Of a stretch of DNA of 64,000 bases, positions 1-64,000 are shown one piece after another. The notes under the pieces are model-generated. The model was not told the origin of the DNA. It did not search any database and saw only the letters and a list, made by a program, of their open reading frames with translations. This DNA comes from Demequina salsinemoris (GTDB lineage: Bacteria; Actinomycetota; Actinomycetes; Actinomycetales; Demequinaceae). A program made the translations under genes and the position numbers. Location of the stretch: positions 437,510 to 501,509 of the forward strand of contig NZ_BBQZ01000002.1 of NCBI RefSeq assembly GCF_000974805.1. The letters are read 5' to 3'. Numbering within the stretch: the first letter of the stretch is position 1; each line of letters begins with the position of its first letter.

Positions 1-1
1 C

Positions 2-556
2 GCCGAGGAAGAGCTCGTCGCGGTCGCTGAGAGGGACGCCAAGTCTCAGGTGTATTACGACGTAGTTGAGCGGGAGTCTGAAGAGTTCACTCTCGCGCAG
101 ATCGCCTACGGCGAGATCGATCAGGCGCAGTTCACCGCCGTGATCCAGTCCGTCGCGAACGATGAGACCAGCTTCGACACGATTGCCATTCTGGGGCCCA
201 ACGCGGTCGGCCTCGGCGGCGAGGAGTCCGAAGGCGGCATCTATGGTTCGGGCATCGGGCTCGTTACCTTCACTGCACGCGCGACGTCGCTCGACGAGGC
301 GACGGCCTTGATCGACAGGCTCGACGCAGTGCCGGGCCTGGCCAACGTCCGGTACGACACCGAGGCGTACCAGTTGGACGGCGCGGACGCGTACTACGGC
401 GTGACCGGCAAGGCGACCCTGACCGGCACTCTGCTTACCCATCGGTTGATTCCGGAGAGCACGCTGTCGGATCTCAGCAACGTCGTCGCTCCTGGTGTGG
501 TCGTGCCATCGCCCTCCGCGTCTCCGACCCCGTCCGCCACGTCTGAGGAGGGCTGA
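2..556 (+). CDS. PilN-like type IV pilus assembly protein (5' end missing)
   Basis: The reading frame is open to the left edge of the window, so the N-terminus, including the expected membrane anchor, is missing. The visible 184 residues form an alpha/beta domain with a ferredoxin-like look (segments near SFDTIAILGP and GLVTFTARATSLDEATALIDRL), followed by a Pro/Ser/Thr-rich tail. This resembles the periplasmic part of PilN, which with PilO forms the inner-membrane alignment complex of type IV pili. The next gene starts 1 bp after this stop and looks like PilO, which is the main support. The assignment is from context and fold-like pattern, with no decisive motif. Confidence 0.6.
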   Translation, partial: AEEELVAVAERDAKSQVYYDVVERESEEFTLAQIAYGEIDQAQFTAVIQSVANDETSFDTIAILGPNAVGLGGEESEGGIYGSGIGLVTFTARATSLDEATALIDRLDAVPGLANVRYDTEAYQLDGADAYYGVTGKATLTGTLLTHRLIPESTLSDLSNVVAPGVVVPSPSASPTPSATSEEG

Positions 557-557
557 C

Positions 558-1436
558 ATGCTGAACTCTCGATACGCCCCGGTCGCGCTGCTGGCAGTGC
601 TCGGCGTCATTCTCGTCGCGGTGCTCGGCTGGTTCGTGCTCATCTCGCCTCAGCTCGAGGAGCGCTCCGCTCTTAGTGCCGAGGAGAGCCAGATTCGGTC
701 CAACATCACGACGGTGGAGGCGGCTTCCGCGAAGATCGACGAGTATGCGGCGGCCCTCGACGCGAGCACCGAGGTCACGGACCTCATCGCTGTCAACGCT
801 CCGTCCGTGCTCGACATGCAGGCCTTCCGCGACAGGCTCTCGGCCGCACTGACGGACGCGCAGATCGAGATCACGAGCATGAGCGCGAATGACGGCGTTC
901 AGGTGGACGGCTGGGATACCTCGTCAGCGCAGCTCGTTTCGGCCAGCGTGGCCTCCTTGTTCACACAGGGTCCAGTCGCAGGAGCCGAGCCAGTAGTGGC
1001 GGCAGACGCCACGACGACGACCGATGCTGGTGCCGCGACGGATACTGCGACGGCCACTACTTCTACCTGGTCTCCTGCGATCACGGTCGCCAGTACCGAC
1101 GGCGAAGACACGTCGGTCGCGGGCGATATCCGCATGGTCGAGGTGACCATCGAGCTCGCTGGTTCGCCTTCGGCGCTCTTCGATTTCCTCGCTGACATGC
1201 AGGACCCTGACCAGCAGCTCTTCCAGGTGTCGCAGATCACGCTCTCGGCGCGGACCGAGGGCGAGGAGAACCCCGCAGGCTCTCCCGCAAAGGAAGGCGA
1301 CGTGTCTGTCACCATCGTGGGTGATCTGTACCTCCATGATGCGGATACGTCGGTGGTGGATGAGGACGCTCCTGCGTCGTCCGATGCCGTGGACGGCGCG
1401 TTCGTTGCCGTTGGTGGAAACCTCACCCAGCCGTAG
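558..1436 (+). CDS. PilO-like type IV pilus assembly protein
   Basis: This 292-residue protein has a short cytoplasmic N-terminus, one membrane segment at about residues 6-28, a charged coiled-coil stretch at about 30-65, and a C-terminal alpha/beta domain. That is the PilO architecture. An Ala/Thr-rich low-complexity linker at about residues 135-165 interrupts the outer domain. The start is the ATG at 558, behind the GGAGGG at 546-551; longer starts would overlap the preceding gene in another frame. In the family, PilO pairs with PilN and links PilM to the outer parts of the machine; in a monoderm the role is in the membrane and wall. Location beside aroC matches actinobacterial pilus clusters. 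Confidence 0.6.
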   Translation: MLNSRYAPVALLAVLGVILVAVLGWFVLISPQLEERSALSAEESQIRSNITTVEAASAKIDEYAAALDASTEVTDLIAVNAPSVLDMQAFRDRLSAALTDAQIEITSMSANDGVQVDGWDTSSAQLVSASVASLFTQGPVAGAEPVVAADATTTTDAGAATDTATATTSTWSPAITVASTDGEDTSVAGDIRMVEVTIELAGSPSALFDFLADMQDPDQQLFQVSQITLSARTEGEENPAGSPAKEGDVSVTIVGDLYLHDADTSVVDEDAPASSDAVDGAFVAVGGNLTQP

Positions 1437-1513
1437 CGGGATAGCGTCAACCGAGGGCGAGGTACCCCAGGGGTGCCTCGCCCTCCGGCGTCCGCGGGTG
1501 GTTCTCGCTCTGG

Positions 1514-1519
1514 CAGAAT
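1514..1519 (+). promoter_or_regulatory. -10 element of aroC, probable leaderless transcript
   Basis: CAGAAT ends 7 nt before the ATG at 1527 and no Shine-Dalgarno lies between, so transcription would begin at or next to the start codon. This supports the start at 1527 over the in-frame ATG at 1518, which overlaps the box. Confidence 0.45.
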
Positions 1520-1526
1520 GACAGCC

Positions 1527-2711
1527 ATGCTGAGATGGCTCACCGCAGGCGAATCGCACGGCCCGGCTCTCGTCGGCACCCTTGAGGGACTGCCCTCGGG
1601 TGTCGAGGTCACGAGTGCAGACATTCAAGGTGCGCTCGCGCGCCGTCGTCTCGGCTATGGGCGCGGCGCGCGCATGAAGTTCGAGCAGGACGCCGTCACC
1701 ATCCTGGGCGGCGTGCGCCACGGGGTGAGTCAGGGCGGGCCGGTCGCCGTCATGATCGGCAACACCGAGTGGCCCAAGTGGGAGACCGTGATGAGCGCGG
1801 ACCCCGTCGACGAGTCCGAGCTCACCGGCGCTCGAGCCGCCGCCCTCACGCGGCCTCGCCCGGGTCACGCGGACCTGGTCGGCATGACCAAGTACGGCTT
1901 CGACGATGCCCGTCCCGTCCTGGAGCGCGCCTCCGCCCGCGAGACGGCCGCTCGGGTCGCAGTCGGCGAGATTGCCGAGCACTTCCTCGACCAGGCGGCT
2001 GGCATCCGCCTGGTGGCCCACACCGTGCAGGTGGGGCCGATCGTGGTGCCCGACGATGCCCCGCTTCCCCCCGCAGAGGCAACCCCCGCGCTCGATGAGG
2101 ACCCCATCCGCTGCTTTCACGCGGAGACCTCAGCGGCGATGATCGCCGAGATCGATGAGTGCCAGAAGGACGGCGACACGCTTGGCGGTGTCGTCGAAGT
2201 GGTGGCCTACGGCCTTCCCGTCGGGCTCGGAAGTCACGTGCACGGCGACCGCCGCCTCGACGCGCGTCTCGCTGGCGCCCTCATGGGCATTCAGGCGATC
2301 AAGGGCGTGGAGATCGGCGACGGCTTCCGTACGGCCGCTCGGCGTGGCTCGCAGGCCCATGACGAGATCGAGTACAAGGACGGCGGGGTCACTCGCCGCA
2401 CCAATCGTGCGGGCGGGCTCGAGGGCGGCATGACCAACGGCGAGCCGCTCAGGGTCCGCGCCGCGATGAAGCCCATCAGCACCGTGCCGCGCGCGCTTGA
2501 CACGATCGATACCGCGACAGGCGAGGCCGCCAAGGCCATCCATCAGCGCTCGGACGTGTGCGCCGTCGCTCCCGCCGCCGTCGTCGCGCAGGCCATGGTG
2601 GCGCTCACGCTCGCGGACGCGCTCCTTGAGAAGTTCGGCGGCGACTCCGTGGAAGAGGTTCGTCGCAACATCGCCTCCTACGTCGAGTCCATCCCCGAGC
2701 GCCTCCGCTGA
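1527..2711 (+). CDS. aroC: chorismate synthase
   Basis: AroC converts 5-enolpyruvylshikimate-3-phosphate to chorismate using reduced FMN, the last shikimate step. The 394-residue protein has the N-terminal signature [11 protein letters not shown], the [12 protein letters not shown] block at about residues 38-49, and a conserved C-terminal region around [10 protein letters not shown]. Its length is normal for actinobacteria. The start at 1527 gives the usual N-terminus [12 protein letters not shown]. The stop overlaps the aroK start (TGATG), so translation is probably coupled. It begins the aroC-aroK-aroB set. Confidence 0.97.
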
Positions 2712-3235
2712 TGGCCGGCCCCCGGGCCGTGTTGATCGGTCCTCCCGGCAGCGGCAAGTCGTCGGTCGGCACCCGCCTCGCGCGCCTGTGGGACGTCTCA
2801 TGGCGCGACACGGACGACGACGTGGAGGCGAGTCAGGGCAAGGCGATCTCGGACATCTTCGTCGACGACGGCGAGCCCCGCTTCCGCGAGCTTGAGGCGG
2901 CAGCCGTCGCGACGGCGCTGAAGGAGCACGAGGGCGTCCTGTCGCTCGGAGGCGGCGCCGTCCTGGACCCGCGCACCGAGGAGCTGCTCGCGTCGTACGT
3001 GGCCGACGGTGGGGAGATCGTGTTCCTCGACGTCTCACTCGCCAAGGCCGCTCCCCGCGTGGGACTCAACGCCGCGAGACCGCTCCTGGCCGGCAACCCG
3101 CGTCAGCGCTGGCAGGAGCTCATGAACGCGCGCCGACCCGTGTACGAGCGCATCGCCACGCGCATCGTCGATACCGACGGGCACACGCCTGCGGCCGTGG
3201 CCGCGCTGATTGCCGAGGGGAAGTCATCCACATGA
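2711..3235 (+). CDS. aroK: shikimate kinase
   Basis: AroK phosphorylates shikimate at the 3-hydroxyl. The 174-residue protein has a Walker A loop, GPPGSGKSS, at residues 10-18, the acidic cluster DTDDDVE just after residue 32 for Mg and shikimate, and the GGGAVL shikimate-binding loop. Size is typical of the monofunctional enzyme. It overlaps aroC by 1 bp and aroB by 4 bp (ATGA), so the three genes are one translationally coupled unit. Confidence 0.96.
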   Translation: MAGPRAVLIGPPGSGKSSVGTRLARLWDVSWRDTDDDVEASQGKAISDIFVDDGEPRFRELEAAAVATALKEHEGVLSLGGGAVLDPRTEELLASYVADGGEIVFLDVSLAKAAPRVGLNAARPLLAGNPRQRWQELMNARRPVYERIATRIVDTDGHTPAAVAALIAEGKSST

Positions 3236-4320
3236 GCGCCACCGTAAGGGTCGCATCGGGCTCGCCCTACGACGTCCACGTCGGGACCGGGCAACTGGAG
3301 CGCGCAGTGCACGGGCTTCCGGAGAGGTCACGCAAGGTGCTCGTCGTCCATGCGGCGCCGCTGCGCCAGGTCGCCGACATCCTGCGCCAGCGCATCGAGG
3401 CCTCCGGCCGCGAGGCCGTCCTCGCCGAGGTTCCTGACGCCGAGGCAGGCAAGACGGCCGAGGTCGCCGCGTTCTGCTGGCAGGTGCTCGGCAAGTCGGA
3501 TTTCACCCGCTCCGACGTCGTGGTCGGCCTGGGCGGGGGAGCGGTGACCGACCTCGCGGGCTTCGTGGCCGCGACATGGATGCGCGGCATCGCCGTCGTG
3601 CAGATGCCCACCACCGTGCTCTCCATGGTTGACGCCGCAGTGGGGGGCAAGACTGGCATCAACACTGCCGAGGGCAAGAACCTCGTGGGGGCCTTCCACG
3701 AGCCCGACGCCGTGTGGTGCGATCTCGACATGCTCGCGACCCTTCCCGCGTACGACCGTGTCGCGGGCCTCGCGGAGGTGATCAAGGGCGGCTTCATCCG
3801 CGACGTCGTCATTCTGGACCTCGTGGAGGAGCACGCTGAGGCGCTCAAGGCCGAGACGCTCACGCCTGCGGCTCTCGAAGTGCTTGAGGAGCTCATCACC
3901 CGCAAGGTCCGCGTCAAGGCTGAGGTCGTGGCTCAGGACCTCAAAGAGTCCCACCTGCGCGAGATCCTCAACTACGGGCACACGTTCGGCCACGCGATCG
4001 AGTACACCGAGCGCTACCAATGGCGCCACGGCTCCGCCGTGTCGGTGGGGATGGTCTTCGCCGCCGAGCTAGCGCACCTCGCGGGCCGCCTGACCGAGGC
4101 CGAGGTCGACCGTCACCGCGCGATCCTGTCGTCTCTCGGGCTGCCCACGACGTATCCGGCGGGGCGCTGGGACGCGCTCCTGACCGCGATGCGCCGCGAC
4201 AAGAAGACCAGGGGCGACCTGCTGCGCTTCGTCGTGCTGCAGGGCATCGGCAACCCGGTGCGACTCGAGGGCCCGGACCCCGCGATGCTCCTGGGCGCGT
4301 ACGACGCAGTGAGCGCCTGA
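3232..4320 (+). CDS. aroB: 3-dehydroquinate synthase
   Basis: AroB cyclises 3-deoxy-D-arabino-heptulosonate 7-phosphate to 3-dehydroquinate, using NAD and a divalent metal. The 362-residue protein has the NAD-binding GLGGGAVTDLAGFVA stretch, the MVDAAVGGKTGIN substrate loop and the metal-ligand motif NYGHTFGHAIEY. The ATG overlaps the aroK stop by 4 bp. There are no signs of truncation. Confidence 0.97.
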   Translation: MSATVRVASGSPYDVHVGTGQLERAVHGLPERSRKVLVVHAAPLRQVADILRQRIEASGREAVLAEVPDAEAGKTAEVAAFCWQVLGKSDFTRSDVVVGLGGGAVTDLAGFVAATWMRGIAVVQMPTTVLSMVDAAVGGKTGINTAEGKNLVGAFHEPDAVWCDLDMLATLPAYDRVAGLAEVIKGGFIRDVVILDLVEEHAEALKAETLTPAALEVLEELITRKVRVKAEVVAQDLKESHLREILNYGHTFGHAIEYTERYQWRHGSAVSVGMVFAAELAHLAGRLTEAEVDRHRAILSSLGLPTTYPAGRWDALLTAMRRDKKTRGDLLRFVVLQGIGNPVRLEGPDPAMLLGAYDAVSA

Positions 4321-4329
4321 CTCGCCCGC

Positions 4330-4335
4330 TAACCT
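4330..4335 (+). promoter_or_regulatory. -10 element of aroQ, probable leaderless transcript
   Basis: TAACCT ends 6 nt before the aroQ ATG. The 21 bp between aroB and aroQ leave no room for a Shine-Dalgarno, so aroQ may have its own leaderless promoter as well as read-through from aroB. Confidence 0.45.
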
Positions 4336-4341
4336 GACCAT

Positions 4342-4827
4342 ATGACGCAGGTCCTCATCGCGAACGGCCCCAACCTGGGACGACTCGGCTCGCGCGAGCC
4401 CGAGAAGTACGGCAACACCTCCTACGATCAGCTCGTGGTGCTCGCAACGGAGTGGGGGAGCGAGCACGGCTTCGCGGTCGAAGTCACGCAGACCGACGAT
4501 GAGTCGGAACTCGTCGGGTGGATGCACGGCGCGGTCGACGAAGGCACCCATGTGATCCTCAACCCCGCGGCGTTCACGCACTACTCGTACGCGCTCCGCG
4601 ACGCGTGCGCCATGGTCACCGGCGCAGGGCTGAACCTGATCGAGGTACACCTCACCAACCCGCACGCGCGCGAGGACTTCAGGCACACCTCCGTGATCTC
4701 CGGAGTGGCCACGGGAACGATCGCCGGGTTCGGCGTCGACTCGTACCGCCTGGCGCTCAGCGCCCTCGCCGCGCGCCTCGGCTACAATGATCGGCGGCCC
4801 GTCGCGTGCCAGGCGCGCGACCAGTAG
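4342..4827 (+). CDS. aroQ: type II 3-dehydroquinate dehydratase
   Basis: AroQ dehydrates 3-dehydroquinate to 3-dehydroshikimate by the anti-elimination type II mechanism. The 161-residue protein shows NGPNLGRLGSREPEKYG at the N-terminus (lid loop with catalytic Arg and Tyr), NPAAFTHYSYALRDA, and EVHLTNPHAREDFRHTS carrying the substrate-binding Asn and the His/Arg residues. Size matches the dodecameric type II family. It follows aroB by 21 bp. The C-terminal codons also contain the efp promoter. Confidence 0.95.
   Translation: MTQVLIANGPNLGRLGSREPEKYGNTSYDQLVVLATEWGSEHGFAVEVTQTDDESELVGWMHGAVDEGTHVILNPAAFTHYSYALRDACAMVTGAGLNLIEVHLTNPHAREDFRHTSVISGVATGTIAGFGVDSYRLALSALAARLGYNDRRPVACQARDQ
4783..4788 (+). 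promoter_or_regulatory. probable -10 element of efp
   Basis: TACAAT lies inside the 3' end of aroQ, 64 nt upstream of the efp GTG. It is a near-consensus -10; no clear -35 is visible. Confidence 0.45.
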
Positions 4828-4852
4828 TTAGCGACAGAACAAGGACATTACC

Positions 4853-5416
4853 GTGGCGACCTCGAACGACATCAAGAACGGCTCCGTGCTCAACCTCGAC
4901 GGCAACCTCTGGTCCGTCATCGAGTTCCAGCACGTGAAGCCCGGCAAGGGCGGCGCCTTCGTCCGCACCAAGCTCAAGAACGTGCTGTCGGGCAAGGTCG
5001 TCGACAAGACCTTCAACGCCGGCACCAAGGTCGACTTCGAGACCGTCGACCGCCGCGACATGCAGTACCTGTACAACGACGGCACCGACTTCATCTTCAT
5101 GGACCCGACCACGTTCGACCAGGTCCCCGTCTCGCCGGCCGTTATGGGCAGCGCCACCGATTACCTGCTTGAGAACGAGTCCGCGACCATCGGCTCGCAC
5201 AACGGCAACCCGATCTTCCTCGAGCTGCCCGCCTCCGTCGTGCTCGAGGTCACCTACACCGAGCCCGGCTTGCAGGGTGACCGGTCGTCGGGCGGCACCA
5301 AGCCCGCGACGCTCGAGACCGGCAAGGAGATCCAGGTGCCGCTGTTCCTCGAGGCTCCAGTCAAGGTCAAGGTCAACACCGGCACGGGTGAGTACCTGGG
5401 TCGCGTGAACGACTGA
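4853..5416 (+). CDS. efp: translation elongation factor P
   Basis: EF-P enters the ribosomal E site and relieves stalling at polyproline stretches. The 187-residue protein has the KOW-like N-domain (residues 1-65) with the tip loop [10 protein letters not shown], where Lys32 reaches towards the P-site tRNA, then two OB-fold domains ending in the signature [13 protein letters not shown]. It starts with GTG at 4853. No modification enzyme gene is in the window. A strong hairpin follows the stop. In many actinobacteria nusB follows directly; here nearly 8 kb of glycan genes intervene. Confidence 0.97.
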
Positions 5417-5428
5417 GTCTGGCTCCAC

Positions 5429-5461
5429 GAGACGCCCGTCCCCTTCGGGGGCGGGCGTCTC
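5429..5461 (+). terminator. intrinsic terminator after efp
   Basis: A 15 bp stem (GAGACGCCCGTCCCC against GGGGGCGGGCGTCTC, one G-U pair) with a 3 nt loop sits 12 bp after the efp stop. Only a weak T-rich tail follows, as is common in GC-rich actinobacteria. It separates the aro-efp unit from the glycan island. Confidence 0.8.
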
Positions 5462-5505
5462 GTCTTGCCCCCTCCGCCGTCGGCGTGTCAGCGAGCGACC
5501 CCTGG

Positions 5506-5511
5506 TAGGTT
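5506..5511 (+). promoter_or_regulatory. -10 element of the GT-C-like gene, probable leaderless transcript
   Basis: TAGGTT ends 7 nt before the ATG at 5519. This selects that ATG over upstream in-frame starts, which overlap the promoter. Confidence 0.45.
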
Positions 5512-5518
5512 CCAGGCC

Positions 5519-7282
5519 ATGACGTTCGTCGCTCAGGCTCCACTGCGCCCGCGCACGCGCTCGTGGCTTCACCGTCGTCCCGACTATGCTTGGTCTCCGA
5601 GCCGGTCCATGGCGGTGACAGCGGTCATCGTCGCGGCGTTGGCGTACCTGCTCGTCGCTTGGAACTCCACGTACCCCAACGTCGCGCTCGACGAGATTGT
5701 GATGGTTGCGAATTCTCGCGTGATCGCCGGCCTTCCCGCCACGTGGGAGCTCCAGGGATGGGGGTTCTCCCCGGGCCTCGCGGTTTTGATGGCCCCGGCC
5801 TGGTGGCTCTCGGACGATCCAGTCATCGTCTATCGGGTCGGTATCGCGATTTCGGCGGCGCTAGGGGTGCTCGCAATCTGGCCGCTGTCCTCGATCGCGC
5901 GGCGTGTGGGTGCCTCCCCGACGGCTGCAGTGGTGATCGCGAGCGCGGTCGTGGTTGCTCCCGCCCGCTTGCTCCTTGCAAACTATCTCTTCTCCGAGGC
6001 GCTCCTGGTACTCGTGACCGCAGCCACCGTCGTGGCTGCGGCCCGTATGGCCGAGCGCCCGACATTGGCGCGTGGGCTGCTCCTCGGGGTGTTGACCGGT
6101 GCGTGCATCCTGGCGCACCTTAGGGGCGCAGCACTGGCGATCGGCGTGGGCCTGTGGGGCCTGACGATGCTTCGGCGCGCACTGTGGCCCATCCTTGCAG
6201 CGGGACTCTCAGCGACGCTGGTGGGCGCGGCATCGTACGGTCTCTACGTGTGGGTTACGGCCCAGGTATTCTCATCCGACGACGAGCGTGTTTCCTCCAC
6301 GTTCGCGGGCGCGGTCGGTCGCGATGCAGCGGATGTCGTCGCGAGCGTTCTCGGTCAGAGCTGGTACGCGGTGTTCGCCTGGGCGGGCATGACGATCGTC
6401 GGCGCGCTCTGGTCGGCGCGGAGGTTCGTTAACGATCCCTTGGCTCGTCTCGTCGTGCTTGCGGCTGCATCGTCGCTCGTGCTTTCCACCATCGGGTTGA
6501 ACGCGAGGACGGGTGTGTCCTTCTCAGACGTGTGGTATTACGGCCGGTACAACGACCAGGTGTGGGCCTTGCTCGCCGTGGTCGGGATCGCGGTGATTCA
6601 GCGAATCCGGTGGTTGCCGGTGTCACTCGTGACGGTGCTGGTCGCGACACTAGCGGGGGTGCTGATGATGGTCGTCGTCGTGCCGCACATCGGAGTCATC
6701 GGCACCACTTGGAGCGAGTTCAACACCTACGGGATCTCGCCCTGGCTCAACATCGATCGCTACTCCGCTGGACAACCGCAATTGTGGGCTCGCCTCTGCG
6801 TCGCTAGCGTCCTGTTGACTGTGCTCGCAGTGGCCGCGGGATGGTGGCGCGGGGCGATAGCACCGCTTCTGCTCGTATTCTGGGTCACTGTGGCGGTCTG
6901 GCATGATGGCGTGTTCCTCGATGTCGTCGCGGCCAGAAGCGCATATGTTCCGGCTGGCACGCCGCTGTGGGATGTTTTGCCCGAAGGCACGACGGTAGGC
7001 GTGGACAAGGGACTTGCTCAGGATGGAAACGTCTTCATCTTCTATTCCGAGCCCCACGTGATCGAGCCCGTGGACCTCGACGATGTTCCGTCTGATGTGG
7101 ACGTCGTCTACGCTGGGGCGCTTGCGAAGCAACCCGTGGCCGATGGCGCCATGGTGCTTGATGTGTGGCGTGGCCTGTTCGTCATGTGGGTCTACCCCGG
7201 TGACGTGTACGACCAACTCGATGCAGAGGGTCTTCTCGTCGATCCTGAGACGGTCATCCAGCCATTCTCGGGTGGGCAATGA
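5519..7282 (+). CDS. polytopic membrane protein, GT-C glycosyltransferase-like
   Basis: This 587-residue protein has a basic, Arg-rich N-terminus, a first membrane segment at about residues 30-48, and roughly ten further hydrophobic segments spread to about residue 480, then a hydrophilic C-terminal domain. Just after the first segment comes NVALDEIVMVANSR; an acidic pair in the first outer loop is the usual catalytic mark of GT-C enzymes that use lipid-phosphate sugars. The C-terminal domain has FYSEPHVIEPVDLDD, possibly extracellular. It could instead be a non-enzymatic glycan-export protein. It heads the surface-glycan island; base composition looks less GC-rich than the aro genes. Confidence 0.6.
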   Translation: MTFVAQAPLRPRTRSWLHRRPDYAWSPSRSMAVTAVIVAALAYLLVAWNSTYPNVALDEIVMVANSRVIAGLPATWELQGWGFSPGLAVLMAPAWWLSDDPVIVYRVGIAISAALGVLAIWPLSSIARRVGASPTAAVVIASAVVVAPARLLLANYLFSEALLVLVTAATVVAAARMAERPTLARGLLLGVLTGACILAHLRGAALAIGVGLWGLTMLRRALWPILAAGLSATLVGAASYGLYVWVTAQVFSSDDERVSSTFAGAVGRDAADVVASVLGQSWYAVFAWAGMTIVGALWSARRFVNDPLARLVVLAAASSLVLSTIGLNARTGVSFSDVWYYGRYNDQVWALLAVVGIAVIQRIRWLPVSLVTVLVATLAGVLMMVVVVPHIGVIGTTWSEFNTYGISPWLNIDRYSAGQPQLWARLCVASVLLTVLAVAAGWWRGAIAPLLLVFWVTVAVWHDGVFLDVVAARSAYVPAGTPLWDVLPEGTTVGVDKGLAQDGNVFIFYSEPHVIEPVDLDDVPSDVDVVYAGALAKQPVADGAMVLDVWRGLFVMWVYPGDVYDQLDAEGLLVDPETVIQPFSGGQ

Positions 7283-7345
7283 CCGTGAACGCGTCGCGCA
7301 TGACCATTCTGGCGGTTCATCGCCAATGAACATGCCGGCAGTCTC

Positions 7346-8215
7346 ATGAAGCGCGTGGGCATCGTGGTCTCGACCCTCGGTCGACTAGTTCCGCTCGGCA
7401 GGCTTCTTGACTCACTTTCAGACCAGGTCCGTGACGGCGACCGCATCGTGATTGTCGCGCAGGGTGGATCTGAGAGGCTTGTTGAGTTGGTGAGGCGCTA
7501 CGAGCGCCGCGGACTTCCCGTCTTCACCGTGGAGTCGGCGCGAGGTGTTTCGCTCGGGCGCAATACCGGCGCACGTGCATTAGCGGACAGTGTCGATGTC
7601 CTGCACTTCCCGAACGACACGTCGTGGTACGCAGACGGTCTCGTCAACCACATCCGGGCGGCTGTCGACTCGTCGGAGCTTGCAGCGTTGACGCCCATGG
7701 GTGGGGAAAAACCGAGAGCGTGCCTTCCTGAGCCCGGCATTCCGCTCAACCGGTACAACGCATGGGACGTGATCGAGATCGGCCTCGTCATCCGCGCGAA
7801 GACGTTCCTGGAGCTTGGAGGCTTCGACGAGACACTTGGGAGCGGAGCTTCCACGCCGTGGCAAGCAGGGGAGGGAAGTGATCTGGTGCTGCGGGCTCTG
7901 GAGCGATTGGGAGAGCACTGCCTCACTTGGCTTCCGAGCACCGTTGTCCTCGGGGGCATCGCGGAAGCTGACGGACTTACTGCAGATGAACGACGACGCA
8001 AGCTACGCGCCTACAACCGCGGGATCGCTGTGGTCGTGCGCCGATGGCGCTATCCAACTCCGTGGATCGCTGCCTTCGTAGCCGGAGGGCTTGCTTGGTC
8101 GATCCGCCATCCGGGCTACGCGCTTTGGGACGGATGGTCGGTATTCATTGGCAGGGTCGAAGGAATCTTTGGCCGGGTTTTCGACGATGCACCTTTCCGC
8201 GCCGTCGATCGCTGA
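7346..8215 (+). CDS. family 2 glycosyltransferase
   Basis: This 289-residue soluble protein has a GT-A fold. It starts with VGIVVSTLGR, then DRIVIVAQGG, SARGVSLGRNTGARAL (the usual nucleotide-sugar region) and HFPNDTSWY in the position of the metal-binding acidic motif. The classic DxD is reduced to a single Asp here (PNDT), as in some GT2 members. EIGLVIRAKTFLELGGFDE and the acidic GEGSDLVLRAL region follow as expected. Sugar donor and acceptor cannot be told. It lies 63 bp after the GT-C-like gene on the same strand, converging on the flippase gene. Confidence 0.8.
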   Translation: MKRVGIVVSTLGRLVPLGRLLDSLSDQVRDGDRIVIVAQGGSERLVELVRRYERRGLPVFTVESARGVSLGRNTGARALADSVDVLHFPNDTSWYADGLVNHIRAAVDSSELAALTPMGGEKPRACLPEPGIPLNRYNAWDVIEIGLVIRAKTFLELGGFDETLGSGASTPWQAGEGSDLVLRALERLGEHCLTWLPSTVVLGGIAEADGLTADERRRKLRAYNRGIAVVVRRWRYPTPWIAAFVAGGLAWSIRHPGYALWDGWSVFIGRVEGIFGRVFDDAPFRAVDR

Positions 8216-8225
8216 ACCACACGCC

Positions 8226-8246
8226 AGGGCTGCGCGCGTCAGCCCT
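8226..8246. terminator. bidirectional hairpin between convergent glycan genes
   Basis: AGGGCTG and CAGCCCT form a perfect 7 bp stem with a 7 nt loop, in the 35 bp between the convergent GT2 and flippase stops. It could terminate both transcripts; there is no U tract. Confidence 0.5.
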
Positions 8247-8250
8247 CGTG

Positions 8251-9522
8251 TCATTCGTTCGCGCGAGGTTCTTGTTCGACAGAACCTTCGGTAGGAAGTT
8301 CTGCAATGCGTCGCATACAACTCACCGCTCGAACTAGCGGGATCGCCGTGCTCAGAACCTCGGTGGCTGTGTAACCAACCGCGACGCCAAGAGTTCCTAT
8401 CGATGGCGCGAGTCCGATCATGAGAGGGACGCCGAGCGCGGAGCCTGCAAGGGTCGCGGCGGCCACGATACGGACCTCGCCGCACGGGAACAAGAGATGC
8501 CTGGTGAGCGAAGTACGGATGGAGAACGCCGCGAATGCGATGCCCAGCACGCAGAGAAGCGCGCTGTCTTCTGCGCCTTGCTCGCCGAACAGGAGTCGGC
8601 TTGCCCACGGCCCGCACAACACGAGGAAGGCCCAACCTGCGATCCCCAGGGTCGCGTGAGCGATGATTGCTTGGCGAACTCGTTTGGCCCGTGCCTCGCC
8701 GCCGTCCGCTGCCGTCCACGATTGGAGTGCGTTGCTGAGGGTAAGTGGGAGGAACTGTCCGAGTTTCACCATCTTGTCCGCTGACGCATAGGCACTCGCT
8801 GCTGCTGCTGACACGGACGTCGTGGTGTTCACGAGGGGAACCGGCACAGCCGCGTAACTGCCGAGCGCCATATCGTTGACGACCACAACTGACGTCGAGC
8901 GAAGTACCGCCGGGAGGTTCTGGAATGAAGGCCACGATCCGGGCAACGCCCGCAGGATCCTCCGCGTGTAGACGATTGTGCCTAGCAGCGTCACGAGGAT
9001 TCCCAGGATCGGGTAGATCGCGATCACGCCAGTTGCGGCCACGAGGCCGGCAGCGACGAGTGCCCCGAGCACACGGGGCACTGCGTCGAGACGTGCGATA
9101 GACCCAGGATCATTGACGCCAACTGCAAACCATGCAAACGAGAGAGCAATCAAGGCACCCTGAATGCCCATGAGGACGGTCAGCAGCTCGTAGCCGTCAG
9201 TTGCGACGACCAAACAGGCGCCGATGAGAGCGGGGAATACGGGGATCGCCATCAACCCACGGATGACGAGTGACTCGCGATACAGCCGGGCGCGAGCCAC
9301 TGGTGGTGCCTGTGCGACTCTCGCCGGACCGACTGTGGTCCATCCGTAGGCGAGCAATATGGCCGCGAAGGTGCCGACTGACTCACCGGCAATCGCGCTC
9401 GACCATCCGCTAGGGCCTGCGGCACGCGCGACTACAGGAAGCGCGACGAGGGGTGACAGCGCGCCGAGCGCCGGTATCGCGGAGAACCCCACAAGGCTGC
9501 GCCACAGCGCCATCTCCTTCAT
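8251..9522 (-). CDS. Wzx-type polysaccharide flippase (MATE/MOP superfamily)
   Basis: This 423-residue protein is hydrophobic throughout, with about 12 predicted membrane segments beginning at LVGFSAIPALGALSPLVALP. Size and hydrophobic spacing fit oligosaccharide flippases that move lipid-linked glycans across the cytoplasmic membrane. There is no strong catalytic motif, so the call rests on membrane pattern and on neighbours that are all glycosyltransferases. Its start overlaps the stop of the upstream GT4 gene by 4 bp, making it the last gene of a three-gene minus-strand operon. Confidence 0.75.
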   Translation of the reverse strand: MKEMALWRSLVGFSAIPALGALSPLVALPVVARAAGPSGWSSAIAGESVGTFAAILLAYGWTTVGPARVAQAPPVARARLYRESLVIRGLMAIPVFPALIGACLVVATDGYELLTVLMGIQGALIALSFAWFAVGVNDPGSIARLDAVPRVLGALVAAGLVAATGVIAIYPILGILVTLLGTIVYTRRILRALPGSWPSFQNLPAVLRSTSVVVVNDMALGSYAAVPVPLVNTTTSVSAAAASAYASADKMVKLGQFLPLTLSNALQSWTAADGGEARAKRVRQAIIAHATLGIAGWAFLVLCGPWASRLLFGEQGAEDSALLCVLGIAFAAFSIRTSLTRHLLFPCGEVRIVAAATLAGSALGVPLMIGLAPSIGTLGVAVGYTATEVLSTAIPLVRAVSCMRRIAELPTEGSVEQEPRANE

Positions 9523-10643
9523 GGGTCTACCGACAGTGCTGAGAGCAACACATTCGCAATCCCTACGGAAGTCGTTTGCCAGTCGAATCTGCGGGCACGC
9601 CGGAGGCCGCTCGCGCGTCGATTGCTGAGTTCGTCGGGGTCGTCGTGGAGGGTAACCAGAGCTCGTGCGAACGCCTTGGGGTCACGGGCATCCGCGTAGA
9701 CGGCAGCGTCGCCGCCCACCTCTCGTAGCACCGGGATGTCATTGGCGAGAACGGCGACCGAACGCTGCATGGCGTCCACCACTGGCAGGCCGAACCCTTC
9801 GCTCAGCGAGACGCACGCGTACATGTCCGCGGCGGCGTAGACGTCCTCCAGGACTTCGCCCTCGACCCAACCGAGCAAGGTGACGTCGCTCCCGACGTCG
9901 AGCTCGGCGACCAGGAGGCGGAGGGATTCGGGGACTCCTTCGCCGACGATCACCGCGTAGGGACGGGTGTCGGGGGGTACAGCGGCGACCGCGCGTACCA
10001 GGCCCGCGAGGTTCTTGTGCGGCATCGGGTTCCCGATGGACATAACGATCGGACGCCCGGTGGGCAGTCCGAGCCGCTCACGGGCTCCCTGCGTAGGTGT
10101 AGCTGGAGGCTTTGAGGCTCCATTGGGCACGACCACGATGCGATCGCGTTCAACGCCGAGGTGCTGCTCGATATCTAATCGAGCGGCCTCCGACACGGTA
10201 AGGACCGTTGTTGCCCTACGTGCTGCGCCTGCGACGAGCGCTCCAATGGCGCGGCGGGTTACCCGGTCGATGCCTGTGCCCGGCACCGAGCGGTAGATCG
10301 CATCGTGCACGGAGAGCACCGTCGGCACTCGCCCCGAGACGGGCCCGAAGTTGGCGGGGCACCAGAGCAGGTCGGCGTCGAGACGTGCCGCGATCCGCGG
10401 AACCGCCGCTAGCGCGCCCCACGCCCAGGAGGCCTTGCCTGGACCGACCGATCGCAGCACGCGCAACTCGCCGGGTGCGAACTCGCGCACTGCGGCCGCG
10501 CCGGCGCGGCCCGTCAACGTGATGATCTCCGTGTCGTGCAGGAGTGCGGAGACGCGGGGAAGCAGCTCACGCACATGCGTCTCTGTGCCGCCGCGCGCAC
10601 CGGTGAATCCGAGCAGGTCGACCACGAGCTTCCGGCGGGGCAT
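9519..10643 (-). CDS. family 4 (GT-B) glycosyltransferase
   Basis: This 374-residue protein has a GT-B fold. The N-terminal domain contains GFTGARGGTETHVRELLP (glycine-rich acceptor loop). The C-terminal domain has VVPNGASKPP, VMSIGNPMPHKNLAGLVRA and the nucleotide-sugar motif SLSEGFGLPVVDAM (E-x7-E type, with Asp at the second position). This is the retaining GT4 pattern of cell-surface glycan enzymes. It follows the membrane GT2 by 4 bp and overlaps the flippase. Donor sugar unknown. Confidence 0.85.
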   Translation of the reverse strand: MPRRKLVVDLLGFTGARGGTETHVRELLPRVSALLHDTEIITLTGRAGAAAVREFAPGELRVLRSVGPGKASWAWGALAAVPRIAARLDADLLWCPANFGPVSGRVPTVLSVHDAIYRSVPGTGIDRVTRRAIGALVAGAARRATTVLTVSEAARLDIEQHLGVERDRIVVVPNGASKPPATPTQGARERLGLPTGRPIVMSIGNPMPHKNLAGLVRAVAAVPPDTRPYAVIVGEGVPESLRLLVAELDVGSDVTLLGWVEGEVLEDVYAAADMYACVSLSEGFGLPVVDAMQRSVAVLANDIPVLREVGGDAAVYADARDPKAFARALVTLHDDPDELSNRRASGLRRARRFDWQTTSVGIANVLLSALSVDP

Positions 10644-10647
10644 GGCG

Positions 10648-11844
10648 TCAGTCTCCGGCGATGGTGGGCGGTGATGCCCTGTGGGGGATCGTAAGGATCG
10701 CCGCGAAGAAGCTCATCATCACTGTCTGAAACCCGATGATCAGCACCATCGCGGACGGCACCGCGATGCGCACCACCTGCGAGGCATCGAGTGCGCCGAA
10801 CTCGACGTTTCCCCAACGGATCACCTGGCCGACGCCGATCGCGATGCCCAGAAGGAACATGAGCAGGCCTACAACGAGACCGCGTTCGAGCGTCCATTCC
10901 GAAGCGAGCCGTCGATAGCTGGGGGACGGAGGGAGGAAGCCTTCGGCCGTGGCATACAGGCGCGTGAGCCACCAGAACAGGATCGCTTGAAATCCGATGA
11001 CCGCTAGCGCGGCCGAGTACACCATGGTGGTGACGTCGAAGCCGATGTGCCCGATCTCGATTGGACCTACGGCGATCACGAATGTCGTGAGCGCTCCCAG
11101 CAGGAATGCCACGATGCCGGGGTACACGAAGAGCCAGCGGGGCGAGAACATCAGAAGGAAGCGGAGATGGCGCCAACCGTCTTGCCACGATCTCAAGTGA
11201 GGTGGTCGCGAGCGTCCGTCAGGCGACAGCGTGGTGGGGACTTCCGTGACCGTGAGCCCGGCCAGGCTGGCGCGAACCACCATCTCGGACGCGAACTCCA
11301 TGCCGGTGGACTGGAGATCCAGATCGCGGATCGAGTCACGAGCGAACCCACGCAGTCCACAATGGAAGTCGCCGATGTCGGTTCTGAAGAACCGCCGACC
11401 GAGCCCCGACAGCACGGGGTTGCCGACGTACCGATGCAGCCGCGGCATCGCCCCCGGTGCGATACCGCCCTTGAAGCGGTTCCCCATGACAAGATCCGCG
11501 CCGGCTCGCAGCTGGTCGACGAAGGGGGTAAGCGCCATGAAGTCGTACGAGTCGTCGGCGTCTCCCATGACGACGTAGCGCCCCCGCGCGGCCTCGACGC
11601 CGCCCAGCAATGCCGCGCCGTACCCACGCACGGGGATGTCGACGACGCGGGCGCCGAGTGATCGCGCGAGCGACTGGGAGCCGTCCGTGGAACCGTTGTC
11701 CGCGATGAGCACCTCTCCGTCGATTCCGTGCTCGTCCAGATAGCGCTGTGCCTTGCTGATGCAGGTCTCGAGCGTCTCGAACTCATCGAGGCAGGGCATC
11801 AGGATTGTCAGCTCGAGCGCGCTAACGTCGTCGAGGTCGCTCAC
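10648..11844 (-). CDS. membrane-anchored family 2 glycosyltransferase
   Basis: This 398-residue protein has an N-terminal GT2 domain (ELTILMPCLDEFETLETCI, IADNGSTDGS, VVMGDADDSYDF with the DxD metal site, and SPDGRSRPPHLRSWQDG) and about four C-terminal membrane segments from residue 240 on. This layout matches polyprenyl-phosphate sugar transferases such as the GtrB/DPM type. The start is GTG at 11844 behind GGGAGG; an ATG-started frame extending to 12090 would run through the divergent promoter and start of the next gene and is rejected. It is first in a three-gene operon. Confidence 0.85.
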   Translation of the reverse strand: MSDLDDVSALELTILMPCLDEFETLETCISKAQRYLDEHGIDGEVLIADNGSTDGSQSLARSLGARVVDIPVRGYGAALLGGVEAARGRYVVMGDADDSYDFMALTPFVDQLRAGADLVMGNRFKGGIAPGAMPRLHRYVGNPVLSGLGRRFFRTDIGDFHCGLRGFARDSIRDLDLQSTGMEFASEMVVRASLAGLTVTEVPTTLSPDGRSRPPHLRSWQDGWRHLRFLLMFSPRWLFVYPGIVAFLLGALTTFVIAVGPIEIGHIGFDVTTMVYSAALAVIGFQAILFWWLTRLYATAEGFLPPSPSYRRLASEWTLERGLVVGLLMFLLGIAIGVGQVIRWGNVEFGALDASQVVRIAVPSAMVLIIGFQTVMMSFFAAILTIPHRASPPTIAGD

Positions 11845-12073
11845 GTCTTGTCCGCCTCCCAGCCCGAGGTCGCTTGCCACCGCGCGAAGGTGGAGCGACG
11901 CACCCGGAATCGAAGCCACACTAGACCACGTCGGTCGCGACGCGGATGTTCCTCGCCGCGGGTCGGTATCTGAGTGAAGTCCCGGCGTCCGGCGCGTGAT
12001 TGATCCCGCGCGCCGTAGCAGCCATGGGTCACCTCCCCCGTATGGTCGAGGTTCGCAACGGGAAGGAGACGGC
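11845..12073. promoter_or_regulatory. divergent promoter region of the glycan island
   Basis: This 229 bp lies between divergent glycosyltransferase genes. Rightward, TATGGT at 12041-12046 could be a -10, with GGAAGGAG at 12061-12068 as Shine-Dalgarno for the GTG at 12074. Leftward, TAGTGT (minus strand, 11923-11918) could be a -10 giving a leader of about 65 nt. No convincing operator is seen. Confidence 0.4.
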
Positions 12074-13228
12074 GTGACGTCGAAACGCATCGCTATCGCC
12101 TACGACTGTCTGTTCCCGTTCACCAAGGGGGGAGGGGAGCGGCAGTACCGAGACTTTGCGGAAGAGCTCGTTCGGAGGGGGTACGAGGTCGACTACCTCA
12201 CGGCCCGTCAGTGGGACGATGCCCCTGACGCCTCATTCGCGATCGTGCCCGTCACGGGACGGCTGGGGCTGTACGACGCTGACGGTGTGCGCTCCATGGC
12301 AGCGGCCCTACGGTTCGCGGGGGGCCTCTGGTGGTCCCTCGCAAGAAGAAGGCGGAGCTTGGATGCGGTCATCGTGTCGGGGCTGCCAGTTCTGAATGTA
12401 CTCGCCGCGAGGGTCGCCTTGGTTGGATCGAGAGCTCCCTTGGCGGTCGACTACCTGGAGGTATGGGACCGACGTCAGTGGATCGCGTACGCGGGCCGGG
12501 TCATCGGCACGGCCGCCTGGGCGGCGCAGCGCGCCGCGGTCGCTGTCACCCCCCTGGCAATGTGCCACTCGCGTCTGACGGCAGAGCGACTCGGTTCGGA
12601 AGGACTGTGCGGTGCTCCGGTCGTGAGCCCCGGACTCGTGGCAGGCGCTCGCGAGGCGCACTTCAACCCCGTGTGCCTGGAACCGCCGTACGTGCTGTAC
12701 GCGGGGCGCCACATCCCTGACAAGCGGGTCGAGACGCTCCCTGCTGCGGTGGCGCACGCCCGTCGGGTCGTGCCGAATCTGCGATTGGTCGTTCTCGGTG
12801 ACGGTCCGACGGCTGGCGCGGTGCGTGAAGCCGTTGAGACGATTGGATCGCCGGAGTGGATCGAGATGCTGGGCTTCGTGAGCACCGAGAGGCTCGAGGA
12901 GCTGATGGAGGGCGCCGCATGCCTCGTCAATCCCTCGCGGCGCGAGGGCTATGGCCTGGTGGTGGTCGAGGCGGCAGCTCACGGGACGCCCGTGGTCCTC
13001 GTCGAGCACCCAGGGAACGCATCGGTCGAACTGGTGGAGCGTGACGTGAACGGCGTGGTGGCGCCCGCGGATGACGCCGCCAGCCTGGGCGGCGCGATCG
13101 TCGAGGTGGTCTTGGCTGGTGGACCGCTCAGGGCTTCCACCCGCGCTTGGTACGAGGATGCGCTGGAGACCAGGACCGTCGCACGCACCGTGGAAGGGAT
13201 TCTCGACGCAATGGGCTTCGATCGCTAA
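12074..13228 (+). CDS. family 4 (GT-B) glycosyltransferase
   Basis: This 384-residue protein starts at GTG 12074, chosen for the GGAAGGAG ribosome site. The N-terminus has IAIAYDCLFPFTKGGGERQY, the GT-B glycine loop. The C-terminal half has YVLYAGRHIPDKRVETLP, VVLGDGP and the sugar-nucleotide motif NPSRREGYGLVVVEAAAHG with the expected two Glu residues. This supports a retaining GT4 enzyme. It is divergent from the membrane GT2 operon and is the last island gene before nusB. Confidence 0.85.
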   Translation: MTSKRIAIAYDCLFPFTKGGGERQYRDFAEELVRRGYEVDYLTARQWDDAPDASFAIVPVTGRLGLYDADGVRSMAAALRFAGGLWWSLARRRRSLDAVIVSGLPVLNVLAARVALVGSRAPLAVDYLEVWDRRQWIAYAGRVIGTAAWAAQRAAVAVTPLAMCHSRLTAERLGSEGLCGAPVVSPGLVAGAREAHFNPVCLEPPYVLYAGRHIPDKRVETLPAAVAHARRVVPNLRLVVLGDGPTAGAVREAVETIGSPEWIEMLGFVSTERLEELMEGAACLVNPSRREGYGLVVVEAAAHGTPVVLVEHPGNASVELVERDVNGVVAPADDAASLGGAIVEVVLAGGPLRASTRAWYEDALETRTVARTVEGILDAMGFDR

Positions 13229-13262
13229 CCCCGACGAGGGGCGAACACGCCGCAGCACCGCG

Positions 13263-13268
13263 TATCCT
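13263..13268 (+). promoter_or_regulatory. probable -10 element of nusB
   Basis: TATCCT lies 60 nt before the nusB ATG, within the 100 bp gap after the glycan island. A CCAGGAGG ribosome site is at 13312-13319. Confidence 0.35.
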
Positions 13269-13328
13269 TGTGAGTCGCATCCCCGGCGCTACCAGCGCCA
13301 CAGCACGACCCCAGGAGGACCACCGCTC

Positions 13329-13790
13329 ATGGCCGCACGCACCAAGGCCCGCAAGCGCGCGCTCGACATCCTCTTCGAGGCCGACCAGCGCGGTGCCAAC
13401 GTCACCGAGGTCCTCGAGTCGCGCCTCAAGGACTCGGGCCGCGAGACGCCCCTCCCGCCGTACAGCGAGGAGCTCGTGCGCGGGGTGGTAAGCCGCTGGA
13501 TCGAGATCACCGCGCTCGTCCAGGAGGCCTCGCCCGACTGGGAGCTCACCCGCATGCCCGCCGTGGACCGCGCCCTGCTGCGCCTCGCCACGTGGGAGAT
13601 CCTCTTCAACCCCTCAGTCCCGACCGCCGTCGCGATCGACGAGGCCGTGGACATGGCTGCCGACCTCTCGACCGACGACTCGCCCCGCTTCATCAACGGC
13701 GTCCTCGGCAAGATCGCCCGTGACGCCCCGGCCTTCCCGTCGGATGTGGCGGGCGCCGAGGACGAGGCCCCGGAGATCGACACCGAGTAG
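13329..13790 (+). CDS. nusB: transcription antitermination factor NusB
   Basis: NusB binds boxA RNA with NusE (S10) for rRNA antitermination. The 153-residue all-helical protein begins ARTKARKRALDILFEADQRG, the conserved Arg-rich RNA-binding helix, and contains RMPAVDRALLRLATWEI and PTAVAIDEAVDMA, the family signatures, ending at FINGVLGKIARD. Start ATG 13329 is behind a strong CCAGGAGG. It is normally next to efp; here it is displaced by the glycan island. Confidence 0.95.
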   Translation: MAARTKARKRALDILFEADQRGANVTEVLESRLKDSGRETPLPPYSEELVRGVVSRWIEITALVQEASPDWELTRMPAVDRALLRLATWEILFNPSVPTAVAIDEAVDMAADLSTDDSPRFINGVLGKIARDAPAFPSDVAGAEDEAPEIDTE

Positions 13791-13837
13791 TCCTCGCGAC
13801 ACAGCGCTCCCGGCACGCGGCACCCCCGCGCGTCGGT

Positions 13838-13843
13838 TAGCCT
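13838..13843 (+). promoter_or_regulatory. probable -10 element of the pyr operon
   Basis: TAGCCT would place the transcription start near 13850, giving a leader of about 65 nt that contains the PyrR-binding hairpin. Confidence 0.4.
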
Positions 13844-13875
13844 TGACAATCGAACAGCCAGAGAAGCAAAGACAC

Positions 13876-15425
<1,550 letters not shown>

Positions 15426-15429
<4 letters not shown>

Positions 15430-16751
15430 GCGCCACCGTCCAGAACACCCAGCCCACGCATCGTCCGTTCGTCATCACCGGAGCGTCCGTCTACGGCGAG
15501 GAGGTGCGGGACGTCGCCGTCGTCGACGGCCTGATCGTCCCCGTGGCCGAGGCGCCGGCCGACGCGATCCGCGTCGACGGCACCGGCTGCGTCCTGCTCC
15601 CGGGCCTCGTCGATCTCCACACGCACCTGCGCGAGCCCGGCCGCGAGGACGCCGAGACCATCGAGACCGGCTCCCGCGCAGCCGCCAAGGGCGGCTACAC
15701 GGGCGTCCACGCGATGGCGAACACCAACCCCGTGTCCGACACCGCGGGCGTCGTCGAGCAGGTGTGGTCGCGCGGCCGCGAGATCGGCCTGGTGGACGTG
15801 TTCCCCGTCGGCGCGGTCACCGTGGGCCTCAAGGGCGAGCACCTGTCCGAGATGGGCGCGATGGCGAACTCGAAGGCGCGCGTGCGCGGATTCTCGGACG
15901 ACGGCGTGTGCGTCTACGACCCCGTCATCATGCGCCGCGCGCTCGAGTACGTGAAGACCTTCGACGGCGTGATCATCCAGCACGCGCAGGACCTGCGCCT
16001 GACCGAGGGCTCCCAGATGCACGAGGGTCCCGTCTCCGCGGACCTCGGCCTCGCGGGCTGGCCCGCGGTCGCCGAGGAGTCGATCATCGCTCGCGACGCC
16101 CTGCTCGCCGGGCACGTCGGCTCGCGCGTGCACATCCAGCACCTCACCACCAAGGGCGGCGTCAACATCGTCCGCTGGGCCAAGTCGCTCGGCTACGACA
16201 TCACCGCCGAGGCCACCCCTCACCACCTCAACCTCAGCCACGAGGAGGCGCGCTCCTACGACCCGCGCTTCAAGGTCAACCCGCCCCTGCGCACCGATGA
16301 GGACATCGAGGCGCTGCGCGAGGGCCTCGCGGACGGCACGATCGACATCGTCGGCACCGACCACGCCCCGCACGCGTCCGAGGACAAGGACTGCGAGTGG
16401 GCCGCCGCCTCGTTCGGCATGATCGGCCTCGAGACCGCCGTGGGCGCCGTCCAGGCCGCGATGGTGGACACTGGACGCATGACCTGGAGGGATGTGGCGC
16501 GCGTGATGTCGGAGGCGCCCGCCAGGATCGGCCGCGTGGAGCACCTCCATGGCCGTCCGATCGCCGACGGCGAGCCTGCGAACCTCACCCTCATCGACCC
16601 CAAGGCCGCCTACGTCGTCGAGGCCTCGACGATGGCGAGCCGCTCGCGCAACACCCCGTTCCAGGGGCGCGAGCTGCCCGGCCAGGCGGTCGCCACCTTC
16701 CTCCGCGGCGTCCCCACGTACCTGGACGCCCGTTTCGACCAGACCCTCTAA
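15426..16751 (+). CDS. pyrC: dihydroorotase
   Basis: PyrC cyclises carbamoyl aspartate to dihydroorotate. The 441-residue protein is of the long class I type, with the zinc motif [10 protein letters not shown], an IQHAQD region, the IQHLTTKGG His ligand, and [12 protein letters not shown] with the catalytic Asp. Unlike the catalytically dead homologue found beside some PyrB enzymes, all expected ligands are present. It overlaps pyrB by 4 bp and leaves 12 bp to carA. Confidence 0.96.
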
Positions 16752-16763
16752 GGAGTCCCCACC

Positions 16764-17885
16764 GTGACAGACACGGCACTGCTCGTCCTCGAGGACGGTC
16801 AGGTCTTCGAGGGGCGCCCGTACGGCGCCGAAGGCCAGACGCTCGGAGAGATCGTCTTCAACACCGGCATGACCGGCTACCAGGAGACCCTCACCGACCC
16901 CAGCTACCACCGCCAGATCGTCGTGATGACCGCGCCGCACATCGGCAACACCGGCGTCAACGACGAGGACGACGAGTCGGCCCAGATCTGGGTCGCCGGC
17001 TACGTGGTCCGCGACCCCGCACGCGTGCCGTCGAACTGGCGCGCCACGCGCTCGCTCGACGACATGCTGAAGGAGCAGGGCATCGTCGGCATCGCGGGCA
17101 TCGACACGCGCCAGCTCACACGCATCCTGCGCGGAGGCGTCATGCGCGCAGGCATCTTCTCGGGCGCGGCGCTTGCCCCCGTGCCCGACCTGGTCGCCCG
17201 CGTCAAGGCGGGCGAGGAGATGGCCGGCGCCCACCTCGCCGACGCCGTCTCCGTCACCGAGGCCTACGAGATCGCCCCGAAGGGCGAGGACCTCGGCCTC
17301 CATGTGGTCGCGGTCGACCTCGGCATCAAGGCGATGACCCCCGAGCGCATGGCCGAGCGCGGCCTGCGCGTCACGGTTGTCCCGTCCACCACGACGGGCG
17401 CGGAGATCCTCGCGATGAACCCCGACGGCGTGTTCTTCTCCAACGGCCCCGGCGACCCCGCCGCCGCCGACCGCTCGGTCGGCGACCTCCGCATCGTCCT
17501 GGACCAGAAGGTGCCGTTCTTCGGCATCTGCTTCGGCAACCAGCTGCTCGGGCGCGCGCTCGGCTACGGCACCTACAAGCTGCCCTTCGGCCACCGCGGC
17601 ATCAACCAGCCCGTCATGGACCGCACCACCGACAAGGTCGAGATCACGGCCCACAACCACGGGTTCGCGGTCGACGCCCCGCTCGAGGGCGCGAGCGACT
17701 CGCCCGCCGGCTACGGCAAGGTCAAGGTCAGCCACGTGTGCCTCAACGACGACGTGGTCGAGGGCCTCGAATGCCTCGACATCCCCGCCTTCTCGGTGCA
17801 GTACCACCCGGAGGCCGCCGCGGGTCCCCACGACGCCGCCTACCTGTTCGACCGATTCATCGACCTCATGAAGGGGGAGCGCTGA
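16764..17885 (+). CDS. carA: carbamoyl-phosphate synthase small subunit
   Basis: CarA hydrolyses glutamine and passes ammonia to CarB. The 373-residue protein has the N-terminal [17 protein letters not shown] signature and a class I glutamine amidotransferase domain with nucleophile Cys in [16 protein letters not shown] and the His/Glu pair in [13 protein letters not shown]. The FGNQ form (Leu to Phe and His to Asn compared with E. coli) is common in actinobacteria as I recall. It starts with GTG at 16764 and ends 2 bp before carB. Confidence 0.96.
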
Positions 17886-17887
17886 CG

Positions 17888-21181
<3,294 letters not shown>

Positions 21182-21207
21182 TCCCTGCAAGGTACGGGTG
21201 ACATAGG

Positions 21208-21213
21208 TACGAT
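21208..21213 (+). promoter_or_regulatory. possible internal -10 element before pyrF
   Basis: TACGAT lies 50 nt before the pyrF ATG and CAGGAGGAG precedes the start, so pyrF can be expressed separately from carB. No -35 is evident. Confidence 0.3.
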
Positions 21214-21263
21214 GAGGATGACCCAGACAGCGGGCAGGAAGTCCGCGCCCCAGGAGGAGAAGC

Positions 21264-22121
21264 ATGGCATTCGGTGAACGGCTGGCCGCGGCGATGGACG
21301 AGGCCGGTCCGCTCTGCGTGGGCATCGACCCGCACCCCGAGCTGCTCGCCCGCTGGGGGCTGAACGACTCGGCCGAGAGCCTCGCCGCCTTCGGAGAGAC
21401 CGTGCTCGAGGCGTCCGTGCGCTCGGCCGCCGCGGTCAAGCCCAACGCCGCTTTCTTCGAGCGTCACGGCGCCAGGGGAGTGGCGGCGCTCGAGCACGTG
21501 CTGCAGCGTGCCCGCGAGCTCGAGATCATCACGATCCTCGACGCCAAGCGCGGGGACATCGGCTCCACGATGGAGGGCTACGCGGACGCGTACCTGTCGG
21601 AGGGCGTCCCGCTCGAGGCCGACGCGATCACCGTGTCGCCGTACCTCGGCTTCGGGTCGCTTCAGCCGGCCTTCGACCTCGCGAAGCACACGGGCAAGGG
21701 CGTGTTCGTGCTCGCCCTCACCTCGAATCCCGAGGGTCCCGAGGTGCAGCACGCGCGCACCGCGGACGGCGAGTCCGTCGCGGGCGCGGTCGTGCGTCAG
21801 GCGCAGGCCCTCAACGAGGGCGCGGAGCGCATGGGAGATGTGGGCCTCGTCGTCGGCGCGACCGTCGGCGACGCGGTCAGGGACCTGGGGATCGATCTCG
21901 GGTCGTTCAACGGACCGATCCTGTCGCCCGGAGTGGGCGCGCAGGGTGCGGGACCTCAGCAGCTGCTGCAGGTATTCGGCAACGCCCGCGGGCGTGTGCT
22001 CGTGAATCAGTCGCGAGGGGTGCTCAACGCGGGCCCGTTCGTGGAGAGGCTGCGCGGTGCGATCCAGGCGGCCGCAGGCGCGGCGCAGTACACCCTGCAG
22101 TCCGCGGACATGCAGGACTAG
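21264..22121 (+). CDS. pyrF: orotidine-5'-phosphate decarboxylase
   Basis: PyrF decarboxylates OMP to UMP. The 285-residue protein is the longer type 2 form typical of actinobacteria. It has PLCVGIDPHPELL near the N-terminus, VKPNAAFFE, the catalytic ILDAKRGDIGST motif (Asp-Lys-Asp network), and SPGVGAQGAGP near the end. It closes the pyrimidine operon; pyrD and pyrE are not in the window. Confidence 0.96.
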   Translation: MAFGERLAAAMDEAGPLCVGIDPHPELLARWGLNDSAESLAAFGETVLEASVRSAAAVKPNAAFFERHGARGVAALEHVLQRARELEIITILDAKRGDIGSTMEGYADAYLSEGVPLEADAITVSPYLGFGSLQPAFDLAKHTGKGVFVLALTSNPEGPEVQHARTADGESVAGAVVRQAQALNEGAERMGDVGLVVGATVGDAVRDLGIDLGSFNGPILSPGVGAQGAGPQQLLQVFGNARGRVLVNQSRGVLNAGPFVERLRGAIQAAAGAAQYTLQSADMQD

Positions 22122-22140
22122 GTACGAGGAAGGAAGGCCC

Positions 22141-22455
22141 ATGGCCACTCCGGAGCTGTCCAAGGAGCAGCGTGCAGAGGCGTTGGTGAAGGCCACCGCC
22201 GTGCGTTCGGCGCGCCGCGTCTTCAAGGAGGACCTGGCGGGCGGCGGCATGTCGCTCGAGCAGGCGATCTCCAAGGCGAAGGCGGACGACGCGCTTGCCG
22301 GGATCCGCGTGAAGGATCTGCTGCAGTGCCTGCCGGGCATCGGACCCAAGCGAGCGATCGTCGTCATGGATGACATCGGCATCTCGCACGCACGCCGCAT
22401 CCGCGGCCTCGGAACCCACCAGGTCGAGGCTCTGCTGACGCGCGAGCGCGCGTGA
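22141..22455 (+). CDS. mihF: actinobacterial integration host factor (mIHF)
   Basis: mIHF is a small nucleoid protein specific to Actinobacteria, essential in mycobacteria, and unrelated to the E. coli IHF dimer. The 104-residue protein has a long basic N-terminal helix ([19 protein letters not shown]) and the DNA-binding helix-two-turn-helix region with [13 protein letters not shown] and [13 protein letters not shown]. It starts at ATG 22141 behind AGGAAGG. The position between pyrF and gmk is the standard actinobacterial order. Its stop overlaps the gmk start. Confidence 0.93.
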
Positions 22456-23006
22456 GCAGACTCGTCGTGCTGGCGGGCCCCACGGCCGTCGGCAAGGGCA
22501 CCGTCGTCCGCGCCCTCAAGGAGGCGCGACCTGAGATCTGGGTGTCCGTGTCGGCGACCACGAGGGCTCCACGGCCCGGCGAGGTGGACGGCGTGCACTA
22601 CTTCTTCGTGACCCCGGAGGAGTTCGACCGGATGATCGAGGACGGCGAGCTGCTCGAGTGGGCCACGGTCCACGGCACGCACCGCTACGGGACGCCGCGG
22701 CGACCCGTCGAGGAGCGCCTGGCCCAGGACGTGCCCTGCGTGCTGGAGATCGACCTCCAGGGCGCACGTCAGGTGCGCGCGGCGATGCCGGAGGCGCTCT
22801 TCGTGTTCCTCCAGCCGCCGTCGTGGGACGAGCTGGTGCGCCGGCTCGTGGGCCGCGGCACCGAGACGGAGGAGGAGCGCGAGCGTCGGCTCGCGACCGC
22901 CAGGCTCGAGCTCGCGGCCGCCGCGGAGTTCGACGAGGAGCTCGTCAACGACGACCTCGACACGGCCGTCGCCGGCCTCGCGTCCCTGGTTGACGCGGCA
23001 CGGTAG
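22452..23006 (+). CDS. gmk: guanylate kinase
   Basis: Gmk phosphorylates GMP to GDP. The 184-residue protein has the P-loop [13 protein letters not shown] at residues 8-20, [19 protein letters not shown] (GMP-binding), and the [18 protein letters not shown] lid region. It starts with GTG at 22452, overlapping the mIHF stop by 4 bp. Upstream mIHF and downstream rpoZ match the conserved order. Confidence 0.96.
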
Positions 23007-23071
23007 ACTGAGCAGGTTTGCGGGGCGAGTCCCCGCCGATCGACACCGAAGAGCAATGCAAGGAGCATGAC

Positions 23072-23338
23072 GTGGCTGGAACCGTCGCAGACCCCCAGGG
23101 CATCACCAACCCGCCGATCGACGAGCTGCTCGAGAAGGTGGACTCCAAGTACGCGCTGGTGATCTACAGCTCCAAGCGCGCCCGCCAGATCAACTCGTAC
23201 TACGAGGTCCTCGGCGAGGGCCACTTCGACAACGTGGGCCCGCTCGTCGAGGCCGACCAGACCGACAAGCCCCTGTCGGTCGCGCTGCGCGAGATCAACG
23301 CCGGCGACCTGCTGGAGCTCGGCGACTCCGCCGAGTAG
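23072..23338 (+). CDS. rpoZ: DNA-directed RNA polymerase omega subunit
   Basis: Omega stabilises the beta-prime subunit during RNA polymerase assembly. The 88-residue protein contains [20 protein letters not shown] and [11 protein letters not shown], the conserved omega core, and [15 protein letters not shown]. It starts at GTG 23072, 6 nt after AAGGAG; longer starts in this frame lack a ribosome site. The gmk-rpoZ-coaBC order is conserved. Confidence 0.95.
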
Positions 23339-23354
23339 CAAGCACCCGCTCAGC

Positions 23355-24647
23355 ATGCGCGTCCTGCTGGGCGTGACCGGCGGCATCGCCGCATACAAGG
23401 TCGCCCTCGTGCTGAGGCGCCTGACCGAGGACGGGCACGCGGTGCGGGTGATCCCCACCGCGGCCTCCCTCAACTTCGTCGGGCGCTCCACGTGGGAGGC
23501 GCTCTCGGGCGCCTCCGCGCCCACCGAGACGTTCGAGGACGTCCCCTCGGTCCAGCACGTGCGGCTGGGTCAGCGGGCCGACATCGTCCTCGTGGCACCC
23601 GCGACGGCCGACTTCCTCGCCTCGATGGCCAGGGGAGAGGCGCGCGACCTGCTCGGCAACGCGCTGCTCGCGACGTCGGCGCCGGTGGTCGTCGCCCCCG
23701 CGATGCACACCGAGATGTGGCTCAATGCCGCGACGCAGGCCAACGTCACGACCCTGCGCGAGCGGGGCGTGCACGTGATCGAGCCTGCCGTTGGGCGCCT
23801 CACAGGCGCCGACTCCGGCCCCGGTCGCCTTCCCGACCCCGAGGACATCGTCTCCGGGCTGTACGCCGTCGCCAAGGCGACGGGCGTGGTTCCCCGGGAC
23901 GATGCCGCATCGTCCATTCCTGGAACGGCACCTTTGTCGACGGCCAGGGACGATGAGGGACAGGACGATGCGGGATGGGGCGACCTCGAGGGCGTCCGCC
24001 TGGTCGTGAGCGCGGGCGGGACCCGCGAGCCGCTCGACGCGGTGCGCTTCCTGGGCAACCGCTCGTCCGGACACCAGGGCTTCGCGATCGCCGAGGCCGC
24101 ACGTGAGCGCGGCGCTGACGTCACCGTGGTCGCCGCGCACGTCGCGCTGCCGCTGGGCGAGGGGATCCGGCGCGTCGAGGTGTCCTCGACCGCCGACCTC
24201 GGCGCGGCGATGCGCGAGGAGGCCGAACGCGCCGACGTCGTCGTCATGGCCGCCGCGGTCGCCGACTTCCGCCCGCGCGAGGTGGCCGACCACAAGATCA
24301 AGAAGTCCGGCGACGGCGTCCTCGCGCTCGAGCTCGTGCCGACGGAGGACGTCCTTGCCGGCCTGGTCCAGGGGCGGCGCGACGGTCAGGTCATCGTCGG
24401 ATTCGCCGCCGAGACCGGGGACGCGGGAGCGTCGGTCGCCGAGCACGGCGCGGCCAAGGCCAGGCGCAAGGGCGCCGACCTCATGTGCGTCAACGAGGTG
24501 GGCGAGGCGAAGGGCTTCGGCGACCGCCCGAACGCCGTGGTCATGCTGGACTCGGACGGCCACGTGGTCGGCGAGGCGGCGGGCACCAAGCTCGCGGTCG
24601 CGCACGGCGTGCTGGACCAGGTCGCGAGGCTCCTGCACCAGGTGTGA
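23355..24647 (+). CDS. coaBC: bifunctional phosphopantothenoylcysteine synthetase/decarboxylase
   Basis: CoaBC makes 4'-phosphopantetheine for coenzyme A. Of 430 residues, 1-180 form the FMN-dependent CoaC decarboxylase ([37 protein letters not shown]) and about 210-430 the CTP-dependent CoaB synthetase ([29 protein letters not shown]-like DHKIKKSG). The inter-domain linker at about 185-210 is unusually acidic and carries copies of the dispersed GGGACGATGC-type motif. It follows rpoZ by 16 bp. Confidence 0.95.
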
Positions 24648-24670
24648 TGCTAGTCGCTCGGGCTCCGCGT

Positions 24671-24693
24671 TTGTCAGGGGCCCGCCGTACGAT
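24671..24693 (+). promoter_or_regulatory. metK promoter: PafBC-type candidate, leaderless
   Basis: TTGTCAGGG at 24671-24679, then exactly 8 nt, then TACGAT at 24688-24693. The described RecA-independent damage promoter bound by PafBC is TTGTCRGTG-N8-TAnnnT, so only one base of the first block differs. The -10 ends 7 nt before the metK ATG, so the transcript is probably leaderless. pafB and pafC are in this window. Confidence 0.45.
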
Positions 24694-24700
24694 GGGCGGC

Positions 24701-25867
24701 ATGAGCGACCTTCGACTGTTCACCTCCGAGTCCGTCACCGAGGGCCACCCCGACAAGGTGTGCGACCAGGTCTCCGACGCGATCCTCGACGAGATGCTGC
24801 GCCAGGATCCCGCCTCGCGTGTCGCGGTCGAGACCATGGTGACCACGGGCCTCGTCCACGTGGCCGGCGAGGTCACGACCGAGGCCTACGTGGACATCCC
24901 CGGCACGATCCGCAAGGTCGTCAACGAGATCGGCTACACGTCCTCGAAGATCGGCTTCGACGGAGACTCGTGCGGCGTCTCGGTCTCGATCGGCGAGCAG
25001 AGCCCCGACATCTGGCTGGGCGTGGGCCACGCGACGGACGTCGCGGGCGACGACCTCGGCGCCGGCGACCAGGGCCTCATGTTCGGCTACGCGTGCACCG
25101 ACACGGCCTCGCTCATGCCGCTTCCCATCGCGATGGCGCACCGGCTCACCGCTCGTCTCGCCGAGGTGCGGCGCACGGGCGAGGTCGAGGGGCTGCGCCC
25201 CGACGGCAAGGCGCAGGTGACGATCGGCTACGAGGGCGACGTCGCCCGCACCGTCGACACGGTCGTCCTGTCGAGCCAGCACACCGAGGGCATGGACATG
25301 CTCTCGCTGCGCGGAGCGCTCGAGGAGGCCGTGATCGCGCCTGTGCTCGCCGAGTTCGCGCTCGACGCCGCCGGCCACCGCAGCCTCATCAACCCCACGG
25401 GCAAGTTCGAGATCGGCGGCCCCAAGGGCGACGCCGGGCTCACCGGGCGCAAGATCATCGTCGACACCTACGGCGGCATGGCCCGCCACGGCGGCGGTGC
25501 CTTCTCGGGCAAGGATCCGTCGAAGGTGGACCGCTCGGCCGCCTACGCGATGCGCTGGGTCGCGAAGAACGTCGTGGCCGCAGGCCTCGCGGACCGGTGC
25601 GAGGTTCAGGTCGCCTATGCGATCGGCACCGCGCACCCCGTCGGCCTCTACGTCGAGACCTTCGGCACCGCGCAGGTCGCGCCCGAGCGCATCGTCCATG
25701 CCGTCAAGGAGGTGTTCGACCTGCGCCCCGCAGCGATCATCGACGCGCTCGACCTGCGCCGCCCCATCTACCGTCAGACGGCCGCCTACGGCCACTTCGG
25801 CCGCGAGCTGCCCGACTTCACGTGGGAGCGGACCGACCGGGTCGACGCGCTCAAGTCCGCGGTCTGA
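24701..25867 (+). CDS. metK: S-adenosylmethionine synthetase
   Basis: MetK makes S-adenosylmethionine from methionine and ATP. The 388-residue protein has [17 protein letters not shown] at the N-terminus (methionine and Mg binding), [12 protein letters not shown], and the phosphate loop [16 protein letters not shown]. The start at ATG 24701 gives the usual [12 protein letters not shown]. The 53 bp gap to coaBC is too short for a SAM riboswitch. The priA start lies 8 bp after the stop, so they are probably cotranscribed. Confidence 0.97.
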
Positions 25868-25875
25868 CCCCCGCC

Positions 25876-27930
25876 GTGGGGGAGGACACCACCGGAGGGA
25901 AGCAGCCGGACCTGCTCGCAGGGCTCATGCCGGCCGCGCGGATCGCGCGCATCGTCATCGACTCGCCGCTGCCGCACCTCGACGCACCCTTCGACTACCT
26001 CATCCCGGACAAGCTCGCGAGGGTGGAGGTCGGATTCCGCGTGAGGGTGCCGTTCGCGGGCAGGCTCGTGAGCGGCGTCGTCATGGAGATCGTCGGTGAG
26101 AGCGACTTCGCGGGCAAGCTGCTCTCCGTCAGCACGGCGGCGTACGCGCCGTCGTACACGCCCGCGTCGCTGCGGCTCGCCGAGACGCTCGCCCGCCGCG
26201 CGTGCGGCTCCACCTGGGACGTGCTGCGCCTCATGGCGCCGCCACGCGTCGCCGCGGTAGAGAAGCGCGAGCCCGACACCGAGGTGGACCTCGCACGCCT
26301 GCGTGCCGCCGCGCGCGAGCTCGGCCGCGCGACCGTGGACGACACGAGCGGGGACGCTGACACCAGGGACGCTGACACCAGGGACGCTGACACCAGGGAC
26401 GCTGTGACCAGGGACGATGCTCCCGCCAGGCCGCGTCGCATCGTCCGGCAGTGCCTTCCCGACCCCGAGGCGCCGGGCGGCGTGCCGGCCCGCGAGCTCG
26501 CGGGCGACGCGGTCGCGGCGGCGGCCGCGGGGCGCGGCAGCGCGATCGTCGTGCTCCCGGACGCGCGCGCGGTCGCGGCCGTCGTCGGAGCATTGCGCGC
26601 GGCTGGGCTCGAGCGCTGGACACGCCAGGGCGGCGGGGACTTCACCGTCCTCGACGCGGACGACGGCCCCACCGTGCGCTACGGCCAGTACCTCGCGGCC
26701 CTCAGGGGGGAGGTCGCGCTCGTCATCGGCACGCGCCCGGTCGCGATGCAGCCCGTCCCCGCGCTCGCGCACCTGACGGTCTGGGACGACGCACACACCG
26801 CCTACGAGGATCCGCACGCCCCCTACCTCCACGCGCGCACGGTCGCCAACGTGCGCGCCGAGTCCTTGGGTTGCGACCTGCTCGTCGCGGGCTACGTCCC
26901 TTCCATCGAGGCGATCGCGCTCACCGAGCACGGGTGGGCCACGCTTGAGAGCCCCGACACCGAGGCGCTCCGCTCGGGCACCCCGACGATCGACCTGTGG
27001 GACGACTCCCGTCGCGCCCAGGAGGGACCCGCAGGACGCCATTGGATGCCGCCCGGCGTGTGGCGACGCGTGGTCGCGGCGCTCGAGTCGGGACCGGTCG
27101 CGGTCGTCGTGCCGCGCGCCGGCTACGTCCAAGCGACCGCGTGCGCGAGATGTGACACCTGGGCCGAGTGCCGCGACTGCGGCGGCTCCCTCAGCCTGCC
27201 AGCGCCCGGCGGCGATCCCGTGTGCACGGCGTGCGGACGCACCCAGGCGGACTGGCACTGCCCCGAGTGCAATGGCCCGCGGCTCGCGCAGCGACGGCAG
27301 GGCGTCGCTCGGGTGGCGGAGCAGCTGCGGGCGATGGCGGGCGGCGTGGCCGTGACGGTCTCCTCTGCGGCCGAGGGCATCGTCGCCGACGGCGCGGTCG
27401 GCGACGGGATCGTCGTCGCGGTGCCGGGCGCGATCCCCGCCGTCGCGGTCGGGTACGCGCACGTGGTCGTGGTCGACGCCGCCGTGATGGCGACAGGGCT
27501 CGGCGGCGAGGTCACCGCGCTGCGGCACTGGCTCGTCGCCGCCGCGCACGCGCGCGCCCGCACCGAGGGCGGAGGCGTCTCGATCATCGGCGAGCTGCCC
27601 CCTCTGACGGTGCGAGCGCTGCGCAGCTGGCGCGCGGCGGAGGCCGTGCGCGAGGCCTACGACGAGCGCGTCGAGCTCGGCCTCCCGCCCGTGACGCGGC
27701 ACCTCCGCATCGAAGGGCCTGAGCAGGCGGTGCGCGACGCCGTGCGCGCGTGCGACGCGGAGACCCTCGGCGCTGTCGTGGCCCCCGACCCGCACGGGAC
27801 GTCGCTGCTCCTGACGCGCGGCGCCGCGCAGGCGTGCGTCGACGCGCTGCGCGACGTGCTGCGCGCGCAGTCCAAGGCCGGCGGCGACGCCCTCCGCGTG
27901 CGCGTGGACGGGCCCCTGCGACTGCTCTGA
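25876..27930 (+). CDS. priA: PriA-like primosomal protein lacking helicase motifs
   Basis: PriA restarts stalled replication forks. This protein of up to 684 residues keeps the 3'-end-binding N-domain (SPLPHLDAPFDYLIP) and eight Cys for two zincs (CARCDTWAECRDCGG, CTACGRTQADWHCPECNG). Walker A is missing, and WDDAH stands where DEEH is expected, as known for actinobacterial PriA, so it is probably not a helicase. A disordered acidic linker at about residues 155-180 is encoded by 15 bp tandem repeats. GTG 25876 is one possible start; ATG 25927 is the alternative, and neither has a well-placed Shine-Dalgarno. Confidence 0.85.
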   Translation: MGEDTTGGKQPDLLAGLMPAARIARIVIDSPLPHLDAPFDYLIPDKLARVEVGFRVRVPFAGRLVSGVVMEIVGESDFAGKLLSVSTAAYAPSYTPASLRLAETLARRACGSTWDVLRLMAPPRVAAVEKREPDTEVDLARLRAAARELGRATVDDTSGDADTRDADTRDADTRDAVTRDDAPARPRRIVRQCLPDPEAPGGVPARELAGDAVAAAAAGRGSAIVVLPDARAVAAVVGALRAAGLERWTRQGGGDFTVLDADDGPTVRYGQYLAALRGEVALVIGTRPVAMQPVPALAHLTVWDDAHTAYEDPHAPYLHARTVANVRAESLGCDLLVAGYVPSIEAIALTEHGWATLESPDTEALRSGTPTIDLWDDSRRAQEGPAGRHWMPPGVWRRVVAALESGPVAVVVPRAGYVQATACARCDTWAECRDCGGSLSLPAPGGDPVCTACGRTQADWHCPECNGPRLAQRRQGVARVAEQLRAMAGGVAVTVSSAAEGIVADGAVGDGIVVAVPGAIPAVAVGYAHVVVVDAAVMATGLGGEVTALRHWLVAAAHARARTEGGGVSIIGELPPLTVRALRSWRAAEAVREAYDERVELGLPPVTRHLRIEGPEQAVRDAVRACDAETLGAVVAPDPHGTSLLLTRGAAQACVDALRDVLRAQSKAGGDALRVRVDGPLRLL
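26351..26420 (+). repeat. in-frame 15 bp tandem repeat inside priA
   Basis: The unit GGGACGCTGACACCA occurs three times exactly (26351-26395), a fourth time with changes (26396-26410), and ends in GGGACGATGC at 26411. It encodes repeats of Asp-Ala-Asp-Thr-Arg. Length in multiples of 3 keeps the frame. Confidence 0.95.
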
Positions 27931-27946
27931 GGCCTCCGCGCGCACC

Positions 27947-27952
27947 TACGAT
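27947..27952 (+). promoter_or_regulatory. -10 element of fmt, probable leaderless transcript
   Basis: TACGAT ends 6 nt before the fmt ATG; no Shine-Dalgarno is present in the 28 bp after priA. Confidence 0.45.
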
Positions 27953-27958
27953 GGGCCC

Positions 27959-28894
27959 ATGCGCCTGATCTTCGCCGGCACCCCCGAGGTCGCCGTTCCC
28001 AGCCTGGAGGCGCTGCTCGCCTCCGACCATGAGGTGGTCGCGGTCGTGACCCAGCCCGACGCTCGAGGACGACGGGGACGCACGCTGCACCCGTCCCCCG
28101 TGAAGGAGTTCGCGCTCGCGCAGGGCCTCGAGGTGCTGACCCCGCTCAAGGCCTCGGATCCCGAGTTCGTGGAGCAGGTGCGTGGCCTGAACGTGGACGC
28201 GGGCGCCGTCGTCGCCTACGGGCAGATCCTTCGCCCCGCGATGCTCGCCGCGACTCGCCTCGGCTGGGTCAACCTGCACTTCTCGGTGCTACCGGCCTGG
28301 CGTGGCGCGGCGCCCGTCCAGCGCTCGCTCATGGCGGGGGACGACCTCACGGGCGCGACGACCTTCCTGCTCGACAAGGGCATGGACACGGGCCCCGTGC
28401 TCGGCGTCCTGACCGAGCGCATCCGGCCCACGGACACCGCGGGCGACCTCCTGGAGCGCCTCGCGCAGGCCGGCGCGCCGCTGCTCGCGCAGACGATGTC
28501 CGGGCTCGAAGCGGGGGCGCTGATCCCCGAGCCGCAGAGCGCGGACGACGTCTCCCACGCGCCCAAGCTCACGCGCGAGGACGCCTACGTGCGCTGGGAG
28601 CGCCCGGCACACGTCGTGGACCGTCAGGTGCGCGGCTGCACCCCGGCGCCCGGCGCCTGGACGACGCTTCCCGACGGGCAGGTGGCCAAGCTCGGCCCGG
28701 TCTCGCCGCGCCTCGACGAGCCCGCGACCGTTCCCGGTCAGCTGCGCGAGGCGGACGGCGAGGTCCTCGTGGGCACCGGCACGCATCCCGTTGCGCTGTC
28801 GTGGATCGCGCCGGCGGGCCGCAAGCAGATGAGCGCGCGTGACTGGTGGCGAGGCGCACGCCTGCCCGAGTCCGCCGCGCTGGGTGAGGCATGA
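27959..28894 (+). CDS. fmt: methionyl-tRNA formyltransferase
   Basis: Fmt formylates the initiator methionyl-tRNA using 10-formyl-tetrahydrofolate. The 311-residue protein begins MRLIFAGTPEVAVPSLEALL and has the catalytic motif NLHFSVLPAWRGAAPVQ (Asn-His) with the Asp in MDTGPVL, followed by the C-terminal tRNA-binding OB domain from about residue 205. The neighbouring def gene, often adjacent, is not present. It overlaps rsmB by 4 bp. Confidence 0.96.
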   Translation: MRLIFAGTPEVAVPSLEALLASDHEVVAVVTQPDARGRRGRTLHPSPVKEFALAQGLEVLTPLKASDPEFVEQVRGLNVDAGAVVAYGQILRPAMLAATRLGWVNLHFSVLPAWRGAAPVQRSLMAGDDLTGATTFLLDKGMDTGPVLGVLTERIRPTDTAGDLLERLAQAGAPLLAQTMSGLEAGALIPEPQSADDVSHAPKLTREDAYVRWERPAHVVDRQVRGCTPAPGAWTTLPDGQVAKLGPVSPRLDEPATVPGQLREADGEVLVGTGTHPVALSWIAPAGRKQMSARDWWRGARLPESAALGEA

Positions 28895-30375
28895 CCGGCG
28901 CGGGAGGGCGGCGCCGGGACGACGCGCGTCGGGGCGGACCCCGCCGTTCGGGCGACCACCCGGGTGGCTACCGCCAGAGTGACGCTCGGGCGACGGGCGG
29001 TGGCCAGCGCGGGCCGCGCCAGGATCCCGCCCGCAGCGCGGCGCTCGACTGCCTCGAGGCGGTGGACGCGGACGGCGGCTACGCGAACCTCGTGATGCCG
29101 CGCATCCTCGCCGACCACCGGTTGGACGGGCGCGACGCCGCATTCGCCACCGAGCTCGCGTACGGCGCGCTGCGCATGCACGGCTTCTACGACGCCGTGA
29201 TCGCGTACGCGGCGAACCGCCCGGTCGCGAGAATCGACCCGGCGGCGCGCCGCGTGCTGTGGCTCGGCGCCCATCAGATCCTGGGGATGCGGGTCGCCGA
29301 TCACGCCGCGGTCGGCGAGACGGTGTCGCTCGCGCGACGACGCCTGGGAGTGGGACCGTCCAAGTTCGTCAACGCGATCCTGCGCCGCGTCTCGGAGGCC
29401 TCGCTCGAGGCCTGGGAGGCGCGCGTCGCCCCCGGTCAGTCGAGGGACGCGGTCGCGCTGCGCCATTCGCACCCGGCGTGGGTGGCGTCCGAGCTCGCGT
29501 CCGCGCTCGAGGCCGACGGCCGTGTCGCCGAGCTCCCGCAGCTGCTCGCCGCCGACAACGCGCCCGCACGCGTCGCGCTCGTCGCCCGCCCCGGCCTGGC
29601 CGACGCATCGTCCCTGGTGGAAGAGGTTCCCGGCGCCGCCGCGGGCGCCTACGCCCCGACCGCGGTCGTGCTCGCCGGCGGCGGGGACCCCGGCACGATC
29701 GCCGCCGTCCGCGAGCGCCGCGCCGCGGTCCAGGACGAGGGCAGCCAGGTGGTCGCGAGCGCTCTCGTCTCCGCACGCCCCGTGCAGGCGGGCGAGCGAT
29801 GGCTCGACCTGTGCGCGGGACCGGGCGGGAAGGCGGCCCTGCTCGGCGCCCACGCGGCGCTCGGCGGCGCGACCCTCGACGCGCTCGAGCTGCACCCGCA
29901 TCGGGCGCGACTCGTCGAGGACTCGGTCAAGGCGATCCCCGCGGGCGTCGTCACCGTGGCCGTGGGCGACGGAACCTCGTGGGGTGAGGACGGCGCCTAC
30001 GATCGCGTGCTGCTCGACGCGCCCTGCACCGGGCTCGGCGCGCTGCGCCGTCGGCCCGAGGCGCGGTGGCGCAAGGAGCCGCAGGACGTCTCGGACCTCC
30101 AGGAGACGCAGGAGCGGCTGCTCGCTCACGCGCTCACGCTCGTGAAGCCCGGCGGGCTCGTCGCCTACATCACGTGCTCCCCGCTGCTCGCGGAGACGCG
30201 CGACGTCGTCGCCTCGGCCGCCGGAGCGAGGGTCCTCGACGCGCGCGAGGCCGTCGCGAGCGCCACCGGCACCGAGCCCGCCGACTGGGGGCGCGGACCC
30301 CACGTGCAGCTCTGGACTCACGTCCATGGCACCGACAGCATGTTCCTCGCGCTGCTCGAGCGGACGGCGTCGTGA
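28891..30375 (+). CDS. rsmB: 16S rRNA (cytosine-967-C5) methyltransferase
   Basis: RsmB methylates C967 of 16S rRNA. The 494-residue protein has an Arg/Gly-rich disordered N-terminus (residues 1-45), a NusB-like RNA-binding domain (about 46-170) and a SAM methyltransferase domain with LDLCAGPGGKAALLG, the catalytic Cys in DAPCTGLGALRRRPEARW, and the second Cys in YITCSPLLAET. The two-Cys pattern is typical of m5C RNA enzymes. It overlaps fmt by 4 bp. Confidence 0.93.
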   Translation: MTGAGGRRRDDARRGGPRRSGDHPGGYRQSDARATGGGQRGPRQDPARSAALDCLEAVDADGGYANLVMPRILADHRLDGRDAAFATELAYGALRMHGFYDAVIAYAANRPVARIDPAARRVLWLGAHQILGMRVADHAAVGETVSLARRRLGVGPSKFVNAILRRVSEASLEAWEARVAPGQSRDAVALRHSHPAWVASELASALEADGRVAELPQLLAADNAPARVALVARPGLADASSLVEEVPGAAAGAYAPTAVVLAGGGDPGTIAAVRERRAAVQDEGSQVVASALVSARPVQAGERWLDLCAGPGGKAALLGAHAALGGATLDALELHPHRARLVEDSVKAIPAGVVTVAVGDGTSWGEDGAYDRVLLDAPCTGLGALRRRPEARWRKEPQDVSDLQETQERLLAHALTLVKPGGLVAYITCSPLLAETRDVVASAAGARVLDAREAVASATGTEPADWGRGPHVQLWTHVHGTDSMFLALLERTAS

Positions 30376-30393
30376 CGCCGGTCGCGCGGGCAC

Positions 30394-30399
30394 TAGGCT
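30394..30399 (+). promoter_or_regulatory. possible -10 element of rpe
   Basis: TAGGCT lies 8 nt before the rpe ATG. AGGAG at 30401-30405 is also present, so this could be a short-leader or leaderless transcript. Confidence 0.3.
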
Positions 30400-30407
30400 C
30401 AGGAGCC

Positions 30408-31097
30408 ATGGCTATTCAGATCGCTCCTTCGATCCTGTCGGCCGACTTCGCCAATCTCGAGGCCGAGATCAACAGCGTCGCGAATGCCGACTGGGTCCAC
30501 GTCGACGTCATGGACGGCCACTTCGTGCCCAACATGACCCTCGGACTGCCCGTGCTGGAGAGGCTCGCCGAGGTCTCGCCGCTGCCCGTCGACGCGCATC
30601 TCATGATCGAGAACCCGGACCACTGGGCGCCGCGCTACGCGGAGGCGGGAGCCACGTCGGTCACGTTCCACCTCGAGGCCGCGACCGATCCGGTGCGCAT
30701 CGCGCGCGACCTGCGCGCGCTCGGCGCGCGCTCCTCGGTCGCGATCAAGCCCGGAACGCCGGTCGATCACGTCATCGACGTGCTCGTCGAGTTCGACATG
30801 GTGCTCGTGATGACGGTCGAGCCCGGCTTCGGCGGCCAGTCCTTCATGCACCACACCATGCCGAAGGTCACCGCGCTGCGCGAGGCCGCCACCGCGGCGG
30901 GTCACCCGCTGCGCATCGAGGTCGACGGGGGCGTCACCCGCGAGACGGCGCCGATCGTCGCCGAGGCCGGCGCCGACATGCTGGTCGCGGGCTCCGCGAT
31001 CTTCGGCGCCGCGGACCGCGCCGGGGAGGTCGAGTCGCTGCGTCGGATCGCGCAGGAGGCCGCTTCCCGCGCGAGCCTGGTAGACCGGATCCCGTAG
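30408..31097 (+). CDS. rpe: ribulose-phosphate 3-epimerase
   Basis: Rpe interconverts ribulose-5-phosphate and xylulose-5-phosphate. The 229-residue TIM barrel has IAPSILSADFANL, WVHVDVMDGHFVPNMTLG (metal-binding His/Asp), HLMIENPDHW, MTVEPGFGGQSF and EVDGGVTRETAP. It precedes ribD by about 10 bp; its product pool of ribulose-5-phosphate is the substrate for RibB, which fits the riboflavin genes that follow. Confidence 0.96.
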   Translation: MAIQIAPSILSADFANLEAEINSVANADWVHVDVMDGHFVPNMTLGLPVLERLAEVSPLPVDAHLMIENPDHWAPRYAEAGATSVTFHLEAATDPVRIARDLRALGARSSVAIKPGTPVDHVIDVLVEFDMVLVMTVEPGFGGQSFMHHTMPKVTALREAATAAGHPLRIEVDGGVTRETAPIVAEAGADMLVAGSAIFGAADRAGEVESLRRIAQEAASRASLVDRIP

Positions 31098-31155
31098 GAG
31101 GTCTCCGATCATCGACGAGCTGAGCCCGGACGCGCGCCTCGACGCTGAGGCGGCG

Positions 31156-32145
31156 ATGAACCGCGCCGTTCTCCTCGCCGCTCAGGGACCCCTGTGGGGA
31201 CCCAACCCGCGCGTGGGATGCGTGATCACCGACCGCGATGGCCGCGTGCTCTCCGAGGGTTGGCACCGGGGCGCGGGCACGCCGCACGCCGAGGCCGACG
31301 CTCTCGCCAGGGCCGCAGCCGCGGGCGAGGACGTCGCCGGCGCGGTCGCCTACGTGACCCTCGAGCCGTGCACCCACACGGGTCGCACCGGTCCCTGCGC
31401 CGACGCGCTGACCGTGGCGGGCGTGTCACGCGTGATCTACGGGGTCGAGGACCCCAACCCCCACGCCTCCGGCGGGGGAGACGTGCTGCGCGGCCGCGGC
31501 ATCGACGCCGAGTTCGTGCCGCACCCGGGAGCGCGCGAGCTCAACGCGCGCTGGCTGCGCGCCATGGAGCTCGGCCGCCCGTACGTGATCGCCAAGTGGG
31601 CGCAGACCCTCGACGGACGCACGGCGGCCGCCGACGGCACCAGCTTCTGGATCACGGGCGAGCAGGCCCGCGGTCACGCGCACCACACGCGCGCCGCCGC
31701 CGACGCGATCCTCGTCGGCACGGGCACGGTGCGCACCGACGACCCGGCCCTGAGCGCGCGGCCGCCAGGCATCCACTCGCCCCACCAGCCGCTGCGCGTC
31801 GTCATGGGCCTCGCCGACACCTCCGGCGCGAAGGTCTGGCGCGACGACAACGTCCTCGCGGCACGCACGCACGACCCTCGCGAGGTGCTCGACATGCTGT
31901 GGCGCAGGGACGTGCGCACGCTCATCGTCGAGGGCGGAGCGATCGTCACCTCCGCCTTCTTCCGCGAGGGCCTCATCGACGAGGTCCACGCGTACATCGC
32001 GCCGGCCCTGCTCGGTGCGGGGCCGACCGTGGTCGGCGACCTGGGAATCGGCACCATGACGGCGGCGTTGAGAGGGTCGGACGTGACCGCGACGCGCCTC
32101 GGCGCCGATACCCTGGTCACAGCAGTGTTCACGAAAGGACCTTGA
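31156..32145 (+). CDS. ribD: riboflavin biosynthesis deaminase/reductase
   Basis: RibD deaminates and reduces the pyrimidine intermediate of riboflavin synthesis. The N-terminal deaminase has the zinc motif HAEADAL and EPCTHTGRTGPC; the reductase begins near YVIAKWAQTLDGRTA and has LIVEGGAIVTSAFF. The coordinates use the first ATG, giving 329 residues. However AGGAGG lies at 31096-31101, 48 nt before that ATG and 6 nt before an in-frame ATC (31108), so the true start may be a non-AUG codon that adds 16 residues and restores a full first helix. It overlaps ribE by 1 bp. Confidence 0.92.
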   Translation: MNRAVLLAAQGPLWGPNPRVGCVITDRDGRVLSEGWHRGAGTPHAEADALARAAAAGEDVAGAVAYVTLEPCTHTGRTGPCADALTVAGVSRVIYGVEDPNPHASGGGDVLRGRGIDAEFVPHPGARELNARWLRAMELGRPYVIAKWAQTLDGRTAAADGTSFWITGEQARGHAHHTRAAADAILVGTGTVRTDDPALSARPPGIHSPHQPLRVVMGLADTSGAKVWRDDNVLAARTHDPREVLDMLWRRDVRTLIVEGGAIVTSAFFREGLIDEVHAYIAPALLGAGPTVVGDLGIGTMTAALRGSDVTATRLGADTLVTAVFTKGP

Positions 32146-32738
32146 TGTTCACCGGCATCGTCGAGTCGGTCGGCACGGTCACCGCCGTCACCGACAACGG
32201 CGCCCAGTCTCGGATCGCGATCTCCTCGCCGGGCTTCGGCGGCGACTTCGTCCACGGTGAGTCGATCGCCGTCGACGGCGTCTGCCTCACAGTCGCGAAC
32301 CACTCGGGCGACACCTGGGACGCGGACGTCATGCGCGTCACGCTTCAGACCACGACCCTGGCCGACCTCGAGGTCGGCCAGCGCGTCAACCTCGAGCGCG
32401 CCATGCGCCCTGACGGACGGCTCGGCGGCCACATGATGCAGGGTCATGTCGACGGCGTGGCCGAGCTCGTCGCGCGCGACTCCCAGCCGGAGTGGACCGA
32501 CCTCACCTTCCGCATCCCCGCCGACCTCGAGCGGTACGTCGTCGTCAAGGGCTCGATCGCCCTCAACGGCACGTCGCTCACCGTGGCCGCGCTCGAGGGC
32601 GACCTCGCGACCGTGTCGCTCATCCCGACGACCCTCGCGGAGACCGGGTTCGGCGACATGCAGGTCGGCGCGCGCGCCAACGTCGAGGTGGACGTGATCG
32701 GCAAGTACGTCGAGAAGATGCTGGAGGCCCGCTCATGA
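32145..32738 (+). CDS. ribE: riboflavin synthase alpha chain
   Basis: Riboflavin synthase dismutates two lumazines to riboflavin. The 197-residue protein has the two homologous lumazine-binding barrels; it begins [10 protein letters not shown] and contains VDGVCLTV in the first and LNGTSLTV in the second, with [11 protein letters not shown] between. It overlaps ribD by 1 bp (TGATG) and ribBA by 4 bp. Confidence 0.96.
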
Positions 32739-33976
32739 CCGCGGAGACGGTCGCGCTCGTCGAGCGCGCGCTCGAGGACATCCGCGCGGGGCGTCCCGTG
32801 CTCGTGGCCGACTCGCACGATCGCGAGGACGAGGCGGACTTCATCATGTCCGCCGAGCGCGCGACCGTCGAATGGATCGCGTGGGGCATCCGCCACTCGT
32901 CCGGCTATCTGTGCGCGCCGATGACGGGCGACCGTGCCGACGCGCTCAAGCTCCCGCTCATGGTCCCGCAGAGCCAGGACCCGCGCCGCACCGCCTACAC
33001 CGTCTCGGTCGACGCCGCCGAGGGCGTCACCACGGGCATCTCCGCCGCGGACCGGCACCACACGCTCCAGCTGCTCGCCGACGGCGAAGCCGGCGAGGAC
33101 GCGTTCATCCGTCCCGGCCACGTGCTTCCCCTGCGCGCCGTCGCCGGGGGAGTGCTGCATCGTCCCGGCCACACCGAGGCCGCCGTCGACCTGTGCCGGC
33201 TCGCCGGCGTGTCCCACGTCGGCGTGATCGCCGAGCTCGTCAACGACGACGGCACGATGATGCGTCAGGGATCGGCGACCGCGCTGGCGGACAAGGAGGG
33301 CCTCGTCTTCCTCACGATCGCGGACCTCATCGCGTACCGCCGCCACGTCGGCGACCTGCCCGCGCCCGCGGCCCCGCAGCCGCACCGCGTGCTCATGGAG
33401 GGCGAGGCACGCCTCCCCACCGTCCACGGCGAGGTCACCGTCCGCGGCTACCGCGACGCCCGCACGGGCGACGAGCACGTCGCGATGGTCGTGCCTCCGA
33501 AGGACGGCATCGTGCCGATCGTGCGCGTGCACTCGGAGTGCCTCACGGGCGACGCGTTCGGCTCGCTGCGCTGCGACTGCGGCCCGCAGCTCGACGCGGC
33601 GATCGCGCGGATCGTCGAGGAGGGCGGCGCGGTCATCTACCTGACGGGCCACGAGGGTCGCGGCATCGGGATCCTCGCCAAGATCAAGGCGTACGGCCTT
33701 CAGGACCAGGGCCGCGACACCGTCGACGCGAACACCGACCTCGGCCTGCCCGTCGACCGGCGCGAGTACGGCGCGGCGGCGGCGATCCTGCACGACCTGG
33801 GGCTGGACGAGATTCGCCTCATGACGAACAACCCCGCGAAGATCGAGGGCCTGCGCGCCTCCGGCATCGCCTGCGTGGAGAGGGTGCCGCACCACGTGGG
33901 CGCGCATCCCGAGAACGAGTTCTACCGCCGCACCAAGGTGGAGCGGATGGGTCACCTGCTGGGAGAGGACGCATGA
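32735..33976 (+). CDS. ribBA: bifunctional 3,4-DHBP synthase / GTP cyclohydrolase II
   Basis: RibBA supplies both riboflavin precursors. Of 413 residues, 1-205 are the RibB domain and 210-413 RibA, with zinc Cys in [27 protein letters not shown] and the final [14 protein letters not shown]. In RibB the acidic loop reads DREDEADFI instead of the common DRENEGDLI, so Asn and Gly are replaced by Asp and Ala while the charged residues remain. It overlaps ribE and ribH by 4 bp each. Confidence 0.95.
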
Positions 33977-34437
33977 GCGGAGACGGCGCACCCGAGATCA
34001 CGGTCGACGCGGCGGGCCTGACGGTCGAGATCGTCGCCTCGTCCTGGCACACCGAGATCATGGACGGCCTCGTGAACGGCGCCGTGCGTGCCGCGGAGGC
34101 CTCCGGCGCCGGCTACCGTGTGACGCGCGTCGCGGGGGCCGTCGAGCTCACGGTCGTGGCCGAGGCGCTCGCCCGTCGCGGCGCCGACGCGATCGCATGC
34201 CTCGGCGTCGTCATCCGAGGTGGCACCCCGCACTTCGAGTACGTGTGCCAGTCCGTGACGCAGGGCCTCACCGACGTCTCGCGCGAGCACGCCGTGCCCG
34301 TCGGATTCGGCGTCCTCACGGTCGACACCGTCGAGCAGGCCCTGAACCGCGCCGGCCTGCCGGACTCCGACGAGGACAAGGGAGCCGAGGCCGTCGAGGC
34401 GGCGCTCCAGACCGCCCTGACGCTGCGCGCGCTGTAG
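33973..34437 (+). CDS. ribH: 6,7-dimethyl-8-ribityllumazine synthase
   Basis: RibH joins the ribityl-pyrimidine and dihydroxybutanone phosphate to lumazine. The 154-residue protein has [20 protein letters not shown], the [11 protein letters not shown] substrate segment, [16 protein letters not shown] (with His for catalysis) and [16 protein letters not shown], with size normal for the icosahedral enzyme. It ends the ribD-ribE-ribBA-ribH operon. No FMN riboswitch is visible upstream of ribD. Confidence 0.95.
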
Positions 34438-34552
34438 CGGGTCGCATCGTCCCCGCGCCAGGCGGCGCTTCCTCCACCAGGCGCGACGGCATCGTCCAGG
34501 CGAGGGGGGCGCGCGGCGTCACCCGCTGTCGCAGGTCCCGGCTCCGCCCCGC

Positions 34553-34558
34553 TAGGGT
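34553..34558 (+). promoter_or_regulatory. -10 element of hisE, probable leaderless transcript
   Basis: TAGGGT ends 7 nt before the hisE GTG. The 128 bp between ribH and hisE also hold two inverted copies of the GGGACGATGC-type motif (34444-34453 and 34489-34497). Confidence 0.45.
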
Positions 34559-34565
34559 GGTGCGC

Positions 34566-34829
34566 GTGAAGACCTTCGAAGAGCTGTACGCCGAGCTGAG
34601 CACCCGTGCTGCCGAGCGCCCTGAGGGCTCCGGCACCGTCGCCCTCCTGGACAAGGGCGTCCATGCCATCGGCAAGAAGCTCGTCGAGGAGGCCGCCGAG
34701 TCCTGGATGGCCGCTGAGTACCAGTCGGACGAGGAGACCGCCGAGGAGATCTCTCAGCTGCTCTATCACGCGCAGGTGATGATGATCGCCAAGGGCCTGT
34801 CCCTCGAGGACGTCTACCGCTACCTGTAA
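34566..34829 (+). CDS. hisE: phosphoribosyl-ATP pyrophosphatase
   Basis: HisE performs the second step of histidine synthesis, removing pyrophosphate from phosphoribosyl-ATP. The 87-residue all-helical protein has the acidic metal motif [16 protein letters not shown] and the second helix [17 protein letters not shown]. It starts with GTG at 34566, set by the -10 box. It lies 11 bp before hisG, an arrangement standard in actinobacteria, apart from the main his operon. Confidence 0.95.
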
Positions 34830-34840
34830 TCGGAGAAACA

Positions 34841-35683
34841 GTGCTTCGCATCGCCGTACCCAACAAGGGCTCGCTGTCCGAGCCCGCGTCCCAGCTCCTC
34901 AAGGAGGCCGGCTACAAGCAGCGCAGGGACACCCGCGAGCTCGTGCTGGTCGACTCGCGCAACGACGTCGAGTTCTTCTTCCTGCGTCCGCGCGACGTGG
35001 CCGTCTACGTCGGCTCCGGCACCGTGCAGGCCGGCATCACCGGGCGCGACCTGCTGCTCGACTCGGGTGCCCCCGCGGTCGAGCACCTCGAGCTCGGCTT
35101 CGGCGGATCGACCTTCCGCTACGCAGCCGCGCCCGGCGTCGCCGGCTCGGTCGAGGACGTGCAGGGCAAGCGCGTCGCGACCTCGTACCCGCGCCTCGTC
35201 AAGCACCACCTCAAGTCCTTCGGCGTCGAGGCCGACGTGGTCCGCCTCGACGGAGCGGTCGAGTCGTCGGTGCGCCTGGGCGTCGCCGACGTCGTCGCCG
35301 ACGTCGTCTCCACCGGCACGACGCTGCGCGCGGCCGGCCTCGAGATCTTCGGCGACCCGATCCTCAAGTCCGAGGCGATCCTCATCAAGGGCCCCGAGAC
35401 GACGGACGAGGAGATCGCCGTGCTCGTCGGCCGACTCCGCGGCGTGCTCATGGCCCGCCAGTACGTCATGGTCGACTACGACGTCGCCGCGGATCGCCTG
35501 GCCGACGCGCTCGCCGTCACCCCCGGCTTCGAGGGCCCCACGGTCTCGCCGCTGCACGGCTCCGACGGCTCGGCGGTGCGCGTCATGATCCCGCGCATCG
35601 AGATGAACCACATCATGGACCAGCTCTACGCGGTGGGCGCACGCGCGATCATCACGACCGAGCTGCTGGCGGTGCGCGTCTAG
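34841..35683 (+). CDS. hisG: ATP phosphoribosyltransferase (long form)
   Basis: HisG begins histidine synthesis from ATP and PRPP and is inhibited by histidine. The 280-residue protein is the long form: catalytic domains with IAVPNKGSL, GSGTVQAGITGRDLLLDSG and the PRPP region DVVSTGTTLRAAGL, and the C-terminal regulatory domain from about residue 212 (histidine-binding ferredoxin-like fold). No HisZ is needed. It starts with GTG at 34841 behind CGGAGAAA. pafB follows with no gap. Confidence 0.96.
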   Translation: MLRIAVPNKGSLSEPASQLLKEAGYKQRRDTRELVLVDSRNDVEFFFLRPRDVAVYVGSGTVQAGITGRDLLLDSGAPAVEHLELGFGGSTFRYAAAPGVAGSVEDVQGKRVATSYPRLVKHHLKSFGVEADVVRLDGAVESSVRLGVADVVADVVSTGTTLRAAGLEIFGDPILKSEAILIKGPETTDEEIAVLVGRLRGVLMARQYVMVDYDVAADRLADALAVTPGFEGPTVSPLHGSDGSAVRVMIPRIEMNHIMDQLYAVGARAIITTELLAVRV

Positions 35684-36646
35684 ATGGCGGACGCGACGGC
35701 TCGCCTGCTCAACCTGATCGTCGCGCTCACGGACACGCGACGCACGATGTCCAGGGAGGCGATCCGCGCGACCGTCGAGGGCTACACCCCCGTGCCGAAG
35801 GGCGCCTCCGAGGATGAGCTCAAGAGGTCCGACGACGCCTTCGAGCGGATGTTCGAGCGCGACAAGGACGACCTGCGCCGGCTCGGAATCCCGCTCCTGA
35901 CCGTCGAGGACGCCCACGCCAACGTGCTCGGCTACCGCATCGACAGCGCGGACGCCGCGTTCCCGGTGCTCGACCTCACGGCCGCGGAGATCGCGGTCCT
36001 GTCGGTCGCGAGCGCCTACTGGGAGGACGCGACGCTCGGGGACGATGCGCGACAGGCCCTCACGAAGGTGTCCTCGGGCACCGGCGCGGGGGCGGGGGAG
36101 CGGGTGCTCTCCGCGGGGCGCTCGCGCGCGGCAGGCGCCGCCGTCGGCGTGCTCCTCGACGCGATCGAGCAGCGGCGCGCCGTTCGCTTCGACTACTCGT
36201 CCTCCACCTCGGGCCTGCAGGGACGCTCGGTCCAGCCGTGGCGCCTGCTCGCGCGCGGCGGCGCGCTCTACCTCCAGGGCCTCGACACCGTCCGCGAGGG
36301 ACCGCGGACGTTCCGCCTGTCCCGCATCCAGGGCGACGTCAAGGCGACCGGCCCCCAGCAGTCGTATGAGATCCCGACCGAGCGCCCGGAGGCGTTCTCG
36401 CCCCAGCAGGGCGGGACGGCCGTGGTGGCGGCGCGCCCCGAGACCGCGCACGCGCTGCGCGTGCGCGGCACCCCGATCGGGCAGGACGGCGACTGGGACC
36501 TCATCAGGGTCGACTACCGGCACGCGGACGCCCTGCGCGAGGAGATCCTCGCACTGAGCGGAGCGGCACGCATCGTCGAGCCCACGGAGCTCGCCGAGCA
36601 GGTCGTCGCGCATGCGCGTGCGGCGCTGGAGGTGTCCCGTGGCTGA
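35684..36646 (+). CDS. pafB: WYL-domain transcription regulator PafB
   Basis: PafB with PafC activates the RecA-independent DNA damage response in actinobacteria. The 320-residue protein has an N-terminal winged helix-turn-helix (about 1-75, with FERMFERDKDDLRRLGIP), a linker, and a WYL domain (about 165-245; AVRFDYSSSTSGLQGRSVQPWRLL) that is thought to sense ssDNA or another ligand, then the C-terminal extension. The start follows hisG directly. It is paired with pafC, overlapping by 8 bp. Confidence 0.9.
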   Translation: MADATARLLNLIVALTDTRRTMSREAIRATVEGYTPVPKGASEDELKRSDDAFERMFERDKDDLRRLGIPLLTVEDAHANVLGYRIDSADAAFPVLDLTAAEIAVLSVASAYWEDATLGDDARQALTKVSSGTGAGAGERVLSAGRSRAAGAAVGVLLDAIEQRRAVRFDYSSSTSGLQGRSVQPWRLLARGGALYLQGLDTVREGPRTFRLSRIQGDVKATGPQQSYEIPTERPEAFSPQQGGTAVVAARPETAHALRVRGTPIGQDGDWDLIRVDYRHADALREEILALSGAARIVEPTELAEQVVAHARAALEVSRG

Positions 36647-37565
36647 GAAGGCTCTGGCCCGCGTCACGCGGCTCCTGTCGATCGTGTCGCTGCTCCAGCA
36701 CCGGGACGAGGCGACGTTCGAGGAGCTCGGGGAGCTGTTCGGCGTGACCGCGAAGCGGATCGAGCAGGACATCAACCTGCTCTTCGTCACGGGCAAGCCC
36801 GATGGCATGCCCGACGAGTACCTCGACTTCGACCCCGACGCTCTCGAGCGCAAGGTCGCGCGCCTGTGGGACGCGCAGGGTCTGACCCAGGTCAAGCTCA
36901 ACGCCCGCGAGGCCGTCGCGCTGCTCGGCTCGCTCGGCACGCTCGTCGAGTCGGGCGCCGCCCCTGCGGCCGCGGAGAGCGCGCTGTCCAAGCTGCGTGA
37001 GGCCGTGTCCCTTGCGCCGCTCGAGGTGGTGCCGGTCTCCGAGGTCGATCGGGACCGGGTCCAGCCCGTGCGTGAGGGCCTCGACGCTGGACTCGCGGTG
37101 CGGGTCGACTATGTCGACGCTCAGGACCGCCGCAGCGAGCGCGTGATCGAGCCCCACCGCCTGGTGAGCATCGACGGGCTCGGCTATGTCGAGTGCTGGT
37201 GCCGGCGTGCGGGTGACTACCGCACGCTCCGGCTGGACCGCATCGTCTCCGCGGAGGTCACGGACGATCCGATCGTGAGGTCGGCGCCCGAAGGCCTCGG
37301 ATTCTCGCTCGAGGCGCGCCTCGAGGCGCGCGTGGTCGCGCGGCGCGGCGCCCGCTGGGCCTTCGAGGACTTCCCGAACGCGCGGATCGTCGACGACGGC
37401 GAGGACGTGGTCGCGGACTTCTCGGTCTCCGACGTCGACTGGGCCGCGGCACGCCTGCTGGCCGTCGGGCCCGCGCTGCGCTCGGTCGAGCCGGCGCCGC
37501 TGCGCGAGGCGCTCGCGCGCCACGCCGAGGCCGTTCTCGCGGGGCAGGTCATCGCCCCCTCCTGA
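36639..37565 (+). CDS. pafC: WYL-domain transcription regulator PafC
   Basis: This 308-residue partner of PafB has the same order: winged HTH (about 1-60, TFEELGELFGVTAKRIEQDINLLF), a WYL domain near 150-215 (LAVRVDYVDAQDRRSERVIEPHRLV) and a C-terminal domain. It starts with GTG at 36639, overlapping pafB, which implies coupled translation and fits a heterodimer. In mycobacteria pafBC lie beside the proteasome genes, but here the neighbours are hisG and tatA. Confidence 0.9.
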   Translation: MAEKALARVTRLLSIVSLLQHRDEATFEELGELFGVTAKRIEQDINLLFVTGKPDGMPDEYLDFDPDALERKVARLWDAQGLTQVKLNAREAVALLGSLGTLVESGAAPAAAESALSKLREAVSLAPLEVVPVSEVDRDRVQPVREGLDAGLAVRVDYVDAQDRRSERVIEPHRLVSIDGLGYVECWCRRAGDYRTLRLDRIVSAEVTDDPIVRSAPEGLGFSLEARLEARVVARRGARWAFEDFPNARIVDDGEDVVADFSVSDVDWAAARLLAVGPALRSVEPAPLREALARHAEAVLAGQVIAPS

Positions 37566-37569
37566 CGCG

Positions 37570-37575
37570 GCTACA
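37570..37575 (+). promoter_or_regulatory. probable -10 element of tatA
   Basis: TACACT lies 30 nt before the tatA ATG, 4 nt after the pafC stop, and GAGGGAGAG at 37592-37600 gives a ribosome site. The tat genes could therefore be transcribed separately. Confidence 0.35.
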
Positions 37576-37605
37576 CTGGGCGGGCAAGTAAGCGAGGGAG
37601 AGATC

Positions 37606-37818
37606 ATGGGTAGCTTCGGAGCCAAAGAGTGGATCATCATCGCGGTGATCGTCCTGATCCTGTTCGGCGCGCCGAAGCTCCCCGAGTTCGCGCGCTCGCT
37701 CGGCAAGTCGGCTCGCATCCTCAAGGAGGAGACGAAGTCGCTCACCTCCGATGACTCCGCCACCGACGCCTCCAGCAAGGAGACCGACGCCGACTCCGGC
37801 GACACCAGTGGCAAGTAG
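37606..37818 (+). CDS. tatA: Sec-independent translocase subunit TatA
   Basis: TatA multimerises to form the pore for folded twin-arginine substrates. The 70-residue protein has one membrane segment (about residues 8-21, EWIIIAVIVLILFG), the FGAPKLPEFARSLGKSARIL hinge and amphipathic helix, and a short Ser/Asp/Thr-rich tail. The small size and lack of a Glu at position 8 of TatB type favour TatA. The tatC start overlaps the 3' end. Confidence 0.93.
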   Translation: MGSFGAKEWIIIAVIVLILFGAPKLPEFARSLGKSARILKEETKSLTSDDSATDASSKETDADSGDTSGK

Positions 37819-38617
37819 GGGCGGTCGCCGCTCGGCGAACCCCGACGCGCGGATGTCCTTGCGCGACCACCTGCTCGAGCTCCGCAAGCGCCTCATCCTG
37901 GCCGCGGTGGGCCTCATCATCGGCACCGTCGTCGGATGGTTCCTCTACACCCCCGTCTACGAGGCGCTTCAGGCGCCGGTGATCGACCTCGCTGAGAGGG
38001 ACGATGCGCTCGTCACCGTGAACTTCGGGGGCCTCGCGTCGGCGCTCGACATGCAGTTCAAGGTCGCGATCATCCTGGGCGCGATCATCTCCTCGCCGTG
38101 GTGGCTGTACCAGCTGTGGGCCTTCGTCGCCCCCGGCATGCGCCAGGTGGAGCGTCGCTACACGATCGGCTTCATGGGCGTCGCGGTGCCCCTCTTCTTC
38201 ACCGGCGTCGCGATGGCCTGGCTCGTGATCCCGCAGGCGGTGTCGATCCTCGTGGGCTTCACGCCCGAGGGCGCCGCCAACGTGCTCGACGCGCAGATGT
38301 ACCTCACGTTCGCGATGCGGCTGATCCTCGCCTTCGGGCTCGCCTTCGTGTTCCCCGTGCTCATGGTCGCGCTGACGTGGGCCAAGATCGTGCCCGCGCG
38401 CGTGTGGCTCAAGGGCTGGCGATGGGCGGTGCTCATCATCGCGCTCGCCGCCGCGATCATGACGCCCACGCCCGACGCCGTCACCATGATGCTCCTCGCG
38501 ACGCCGATGACGATCCTGTACTTCGTCGCGATCGGCGTCGGCTTCGCTCGAGAGCGCCAGCGTGCCCGCAAGCGCCCCGCCCTGGACGACGACGCGGAGG
38601 CGGAGACGAGCCTGTGA
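37808..38617 (+). CDS. tatC: Sec-independent translocase subunit TatC
   Basis: TatC recognises the twin-arginine signal. It has six membrane segments between about residues 30 and 250, and the conserved N-terminal MSLRDHLLELRKRL, the FVAPGMRQVERRY loop, and PTPDAVTMMLLATPM. I choose the GTG at 37808 (269 residues), which overlaps tatA and gives the usual basic leader ending in MSLRDH; the ATG at 37853 is an alternative. It is followed by a diacylglycerol-kinase-like gene with a 4 bp overlap. Confidence 0.93.
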   Translation: MASRGGRRSANPDARMSLRDHLLELRKRLILAAVGLIIGTVVGWFLYTPVYEALQAPVIDLAERDDALVTVNFGGLASALDMQFKVAIILGAIISSPWWLYQLWAFVAPGMRQVERRYTIGFMGVAVPLFFTGVAMAWLVIPQAVSILVGFTPEGAANVLDAQMYLTFAMRLILAFGLAFVFPVLMVALTWAKIVPARVWLKGWRWAVLIIALAAAIMTPTPDAVTMMLLATPMTILYFVAIGVGFARERQRARKRPALDDDAEAETSL

Positions 38618-39579
38618 GCTCGCTCGGCGTCATCACCAACCCGACCTCGGGCTCGGGCAGGGGAGCCAAGGCCGGCGTCGAGACCCTCGCCGCCCTCGCC
38701 GCGCGCGGCCACCGTCTGCACGACCTGACGTCGGGCTCGTGGGCGGCCTCCCTTGACAGCGCCCTGCGCCATCGGGACTCTCTCGACGCCCTCGTCGTCG
38801 TGGGCGGGGACGGGATGGTCCACCTCGGAGTCCAGGCGTGTGCGGAGCACGAGCTGCCACTCGGCATCGTCGCCGTGGGCTCGGGCAACGATCTCGCGGC
38901 CGCGCTGAGCCTGCCCGTGCACGACGTCGCGGCCTCCGTCGCCGCGATCGACGACGCGCTACGCTCGGCCACGTCGGGCGAGGGCCGGCCTGGCGACCAC
39001 GGACCCGTCCCGCTCGACGTCGCCGCCGTGACCGGACCAGCGATCGAGCACCCCTCGACACCCCGCTACGTGCTCGCCATCGCCTCCGCGGGCATCGACG
39101 CCGCCGTCGCCGCACGCGCGCGCGTCATGACGTGGCCCCGCGGCTCGCTCAAGTACCGGGTCGCCGTGCTGCAGGAGCTGCCGCGCTTCCGCCCTTACGG
39201 CGTGAGGATCGAGGCCGACGGGGAGAGCTGGTCGCAGTCGTGCACGCTCGTCGCGGTCGCGAACGGGCCGCTGTTCGGCGGAGGGCTACCGCTGTCGCCG
39301 CACTCCTCGTTCGTGGACGGTGAGCTCGAGCTCGTCGTCGCCGAGGGGCTCACGCCCCGGCAGATCCTGCCGTTGTTCGCCGCCCTCGGGAAGGGGACCC
39401 ACCTCGACGACCCCCGCGTCCGCATCGTCCGGGCGAAGCGGGTCTCCCTCTCCCACGACCCGGACGCGGGACTGCCGCTCCCGCCGGCCTTCGCCGACGG
39501 CGAGCTCGTGGGCGGAGGACCCCTGACAGTCGAGGTCGTCCCGCGCGCACTGCGCGTCCTGGGCGCCACGCCTCGGTAG
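38614..39579 (+). CDS. diacylglycerol kinase family lipid kinase
   Basis: This 321-residue protein has the DAGK/sphingosine-kinase catalytic fold: GVITNPTSGSGRGAK at the N-terminus, VVVGGDGMVHLGVQ (the GGDG ATP motif; Met replaces the usual Thr), GIVAVGSGNDLA, and an acidic C-terminal lobe (DGELELVVAEG). It resembles YegS/Rv2252-type kinases that phosphorylate diacylglycerol or related lipids. It starts with GTG at 38614 inside the tatC stop. helY follows 9 bp later, as in the conserved tat-helY region. Confidence 0.85.
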   Translation: MSSLGVITNPTSGSGRGAKAGVETLAALAARGHRLHDLTSGSWAASLDSALRHRDSLDALVVVGGDGMVHLGVQACAEHELPLGIVAVGSGNDLAAALSLPVHDVAASVAAIDDALRSATSGEGRPGDHGPVPLDVAAVTGPAIEHPSTPRYVLAIASAGIDAAVAARARVMTWPRGSLKYRVAVLQELPRFRPYGVRIEADGESWSQSCTLVAVANGPLFGGGLPLSPHSSFVDGELELVVAEGLTPRQILPLFAALGKGTHLDDPRVRIVRAKRVSLSHDPDAGLPLPPAFADGELVGGGPLTVEVVPRALRVLGATPR

Positions 39580-39582
39580 CCT
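39577..39582 (+). promoter_or_regulatory. -10 element of helY, possible leaderless transcript
   Basis: TAGCCT ends 6 nt before the helY ATG. It overlaps the stop of the preceding gene. A GGAGG lies inside the 6 nt spacer, too close to the ATG for good ribosome binding. Confidence 0.35.
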
Positions 39583-39588
39583 GGAGGC

Positions 39589-42321
39589 ATGAGCACACCG
39601 GCGGAGCGGTACGCCGCCTCACGACGCAGGAACCGGCACGGCGACCTGGTCGAGTTCGAGGAGTCGCTGTCCTTCCCGCTCGACCCGTTCCAGCGCGAGG
39701 CGTGCGAGGCGGTGGCCGAGGGACGCTCGGTCCTCGTCGCGGCCCCCACGGGCGCTGGCAAGACCCTCGTCGGCGAGTACGCGATCAGGCACGCGTACAA
39801 CCACAACCTCAAGGCCTTCTACACGACGCCCATCAAGGCCCTCTCGAACCAGAAGTACCAGGACCTTCGTGCGGTCTACGGCGACTCGGCGGTCGGCCTG
39901 CTCACCGGCGACACCTCGGTCAACCCCGATGCCGACATCGTCGTCATGACCACCGAGGTGGTCCGCAACATGATCTACGCGGGCTCCTCGACGCTCGACA
40001 GGCTCGGCGTCGTCGTCCTCGACGAGGTCCACTACCTCGCTGACCGCTTCCGCGGCTCCGTCTGGGAGGAGGTCATCATCCACCTGGACCAGATGACCTC
40101 GGTGATCGCCCTGTCCGCGACCGTGTCCAACGCCGAGGAGTTCGGCGCCTGGCTGTCCGAGGTCCGCGGCGACACCAAGGTCGTGGTGAGCGAGCATCGT
40201 CCCGTTCCCCTGTGGCCCCACGTGCTGATCCGCGAGGGCATGTTCGACCTCTACGCGCCGGGCGTCAACGCCCAGGAGCCCGGGCCGAACCCGCGGATCA
40301 ACCCCGAGGTCGAGGCGATCCTGCGGCGCCACGCGCAGTCCGAGGGGCCGCGCGGCAAGCATGTCGTCGGCGGACGGCGGGGGAGGGCCCGGCGCAGCCC
40401 GCCGCGCTTCGCCGTCGTCGACCAGCTCGACCGCCAGGGACTGCTGCCCGCGATCGTCTTCGTGTTCTCCCGCGCGGGCTGCGAGGACGCGGTGGACCAG
40501 GTGCGCGCGTCGGGCCTCACGCTCACGACCGACGACGAGCGGCGCGAGATCGCGGCCCTCATCGAGGAGCGCGTCGGGGGAGTGCCCTCCGAGGACCTCG
40601 GCGCGCTCGGGTTCCTCCACTGGCGCGACCACCTCGAGGCCGGCATCGCCGCGCACCACGCCGGGATGATCCCGCTGTTCAAGGAGATCGTCGAGGAGCT
40701 GTTCAGGCGGGGGCTCATCAAGGTCGTCTACGCGACCGAGACGCTCGCGCTCGGCATCAACATGCCCGCGCGCTCCGTCGTGCTCGAGAAGCTCGTCAAG
40801 TGGGACGGCCAGGGGCACAAGGACCTCACCGCGGGCGAGTACACGCAGTTGACGGGTCGCGCGGGACGGCGCGGCATCGACGTCGAGGGTCACGCGGTCG
40901 TCGTCGAGCACCCCGGGCTGGACGTGCGTCAGCTGGGCTCGCTCGCGTCGCGGCGCACGTACCCGCTCATGAGCTCGTTCCAGCCGTCGTACAACATGGC
41001 GGTCAACCTCGTGCACACGGTCGGCGCCGAGCGGGCACGCGAGGTGCTCGAGATGTCGTTCGCGCAGTTCCAGGCCGACCAGTCGGTCGTCGGCAAGGCA
41101 CGTCGCGCCCAGGAGCTCGAACGCACGCTCGAGGGCTACGGCGAGGCCGTCGAGTGCGACCGCGGCGACTTCATGGAGTACGCCAGGCTGCGCCACGACC
41201 TGAACCGGCTTCAGAAGGGGCAGTCCAAGGCCGTCCAGCGCAAGAAGCGCGAGGCCACCGCGGAGACGCTCGCAGGGCTGTCGCGCGGAGACGTCGTGCG
41301 CATCGGCGGAGGCAGGCGCGCGGGCGTGGCCGTCGTCGTCGTGCCCGACGACCGGCTCGAGCAGCCCCGGCCCGTCGTGATCACCGATGAGGGCCGTCAG
41401 TTCCGCCTCGCGATCAACGAGCTGCACCACGGTCTCGACGTCGTCGGCGCGGTCAAGGTCCCGCGTCGGTTCGACCACCGCGACGCGCGCCAGCGCCGCG
41501 AGCTCGGCCAGGTGGTCGCGCAGGCGAAGGGCACGTTCGAGGCTCCCTCGCGCCGCGGCCAGTCCGCCGCCCCGCACACGCCCGACGCCGAGATCACCCG
41601 TCTGCGCCAGCGCATGCAGGGCCACCCGTGCCACGCGTGCCCCGAGCGCGAGGATCACGCGCGGTGGGCCGAGCGCTACTTCAGGACGATGCGGGACAAG
41701 GATCGCGTCGTCGGCGAGATCCAGCGGGCCACCGGATCGATCGCGCGCGTGTTCGACCGCCGCTGCGACGTGCTCGCCTCGCTCGGCTACCTCGTGCGCG
41801 ACACCGCCGAGTGGGAGGTCACGCCCGAGGGCGAGATGATGCGGCGCCTGTACTCGGAGAACGACCTCGTCATCGCCGAGTGCCTGCGCACCGGCGCGTG
41901 GAACGAGCTCCAGGCGCCCGCGCTCGCCGCGGCCGCGTCGACGCTCATCTACAACGCGCGCCGTGAGGACGAGCTGCGCACGCCCCGCATCCCCGGAGGG
42001 CAGCACGGTGCGCTCGGTCGCGCGCTCCAGGAGACCGTACGGGTCTGGTCGCGCGTGTCGGACCTTCAGGAGGAGCACCGCCTCGGCGAGCTGCCGGCGC
42101 CCGCGTGGGGCATCGTCGGCCCGATCCACGGCTGGGCCCAGGGCAAGTCGCTCGACACGGTGCTCGCCGGCTCCGACATCGCGCCCGGCGACATGGTCAG
42201 GTGGTGCAAGCAGGTGATCGACGCGCTCGACCAGATCGCCGACGTCGCGCCCACCGAGACGCTCCGCACCCGCGCTCGCTCGGCCATCACCGCGATGCGG
42301 CGAGGCGTCGTCGCGTACTGA
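39589..42321 (+). CDS. helY: Ski2-like DEAD/DEAH-box RNA helicase HelY
   Basis: HelY belongs to the Ski2/Mtr4 family. The 910-residue protein has DPFQREACEAV (Q-like), Walker A AAPTGAGKTLVGEYA at about 55-69, the motif VVVLDEVHYLADRFRGSVWEE, SAT in IALSATVSNAEE, and QLTGRAGRRGID as motif VI. A long C-terminal extension from about residue 500 includes a Cys-x2-Cys pair (CHACPERED). It follows the tat genes as in Mycobacterium (Rv2092c-Rv2094c). Its exact RNA substrates are unknown. Confidence 0.93.
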   Translation: MSTPAERYAASRRRNRHGDLVEFEESLSFPLDPFQREACEAVAEGRSVLVAAPTGAGKTLVGEYAIRHAYNHNLKAFYTTPIKALSNQKYQDLRAVYGDSAVGLLTGDTSVNPDADIVVMTTEVVRNMIYAGSSTLDRLGVVVLDEVHYLADRFRGSVWEEVIIHLDQMTSVIALSATVSNAEEFGAWLSEVRGDTKVVVSEHRPVPLWPHVLIREGMFDLYAPGVNAQEPGPNPRINPEVEAILRRHAQSEGPRGKHVVGGRRGRARRSPPRFAVVDQLDRQGLLPAIVFVFSRAGCEDAVDQVRASGLTLTTDDERREIAALIEERVGGVPSEDLGALGFLHWRDHLEAGIAAHHAGMIPLFKEIVEELFRRGLIKVVYATETLALGINMPARSVVLEKLVKWDGQGHKDLTAGEYTQLTGRAGRRGIDVEGHAVVVEHPGLDVRQLGSLASRRTYPLMSSFQPSYNMAVNLVHTVGAERAREVLEMSFAQFQADQSVVGKARRAQELERTLEGYGEAVECDRGDFMEYARLRHDLNRLQKGQSKAVQRKKREATAETLAGLSRGDVVRIGGGRRAGVAVVVVPDDRLEQPRPVVITDEGRQFRLAINELHHGLDVVGAVKVPRRFDHRDARQRRELGQVVAQAKGTFEAPSRRGQSAAPHTPDAEITRLRQRMQGHPCHACPEREDHARWAERYFRTMRDKDRVVGEIQRATGSIARVFDRRCDVLASLGYLVRDTAEWEVTPEGEMMRRLYSENDLVIAECLRTGAWNELQAPALAAAASTLIYNARREDELRTPRIPGGQHGALGRALQETVRVWSRVSDLQEEHRLGELPAPAWGIVGPIHGWAQGKSLDTVLAGSDIAPGDMVRWCKQVIDALDQIADVAPTETLRTRARSAITAMRRGVVAY

Positions 42322-42410
42322 CGTGGCGACGCTCCATTGCGTCCTGACCCGGCGGCACTCCGTCGCGTCCTGGCGCGGCGAGGCGTGCATGCGGGCCTCC
42401 CGCGCGCGCA

Positions 42411-42416
42411 TAGGCT
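42411..42416 (+). promoter_or_regulatory. -10 element of lnt, probable leaderless transcript
   Basis: TAGGCT ends 6 nt before the GTG of lnt, and no Shine-Dalgarno is seen in the 101 bp gap after helY. Confidence 0.45.
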
Positions 42417-42422
42417 GTCCGC

Positions 42423-43961
42423 GTGAGAACGCAGTGGAACATCCTCGTCTCTGTTGCGTCCGGCCTGGCGATGGCCGCCGCGTTCCCGGACCTGGGCTGG
42501 TGGCCGCTCGCGTTCGTGTCGATCGGCGGGCTGTGGTGGGCCCTGCGCGACGTCGGTGCGTGGGGCGGGCTCGGACTCGGCTGGCTCTACGGCATCGCCT
42601 TCTTCGCGCCACACGTCTGGTGGGCCTACGTCGCCACCGAGGTGATCCCCTGGGCCGCGCTCTCGATCGCCGAGGGGCTCGCGTGGGGGCTGCTCGGCGC
42701 CGCGTGGGCGCACGTGCGGCGCAGCGGGATGCTCGGCGAGGGGCTGCTCGCCGGTCCCATCGCGTTCGGCCTGCTCTGGACCGGGTTCGAGCAGCTGCGG
42801 TCTGTGGTCCCCTGGGACGGGTTCCCGTGGGGGCGCGTCGCTTTCGCCATGGCCGATGCGCCGGTAGCGCGGCTCGCATGGCTCGGCGGGGTGCCACTGA
42901 TCGGATTCGCGGTCGCCGTGGCCGGCGCCTTCCTCGGCATCGCGGTCGAGCGCGGAGTGGGCCGCAAGGTCATCCAGGCCGCGGCCGCGCCCGTGCTGGG
43001 CATCGCGGTCGTGATGGTCGGCGGCCTCGTGCCGCTAGACACGCGCGACACCGACGGCGACCTCAACGTGGCCGTCATCCAAGGAAACGTGCCCGATCGC
43101 GGCCTCGACTCCTTCTCACAGGCGCGCGAGGTCCTGAACAACCACGGCGACGAGTCCATGGTCGCGATCGAGGTCGCCGACGTCGAGGGCTTCGACATCG
43201 ACCTCGTGATCTGGCCCGAGAACGCCGCGGACATCGACCCGCGCACGGACGATGAGTCGGCCGAGGTCGCGACGTCCGTCGCACAGGCCGCGGGCGCGCC
43301 GCTCCTGCTCGGCACGGTCGACTACTCGTCGGACGAGGGCCGCTACAACACGTCCCTGCTGTGGTCCCAGAGCGGGACCGTGCTGGACTCGTACATCAAG
43401 CAGCGGCCGGTGCCGTTCGCCGAGTACATCCCGATGCGTGACTTCGCGCGCCTGTTCTCGGCCGACGTGGACCGCGTGAGCGTCGACATGCTCCCGGGAA
43501 CGGAGCCCGCGACCATGCAGTTCGCCGTCCCGTCGCTCGACAGGGTGGTCACGCTCGGCACCGTCATCTGCTTCGAGGTCGCGGTGGACGACGTGGTGCG
43601 CGAGGCGATCGCGGACGGCGGGGAGCTGCTCGTCGTCCAGACGAACAACGCGACGTTCGGCCACACCGCGGAGAGCACCCAGCAGCTCCAGATGTCGCGG
43701 ATCAAGGCGATCGAGACCGGCCGCTACACGATCCAGGACTCCACGGTCGGCGTGTCGGCGATCATCGCCCCCGACGGCAAGGTGCTCCAGGAGACGGACC
43801 TCTTCACGGCCGAGCACATGCTCGACTCGGTAGGGCTGCGCACGGAGATCACGCCTGCGGTGCGGTTCGGCGGGTGGATAGCATGGGGGGTCCTGATCGG
43901 CGCCGGGGCGCTCACGGCGAGCGCGGTGTCGCGCAGGCTGAGGGAGAGGTACGAATGGTGA
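42423..43961 (+). CDS. lnt: apolipoprotein N-acyltransferase
   Basis: Lnt acylates the N-terminal Cys of lipoproteins. The 512-residue protein has about six N-terminal membrane segments (residues 5-205), a nitrilase domain (about 215-480) and a final membrane segment at about 485-505. Catalytic residues are in place: Glu in [10 protein letters not shown], Lys in [14 protein letters not shown] and Cys in [12 protein letters not shown]. It starts with GTG at 42423. In mycobacteria Lnt and Ppm are fused or interact; here ppm overlaps the lnt stop by 7 bp. Confidence 0.93.
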
Positions 43962-44710
43962 GGACGCTCGTCATCATCCCCACCTACAACGAGCGTGAGT
44001 CGCTGCCCGCGCAGGTGGAGGGCGTGCGCGAGCACGCGCCGGACGTCGACATCCTCGTCGTCGACGACGCGTCCCCGGACGGCACGGGGGAGTGGGCGGC
44101 CTCCGTCGCCGCGGTCGACCCGCGGCTGCACGTGCTGCACCGGCCCGGCAAACAGGGTCTCGGCGTCGCGTATCGCGCGGGCTTCGCGTGGGGGCTTGAG
44201 CGCGGCTACGACGTGCTCGTGGAGATGGACGCCGACGGCTCGCACCAGGCCGGCGATCTGCCGCGCCTCCTGGCCCGCACCCCTGACGCGGATCTCGTGA
44301 TCGGCTCACGGTGGGTGCCGGGCGGTTCGGTGAGGAACTGGCCCAAGCGGCGAGAGCTGCTGTCGACCGGCGCCAACACGTACGTGCGGCTCGCGCTCGG
44401 CATCCACGTCCGGGACGCGACCGCCGGCTTCCGTGCCTACAGCGCCGACATCCTGCGTCGCCTCCACCTCGACACGGTCGAGTCGCAGGGCTACTGCTTC
44501 CAGATCGACATGTGCTGGCACGTGCTCCAGGCCGGAGGCACGGTGCTCGAGGTCCCGATCGAGTTCGTCGAGCGGGCCCAGGGCACGTCCAAGATGAGCG
44601 GCGCGATCATCCGCGAGGCGCTCCTCAAGACCACCGCGTGGGGCTTCACGCGGCGTTGGCGCCAGGTGTCCGGCGCCGAGCGGCGGGAGCGGAAGGCCCT
44701 CGGGGGCTGA
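43955..44710 (+). CDS. polyprenol-phosphate mannosyltransferase (DPM1-like)
   Basis: This family 2 enzyme transfers mannose from GDP-mannose to polyprenol phosphate, feeding GT-C mannosyltransferases. The 251-residue protein has [35 protein letters not shown], the DxD in [10 protein letters not shown] and [15 protein letters not shown] near the C-terminus, the DPM1/Ppm signature. It lacks membrane segments, so it may dock to Lnt. It starts at ATG 43955, overlapping lnt. The following DUF222 gene separates it from rbpA, its usual neighbour. Confidence 0.93.
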
Positions 44711-44814
44711 GCTCCCGCAGGCTCCTGACGGGCGCTGACGTCGCGCAGACCCTGCCTCCCCAGGCCGCGCGCGTGCGCGGGTCACCCCAGTCGCCATCCC
44801 GTTTGTCCTATTTG

Positions 44815-44828
44815 TCACACCCCTGTGA
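44815..44828 (+). promoter_or_regulatory. small inverted repeat upstream of the DUF222/HNH gene
   Basis: TCACA, four C, TGTGA form a perfect 5 bp dyad just before the start, in an otherwise featureless 130 bp gap after the ppm gene. It could be an operator or part of a promoter; no -35/-10 pair is convincing. Confidence 0.25.
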
Positions 44829-44840
44829 TGGACTGTGCGA

Positions 44841-46430
44841 ATGAGTTCAGACGACGAGATGGGCGCGGCGTTCGCCCAGGTGCGGGCGGGGTTGGCTGCC
44901 TTGCGTGTGCTCGTCGATGGGGTGGAGTCGTGGTCGCAGCGGGAGCTGTTGGTGCGGCAGGAGCAGTTGTGGGCGGTGCGGCGCGAGCTCGATGTCGAGT
45001 CTTCGCGGCTGGTGGCTGAGACGTTCCGTCGTTCCGATGTCGATGAGGGTGTGGGGTTTGCTCGTGGGCAGGGGTTCGGGTCGGCGGAGGGGTTCGTCGC
45101 GTCGATGTCTGGCGGGTCGACGGCCGAGGCTGGCCGGCAGGCTCGGGTGGGCAAGGTCATGGACGATGCGGAGCGGGCCAGGCGTGCCGAGGAGGCTCGG
45201 GCTCGGGCCGAGGAGGCGGCGGCGCGGGCGCGGGCGCAGGGGGACGACGAAGGTGGCGCCGGGCCTGGGGCCTCGGGTGAGGCGTGTGGTGGCGATGAGG
45301 CGGACATGCCTGACGGGCCGGTGTTTCCTGTGCTGGCCGAGGCTTTGCGTCGGATGGAGCTGTCGGTCGAGGCGGGAGATGTGATCGGTCGGGCGTTGGT
45401 GCGTGTCGCCGAGGTTCTTGACGACGAGGAGTTGGCGGTCTTCGAGCGTGATGCGGTGGCGAAGGCGAAGGGTCTGCCGTTGGTGCAGGTGAGGCGGATG
45501 GTCGCGGCCGCCGAGGCCCGTGTGAAGCCCGACGAGCTCAAGAGGCGAGAGGATCGTGCGCGTGAGCAGCGGTCCGCGACGCTGACGGCCAAGCCTGACG
45601 GGTCGTGGAGGCTGACTGCGGTGCTCGATCCCGCGTCCGCCGCTCCGATCAAGGCGTTCCTGGACGGCTACGTGCGCTCCGGCTTCCACCAGCAGCGCGA
45701 CAAGAGCTCGCAGGGCGCGGGTGCGGGCGGTGACGCGGACGGGCTAGGAGCGGACGGCACCGGTGCGGGTGGGAGCGTCCTGGATTGGGGGCTCGCCGGC
45801 GGGGCGGGCTCTGATGGTTTCGAGGGCGGAAGTGGTTTCGAGCGGCACGAGGGTTTCGAGCGGAGCAGCGCGGCGCAGATGCGTGCCGATGCGCTCGTCG
45901 CCCTGGCCCGTCATGGTGCGGGCTGCGAGGCCTCTCATACGGGCGTGAAGACCACCGTCGTGGTGCGCATGACCCTTGCAGATCTTCAGGCGGGTGAGGG
46001 CGTTGCGGACGTCGACGGCATGGACACTCCCGTGTCTGTCGCGACGGCGCGTCAGCTCGCCGCGGATGCTGAGGTGATCCCCGCCGTGCTCGGAGGCGCC
46101 GGCGAGGTCCTCGACTGGGGACGCAAGCGACGGCTCTTCACGCGGGCACAGGCGATGTACCTGGTAGAACGTGACGGCGGCTGCGCGAAGTGTCATGCCC
46201 CGCCCGACTGGTGCGAGACCCACCACATCCGCTGGTGGGACCGCGACTCAGGCCCGACCGACGTCGCCAACGGCGTGCTGTTGTGCACGTCCTGTCACCA
46301 CGACGTGCACCGCGACGGCTGGGGCATCGAGATCCGTGAACACCAGGTCTGGCTCATCCCACCGCGACACGTCGACGCCACCCGCACACCCCGACTCGGA
46401 GGCCGGGCAGCACTGGACCTCGCAGCATGA
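44841..46430 (+). CDS. DUF222/HNH endonuclease-like protein (13E12 repeat family)
   Basis: This 529-residue protein has an N-terminal DUF222 helical region (about 1-320) and a C-terminal HNH domain with Cys pairs and His: CAKCHAPPDWCETHHIRWW and LLCTSCHHDVH. A Gly/Ala/Phe-Glu low-complexity region at about 295-345 lies between. Members are frequently multicopy in actinobacteria (13E12 family), and may act as nucleases; function is untested here. ATG 44841 is chosen over GTG 44835. The third codon positions use G more than C compared with neighbours, suggesting foreign origin. Confidence 0.85.
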   Translation: MSSDDEMGAAFAQVRAGLAALRVLVDGVESWSQRELLVRQEQLWAVRRELDVESSRLVAETFRRSDVDEGVGFARGQGFGSAEGFVASMSGGSTAEAGRQARVGKVMDDAERARRAEEARARAEEAAARARAQGDDEGGAGPGASGEACGGDEADMPDGPVFPVLAEALRRMELSVEAGDVIGRALVRVAEVLDDEELAVFERDAVAKAKGLPLVQVRRMVAAAEARVKPDELKRREDRAREQRSATLTAKPDGSWRLTAVLDPASAAPIKAFLDGYVRSGFHQQRDKSSQGAGAGGDADGLGADGTGAGGSVLDWGLAGGAGSDGFEGGSGFERHEGFERSSAAQMRADALVALARHGAGCEASHTGVKTTVVVRMTLADLQAGEGVADVDGMDTPVSVATARQLAADAEVIPAVLGGAGEVLDWGRKRRLFTRAQAMYLVERDGGCAKCHAPPDWCETHHIRWWDRDSGPTDVANGVLLCTSCHHDVHRDGWGIEIREHQVWLIPPRHVDATRTPRLGGRAALDLAA

Positions 46431-46472
46431 CGTCGTCTCGGTCGTCGACCCCGAGGATCTCTCGCGCATGCA

Positions 46473-46509
46473 ACGAGCGGCGCCCACCGCGAGGGTGGAC
46501 GCCGCTCGT
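46473..46509. terminator. bidirectional terminator between convergent HNH gene and rbpA
   Basis: A 16 bp stem (ACGAGCGGCGCCCACC against GGTGGACGCCGCTCGT, one mismatch) with a 5 nt loop sits between the two convergent genes. There is no long U tract. Symmetry lets it act in both directions. Confidence 0.75.
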
Positions 46510-46527
46510 GCGTCGTTCAGTCTCCGC

Positions 46528-46863
46528 TCAGGAGGCCCGCATGCTGCGCAGGTACTCGAGCCGCTCCTCGAGGAGCTCCTCAAGCTCGGGGATGGTGCGG
46601 CGCTCCAGGAGCATGTCCCAGTGGGTGCGCGCCGTCTTCTCCTCCTTGGCCTCGGGCTGCTCGCCGTCCCGCAGCAGCGCGAGAGAGCCGCAGTGGCACT
46701 CCCACGAGAGCGGCACGTCGGCCTCCACGGAGAAGGGGAACATGAGGACGTGCCCGTTGGGGCAGTCGTAGTGGACCTCGCGGCGGGCCGCGAGCTCGGC
46801 GTTCTCGATGGACTCGAGCGACTGGGTTCCCAGCCGCATTCCTCGTAGTGCGCGATCGGCCAT
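46528..46863 (-). CDS. rbpA: RNA polymerase-binding protein RbpA
   Basis: RbpA stabilises the RNA polymerase-sigma open complex in Actinobacteria. The 111-residue protein has MADRALRGMRLGTQSLE (N-terminal tail), the zinc/core region HYDCPNGHVLMFPFSVEADV with CHCGSLALL, and the basic-acidic C-terminal helix KTARTHWDMLLERRTIPELEELL (sigma-interacting). It starts at ATG 46863 behind GGAGAGGGAGG. A sigma-R-type promoter lies upstream. ppm-rbpA adjacency is conserved in mycobacteria; here a DUF222/HNH gene intervenes. Confidence 0.95.
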   Translation of the reverse strand: MADRALRGMRLGTQSLESIENAELAARREVHYDCPNGHVLMFPFSVEADVPLSWECHCGSLALLRDGEQPEAKEEKTARTHWDMLLERRTIPELEELLEERLEYLRSMRAS

Positions 46864-46911
46864 GTCAGCCTCCCTCTCCAGCAGACGGGGATGGTGCCTG
46901 CTCACAGCAGC

Positions 46912-46937
46912 AACGAATGCGACGCACCTGATGTTCC
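46912..46937 (-). promoter_or_regulatory. sigma-R-type promoter of rbpA
   Basis: On the minus strand GGAAC (46937-46933), exactly 18 nt, then GTT (46914-46912). The sigma-R/SigH consensus is GGAAT or GGAAC, N18-19, GTT. rbpA is a known sigma-R target in Streptomyces (disulfide stress). The leader would be about 40 nt. Confidence 0.6.
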
Positions 46938-47018
46938 AGGCGGTGTCGCTCCGTGCCGCCACTTCCCATGGTGGCAGACGGCGCCGCCGATGGCGCGCCG
47001 AACAAGGGGCCCAACGAC

Positions 47019-47054
47019 GGGTCCCGCGGAGGGTCCCGCGGAGGGTCCCGCGGA
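47019..47054 (+). repeat. minisatellite A, 12 bp unit x3
   Basis: GGGTCCCGCGGA occurs three times without a mismatch, in the non-coding 488 bp between rbpA and the galactoside operon (46864-47351). Confidence 0.95.
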
Positions 47055-47055
47055 G

Positions 47056-47091
47056 GGGTGAACGACAGGGTGAACGACAGGGTGAACGGCA
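47056..47091 (+). repeat. minisatellite B, 12 bp unit x3
   Basis: GGGTGAACGACA occurs three times, the last with one change. It abuts array A with 1 bp between and has the same 12 bp period but an unrelated sequence. Confidence 0.95.
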
Positions 47092-47133
47092 AGGCGTCAG
47101 ATCGGCGCGCGCAGCGCCTCGTTGGTGCGGACT

Positions 47134-47181
47134 GCGCTCGGGCCTGCGCTCGGGCCTGCGCTCGGGCCTGCGCTCGGGCCT
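47134..47181 (+). repeat. minisatellite C, 12 bp unit x4
   Basis: GCGCTCGGGCCT occurs four times exactly, followed by a partial copy. It has the same 12 bp period as arrays A and B. Frames open through all three only because the period is a multiple of 3. Confidence 0.95.
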
Positions 47182-47257
47182 GCGCTCGGTGCGCACCAGC
47201 ACGCGCCGCGACCCGGGCGCGAGCGCACACTCCGCGGGCCGCATTCCGCACGGGCCT

Positions 47258-47286
47258 TTCAGAAAATGTCACACGTGTGCTATTTT
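47258..47286 (+). promoter_or_regulatory. promoter of the galactoside operon
   Basis: TTCAGA (47258-47263), 17 nt, TATTTT (47281-47286). Both boxes match consensus at four of six positions. The core lies inside the large palindrome, so binding there would block RNA polymerase. Confidence 0.4.
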
Positions 47287-47289
47287 CTG
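47260..47289 (+). promoter_or_regulatory. 30 bp palindromic operator of the galactoside operon
   Basis: Outer arms CAGAAAAT and ATTTTCTG and inner CACACGTGTG share one centre; 13 of 15 base pairs are symmetric. It overlaps the -35 and -10. A second dyad, TGTCAC-AAG-GTGACA, occupies 47288-47302 around the likely start site. The TetR gene at the end of the operon is the natural candidate to bind one or both. Confidence 0.7.
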
Positions 47290-47351
47290 TCACAAGGTGA
47301 CACCGCGGTCACCGCACGAGCGCGACGGAGCGCCAGAGAGGGAGTACGACG

Positions 47352-48698
47352 ATGATCAGCTGGAAGACGAAGCTGGCCTACGGGTGGGGGAGCCTGGGCA
47401 ACAACATCGTGTACGGGTTCGTCGCGACGTACCTGGCCGTCTACTACACGGAGGTCGTCGGCATCGCCGCAGCCTCGGCGTCGGTCCTGTTCTTCGTCGT
47501 GCGCATCGTCGACGCGATGGCCGACCCCGTCATGGGCATGATCGTCGACCGCACCCACACGCGGTGGGGTCGCTTCCGGCCCTACCTGCTCTTCGGGCCC
47601 CCGGTGCTGGCGGTGCTGACCATCGCCGCGTTCTCGATCCCGTCCCTCAACACGACCACGACGCTCGTCCTCGCGTACGTCAGCTACCTGCTGTGGGGCC
47701 TGTCCTTCACCGTGATGGACGTGCCCTACTGGTCCATGTCGGCCGCGCTGACCTCAGACACGCGGGACCGCACGTCGCTCGTCATGGTGCCGCGCACGCT
47801 GGCCAACGTCGGCTACATCGGCGTCAACATCATCACGCTGCCGCTCGTGGCGCTCTTCTCGTTCAACGGCGATCGGCAGGGCTGGCAGATCGTCGCGGTG
47901 CTCTACGCCGTGACCGCGGTCGCGCTCACCTGGATCACCTTCGCGAAGGTCAAGGAGCGCGCCGAGGCGCCCGTGTCGCACCGCTACCGCCTGCCCGAGA
48001 TGGGGCGACTGTTCGCCCAGAACAAGCCGCTGCTGCTCCTGCTGGCCGCGATGTTCCTCACCGAGGTGGCCTTCACGATGCGCAACATCATCCCGGTGTA
48101 CTACCTCACGTACAACTACGACGCCGAGGACATGGTGCCGATGCTCGTGGGAGTCTTCGCCATCACCACGCTCGCGGGCTCGCTGCTGAGCCCCGTGCTC
48201 GCCGGGCGACTGGGCAAGCGCAACGCGGTCTTCGTCGGCATCACGATCACGTCCGCCTCGTCCGTCGGCGCCTGGCTCAACGGCTACGGCTCGCTCACGC
48301 CCATCATCGGCTGGATCGCCATCACCGGGCTCGGCTACGGCATCACGAACATCTCGCTCGTCTCGATGCTCACGGACACGGTCGAGTACGGGCAGTGGAA
48401 GACGGGCCGACGCACCGAGGGTCTCGTGTTCTCGAGCAACATCTTCAAGACCAAGGTGTCGTCCGGTGTGGGCGCATCGTTCGCGCTCGCGCTGCTCGCG
48501 GCGTTCGGCTACGTGGCGAACCAGGACCAGAGCGCGGCCACGCTCGACGGTCTGCACAACACCATGACGATCATCCCCGGCATCGTCGGCGTCCTCGCCC
48601 TCGTGCCGTTGATCTGGTACCGCCTCGACGAGAAGCGCCACGCCGAGATCGTGGCCGAGCTCGAGGCACGCGAGGCCGAGCCCGAGGCGGTCGCATGA
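47352..48698 (+). CDS. GPH-family galactoside:cation symporter (MFS)
   Basis: This 448-residue transporter has about 12 membrane segments. The pattern LAYGWGSLGNNIVYGFVATYLAVYY at the start, DRTHTRWGRFRPYLLFG in the first loop and EYGQWKTGRRTEG are characteristic of the GPH (MelB/LacS-type) family, which takes up glycosides with Na or H. Substrates are probably galactosides because the next genes are alpha- and beta-galactosidases. A PTS-regulatory tail as in LacS is absent. It heads the operon, overlapping the next start by 4 bp. Confidence 0.88.
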   Translation: MISWKTKLAYGWGSLGNNIVYGFVATYLAVYYTEVVGIAAASASVLFFVVRIVDAMADPVMGMIVDRTHTRWGRFRPYLLFGPPVLAVLTIAAFSIPSLNTTTTLVLAYVSYLLWGLSFTVMDVPYWSMSAALTSDTRDRTSLVMVPRTLANVGYIGVNIITLPLVALFSFNGDRQGWQIVAVLYAVTAVALTWITFAKVKERAEAPVSHRYRLPEMGRLFAQNKPLLLLLAAMFLTEVAFTMRNIIPVYYLTYNYDAEDMVPMLVGVFAITTLAGSLLSPVLAGRLGKRNAVFVGITITSASSVGAWLNGYGSLTPIIGWIAITGLGYGITNISLVSMLTDTVEYGQWKTGRRTEGLVFSSNIFKTKVSSGVGASFALALLAAFGYVANQDQSAATLDGLHNTMTIIPGIVGVLALVPLIWYRLDEKRHAEIVAELEAREAEPEAVA

Positions 48699-51600
48699 GC
48701 CTGCGCAGTGATCGCGCCGCGGGTGCCGTGGCAACGACAACTGGGGGAAGTCTCGACGTCGAGAGGATTCGTGCTGACGTCGATGACCCCGAGGTCATCG
48801 GCTACGGCCGCCTGCCGCAGCGGGCCGAACGCGGAGACGGAGACACGATCGAGCGGGTCTCCCTCAGGGGCACCTGGTCATTCCGCTGGTCGCCGACGTG
48901 GGCCGAAGCGCGACTGGACGATGCGGCGCTCGCCGCCCCCGACGACGCCTGGGAGTCCCTCGAGGTGCCCGGGCTGTGGGAGCTCAACGGCTTCGGCACG
49001 CCGTACTACCTGGCCTTCCGCTTCCCGCCCGCGATCGGCGCGCGGGGGCGCAGGCTCGGCACGATCGATCGGAACGACACCCCGACCGGGGTGTACCGCC
49101 GCCGTGTCGTCGTACCCGAGGAATGGGACGGCGCGCGCATCACGCTGCGCTTCGAGGGCGTGAAGTCCGCGTTCCACCTTGTCATCGACGGCGCGCTCGT
49201 CGGCTACTCCGAGGGGTCGATGACGGGCGCCGCCTTCGACCTCACCGACGTCGCACGGCCCGGCGCCGAACTCACGGTCGTGGTCATCGTGCACCGCTAC
49301 TCGACCGGGACGTTCCTCGAGGACCAGGACATGTGGTTCCTGTCGGGCATCACGCGCGACGTCTGGCTCGAGTCCGAGCCCGCCCACGCCCCGTGGGACG
49401 TCGCGGCGACGACCGACCTCGACGTCGAGACCGGCCTCGGCTCGCTGACCCTTGAGATCGAGGGTGGCGATGGCGACTGCGTCGTGGCGCTCGACGGCGT
49501 CGAGATGGAGCAGCGACGCCTCGGCCAGGGGACGACGACGCTGCAGCTGAGCGGACTGAAGGTGCAGGCCTGGAGCGCGGAGAACCCGGCGCTGCACGAC
49601 CTGACGGTCACTACGACCGCGCCCGACGGCGCCGTGGATGGCCGCCGCCTGCGCATCGGGTTCCGGAGGGTCGAGATCGTGGGGGAGGAGCTACGGGTCA
49701 ACGGCCGGGCGATCGTCCTTCACGGCGTGAACCGCCACGATTTCCACCCGACCCGCATCTGGGACGTCGCTGCCGACGTCCGCGAGCACGACATCGTCCT
49801 GATGAAGCGCGCGAACGTCAACGCGCTGCGCCTGTCCCACTACCCGAACCCCGATCAGATCTACCGCCTGTGCGACGAGCACGGCCTGTACGTCATGGAC
49901 GAGGCCGAGGTGGAGTCCCACGGCGTGCGGCGGCGCGGCATCCCGGGCAACCGCCCTGAGTGGCGTCCGTCGGTCGTGCACCGGGTCGAGGCGATGGTGC
50001 GCCGCTCGCGCAGCCATCCGAGCGTGATCATGTGGTCGCTCGGGAACGAGGCCGGCGACGGCGAGGCCTTCCACGAGGCCAAGCGCGCGGTGCTCGCGCT
50101 CGACGCGACCCGGCCCGTGCACTACGAGGGCGACACGACGCTCGAGACCTCCGACGTGCTGTCGCTCATGTATCCCGACCCGCAGCTCGAGGAGACCATC
50201 GGCGAGGGCCGCGACATCACGGTCGCGCCGCTCGAGCGCATCATGAATGCCCTGGCCGCCGACACGAAGGGCTTCACCGCCGCGCAGTACGCGGGCCGTC
50301 CCGTGATCGCATGCGAGTACCTGCACTCGATGGAGAACAGCTTCGGCAACGCCGCCGCGCACGTCGAGAACTTCCACCGCTACCACCGGTGGGCGGGCGG
50401 CTTCGTGTGGGAGTGGGTGGACCAGACCATCGACATGACGTTGCCCGACGGCCGCGTCCGTCGCGCCTACGGTGGCGCGTTCGGCGAGAAGCCGACCGAC
50501 GGGTGGTTCTGCGCGAACGGGATCGTCGCGTCCGACCGGACGCCGCACCCGGCGTACGCCGAGCTCGCGAAGGTCTACCAGCACGTCGTGATCTCGCGCA
50601 CCGTGGACGGCGTCGTGCTGACCAACAGGCACGCTTTCGACGACCTGGCCGGGCTGAGGTTGAGCTGGAGGGTAGAGCGCGATGGCCGAGTCGTCGCCGA
50701 TGGCGACGTGGACGATGCGATCGTCGCCCCCGGACAGGCGCGCTCGGTCGCGCTTCCCGCCGTGGACGCCGAGGGTCCCGGTCTATGGGTCCTGACGGTC
50801 GAGCTGTGCACGCGGGACGCGTCGGCGTGGGCCGAGGCTGGCCATGTCGTCGCGTGGGAGCAGTTCGAGCTGGCACGCGTCGGCGACTCCTCGGACGCCG
50901 CCGTCGTGCCTGCGGTCTCCGCGCCCCAAAACACCGCGTCCACCGGGCCCGCGCCCGCGGGCTCCGTGGCGGCTTCCCACGGGTGGACCGCGCGGCGCGC
51001 GGGTGACCGTGCGGCGCTCGAGCGCGGCGCCGACCGAGTGCTCGTCGACCTCGATCGCGGAGCGGTGACCTCGCTGGTCCTGGGGGGCGAGGAGCTGCTC
51101 GCGGCGCCGCTGACGTTGAACCTGTGGCGTGCCGCGACAGACAACGACCGCAATCTGGGCAACTTCGCCCCCGCGTTGGACCACGTGTCGGACTGGGCGC
51201 GCTGGCGCCGCGCTGGCAGCAGAGCGAGGGTGAGGCAGGCCACGGTCGATGACGCGATCTCGCTACGCTGGCGCATCAGGGGCACGGACATCCGTCTCGC
51301 GCTGGCCGGCGCCGCGACCGGCGTGCGGCTCTCGCTCGAGGCCTTGTCGCATCGTCCGCTGTTCAGGCTTGGGCTCGCCGGCACGCTCGACGAGCGCTTC
51401 GACCGCGTGGCGTGGCTGGGGCGTGGGCCGGGGGAGAGCCACCGCGACCGGCGCTCCGGAACGGCGCTCGGCGCGTGGGAGGCGAGCGTCGAGGCGATGC
51501 ACCACCCGTATCCGCGTCCTCAGGAGAACGGCAACCGCACGGATCTCGAGTCGCTCGAGCTGCTCGCCGACGACCTCGGGCTGCGCTTCACCCGCATCGG

Positions 51601-51829
51601 GGGCCAGCCCTTCGAGGCCTCCGTGCGGCCCTATAGCCAGGCGGCGCTGGCGCGGGCCGACTACGCCGACGAGCTCCCGACCCGCGGGCCCGCGACCCTG
51701 TGCCTGGACGTCGCACAGCGCGGCGTCGGCGGAGACAAGCCAGGCGAGGCACGGTTGCAGCCCGAGGGCATGCTCGCGCCCGGCATCACCTGGCGCACCG
51801 ACTGGCTGATCGAGAGGACCGAACGATGA
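48695..51829 (+). CDS. GH2 beta-galactosidase (LacZ-type)
   Basis: This 1044-residue enzyme is close in length to E. coli LacZ. It has the GH2 jelly-roll and Ig-like domains, the TIM barrel with HGVNRHDFHP, the metal/acid region MDEAEVESHG, the general acid Glu452 in SLGNEAGDG and the nucleophile Glu541 in ACEYLHSMENSFG (the LacZ site is CEYAHAMGNS, so the loop differs at several positions). A C-terminal beta-sandwich (from about residue 760) includes NENG-like loops. No signal peptide, so lactose-type sugars are cleaved inside. It overlaps both neighbours by 4 bp. Confidence 0.9.
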   Translation: MSLRSDRAAGAVATTTGGSLDVERIRADVDDPEVIGYGRLPQRAERGDGDTIERVSLRGTWSFRWSPTWAEARLDDAALAAPDDAWESLEVPGLWELNGFGTPYYLAFRFPPAIGARGRRLGTIDRNDTPTGVYRRRVVVPEEWDGARITLRFEGVKSAFHLVIDGALVGYSEGSMTGAAFDLTDVARPGAELTVVVIVHRYSTGTFLEDQDMWFLSGITRDVWLESEPAHAPWDVAATTDLDVETGLGSLTLEIEGGDGDCVVALDGVEMEQRRLGQGTTTLQLSGLKVQAWSAENPALHDLTVTTTAPDGAVDGRRLRIGFRRVEIVGEELRVNGRAIVLHGVNRHDFHPTRIWDVAADVREHDIVLMKRANVNALRLSHYPNPDQIYRLCDEHGLYVMDEAEVESHGVRRRGIPGNRPEWRPSVVHRVEAMVRRSRSHPSVIMWSLGNEAGDGEAFHEAKRAVLALDATRPVHYEGDTTLETSDVLSLMYPDPQLEETIGEGRDITVAPLERIMNALAADTKGFTAAQYAGRPVIACEYLHSMENSFGNAAAHVENFHRYHRWAGGFVWEWVDQTIDMTLPDGRVRRAYGGAFGEKPTDGWFCANGIVASDRTPHPAYAELAKVYQHVVISRTVDGVVLTNRHAFDDLAGLRLSWRVERDGRVVADGDVDDAIVAPGQARSVALPAVDAEGPGLWVLTVELCTRDASAWAEAGHVVAWEQFELARVGDSSDAAVVPAVSAPQNTASTGPAPAGSVAASHGWTARRAGDRAALERGADRVLVDLDRGAVTSLVLGGEELLAAPLTLNLWRAATDNDRNLGNFAPALDHVSDWARWRRAGSRARVRQATVDDAISLRWRIRGTDIRLALAGAATGVRLSLEALSHRPLFRLGLAGTLDERFDRVAWLGRGPGESHRDRRSGTALGAWEASVEAMHHPYPRPQENGNRTDLESLELLADDLGLRFTRIGGQPFEASVRPYSQAALARADYADELPTRGPATLCLDVAQRGVGGDKPGEARLQPEGMLAPGITWRTDWLIERTER

Positions 51830-53484
51830 CCGCCTGGACCCTGGGAGTGCGCGAGGGTGGCTCCGTCCGCTCAGTGAGCGCGTCGGAGTCGATCGTGCAC
51901 GTGGGCGCACGCGGCTTCGATGAGGGTGACGGCGAGCTGTGGGTCGACGTCACCGCGGGGCCCGAGGGCCTCGAGCTCGACCATCTCGTCATCGAGTTCC
52001 CGGCGCGGGTGCGCGAGGGAGACCTCGCTTGGCTCAACGGGTATCAGAGCTGGTCGCAGTCGGAGGTGAGGCCGCTCGAGGCGCGCAGGAAGCGGCTCAA
52101 TCGCGTCGGGCGCCTGTGGAAGCTTCAGCAGATGGGCGACCTCGGCATCGCTCCCGAGAGGCGCGATCTCGAGGCCGAGTGCTCTCACGAGGTTCTCGCG
52201 GTTCAGGCCGACGGCGTCGCGCGCCTGTGGGGATCGCGCGTCGGCTCCGACGTGTTCACGATCCTCGAGGTCCACGGCGCCGCACAGGACGATGCATCCA
52301 TCCGTGCCATCGTGGACGTCGCCGGATGGCGGATCGCGCCCGGCGGGACCGCGCGGGTCGCGTGGCTCGAGTCCCGCACCGGGACGTCCGCTCCCGCGCT
52401 GCTGCGCGCGTGGGCGGCCACGACGAGCACGCCGCGTCCGGCCCCTCCCGTGACCGGGTGGACCAGCTGGTACCGCTACTACGGCGACATCGACGCCGAG
52501 TCGCTCCTGGGGGAGATCGAGACGCTCGCCGAGTCCGACATCCGCTTCGACGTCTTCCAGATCGACGACGGCTTCCAGACCCACGTGGGTGACTGGCTCG
52601 ACTTCGCTGAGGGCTTCCCTGACGGGGTCGCACCCCTCGCCGCGGCCGCGCGAACGCAGGGCATGCTCCCGGGGCTCTGGCTCGCGCCGTTCGTCGCCGC
52701 GGGCAACAGCGACCTCATCCGCGAGCACCCCGAGTGGGTGCTGCGAGACGAGGCTGGCAAGCGCGTGCCCGCGGGATGGAACGGCGGCTGGAAGGGCACG
52801 TTCTACGCGCTCGATCTGTTCCAGGACGACGTGCTCGCGTACCTCGAGAAGGTGTTCACTGCGGCGACCCGTGAGTGGGGCTTCGGGCTGCTCAAGCTCG
52901 ACTTCCTGTACGCCGCGGCACTCGACGCGAGGCCCGGCATGACGCGCGCTCAGCGCATGCGGCGCGCCATGGGTCTGCTCAGGGCCTGGACGGGCGACGC
53001 CCAGATCCTGGGCTGCGGTGTGCCGCTCGTGAGCGCCGCCGGCCTGGTCGAGTACTGCCGCATCGGTGCCGACGTGGCCGCGCAGTGGGAGGACCACGCG
53101 CAGCGGCGGATCCACTACCGCGAGCGGGTGTCGAGCGTGTCCTCGATGCGCAGCACGATCGCGCGCGCCTGGATGGACGGGACGTGGTTCGGCAATGATC
53201 CGGACGTCGTCATCCTGCGCACGAGCGGCTCCAAGCTCACCGACGCCGAGCGCCGCACGCTCCACGCCGTCAACACGACGCTGGGGTCGTTGGTCTTCGT
53301 GAGCGACGACATCGCCGATTACGACTCCGAGACAGCCGCGCTGCTCGCAACCTGGGACCCGCCCGGTGCGGCGCGGATCCTCGAGCAGTCCAGGGAGGGC
53401 ATGATCGATTCCATGACCACCGATGCCGGGTCGTTCCGTGTGGCGCTCGGCGACAGGACCGGTCGCGTCATCACGGGGGAGTGA
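51826..53484 (+). CDS. GH36 alpha-galactosidase
   Basis: This 552-residue cytosolic enzyme cleaves terminal alpha-galactosides such as melibiose and raffinose. It has a short N-terminal sandwich, FQIDDGFQTHVGDW at about 245 (GH36/GH27-clan signature), the nucleophile Asp359 in LLKLDFLY and acid/base Asp416 in CRIGADVAAQWED. The family members are often 700 residues, so this is a short form with a trimmed N-domain. It overlaps lacZ by 4 bp; the TetR gene begins at its stop. Confidence 0.88.
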   Translation: MTAWTLGVREGGSVRSVSASESIVHVGARGFDEGDGELWVDVTAGPEGLELDHLVIEFPARVREGDLAWLNGYQSWSQSEVRPLEARRKRLNRVGRLWKLQQMGDLGIAPERRDLEAECSHEVLAVQADGVARLWGSRVGSDVFTILEVHGAAQDDASIRAIVDVAGWRIAPGGTARVAWLESRTGTSAPALLRAWAATTSTPRPAPPVTGWTSWYRYYGDIDAESLLGEIETLAESDIRFDVFQIDDGFQTHVGDWLDFAEGFPDGVAPLAAAARTQGMLPGLWLAPFVAAGNSDLIREHPEWVLRDEAGKRVPAGWNGGWKGTFYALDLFQDDVLAYLEKVFTAATREWGFGLLKLDFLYAAALDARPGMTRAQRMRRAMGLLRAWTGDAQILGCGVPLVSAAGLVEYCRIGADVAAQWEDHAQRRIHYRERVSSVSSMRSTIARAWMDGTWFGNDPDVVILRTSGSKLTDAERRTLHAVNTTLGSLVFVSDDIADYDSETAALLATWDPPGAARILEQSREGMIDSMTTDAGSFRVALGDRTGRVITGE

Positions 53485-53486
53485 GC

Positions 53487-54104
53487 ATGGGTGTCAGGGA
53501 GCGCCGGCGGCAGGAGCTGATCGATGCCGCGCGCGCCCTGTTCCTCGAGCGAGGCTTCGACCAGGTGATGATCGACGACATCGCCGACAGGTGCGGCGTG
53601 ACCCGACGCACGGTGTACCGGTACTTCGCTACGCGCGACCACGTGGCCCTCGCGGTCGAGATCGACGTCCTCGAGCGCTGGGGCGTGCTGCTCGGGCAGC
53701 TCGGGGGGCACTGGTCGGGAACCGCGGCGGATCGGCTGCGCGCTGCGTTCGCGGATGTCGAGGCCCTCATCGACGAGCATGCCGATGAGGTCCGGTTCAC
53801 GCAGGTGTTCGACGTGCAGCTCGGTGGGAGCGAGAGCTCCGAGCTGAGCGCCCAGTTCCAGGACGCCGTGCTCGCGCTGCTCGCCCCGATCGTCGCGGTG
53901 CTGCGGCTGGGGGAGAGGGACGGCACGCTGAGGCTCGCCGACTCACCCGAGGTCACGGCGTCGACGCTCACCAACGCCTACCTCGGCCTCGCGCAGCGCG
54001 TGTACGGATTCGGGGAGAGGCTCGCGCAGGAGCAGTCGGTGGAGCCGCGGCGGATGCTGACCGAGCTCGGCAGGCTGTACGGCGCGGCGCTCATCCGGGA
54101 GTGA
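53487..54104 (+). CDS. TetR-family transcription regulator
   Basis: This 205-residue protein has an N-terminal HTH (residues 1-50: RRRQELIDAARALFLERGFDQVMIDDIADRCGVTRRTVYRYF) and a helical ligand domain. I choose ATG 53487 behind GGGGGAG; GTG 53481, overlapping the previous stop, is an alternative. As last gene of the operon it is a plausible autorepressor acting at the palindromes at 47260-47302. The ligand is probably galactose-related, which is inference. Confidence 0.88.
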   Translation: MGVRERRRQELIDAARALFLERGFDQVMIDDIADRCGVTRRTVYRYFATRDHVALAVEIDVLERWGVLLGQLGGHWSGTAADRLRAAFADVEALIDEHADEVRFTQVFDVQLGGSESSELSAQFQDAVLALLAPIVAVLRLGERDGTLRLADSPEVTASTLTNAYLGLAQRVYGFGERLAQEQSVEPRRMLTELGRLYGAALIRE

Positions 54105-54153
54105 TGCTCGAGTCTGCGGCGGGTTGTTCGGGCCAGGATGGCGCTACCAGGTG

Positions 54154-54171
54154 TATCTTGATGTCAAGATA
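54154..54171 (+). promoter_or_regulatory. 18 bp operator upstream of the MarR gene
   Basis: TATCTTGA, TG, TCAAGATA is a perfect 8-2-8 dyad 36 bp before the MarR start. The TTGATG at 54159-54164 could be the -35, with a poor -10 (TACAGC) 17 nt downstream. This resembles sites bound by MarR dimers, so autoregulation is likely. Confidence 0.6.
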
Positions 54172-54207
54172 GTTTCGGGATACAGCAGGGACGATGCGGG
54201 AGGCGAC

Positions 54208-54804
54208 ATGGACGAGGGCGCGGCTCAGAACGACGATGCCGTTCAGGACGACACTGCCATGCAGGACGACACAGCCGTGGACATCCAGGACGATGCGGTG
54301 GCTGGCTTCGTCGCCGAGTGGCGCCGCGAGCGGCCCGAGCTCGACACCGAACCGATCGACGTCCTGGGCCGTCTGACCAGGTACGCCAGGCTCATCGCCG
54401 TGATGAACGAGCGCGTGCTCGCGGAGCACGATCTGCAGCCCTGGGAGCTCGAGGTGCTGGAGGCGCTCACACGTCAGGGAGCGCCGTACAGGCTCACGGC
54501 GGGCGACATCGAGCGACTCACGCTGATCACCTCGGGGACCACGACGCACCGGATCGGCCGCCTGGAACGGCGCGACTACGTGAGGCGCGTCAAGGACGAG
54601 CGTGACAAGCGCATCGTCTGGGTGGTTCTGACCGATGCGGGACGCGACGCGTGCGTCGTCGGCATGGACGCGATGCTCGACGGACAGCGTCGCGCGCTCG
54701 ACATGCTCGAGCCCGGTGCCCGCGAGTCACTCCGCACGGGGCTCACCGCGCTGGGAGCGCTGCTCAGGGACGAGCCACCCACGCTGAGGAGCGCCGAGCA
54801 GTAA
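54208..54804 (+). CDS. MarR-family transcription regulator
   Basis: This 198-residue protein has an unusual acidic, repetitive N-terminus (about 1-30, runs of Asp-Asp-Ala/Thr), then a winged-helix MarR core: TRYARLIAVMNERVLAEHDL, LRLTAGDIERLTLITSGTTTHRIGRLERRDYV (recognition helix) and VKDERDKRIVWVVLTDAG (wing with Asp-x-Arg). It starts at ATG 54208 behind CGGGAGG. No target gene follows in the same direction, so it may act at a distance or only on itself. Confidence 0.88.
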   Translation: MDEGAAQNDDAVQDDTAMQDDTAVDIQDDAVAGFVAEWRRERPELDTEPIDVLGRLTRYARLIAVMNERVLAEHDLQPWELEVLEALTRQGAPYRLTAGDIERLTLITSGTTTHRIGRLERRDYVRRVKDERDKRIVWVVLTDAGRDACVVGMDAMLDGQRRALDMLEPGARESLRTGLTALGALLRDEPPTLRSAEQ

Positions 54805-54873
54805 CCCCTGGGCGATCGGCGCTTGGCCGGGCGGCTGCGAGCCCGTCCTTCTCCGCCCCTACGCATAACGCCG

Positions 54874-54887
54874 ATAATGCACATTAT
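54874..54887 (+). repeat. 14 bp AT-rich palindrome
   Basis: ATAATG, CA, CATTAT is perfect in both 6 bp arms. It lies in the AT-rich stretch just before the site array. Confidence 0.7.
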
Positions 54888-54937
54888 GTTAAGTAAGGAA
54901 CTCCTGCGCGCGTACGAGAGCGCTGCATTGATGACGA

Positions 54938-55141
54938 TTGACAGTTGAGTTGGCAACTTTGACAGTCTTGTTGGCAACTCGGCAGCCATGCGGTGAGCCC
55001 GTCCGCGAAGTTGCCCTGGGTCCCTGCGGCGGGCCCGCGCCGCGCGGACGAAGTTGCCACCTACGGTGTCAAGGATTCTCGGCCACGGTTGACATCCAAC
55101 ATGGCAGCCGCGCACAAGCCGATTGCCAACAGGACTGTCAG
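54938..55141. repeat. array of five TTGNCA-N7-TGNCAR sites
   Basis: Sites begin at 54938, 54959, 55054, 55089 and 55123. The first two are 21 bp direct tandem repeats (18 of 21 identical). The last three are spaced 35 and 34 bp. In the unit TTGACA-N7-TGGCAA orientation is forward, forward, reverse, forward, reverse. The second and fifth are an 18 bp inverted repeat with one mismatch (TGACAGTCTTGTTGGCAA, 54960-54977). Confidence 0.85.
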
Positions 55142-55144
55142 ACG

Positions 55145-55603
55145 TCACGTGGTGAAGAACGTGAGACTCGCCCTGCTCCCCTGAGCCAATGCCTCGAGCG
55201 CAACGGCCTCGTGAGGAACGAGCGGCGAAGGAAGCGCGTCGAGCGCGAACCAGCGCAGGTCCGCGCACTTGTCCGGCTCCTGGATGCTGGGAGTCCCGAC
55301 CCAGGCGCGGCACTCGAAGAACCAGTCGACGCGGTACTCGACCGCGGGACCGCCGACGCGTTGGCGCTGCATGACGGTGATCGCCGTGAGGTTCTCGGGA
55401 CGGATCCGTACCCCGAGCTCCTCGCGCGCCTCACGCACCGCGGTGTCGAGGGCGGTCTCGTCCCGCTCCCCGTGCCCCGCGGCCCCCGCCGCCCAGTGGC
55501 CGTTCATGTAGTCGGTGCCCTCGCGCAGCTGAAGCAGCACCTCATCGCCCCGCCGCAGGAGCACGTAGGAGGCTGGGATCAGCGCGTGTGTCGACCTGGC
55601 CAT
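55145..55603 (-). CDS. Nudix hydrolase
   Basis: This 152-residue protein begins ARSTHALIPASYVLLRRGDEVLLQLR and has a complete Nudix box, GHGERDETALDTAVREAREE followed by LGV, fitting G-x5-E-x7-REUXEEXGU. Family members hydrolyse nucleoside diphosphates linked to other groups; the substrate is unknown here. The start is ATG 55603. It lies 20 bp downstream of the small anchored-protein gene. Confidence 0.88.
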   Translation of the reverse strand: MARSTHALIPASYVLLRRGDEVLLQLREGTDYMNGHWAAGAAGHGERDETALDTAVREAREELGVRIRPENLTAITVMQRQRVGGPAVEYRVDWFFECRAWVGTPSIQEPDKCADLRWFALDALPSPLVPHEAVALEALAQGSRASLTFFTT

Positions 55604-55623
55604 GTCCGCAGTCGGCCCGAGGC

Positions 55624-55968
55624 TCAAGGCGCCTGAAGCTCGAGCGACTCGCCGGTCTTGCCATCGATGAGCTCGCGATCGCGCAGCGGCTCGCTGAGGG
55701 TCACCGTCTCGGTCGCGTCTCGCGAGGTGCACGAGATGAGCCCCATCCACTCCGCCCTGGCCGTGAGGGTGACCGTCGTGTCGGTCTCCTCGACGACGAC
55801 GTCGTGATCACGCGTGCAGTCATCGAACCGCACGGTGAGCTCCTGCTCGTAGTCGTAGCCGGAGACGGTCGTGATCGGCACGGGAGCGAGCGCGTTCATC
55901 TTGGGTACGTAGTAGATGGCCGCCGCGACGATCGCCACCAGAAGCAGGCGCCAAACCCACTTGCCCAT
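55624..55968 (-). CDS. small membrane-anchored protein of unknown function
   Basis: This 114-residue protein has an N-terminal membrane segment at about residues 4-21 (VWRLLLVAIVAAAIYYV) and an outside domain with two Cys (DCTRD and SCTSR) that could form a disulfide. The start ATG 55968, behind GGGGAG, is preferred to longer starts. I recognise no family. It is probably cotranscribed with the Nudix gene 20 bp downstream. Confidence 0.55.
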   Translation of the reverse strand: MGKWVWRLLLVAIVAAAIYYVPKMNALAPVPITTVSGYDYEQELTVRFDDCTRDHDVVVEETDTTVTLTARAEWMGLISCTSRDATETVTLSEPLRDRELIDGKTGESLELQAP

Positions 55969-56093
55969 GCGTGTACTCCCCGGGTCGAGCGACGATGAGC
56001 GCCACCAATCGACGGCGTCACGCCAGAGAATACGCGGCAACCAGGCAATCTGGACAGATCGACGCCCCGAGAATGCTCACGGCGTGACATACG

Positions 56094-56591
56094 TCACGCG
56101 AAGGCGAGCTCCTCCAGGCGCGTCACGATCACGTCGGTCCACGTCCGCACGGCCTCGAAGTCGCGGAAATCACCACGCGGCGGGTTGAGCGCGGTGATGA
56201 GCGCCTTCTCTCCGACGTTGAGCTTCTCGTAGTCGAGGGCTCCCGGGAAGCGTGCGTGGTCGTGCGCGCCCACCAGGTCGGCGAAGCCGTCGGACTCGTC
56301 GAGCGGCTGACCGGGCTTGACCACGGTCTCCATGCCCACCGAGAACAGCCACACGTCCTTGGCCTTGAGCTCCTCGACGTTCTGGCGCAGGAGCGACGAC
56401 GCGTCGCGCCGCCACAGGCCGCCGTACACGGCGGAACCGATGATGACGGCGTCGTAGAAGTGGAGGCCCTGCACGTCGCAGGCGTCAGCGACGTCGATGT
56501 CGAAGCCGCGCTCCGCGATCTGGTCGGCAATGTGCTGCGCGACCTCTCGCGTGGCGCCGTACTTGGAACCGACAGCAACCAGGATCTTCAT
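56094..56591 (-). CDS. flavodoxin domain protein
   Basis: This 165-residue protein starts MKILVAVGSKYGATREVAQHIAD, the FMN phosphate loop of flavodoxins (T/S-x-T-G-x-T pattern altered to GSKYGATRE), and has DAVIIGSAVYGGLWRRDA, similar to the HemG/menaquinone-dependent protoporphyrinogen dehydrogenase group. Either a redox carrier or a HemG-like enzyme is possible. The start is ATG 56591 behind GGAGG. It lies 94 bp after the pyc stop on the same strand. Confidence 0.8.
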   Translation of the reverse strand: MKILVAVGSKYGATREVAQHIADQIAERGFDIDVADACDVQGLHFYDAVIIGSAVYGGLWRRDASSLLRQNVEELKAKDVWLFSVGMETVVKPGQPLDESDGFADLVGAHDHARFPGALDYEKLNVGEKALITALNPPRGDFRDFEAVRTWTDVIVTRLEELAFA

Positions 56592-56685
56592 CGCTCCTCC
56601 TTCTTCCGGGGTGTTGTGTACATCGTCCACCCGTCGACGTGCTCGCGCGCGGGACGAGGGTCCCGACGCTTCGAGGACCTGTCCC

Positions 56686-59600
56686 CTACTCCCCCGTCGA
56701 CACTCCCTCGGTCTCGCCCTGAGGGGCCGGCTCGGAGGCCACCGACGGCTCCACGACGACGACCAGATCGCCTCCGACGAGCTGCTCGGTCCCGTTGACG
56801 GCCAGTCGCGTCACGGTTCCCGCGACCGATGTCGTGATCGAGGACTCCATCTTCATGGCCTCGATGACCGCCACGGTCTGACCCGCCGCGACCTTCGCCC
56901 CGACCTCGACCGAGGCCGTGACCGATCCGGTGAACGGCGCAGGGATGTGTCCGGGGTTGTTCTTGTCGGCCTTCTCCCTGGCGACCACGTCCACCTTGAC
57001 CGAGAGGTCACGGATCTGGATGGGGCGCATCGTCCCGTTGTAGGCGAAGATCGCGGTGCGCTCGCCGTGCTCATCAGGCTCGCCGAGCGCCTCGAGGGCG
57101 ACGATCATCCGCACACCAGGGGCGACGTCGACGTTCGCCTCCTCACCGCTGCCGACCGTGAGGCCGTACAGGTAGTGGTACGTGTCGATCACGGAGATGT
57201 CGCCGTACGTCTCGATCGCGTCGTCGAAGTCCTTCGCGGGACCGGCGAACAGCATGTGGTTGAGCTTGCGCTGACGGTCGGGGCCCGGGTAGCGCAGCAG
57301 CGCGCGGTCCTCTTCCGTGAGCTCGGGCTTGGGCTTGGGCTCCGCGCGGCCCTCGAGGGCCTTGGTGCGGAAGGGCTCCGGCCAGCCGCCGGGCGGGTCG
57401 CCCAGGTCGCCGCGCAGGAAGCCGATCACCGAGTCGGGGACGTCGTACTTGCCGGGGTTCTCGGCGAAGTCAGCGGGATCGGCGTCGTTCGCGACGAGGT
57501 GCAGGGCGAGGTCGCCGACCACCTTGGACGACGGCGTCACCTTGACCAGGTGACCCAGGATCCTGTCCGCGGCCGCGTACATGTCCTCGATCGCCTCGAA
57601 GCGATCCGCGAGGCCGAGCGAGATCGCCTGCTGACGCAGGTTGGACAGCTGACCACCCGGGATCTCGTGACGGTAGACGCGGCCGGTCGGTCCAGGGAGG
57701 CCCGACTCGAACGGCGCGTACAGGCGGCGCACGGCCTCCCAGTACGGCTCGAGGTCCTGCGCCGCCTGGAGCGAGAGCCCCGTGTCGCGCGTCGTGTGCT
57801 CGAGGGCCGCGATGAGCGCCGACATCGGAGGCTGCGACGTCGTGCCGGCCATGGCTGCGTTCGCGACGTCCACGGCGTCCACGCCCGCCTCGGCGGCCGA
57901 CAGCAACGTGCCGAGCTGTCCGCCCGCGGTGTCGTGCGTGTGCAGGTGGATCGGCAGGTCGAAGCGCTTGCGCAGCTCCGAGACGAGGACGTACGCGGCG
58001 GCCGGCCGCAGCAGGCCCGCCATGTCCTTGATCGCGAGGATGTGCGCGCCCGCGTCCACGAGCTGGTCGGCCAGCTTGAGATAGTAGTCGAGGGTGTAGA
58101 GCTTCTCCTCCGGGTCGATCATGTTGCCCGTGTAGCACAGCGTCGCCTCGGCGACCGCCTGACCCGTGCCGCGCACGGCCTCGATCGCCGGACGCATCTG
58201 CTCGACGTCGTTGAGCGCGTCGAAGATGCGGAAGATGTCGATGCCGGTCTCCGTGGCCTCCTCGACGAACGCGTGGGCGACCTCGTCGGGGTACGGCGTG
58301 TAGCCGACCGTGTTGCGACCGCGCAGCAGCATCTGCAGGGCGATGTTCGGCATCGCCTCGCGCAGCCGGGCGAGACGCAGCCACGGGTCCTCCGAGAGGA
58401 AGCGCATGGACACGTCGTACGTCGCGCCGCCCCAGCACTCGACCGAGAACAGGTTGGGCGTCATGCGAGCGGTGTGTCCCGCCGCTGCCAGAAGGTCGAA
58501 GGTGCGCACGCGCGTGGCGAGCAGCGACTGGTGCGCGTCGCGCATCGTCGTCTCGGTGATGGCGAGCGCCTCCTGCTCGCGCAGCGCGCGGGCGAAGCCC
58601 TCGGGGCCCTTCTCGAGCAGCAGCTGGCGCGTGCCCGCGGGCGGCTCGGCGTCCAGGTCCAGCGCGGGGAGCTTGTCCCCCGGGCGCAGCACCGTCTCGC
58701 CGTGCGCGCCGTTGGGCTTGTTCACCGTGACGTGGCCGAGGAACTGGAGGATCTTGGTCGAACGAGCCTTCTCCTCGCCCACGTCCAGCAGGTACGGCCG
58801 CTGGTCGATGAAGGAGGTCGTGACGCCGCCCTCACGGAAGTCCGGGTCCTCGAGGACAGCGCGCAGGAAGCGGATGTTGTTGGTGACGCCGCGGATGCGG
58901 AACTCGGCGAGCGCACGGGAGGCGCGACGCGCGGCCTGGTCGAAGTCGTGGCCGCGGCAGATCAGCTTGACCAGCATCGAGTCGAAGTGGCCCAGGATGC
59001 GGTTACCCGCCATGCCGGTCGCGCCGTCGAGTCGGATGCCGGCGCCGCCGGGCGAACGGTAGGCGATGATGCGGCCGGTGTCAGGAAGGAAGCCGTTCGT
59101 GGGGTCCTCGGTCGTGATGCGCGTCTGGATGGCGTATCCGCGAACCTCGATCGCCTCCTGACGGATGCCGATCTCCTCGAGCGTCTCCCCTGCCGCGATG
59201 CGCATCTGGGTGCTCACGAGGTCGACGTCGGTGACCTCCTCGGTGATCGTGTGCTCGACCTGGATGCGCGGGTTCATCTCGATGAACACGTGCTGGCCGG
59301 CACGCTCGCCCTCGGTCGCGACCAGGAACTCCACGGTTCCGGCGTTGACGTAGCCGAGCGACTTCGCGAACTTCACCGCGTCGGCGCACAGCGCCTCGCG
59401 GATCGCGGGGTCGAGGTTGGGCGCCGGAGCGATCTCGATCACCTTCTGGTGACGGCGCTGCACCGAGCAGTCGCGCTCATACAGATGGACGACGTTGCCC
59501 TCGCGGTCGGCGACGATCTGCACCTCGATGTGGCGCGGGCCGAGCACCGCCTGCTCGAGGAAGACCGTCGGGTCGCCGAAGGCGTTCTGGGCCTCGCGCA

Positions 59601-60153
59601 TGGCCGAGGCGAGCGCCTCGGGCAGATCGGCGCGCGTCTCGACGCGTCGCATGCCGCGTCCTCCACCGCCGGCGACGGCCTTGACGAAGATCGGGAAGCC
59701 GATCTCGTCGGCCTGGTCGATCAGCCACTCCGTGTCACGCGACGGCTCGGACGACTGCAGCACGGGGACTCCGGCCGCGCGAGCCGCCTTGAGGGCCGCG
59801 ACCTTGTCGCCGGCCTTCTGGAGCACCTCGGGCGGCGGGCCGATGAAGGTGAGTCCCGCCTCGCCGACGCGGCGCGCGAACTCGACGTTCTCCGACAGGA
59901 AGCCGTAGCCGGGGTAGATCGCGTCGGCACCGGCGTGCTTCGCCACCCGGATCATCTCGTCGATGTCGAGGTAGGCCTTCACAGGCTCGCCCACGGTACC
60001 GATCTGGTACGCCTCGCCCGCCTTGAGGCGGTGCTCGGACATGCGGTCCTCGTGGGGGAACACGGCGACGGACTCGAGGCCGAGCTCGTAGGCGGCACGG
60101 AACGCCCGGACGGCGATCTCGGCGCGATTGGCTACCAGCACCTTGGAGAACAT
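56686..60153 (-). CDS. pyc: pyruvate carboxylase
   Basis: Pyc makes oxaloacetate from pyruvate for anaplerosis. The 1155-residue protein has an N-terminal biotin carboxylase domain (about 1-450; VANRAEIAVRAFRAAYE, KAVAGGGGRGMR ATP loop), a carboxyltransferase TIM barrel (about 530-830; RDAHQSLLATR, ECWGGATYDV, AIKDMAGLLRPA) and a C-terminal biotin domain with the Lys in VIEAMKMESS. Size is standard. It starts at ATG 60153 behind GAAGGGAA. Confidence 0.97.
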   Translation of the reverse strand: MFSKVLVANRAEIAVRAFRAAYELGLESVAVFPHEDRMSEHRLKAGEAYQIGTVGEPVKAYLDIDEMIRVAKHAGADAIYPGYGFLSENVEFARRVGEAGLTFIGPPPEVLQKAGDKVAALKAARAAGVPVLQSSEPSRDTEWLIDQADEIGFPIFVKAVAGGGGRGMRRVETRADLPEALASAMREAQNAFGDPTVFLEQAVLGPRHIEVQIVADREGNVVHLYERDCSVQRRHQKVIEIAPAPNLDPAIREALCADAVKFAKSLGYVNAGTVEFLVATEGERAGQHVFIEMNPRIQVEHTITEEVTDVDLVSTQMRIAAGETLEEIGIRQEAIEVRGYAIQTRITTEDPTNGFLPDTGRIIAYRSPGGAGIRLDGATGMAGNRILGHFDSMLVKLICRGHDFDQAARRASRALAEFRIRGVTNNIRFLRAVLEDPDFREGGVTTSFIDQRPYLLDVGEEKARSTKILQFLGHVTVNKPNGAHGETVLRPGDKLPALDLDAEPPAGTRQLLLEKGPEGFARALREQEALAITETTMRDAHQSLLATRVRTFDLLAAAGHTARMTPNLFSVECWGGATYDVSMRFLSEDPWLRLARLREAMPNIALQMLLRGRNTVGYTPYPDEVAHAFVEEATETGIDIFRIFDALNDVEQMRPAIEAVRGTGQAVAEATLCYTGNMIDPEEKLYTLDYYLKLADQLVDAGAHILAIKDMAGLLRPAAAYVLVSELRKRFDLPIHLHTHDTAGGQLGTLLSAAEAGVDAVDVANAAMAGTTSQPPMSALIAALEHTTRDTGLSLQAAQDLEPYWEAVRRLYAPFESGLPGPTGRVYRHEIPGGQLSNLRQQAISLGLADRFEAIEDMYAAADRILGHLVKVTPSSKVVGDLALHLVANDADPADFAENPGKYDVPDSVIGFLRGDLGDPPGGWPEPFRTKALEGRAEPKPKPELTEEDRALLRYPGPDRQRKLNHMLFAGPAKDFDDAIETYGDISVIDTYHYLYGLTVGSGEEANVDVAPGVRMIVALEALGEPDEHGERTAIFAYNGTMRPIQIRDLSVKVDVVAREKADKNNPGHIPAPFTGSVTASVEVGAKVAAGQTVAVIEAMKMESSITTSVAGTVTRLAVNGTEQLVGGDLVVVVEPSVASEPAPQGETEGVSTGE

Positions 60154-60222
60154 TGACTTCCCTTCTACGGTGTCTTTATCTTGCCAGTCTGAAGGCTAGA
60201 TCACCGCATACCGGATACGCCA

Positions 60223-60248
60223 ACTCCTGGGCCGTCTGACCCAGGAGT
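60223..60248 (-). terminator. terminator downstream of the first MerR gene
   Basis: ACTCCTGGG and CCCAGGAGT form a perfect 9 bp stem with an 8 nt loop, 28 bp after the MerR stop and before pyc. It could also fold in the pyc leader region, but that promoter seems to lie downstream. Confidence 0.55.
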
Positions 60249-60275
60249 GGAGATGGAACGTGTGGAAGGCGCGCG

Positions 60276-60854
60276 TCAGCCGGCCTGGCTGTGGCGCGCG
60301 CGTCGCTCGGCGAGCTCGTCGACGACGCCGGGATCGGCCTGCGGCCCGACCTCGCCCTTGTCGGTGGGGAGTGCTGACAGCGAGCCCTCGAGCTCACGCC
60401 AGACGCGGCCGAGGGCGATCCCAAAAACCCCCTGGCCGCCCTGGACCAGGTCGATCACCTCGTCGTCGGAGGTGCATTCGTACACCGACGCGCCGTCGGA
60501 CATGAGGGTGATCTGGCTGAGGTCCTCGACGCCCCTGTCCCTCAGGTGGGTGACCGCGAGGCGGATCTGCTGGAGGGACACGCCCGAGTCCAGCAGACGC
60601 TTGACCACCCGCAGGACGAGGATGTCGCGGAAGCCGTACAGCCGCTGGGTGCCGGAGCCCGTGGCCGAGCGCACCGTGGGCTCGACGAGACCCGTGCGGG
60701 CCCAGTAGTCGAGCTGCCGGTACGTGATGCCCGCGGCCTTGCACGCGATGGGGCCGCGGTAGCCGGCCGTCTCGTCCAGATCGGCGATGCCGTCGGCGAA
60801 GAGCACTCCCTGGTCGACGATCACTGGGACCCTCTTGTCGTCTTCGTTGGCCAT
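60276..60854 (-). CDS. MerR-family transcription regulator
   Basis: This 192-residue protein has a winged HTH with KAAGITYRQLDYWARTGLVEPTVRSATG and FRDILVLRVVKRLLDSGVSLQQI, then DLSQITLMSDGASVYECTSDDEVIDL (ligand-like C-domain). It resembles the Rv1830-type MerR linked to cell-division control and located near garA in mycobacteria. No metal Cys pattern is present. The start is ATG 60854 behind GGGGAGG. Direct TTCAAC repeats upstream may be its operator. Confidence 0.85.
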   Translation of the reverse strand: MANEDDKRVPVIVDQGVLFADGIADLDETAGYRGPIACKAAGITYRQLDYWARTGLVEPTVRSATGSGTQRLYGFRDILVLRVVKRLLDSGVSLQQIRLAVTHLRDRGVEDLSQITLMSDGASVYECTSDDEVIDLVQGGQGVFGIALGRVWRELEGSLSALPTDKGEVGPQADPGVVDELAERRARHSQAG

Positions 60855-60869
60855 GGTTCCTCCCCGGGC

Positions 60870-60887
60870 TTCAACCTTTGGTTCAAC
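60870..60887 (-). promoter_or_regulatory. direct repeats upstream of the MerR gene
   Basis: TTCAAC at 60870-60875 and 60882-60887 (GTTGAA on the coding strand), 12 bp apart, sit just before the gene. TAACGT on the minus strand partly overlaps the second copy. They could be an operator for the MerR protein itself. Confidence 0.3.
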
Positions 60888-60983
60888 GTTAGGGCCGAAA
60901 GGTCCCCGAGCGCGTCATATTCGTGCCTTCACGGTACCGCGTGTCGGAGTTCGCGGACAGGTGCCACGCGGCCCCCGAACCGC

Positions 60984-61718
60984 CTACGACCGGCTGGCGC
61001 GGCGCACGCTCGAGGCGAACACCGCGATCGCGGCCTCGGCAAGCGCGTCGGAGCTGCGCGCGGCGCCGTCGGCATCTCCCCTGGCCCGCCGCGGAGCGCC
61101 CGCCGCAGCGGCGAGCTCACCCTCACGGGAGGCCGCCCGCACGAGCGCGCGAAGGGTGCGGGCGTCGCCACCCGAACCGAGGTACGCCTTCGCCGCGACG
61201 ACCGCCTCGATCCCTTCCGAGGAGAAGCCTGCAGTCGTCTCCTGGCCGAGCAGCCCTGCCTCCACGCAGGCCTCGACCACCGCAAGATCGGCTCCGGCCG
61301 CCTTCGCGAGCTGGCCGCGGTCCACATAGGACGGAGCATCGTCGTCCGCGAGCCTGGGAAGCACCGCCTCATGGAGGGTGCCGGCGTCGAGCGCTGCGAG
61401 CCGCTCCCCGATCACGGCGAGCGGCGTGAAGTGATCCCGCTGCTGGCGCAGCACGAACCGGACCCGCTCCACATCCGCAGGCGAGTACTGCCGATATCCC
61501 GACGGCGTGCGCACCGGCGAGACGAGGCTGTGGCTGTCGAGGAAACGCAGCTTCGACGGCGTGAGCGTCGGGAACTCAGGCTGCACGAGCCTCAGCACGT
61601 CGGAGACGCGCAGGAGCGGCTCATGCGAGAGCTGATGCGGCCATGAGCCCCCCGCGGTGGGCGCGGGAGCGCTCGCGGCGCGCCGAGGCGAGGCTGCGGC
61701 GCTGGCGGCGTGGGACAT
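60984..61718 (-). CDS. FtsR-like MerR-family regulator
   Basis: This 244-residue protein has a disordered N-terminus (1-30), a MerR HTH (LLRVSDVLRLVQPEFPTLTPSKLRFLDSHSLVSPVRTPSGYRQYS) and a dimerisation helix. It resembles Rv1828/FtsR, which lies next to garA in actinobacteria and activates ftsZ in Corynebacterium. A gap of 7 bp separates it from garA, so they are one operon. The bifunctional-nuclease gene (Rv1829 type) usually between the two MerR genes is missing. Confidence 0.85.
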   Translation of the reverse strand: MSHAASAAASPRRAASAPAPTAGGSWPHQLSHEPLLRVSDVLRLVQPEFPTLTPSKLRFLDSHSLVSPVRTPSGYRQYSPADVERVRFVLRQQRDHFTPLAVIGERLAALDAGTLHEAVLPRLADDDAPSYVDRGQLAKAAGADLAVVEACVEAGLLGQETTAGFSSEGIEAVVAAKAYLGSGGDARTLRALVRAASREGELAAAAGAPRRARGDADGAARSSDALAEAAIAVFASSVRRASRS

Positions 61719-61725
61719 GGATCGG

Positions 61726-62151
61726 CTACGCGGCCCGTCCCGGGTAGAAGGTCAGGCGGTACTTCCCGATCTGGACCTCGTCGCCCTCCTTGAGCAGCGC
61801 CTCCGACACCGGCTCACGGTTGACGTAGGTGCCGTTGAGCGAGCCCGAGTCGCGCACGGTGAACGCCGTGCCCTGGCGCACGAACTGCGCGTGCTCGCGG
61901 CTGACGGTCACGTCGTCGAGGAAGATGTCACCGGAGACGGAGCGGCCCGCGGTCGTCACGTCGACGTCGAGCAGGAAGCGGGCTCCGGCGTTCGGTCCGT
62001 GGTGGACGATCAGCAGCGCGTGGTCCTCGGCGAGGGCGTCGACCGCGGCCTGGTCCTGAGGAGACAGACGGTAAGGGCCGGTCTCATCGTGCGCAGGGAT
62101 GGCCTGGCCGAGCGACATCGTGCGCTCGACCGGGCTCTCGTCGTAGGTCAT
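61726..62151 (-). CDS. garA: FHA-domain protein GarA/OdhI
   Basis: GarA inhibits 2-oxoglutarate dehydrogenase and glutamate dehydrogenase in its unphosphorylated form. The 141-residue protein has the FHA domain at about 50-136 with GRSVSGDIFLDDVTVSREHA and SGSLNGTYVNREPV (phospho-Thr binding Arg/Ser/Asn). In mycobacteria the N-terminal ETTSV is phosphorylated. Here the equivalent stretch is VERTMSL (residues 8-14), so only one Thr (Thr11) remains. Confidence 0.92.
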   Translation of the reverse strand: MTYDESPVERTMSLGQAIPAHDETGPYRLSPQDQAAVDALAEDHALLIVHHGPNAGARFLLDVDVTTAGRSVSGDIFLDDVTVSREHAQFVRQGTAFTVRDSGSLNGTYVNREPVSEALLKEGDEVQIGKYRLTFYPGRAA

Positions 62152-62184
62152 GGCATCTCCAGGCTCTGAGGGGACACTTGCATT

Positions 62185-62772
62185 CTAGGCAGTGGGCACA
62201 TCGGTGTCGGGGGCGGCACGCGAGAGGTTCGCGATGCGGGAACGAACGTCCTGAACGTAGCCGAGACCCGACCACCAGTACAGGACCGCTGCCAGGACCG
62301 CTCCCCCGATCGCGACCGCATGCACCACGTCCCACCGGTCATACGCGAAGTACGCGAGCGGGAGGAAGACGTACAGCGCCGCGGTGGCGGCCTTGCCCAC
62401 GAACGTGACGTGCGGTGGCTCGGTTCCCCGCACTTTTCCGACGGCGAGGGCGACGGCGACCATCGCGTCCCTCAGCAGCAGCACCACGACGAGCCACCAC
62501 GGCACGATGTCCCGCAGCGCGAGGCCGATGACCACGACGAAGGTGAGCAGCCGGTCCGCGAAGGGATCGAGAAGCCGACCGAGATCGGTCACCTGGCCCC
62601 ACCGACGCGCGAGGAAGCCGTCGAGGAAGTCCGACACGCCCGCGGCCGCGAGGGCGACGAGCGCCCACCCGTCCTGGTGCGTGATCAGCAGCACCCCGAA
62701 CGCCACGACCAGCGCGATCCGCACCATCGAGATGGCGTTCGGAATGTTCCAGACTGCGTGCGAAGGCTCCAC
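62185..62772 (-). CDS. CDP-alcohol phosphatidyltransferase (PgsA-like)
   Basis: This 195-residue membrane enzyme transfers a phosphatidyl group from CDP-diacylglycerol to an alcohol. It has about six membrane segments and the complete catalytic motif SDFLDGFLARRWGQ followed by GRLLDPFADR (D-x2-DG-x2-AR-x8-G-x3-D-x3-D). Which phospholipid is made is uncertain (phosphatidylglycerol phosphate or another). It resembles the mycobacterial pgsA2 that sits near garA. It starts with GTG at 62772; TAGACT on the minus strand ends 8 nt before. Confidence 0.88.
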   Translation of the reverse strand: MEPSHAVWNIPNAISMVRIALVVAFGVLLITHQDGWALVALAAAGVSDFLDGFLARRWGQVTDLGRLLDPFADRLLTFVVVIGLALRDIVPWWLVVVLLLRDAMVAVALAVGKVRGTEPPHVTFVGKAATAALYVFLPLAYFAYDRWDVVHAVAIGGAVLAAVLYWWSGLGYVQDVRSRIANLSRAAPDTDVPTA

Positions 62773-62809
62773 GCCGCACGAGTCTAGACGTGTGCGGCTG
62801 CCAGCGGCA

Positions 62810-62959
62810 TCAGTGTGCGACGCCCTTCTCGGCCATCACCTTGTCGACCGTCTCCGCGGCGACCTTCGCGGCCTCGTCCTCGGAGGCGCCCCTGGCGAGC
62901 TCCTTGGCGCGGATCTGCTCATACGTGTAACGACGGGTGTCGGTGGCGTTTCCGTCCAT
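62810..62959 (-). CDS. 49-residue conserved-looking hypothetical protein
   Basis: This small highly charged protein reads as helix YTYEQIRAKELARGASED then EAAKVAAETVDKVMAEKG. It looks like the small KGG/plasmid-stabilisation-type proteins (DUF7218-like) found in actinobacteria, though I am not certain. AAGGGAGA upstream of ATG 62959 gives a ribosome site. Two stretches of similar size in other frames here look spurious. Confidence 0.6.
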   Translation of the reverse strand: MDGNATDTRRYTYEQIRAKELARGASEDEAAKVAAETVDKVMAEKGVAH

Positions 62960-63059
62960 GACGGGTCTCCCTTCGTCGTGCGCGGACCCCGTTGTCCGCA
63001 CTTCAAGCGTAGCCTCGCGAACCCGCCCGGGCGAGGTCAGCGACGGCGTGTGCGGAGGG

Positions 63060-63794
63060 TCAGCGGGCGGGAGCCGTCGCGACCAGGACGGTGTCCACGC
63101 GCTCCACGGTGACGCCGTCGCGCACCGAGGTGCGCGGCCTGGCCCGCGTCGTGACCTGCCAGCCGTCGCCGAGCCCGGCGGCCTCCACGAGGTCCTCGGC
63201 GAGGAACCGGGTGTGGCCGCGGGGTCCCGCAAGGTGCGCGGGCTCGTCGGGGTGGTGACCGACGACGATGAGCGTGCCGCCCGGCGCCACCGCGCCGACC
63301 GCCGCTGCGAGCACCGCCGAACGGAGGTCCGCGGCCTCATGCAGGTAGTGGCACGTGACCAGGTCCCACACGGGCTCGGGGTCCCACGTCCCCAGGTCGG
63401 TCTCGACGAACTCGGCACGATCCGCCACGCCGCGGCGCAGCGCCTCGTCGCGCCCTCGCGCGAGGGCCGGCGCGGCCGCGTCCAGGCCCGTCGCCCTCCA
63501 GCCGTGCTCCGCGAGCCAGAGGACGTCCCCGCCCTCACCGCAGCCGAGATCCACCGCGGTGCCGGGGACGAGCCGCGAGGCCGTCTCCTCGACGACGGGA
63601 TTCACGTGGCCGGACCACGCGGCGCCCGCGGCATAGCGCTCATGCCAGAAGGCCCTGCGCTCAGGGTCGGGCTGCACAGGGACGCGAGACTCGGTGATGC
63701 GAGACCCAGCGCTCCGAGACCCTTCCGGCCGCGAGGTCGCGTCGGGGGCGCCTCCCGACGCCGTCGGGAGGGGTGCGGGATCGCTCGTCGTCAC
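63060..63794 (-). CDS. class I SAM-dependent methyltransferase
   Basis: This 244-residue protein has a disordered N-terminus (1-45), then ERRAFWHERYAAGAAWSGHVNP and the SAM motif AVDLGCGEGGDVLWLAEHGW, GLDAAAPALARG and DLVTCHYLHEA, giving a complete class I Rossmann methyltransferase. It resembles TehB-like and thiopurine-type enzymes; the substrate is unknown. It starts with GTG at 63794, with TATGCT on the minus strand (63806-63801) 6 nt upstream. Confidence 0.85.
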   Translation of the reverse strand: MTTSDPAPLPTASGGAPDATSRPEGSRSAGSRITESRVPVQPDPERRAFWHERYAAGAAWSGHVNPVVEETASRLVPGTAVDLGCGEGGDVLWLAEHGWRATGLDAAAPALARGRDEALRRGVADRAEFVETDLGTWDPEPVWDLVTCHYLHEAADLRSAVLAAAVGAVAPGGTLIVVGHHPDEPAHLAGPRGHTRFLAEDLVEAAGLGDGWQVTTRARPRTSVRDGVTVERVDTVLVATAPAR

Positions 63795-63800
63795 CCAGCC

Positions 63801-63806
63801 AGCATA
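63801..63806 (-). promoter_or_regulatory. -10 element of the methyltransferase gene, probable leaderless transcript
   Basis: TATGCT on the minus strand ends 6 nt before the GTG start. This and the facing MarR gene have divergent promoters within 64 bp. Confidence 0.4.
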
Positions 63807-63846
63807 AGCAGGACCTCCGGTACCGACGCTTCGTTGTCGTGATCGC

Positions 63847-63852
63847 TACTCT
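63847..63852 (+). promoter_or_regulatory. -10 element of the terminal MarR gene, probable leaderless transcript
   Basis: TACTCT ends 6 nt before the ATG at 63859. No Shine-Dalgarno is visible. Confidence 0.4.
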
Positions 63853-63858
63853 GGACAC

Positions 63859-64000
63859 ATGATCGACGAGACGCCCCTGGATGAGCGCGAATGGGCCCTC
63901 TGGCGCTCGTTCGCCCTGATGTCCCGCCAGCTCTGGAACCGGGTCGAGCAGAGGCTTCAAGCCGACGCGGGAATCTCCGCCGCCGACTTCGAGATCCTGC
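63859..64000 (+). CDS. MarR-family regulator, truncated by the window end
   Basis: Only the first 47 residues are present, reading REWALWRSFALMSRQLWNRV and EQRLQADAGISAADFEIL, which match the first two helices and start of the HTH of MarR proteins. The gene runs off the right edge. It is divergent from the methyltransferase gene. Confidence 0.7.
   Translation, partial: MIDETPLDEREWALWRSFALMSRQLWNRVEQRLQADAGISAADFEIL

What the first reader, a model, noticed from the sequence alone, without database searches (positions are those of the whole stretch)
54938..55141. Array of five TTGNCA-N7-TGNCAR sites between convergent genes
Five 19 bp dyad-like sites (starts 54938, 54959, 55054, 55089, 55123) sit within 204 bp. 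Two are 21 bp tandem copies and three are spaced 34-35 bp. The gap lies between two 3' ends, so no flanking gene needs an operator there. Possible explanations are a multi-site binding locus for a dimeric protein (nucleoid, segregation or replication), the ends of a short non-autonomous mobile element (sites 2 and 5 form an 18 bp inverted repeat), or an unannotated RNA promoter. I know no described system with this pattern.
Basis: partly seen in the sequence, partly recalled or inferred. Interest (0 to 1): 0.78.

Follow-up and report, generated by a model that had tools for sequence, protein, structure and literature searches.

The report
Five-site binding array beside dif
Five copies of a small two-fold-symmetric DNA motif sit right next to the site where this bacterium separates its finished chromosomes; they look like docking sites for an unknown protein, and we found the cluster in this one species only.

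Summary
The array is real: five TTGNCA-N7-TGNCAR sites at the stated coordinates, 0.04 matches expected in the window, no exact match elsewhere in the 3.2-Mb genome. Window 54867-54894, 43 bp left of site 1, is the chromosome-dimer-resolution site dif: 26 of 28 bases match the Frankia dif printed in PMC3025954, 40 of 44 genus genomes have such a site, and a strongly polar octamer switches direction there. So the array lies at the replication terminus, on the XerD side of dif. It is not conserved: none of 37 other dif loci has a similar site within 700 bp; the one relative with the same Nudix neighbour has about 194 bp less DNA and no array; the paired-site pattern occurs in 1 of 396 genomes of the order. 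Small transposon, promoter and MarR operator are disfavoured. Best reading: a species-specific ~200-bp block of sites for a dimeric protein, most likely left by or borrowed from an element that used dif; filamentous-phage-like prophages do insert at dif in this genus. The binder is unknown.

The parts
54867..54894 (+). dif site (XerC arm ACGCCGATAA, centre TGCACA, XerD arm TTATGTTAAGT; arm limits by analogy)
   Evidence: dif-like site in 40 of 44 genus genomes; 26 of 28 identical to F. alni dif as printed
54938..54956 (+). site 1 TTGACAGTTGAGTTGGCAA
54959..54977 (+). site 2 TTGACAGTCTTGTTGGCAA, 21-bp tandem with site 1
55006..55015 (-). isolated half-site (GTTGCC within CGAAGTTGCC, repeated at 55049-55058)
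   Evidence: family D5; reading as half-site is inference
55054..55072 (-). site 3, minus strand TTGACACCGTAGGTGGCAA
55089..55107 (+). site 4 TTGACATCCAACATGGCAG
55123..55141 (-). site 5, minus strand CTGACAGTCCTGTTGGCAA, inverted to site 2
54932..55147 (.). outer limits of the 25-nt imperfect inverted repeat that encloses the array
   Evidence: I1; folds (z -3.66 as DNA, -3.93 as RNA)
54208..54804 (+). MarR-family regulator, ends 62 bp left of dif
   Evidence: a MarR homologue (one of them partial) in 15 of 34 other genus dif loci
55145..55603 (-). Nudix hydrolase, convergent
   Evidence: 81% identical in G004
53909..53915 (+). last GGGGGAG left of dif, pointing right
56689..56695 (-). first GGGGGAG right of dif, pointing left

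Best explanation
The array is a roughly 200-bp block of five sites for a dimeric DNA-binding protein, placed 43 to 247 bp from dif on its XerD side at the replication terminus. Shown: the sites, dif, the polarity switch, the absence of the array from the relatives examined, and about 194 bp less DNA between dif and the Nudix gene in G004. Inferred: the block was gained by this species with, or as a scar of, an element that recombined at or beside dif (a phage or plasmid with a Xer site and its own control region). Its protein would assemble on the five dyads as a complex next to the recombination core, acting on that element's control or excision. The binder is not identified; whether the block still works is open.
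For: Array far beyond chance and the only cluster of four or more like dyads with A/T in its fixed bases in 403,991 bases sampled around dif. dif identified; terminus supported by octamer polarity and, more weakly, GC skew. G004 keeps TetR, MarR, dif, Nudix and pyruvate carboxylase (85, 80, -, 81 and 97% of the parts aligned) but has no array. dif is used by mobile elements in this genus: inserts of 8.1, 5.9 and 8.0 kb lie between a half-dif and the full dif in G018, G004 and G064; Zot- and Rep-like genes are in the first two, and a Zot-like gene and relatives of three G018 prophage proteins in the third. The window's XerD arm, TTATGTTAAG, is shared by 1 of 34 other genus loci aligned, as expected if the right half of dif was exchanged.
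Against: One dif and no half-dif with up to 2 mismatches in the window (two scattered ones with 3, near 20535 and 46284), one XerC-half in the genome with up to 1 mismatch, and no Zot match in this genome. In G018, G004 and G064 the insert lies on the XerC side of the full dif, the array on the XerD side. None of the loci with those inserts holds a site of this motif with up to one mismatch. The DNA between MarR and Nudix does not align with G004 apart from dif, so the odd XerD arm and unlike flank could be drift, and loss in G004 is not excluded. No convincing similar sequence in the phage or plasmid collections (best E 0.3 and 0.2).
Confidence: 0.4

Rival explanations
1. A host accessory locus for dif: a dimeric protein wraps or marks the DNA beside dif and steers XerCD recombination or terminus positioning, as the ~180-bp accessory sequences do at plasmid cer.
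For: Position 43 bp from dif in the 2.8-kb interval free of the polar heptamer; length of 204 bp close to the ~180-bp accessory sequences of cer (PMC5357621, passages); five like dyads, the first pair exactly 21 bp apart.
Against: Absent within 700 bp of dif in 37 of 37 other loci compared, 34 of them from the genus, although dif is conserved; a core chromosome function should not be confined to one species. cer needs PepA and ArgR; not tested here.
Confidence: 0.2
2. A small non-autonomous transposable element whose ends carry two or three transposase sites each; the inverted set (sites 1, 2 forward; 3, 5 reverse) forms its terminal repeats.
For: 25-nt inverted repeat ending TGACG...CGTCA, 80%; whole segment folds into one long hairpin, z -3.93; about 194 bp more than in G004.
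Against: No target duplication (ATTGA left, CGTGG right of 54932-55147); no second copy in the own genome or in 58 relatives: of 29 matches in relatives 27 overlap dif and 2 cover only query 179-245, the G+C-rich stretch; paired sites in 1 of 396 genomes of the order; the 8 genome contigs matches come from unrelated taxa by their titles.
Confidence: 0.15
3. Operator array of an ordinary transcription factor, stranded or serving an unannotated transcript.
For: Dyad geometry 6-N7-6 suits a dimeric regulator; the HspR box (MerR family, recalled) is printed as CTTGAGT-N7-ACTCAAG (term matched in 3 papers, listing and abstract starts only).
Against: Both flanking genes end here; 0 sigma-70-like sites in 54100-55700; no Rfam match near threshold; no other site cluster in the genome. 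The MarR gene has its own, different palindrome at 54154-54171 (by eye).
Confidence: 0.2

Closest known systems
cer/psi accessory sequences of plasmid Xer sites
   Same: About 200 bp of presumed protein-binding DNA directly beside a XerC/XerD core
   Different: Core here is chromosomal dif; sites are repeated dyads; binder unknown. PepA/ArgR sites not tested
[quoted passage not shown]
   Same: Location at dif; real inserts at dif in three sister species, with intact XerC arm and centre at the far end
   Different: Window has one dif, no good half-dif and this genome no Zot match; array on the other side of dif
MatP/matS terminus organisation
   Same: Dyad sites at the terminus
   Different: matS is another sequence, scattered over the terminus (recalled); 3 one-mismatch matches in the window, 1.69 expected, none at the array
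HspR HAIR boxes (MerR family)
   Same: Two arms with 7-bp spacer
   Different: Different arm sequence; 1 match in the window with 3 mismatches, not at the array

Membership tests
dif (XerCD chromosome dimer resolution site) | 28-bp two-arm core matching the phylum's dif | tested here: met
   26 of 28 to F. alni dif as printed in PMC3025954. That paper calls the F. alni site suggested, not experimentally confirmed
dif (XerCD chromosome dimer resolution site) | single copy where polar motifs and GC skew change sign | tested here: met
   the octamer was chosen as the most polar, so its p-value is nominal; the GC skew changes sign on average but four tiles from 392 to 477 kb, left of dif, already lie at or below zero
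Xer accessory sequences (cer/psi type) | array next to a Xer core | tested here: met
   43 bp between dif and site 1
Xer accessory sequences (cer/psi type) | bound by PepA with ArgR or ArcA and required for recombination | not testable with these tools
   needs binding and recombination assays
IMEX / filamentous prophage at dif | second dif or half-dif at the far end | tested here: not met
   none with up to 2 mismatches in the window
IMEX / filamentous prophage at dif | element genes (Zot-like ATPase) | tested here: not met
   none in G000; 3 of 44 genus genomes match (G064, G018, G030); the weak one of G004 was missed there
MITE | terminal inverted repeats | tested here: met
   25 nt, 80%
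MITE | target duplication | tested here: not met
   flanks of 54932-55147
MITE | more than one copy | tested here: not met
matS | GTGACRNYGTCAC (consensus recalled) | tested here: not met
HspR HAIR | CTTGAGT-N7-ACTCAAG | tested here: not met

The most novel reading that the evidence does not exclude
A dif with its own cer-like accessory array: a dimeric protein, not yet known, assembles on five dyads 43-247 bp from the XerD arm and gives chromosome or element recombination at dif a second layer of control beside FtsK, in one actinobacterial lineage.
Probability: 0.15. Interest if true: 0.75.

Novelty: new variant of a known kind. Interest (0 to 1): 0.42.

Why it matters
Chromosomal dif is generally taken to need only XerC, XerD and FtsK (recalled), while plasmid Xer sites carry accessory DNA. 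A dense protein-binding array against a chromosomal dif would blur that line, or record how a mobile element left its control region at the terminus. The locus is small and can be tested directly.

Tried and rejected
MarR as binder: the palindrome in front of the marR gene (54154-54171, by eye) has arms 2 bp apart, not 7, and MarR homologues beside dif in 15 of 34 other genus loci go without an array. Chance: rejected.

Dyad clusters in general: one search listed 4,721 clusters of all-G/C motifs, up to 251 in one tile; the recount without N (475 N bases) gives 166, up to 7. These G+C-only clusters were set aside as expected in 70% G+C DNA; they were not shuffled. In one search, G+C-only motifs reach 7 sites per 250-bp tile in the window, more than the array's 5.

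Relatives with other arrays beside dif: of 39 loci tested, only L018 and L050 have as many similar 19-mers right of dif as the window (24, 19 and 16 pairs). By eye they look like tandem codon-like repeats; not followed.

Of 157 loci (L057-L213), 9 have three or more sites with up to one mismatch within 300 bp: three are copies of the window (L090, L212, L213) and six are L057, L058, L059, L060, L063, L186 (the fuzzy count had not listed L058 and L063). L057 and L186 were read and lie in long coding frames; L060 has the same sites as L057. L058 looks like a simple tandem repeat; L058, L059 and L063 were not read further. Phage and plasmid DNA searches gave E of 0.2 or worse.

A remnant XerD arm at site 5 (TGTCAG) was considered; the genus flank consensus is too weak to judge.

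Papers: the exact motif strings found 8 papers, all by TTGNCA alone, 7 of 8 on Corynebacterium by title or abstract start; one search found 0 and one search found 1 (listing only). PMC3025954, PMC5357621 and PMC4246890 were seen as passages. No claim is made that dif-inserted inoviruses of actinobacteria are unpublished; some searches were seen as listings only, apart from the three papers just named.

Full report
What was checked. The pattern TTGNCA-N7-TGNCAR has five places in the window, all at the coordinates given, with 0.04 expected. Shuffling the 250-bp segment 20,000 times never gave more than one site. The exact pattern is found nowhere else in the 3.2-Mb genome. Read with its asymmetry (TTGACA...TGGCAA), sites 1, 2 and 4 face right and 3 and 5 face left, so the block is partly inverted around a G+C-rich centre; the outermost arms give a 25-nt, 80% inverted repeat and the strand folds better than its shuffles (z -3.66 as DNA; -3.93 as RNA). 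An array of near-palindromes will do this anyway, so the fold is weak evidence for an RNA.

The missed landmark. A DNA search of the own genome and 58 relatives gave 29 matches in 28 relatives; 27 of the 29 overlap one short stretch left of the sites. That stretch is dif: AACGCCGATAATGCACATTATGTTAAGT at 54867-54894, 26 of 28 identical to the Frankia alni dif printed in PMC3025954 (passages read; recount). With up to three mismatches it is found once in each of 40 of 44 genus genomes, the own one included. On the same contig, 17 stretches of about 20 kb plus the window show mean GC skew of +0.018 left and -0.015 right; tiles vary, four tiles from 392 to 477 kb left of dif are at or below zero, and right of dif the 9-kb tile next to it and the tile at 641 kb are positive. 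The octamer CGGGGGAG, picked as the most polar one, points to dif in 83 of 85 copies; its core GGGGGAG points to dif in 20 of 21 copies in the window and in 55 of 55 copies in seven relatives' dif loci. The last copies on either side are at 53909 and 56689, so the switch brackets dif and the array. This is a terminus locus.

Conservation. The dif loci of 34 of the 43 other genus genomes and 3 of other families were compared: none has a site with up to one mismatch within 700 bp of dif (recounted without fuzzy matching). One genus genome, G005, has one exact TTGACA-N7-TGGCAA site, on a contig other than its dif contig. The double-site pattern occurs in 1 of 396 genomes of the order, this one. 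Only G004 shares the Nudix gene (2 of 44 with the own, E up to 1e-20). It keeps the order TetR, MarR, dif, Nudix, pyruvate carboxylase (named by eye) at 85, 80, -, 81 and 97% of the parts aligned, yet has no array and about 194 bp less between dif and the homologous end of Nudix. G004 is the closest of the loci compared; the genus was not ranked as a whole. Homology stops at 54798 and resumes at 55176, with only dif aligning between, so this interval diverges quickly, and gain is likelier than, but not proved over, loss.

dif as a target in this genus. G018 has an 8.1-kb insert between a half-dif (XerC arm and centre) and the full dif, with Zot-like (PF05707, E 4.7e-7) and replication-protein (PF23343, E 3.6e-9) genes; G004 has a 5.9-kb insert between MarR and dif with Rep_trans (PF02486, E 9.4e-14) and a Zot-like protein below the Pfam cut-off. 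G064 has two such half-sites 8.0 kb apart, the second in its dif, and a Zot-like gene and relatives of three G018 prophage proteins between them. An intact XerC arm and centre with a degenerate XerD arm is as described for TLC-phi and GGI (PMC5357621 and PMC4246890, passages). These inserts lie on the XerC side; the array lies on the XerD side, and G000 has no Zot match and its window no half-dif with up to two mismatches. The window's XerD arm (TTATGTTAAG) is shared with 1 of 34 aligned loci, G022.

How it most likely works. Five dyads with 13 bp between half-site centres, the first two exactly 21 bp apart, are the anatomy of a cooperative dimer-binding array (inference). Because both neighbours end here and no sigma-70-like site was found, gene control is not its obvious job. 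Because it is confined to one species as far as seen, a core terminus function is unlikely. I therefore favour a control or accessory region brought by an element that recombined at or beside dif (0.4), ahead of a host accessory site (0.2), a stranded operator (0.2) and a small transposon (0.15). The size and place resemble the ~180-bp accessory sequences of cer (PMC5357621), but that is a resemblance, not membership.

Limits. No binder, no expression data, one genome per species, no metagenome search, exact-pattern scans that miss diverged arrays. Taxon names are withheld; that this is an actinobacterium is inferred from dif.

Noticed in passing
L071 2485-10618; L072 8404-14308 (minus); L081 4526-12520: Filamentous-phage-like prophages (Zot- and Rep-like genes) inserted at dif in G018, G004 and G064: apparent dif-using inoviruses in a high-G+C, probably actinobacterial genus.
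   Followed up: partly
window 53909, 56689; contig C19: CGGGGGAG/GGGGGAG behaves like an FtsK-orienting sequence of this genus, switching polarity at dif.
   Followed up: partly
L082 (G007:C36:42937 and 44816): Two copies of the XerC-arm half of dif 1.9 kb apart at a contig end: possibly another dif-integrated element.
   Followed up: no
window 54208-54804: A MarR-family homologue lies in the fetched locus around dif in 15 of 34 other genus genomes (one partial): a frequent neighbour of dif.
   Followed up: no
L018 and L050, right of dif: Dense short repeats, by eye tandem codon-like, directly right of dif in two relatives.
   Followed up: no
L063 867-921: Three sites of this motif (one with a mismatch) within 55 bp in a Bacteriovoracaceae contig; surroundings not read.
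   Followed up: no
window 55624-55974: The small gene next to Nudix is only 39% identical in G004 while its neighbours are 75-97%.
   Followed up: no
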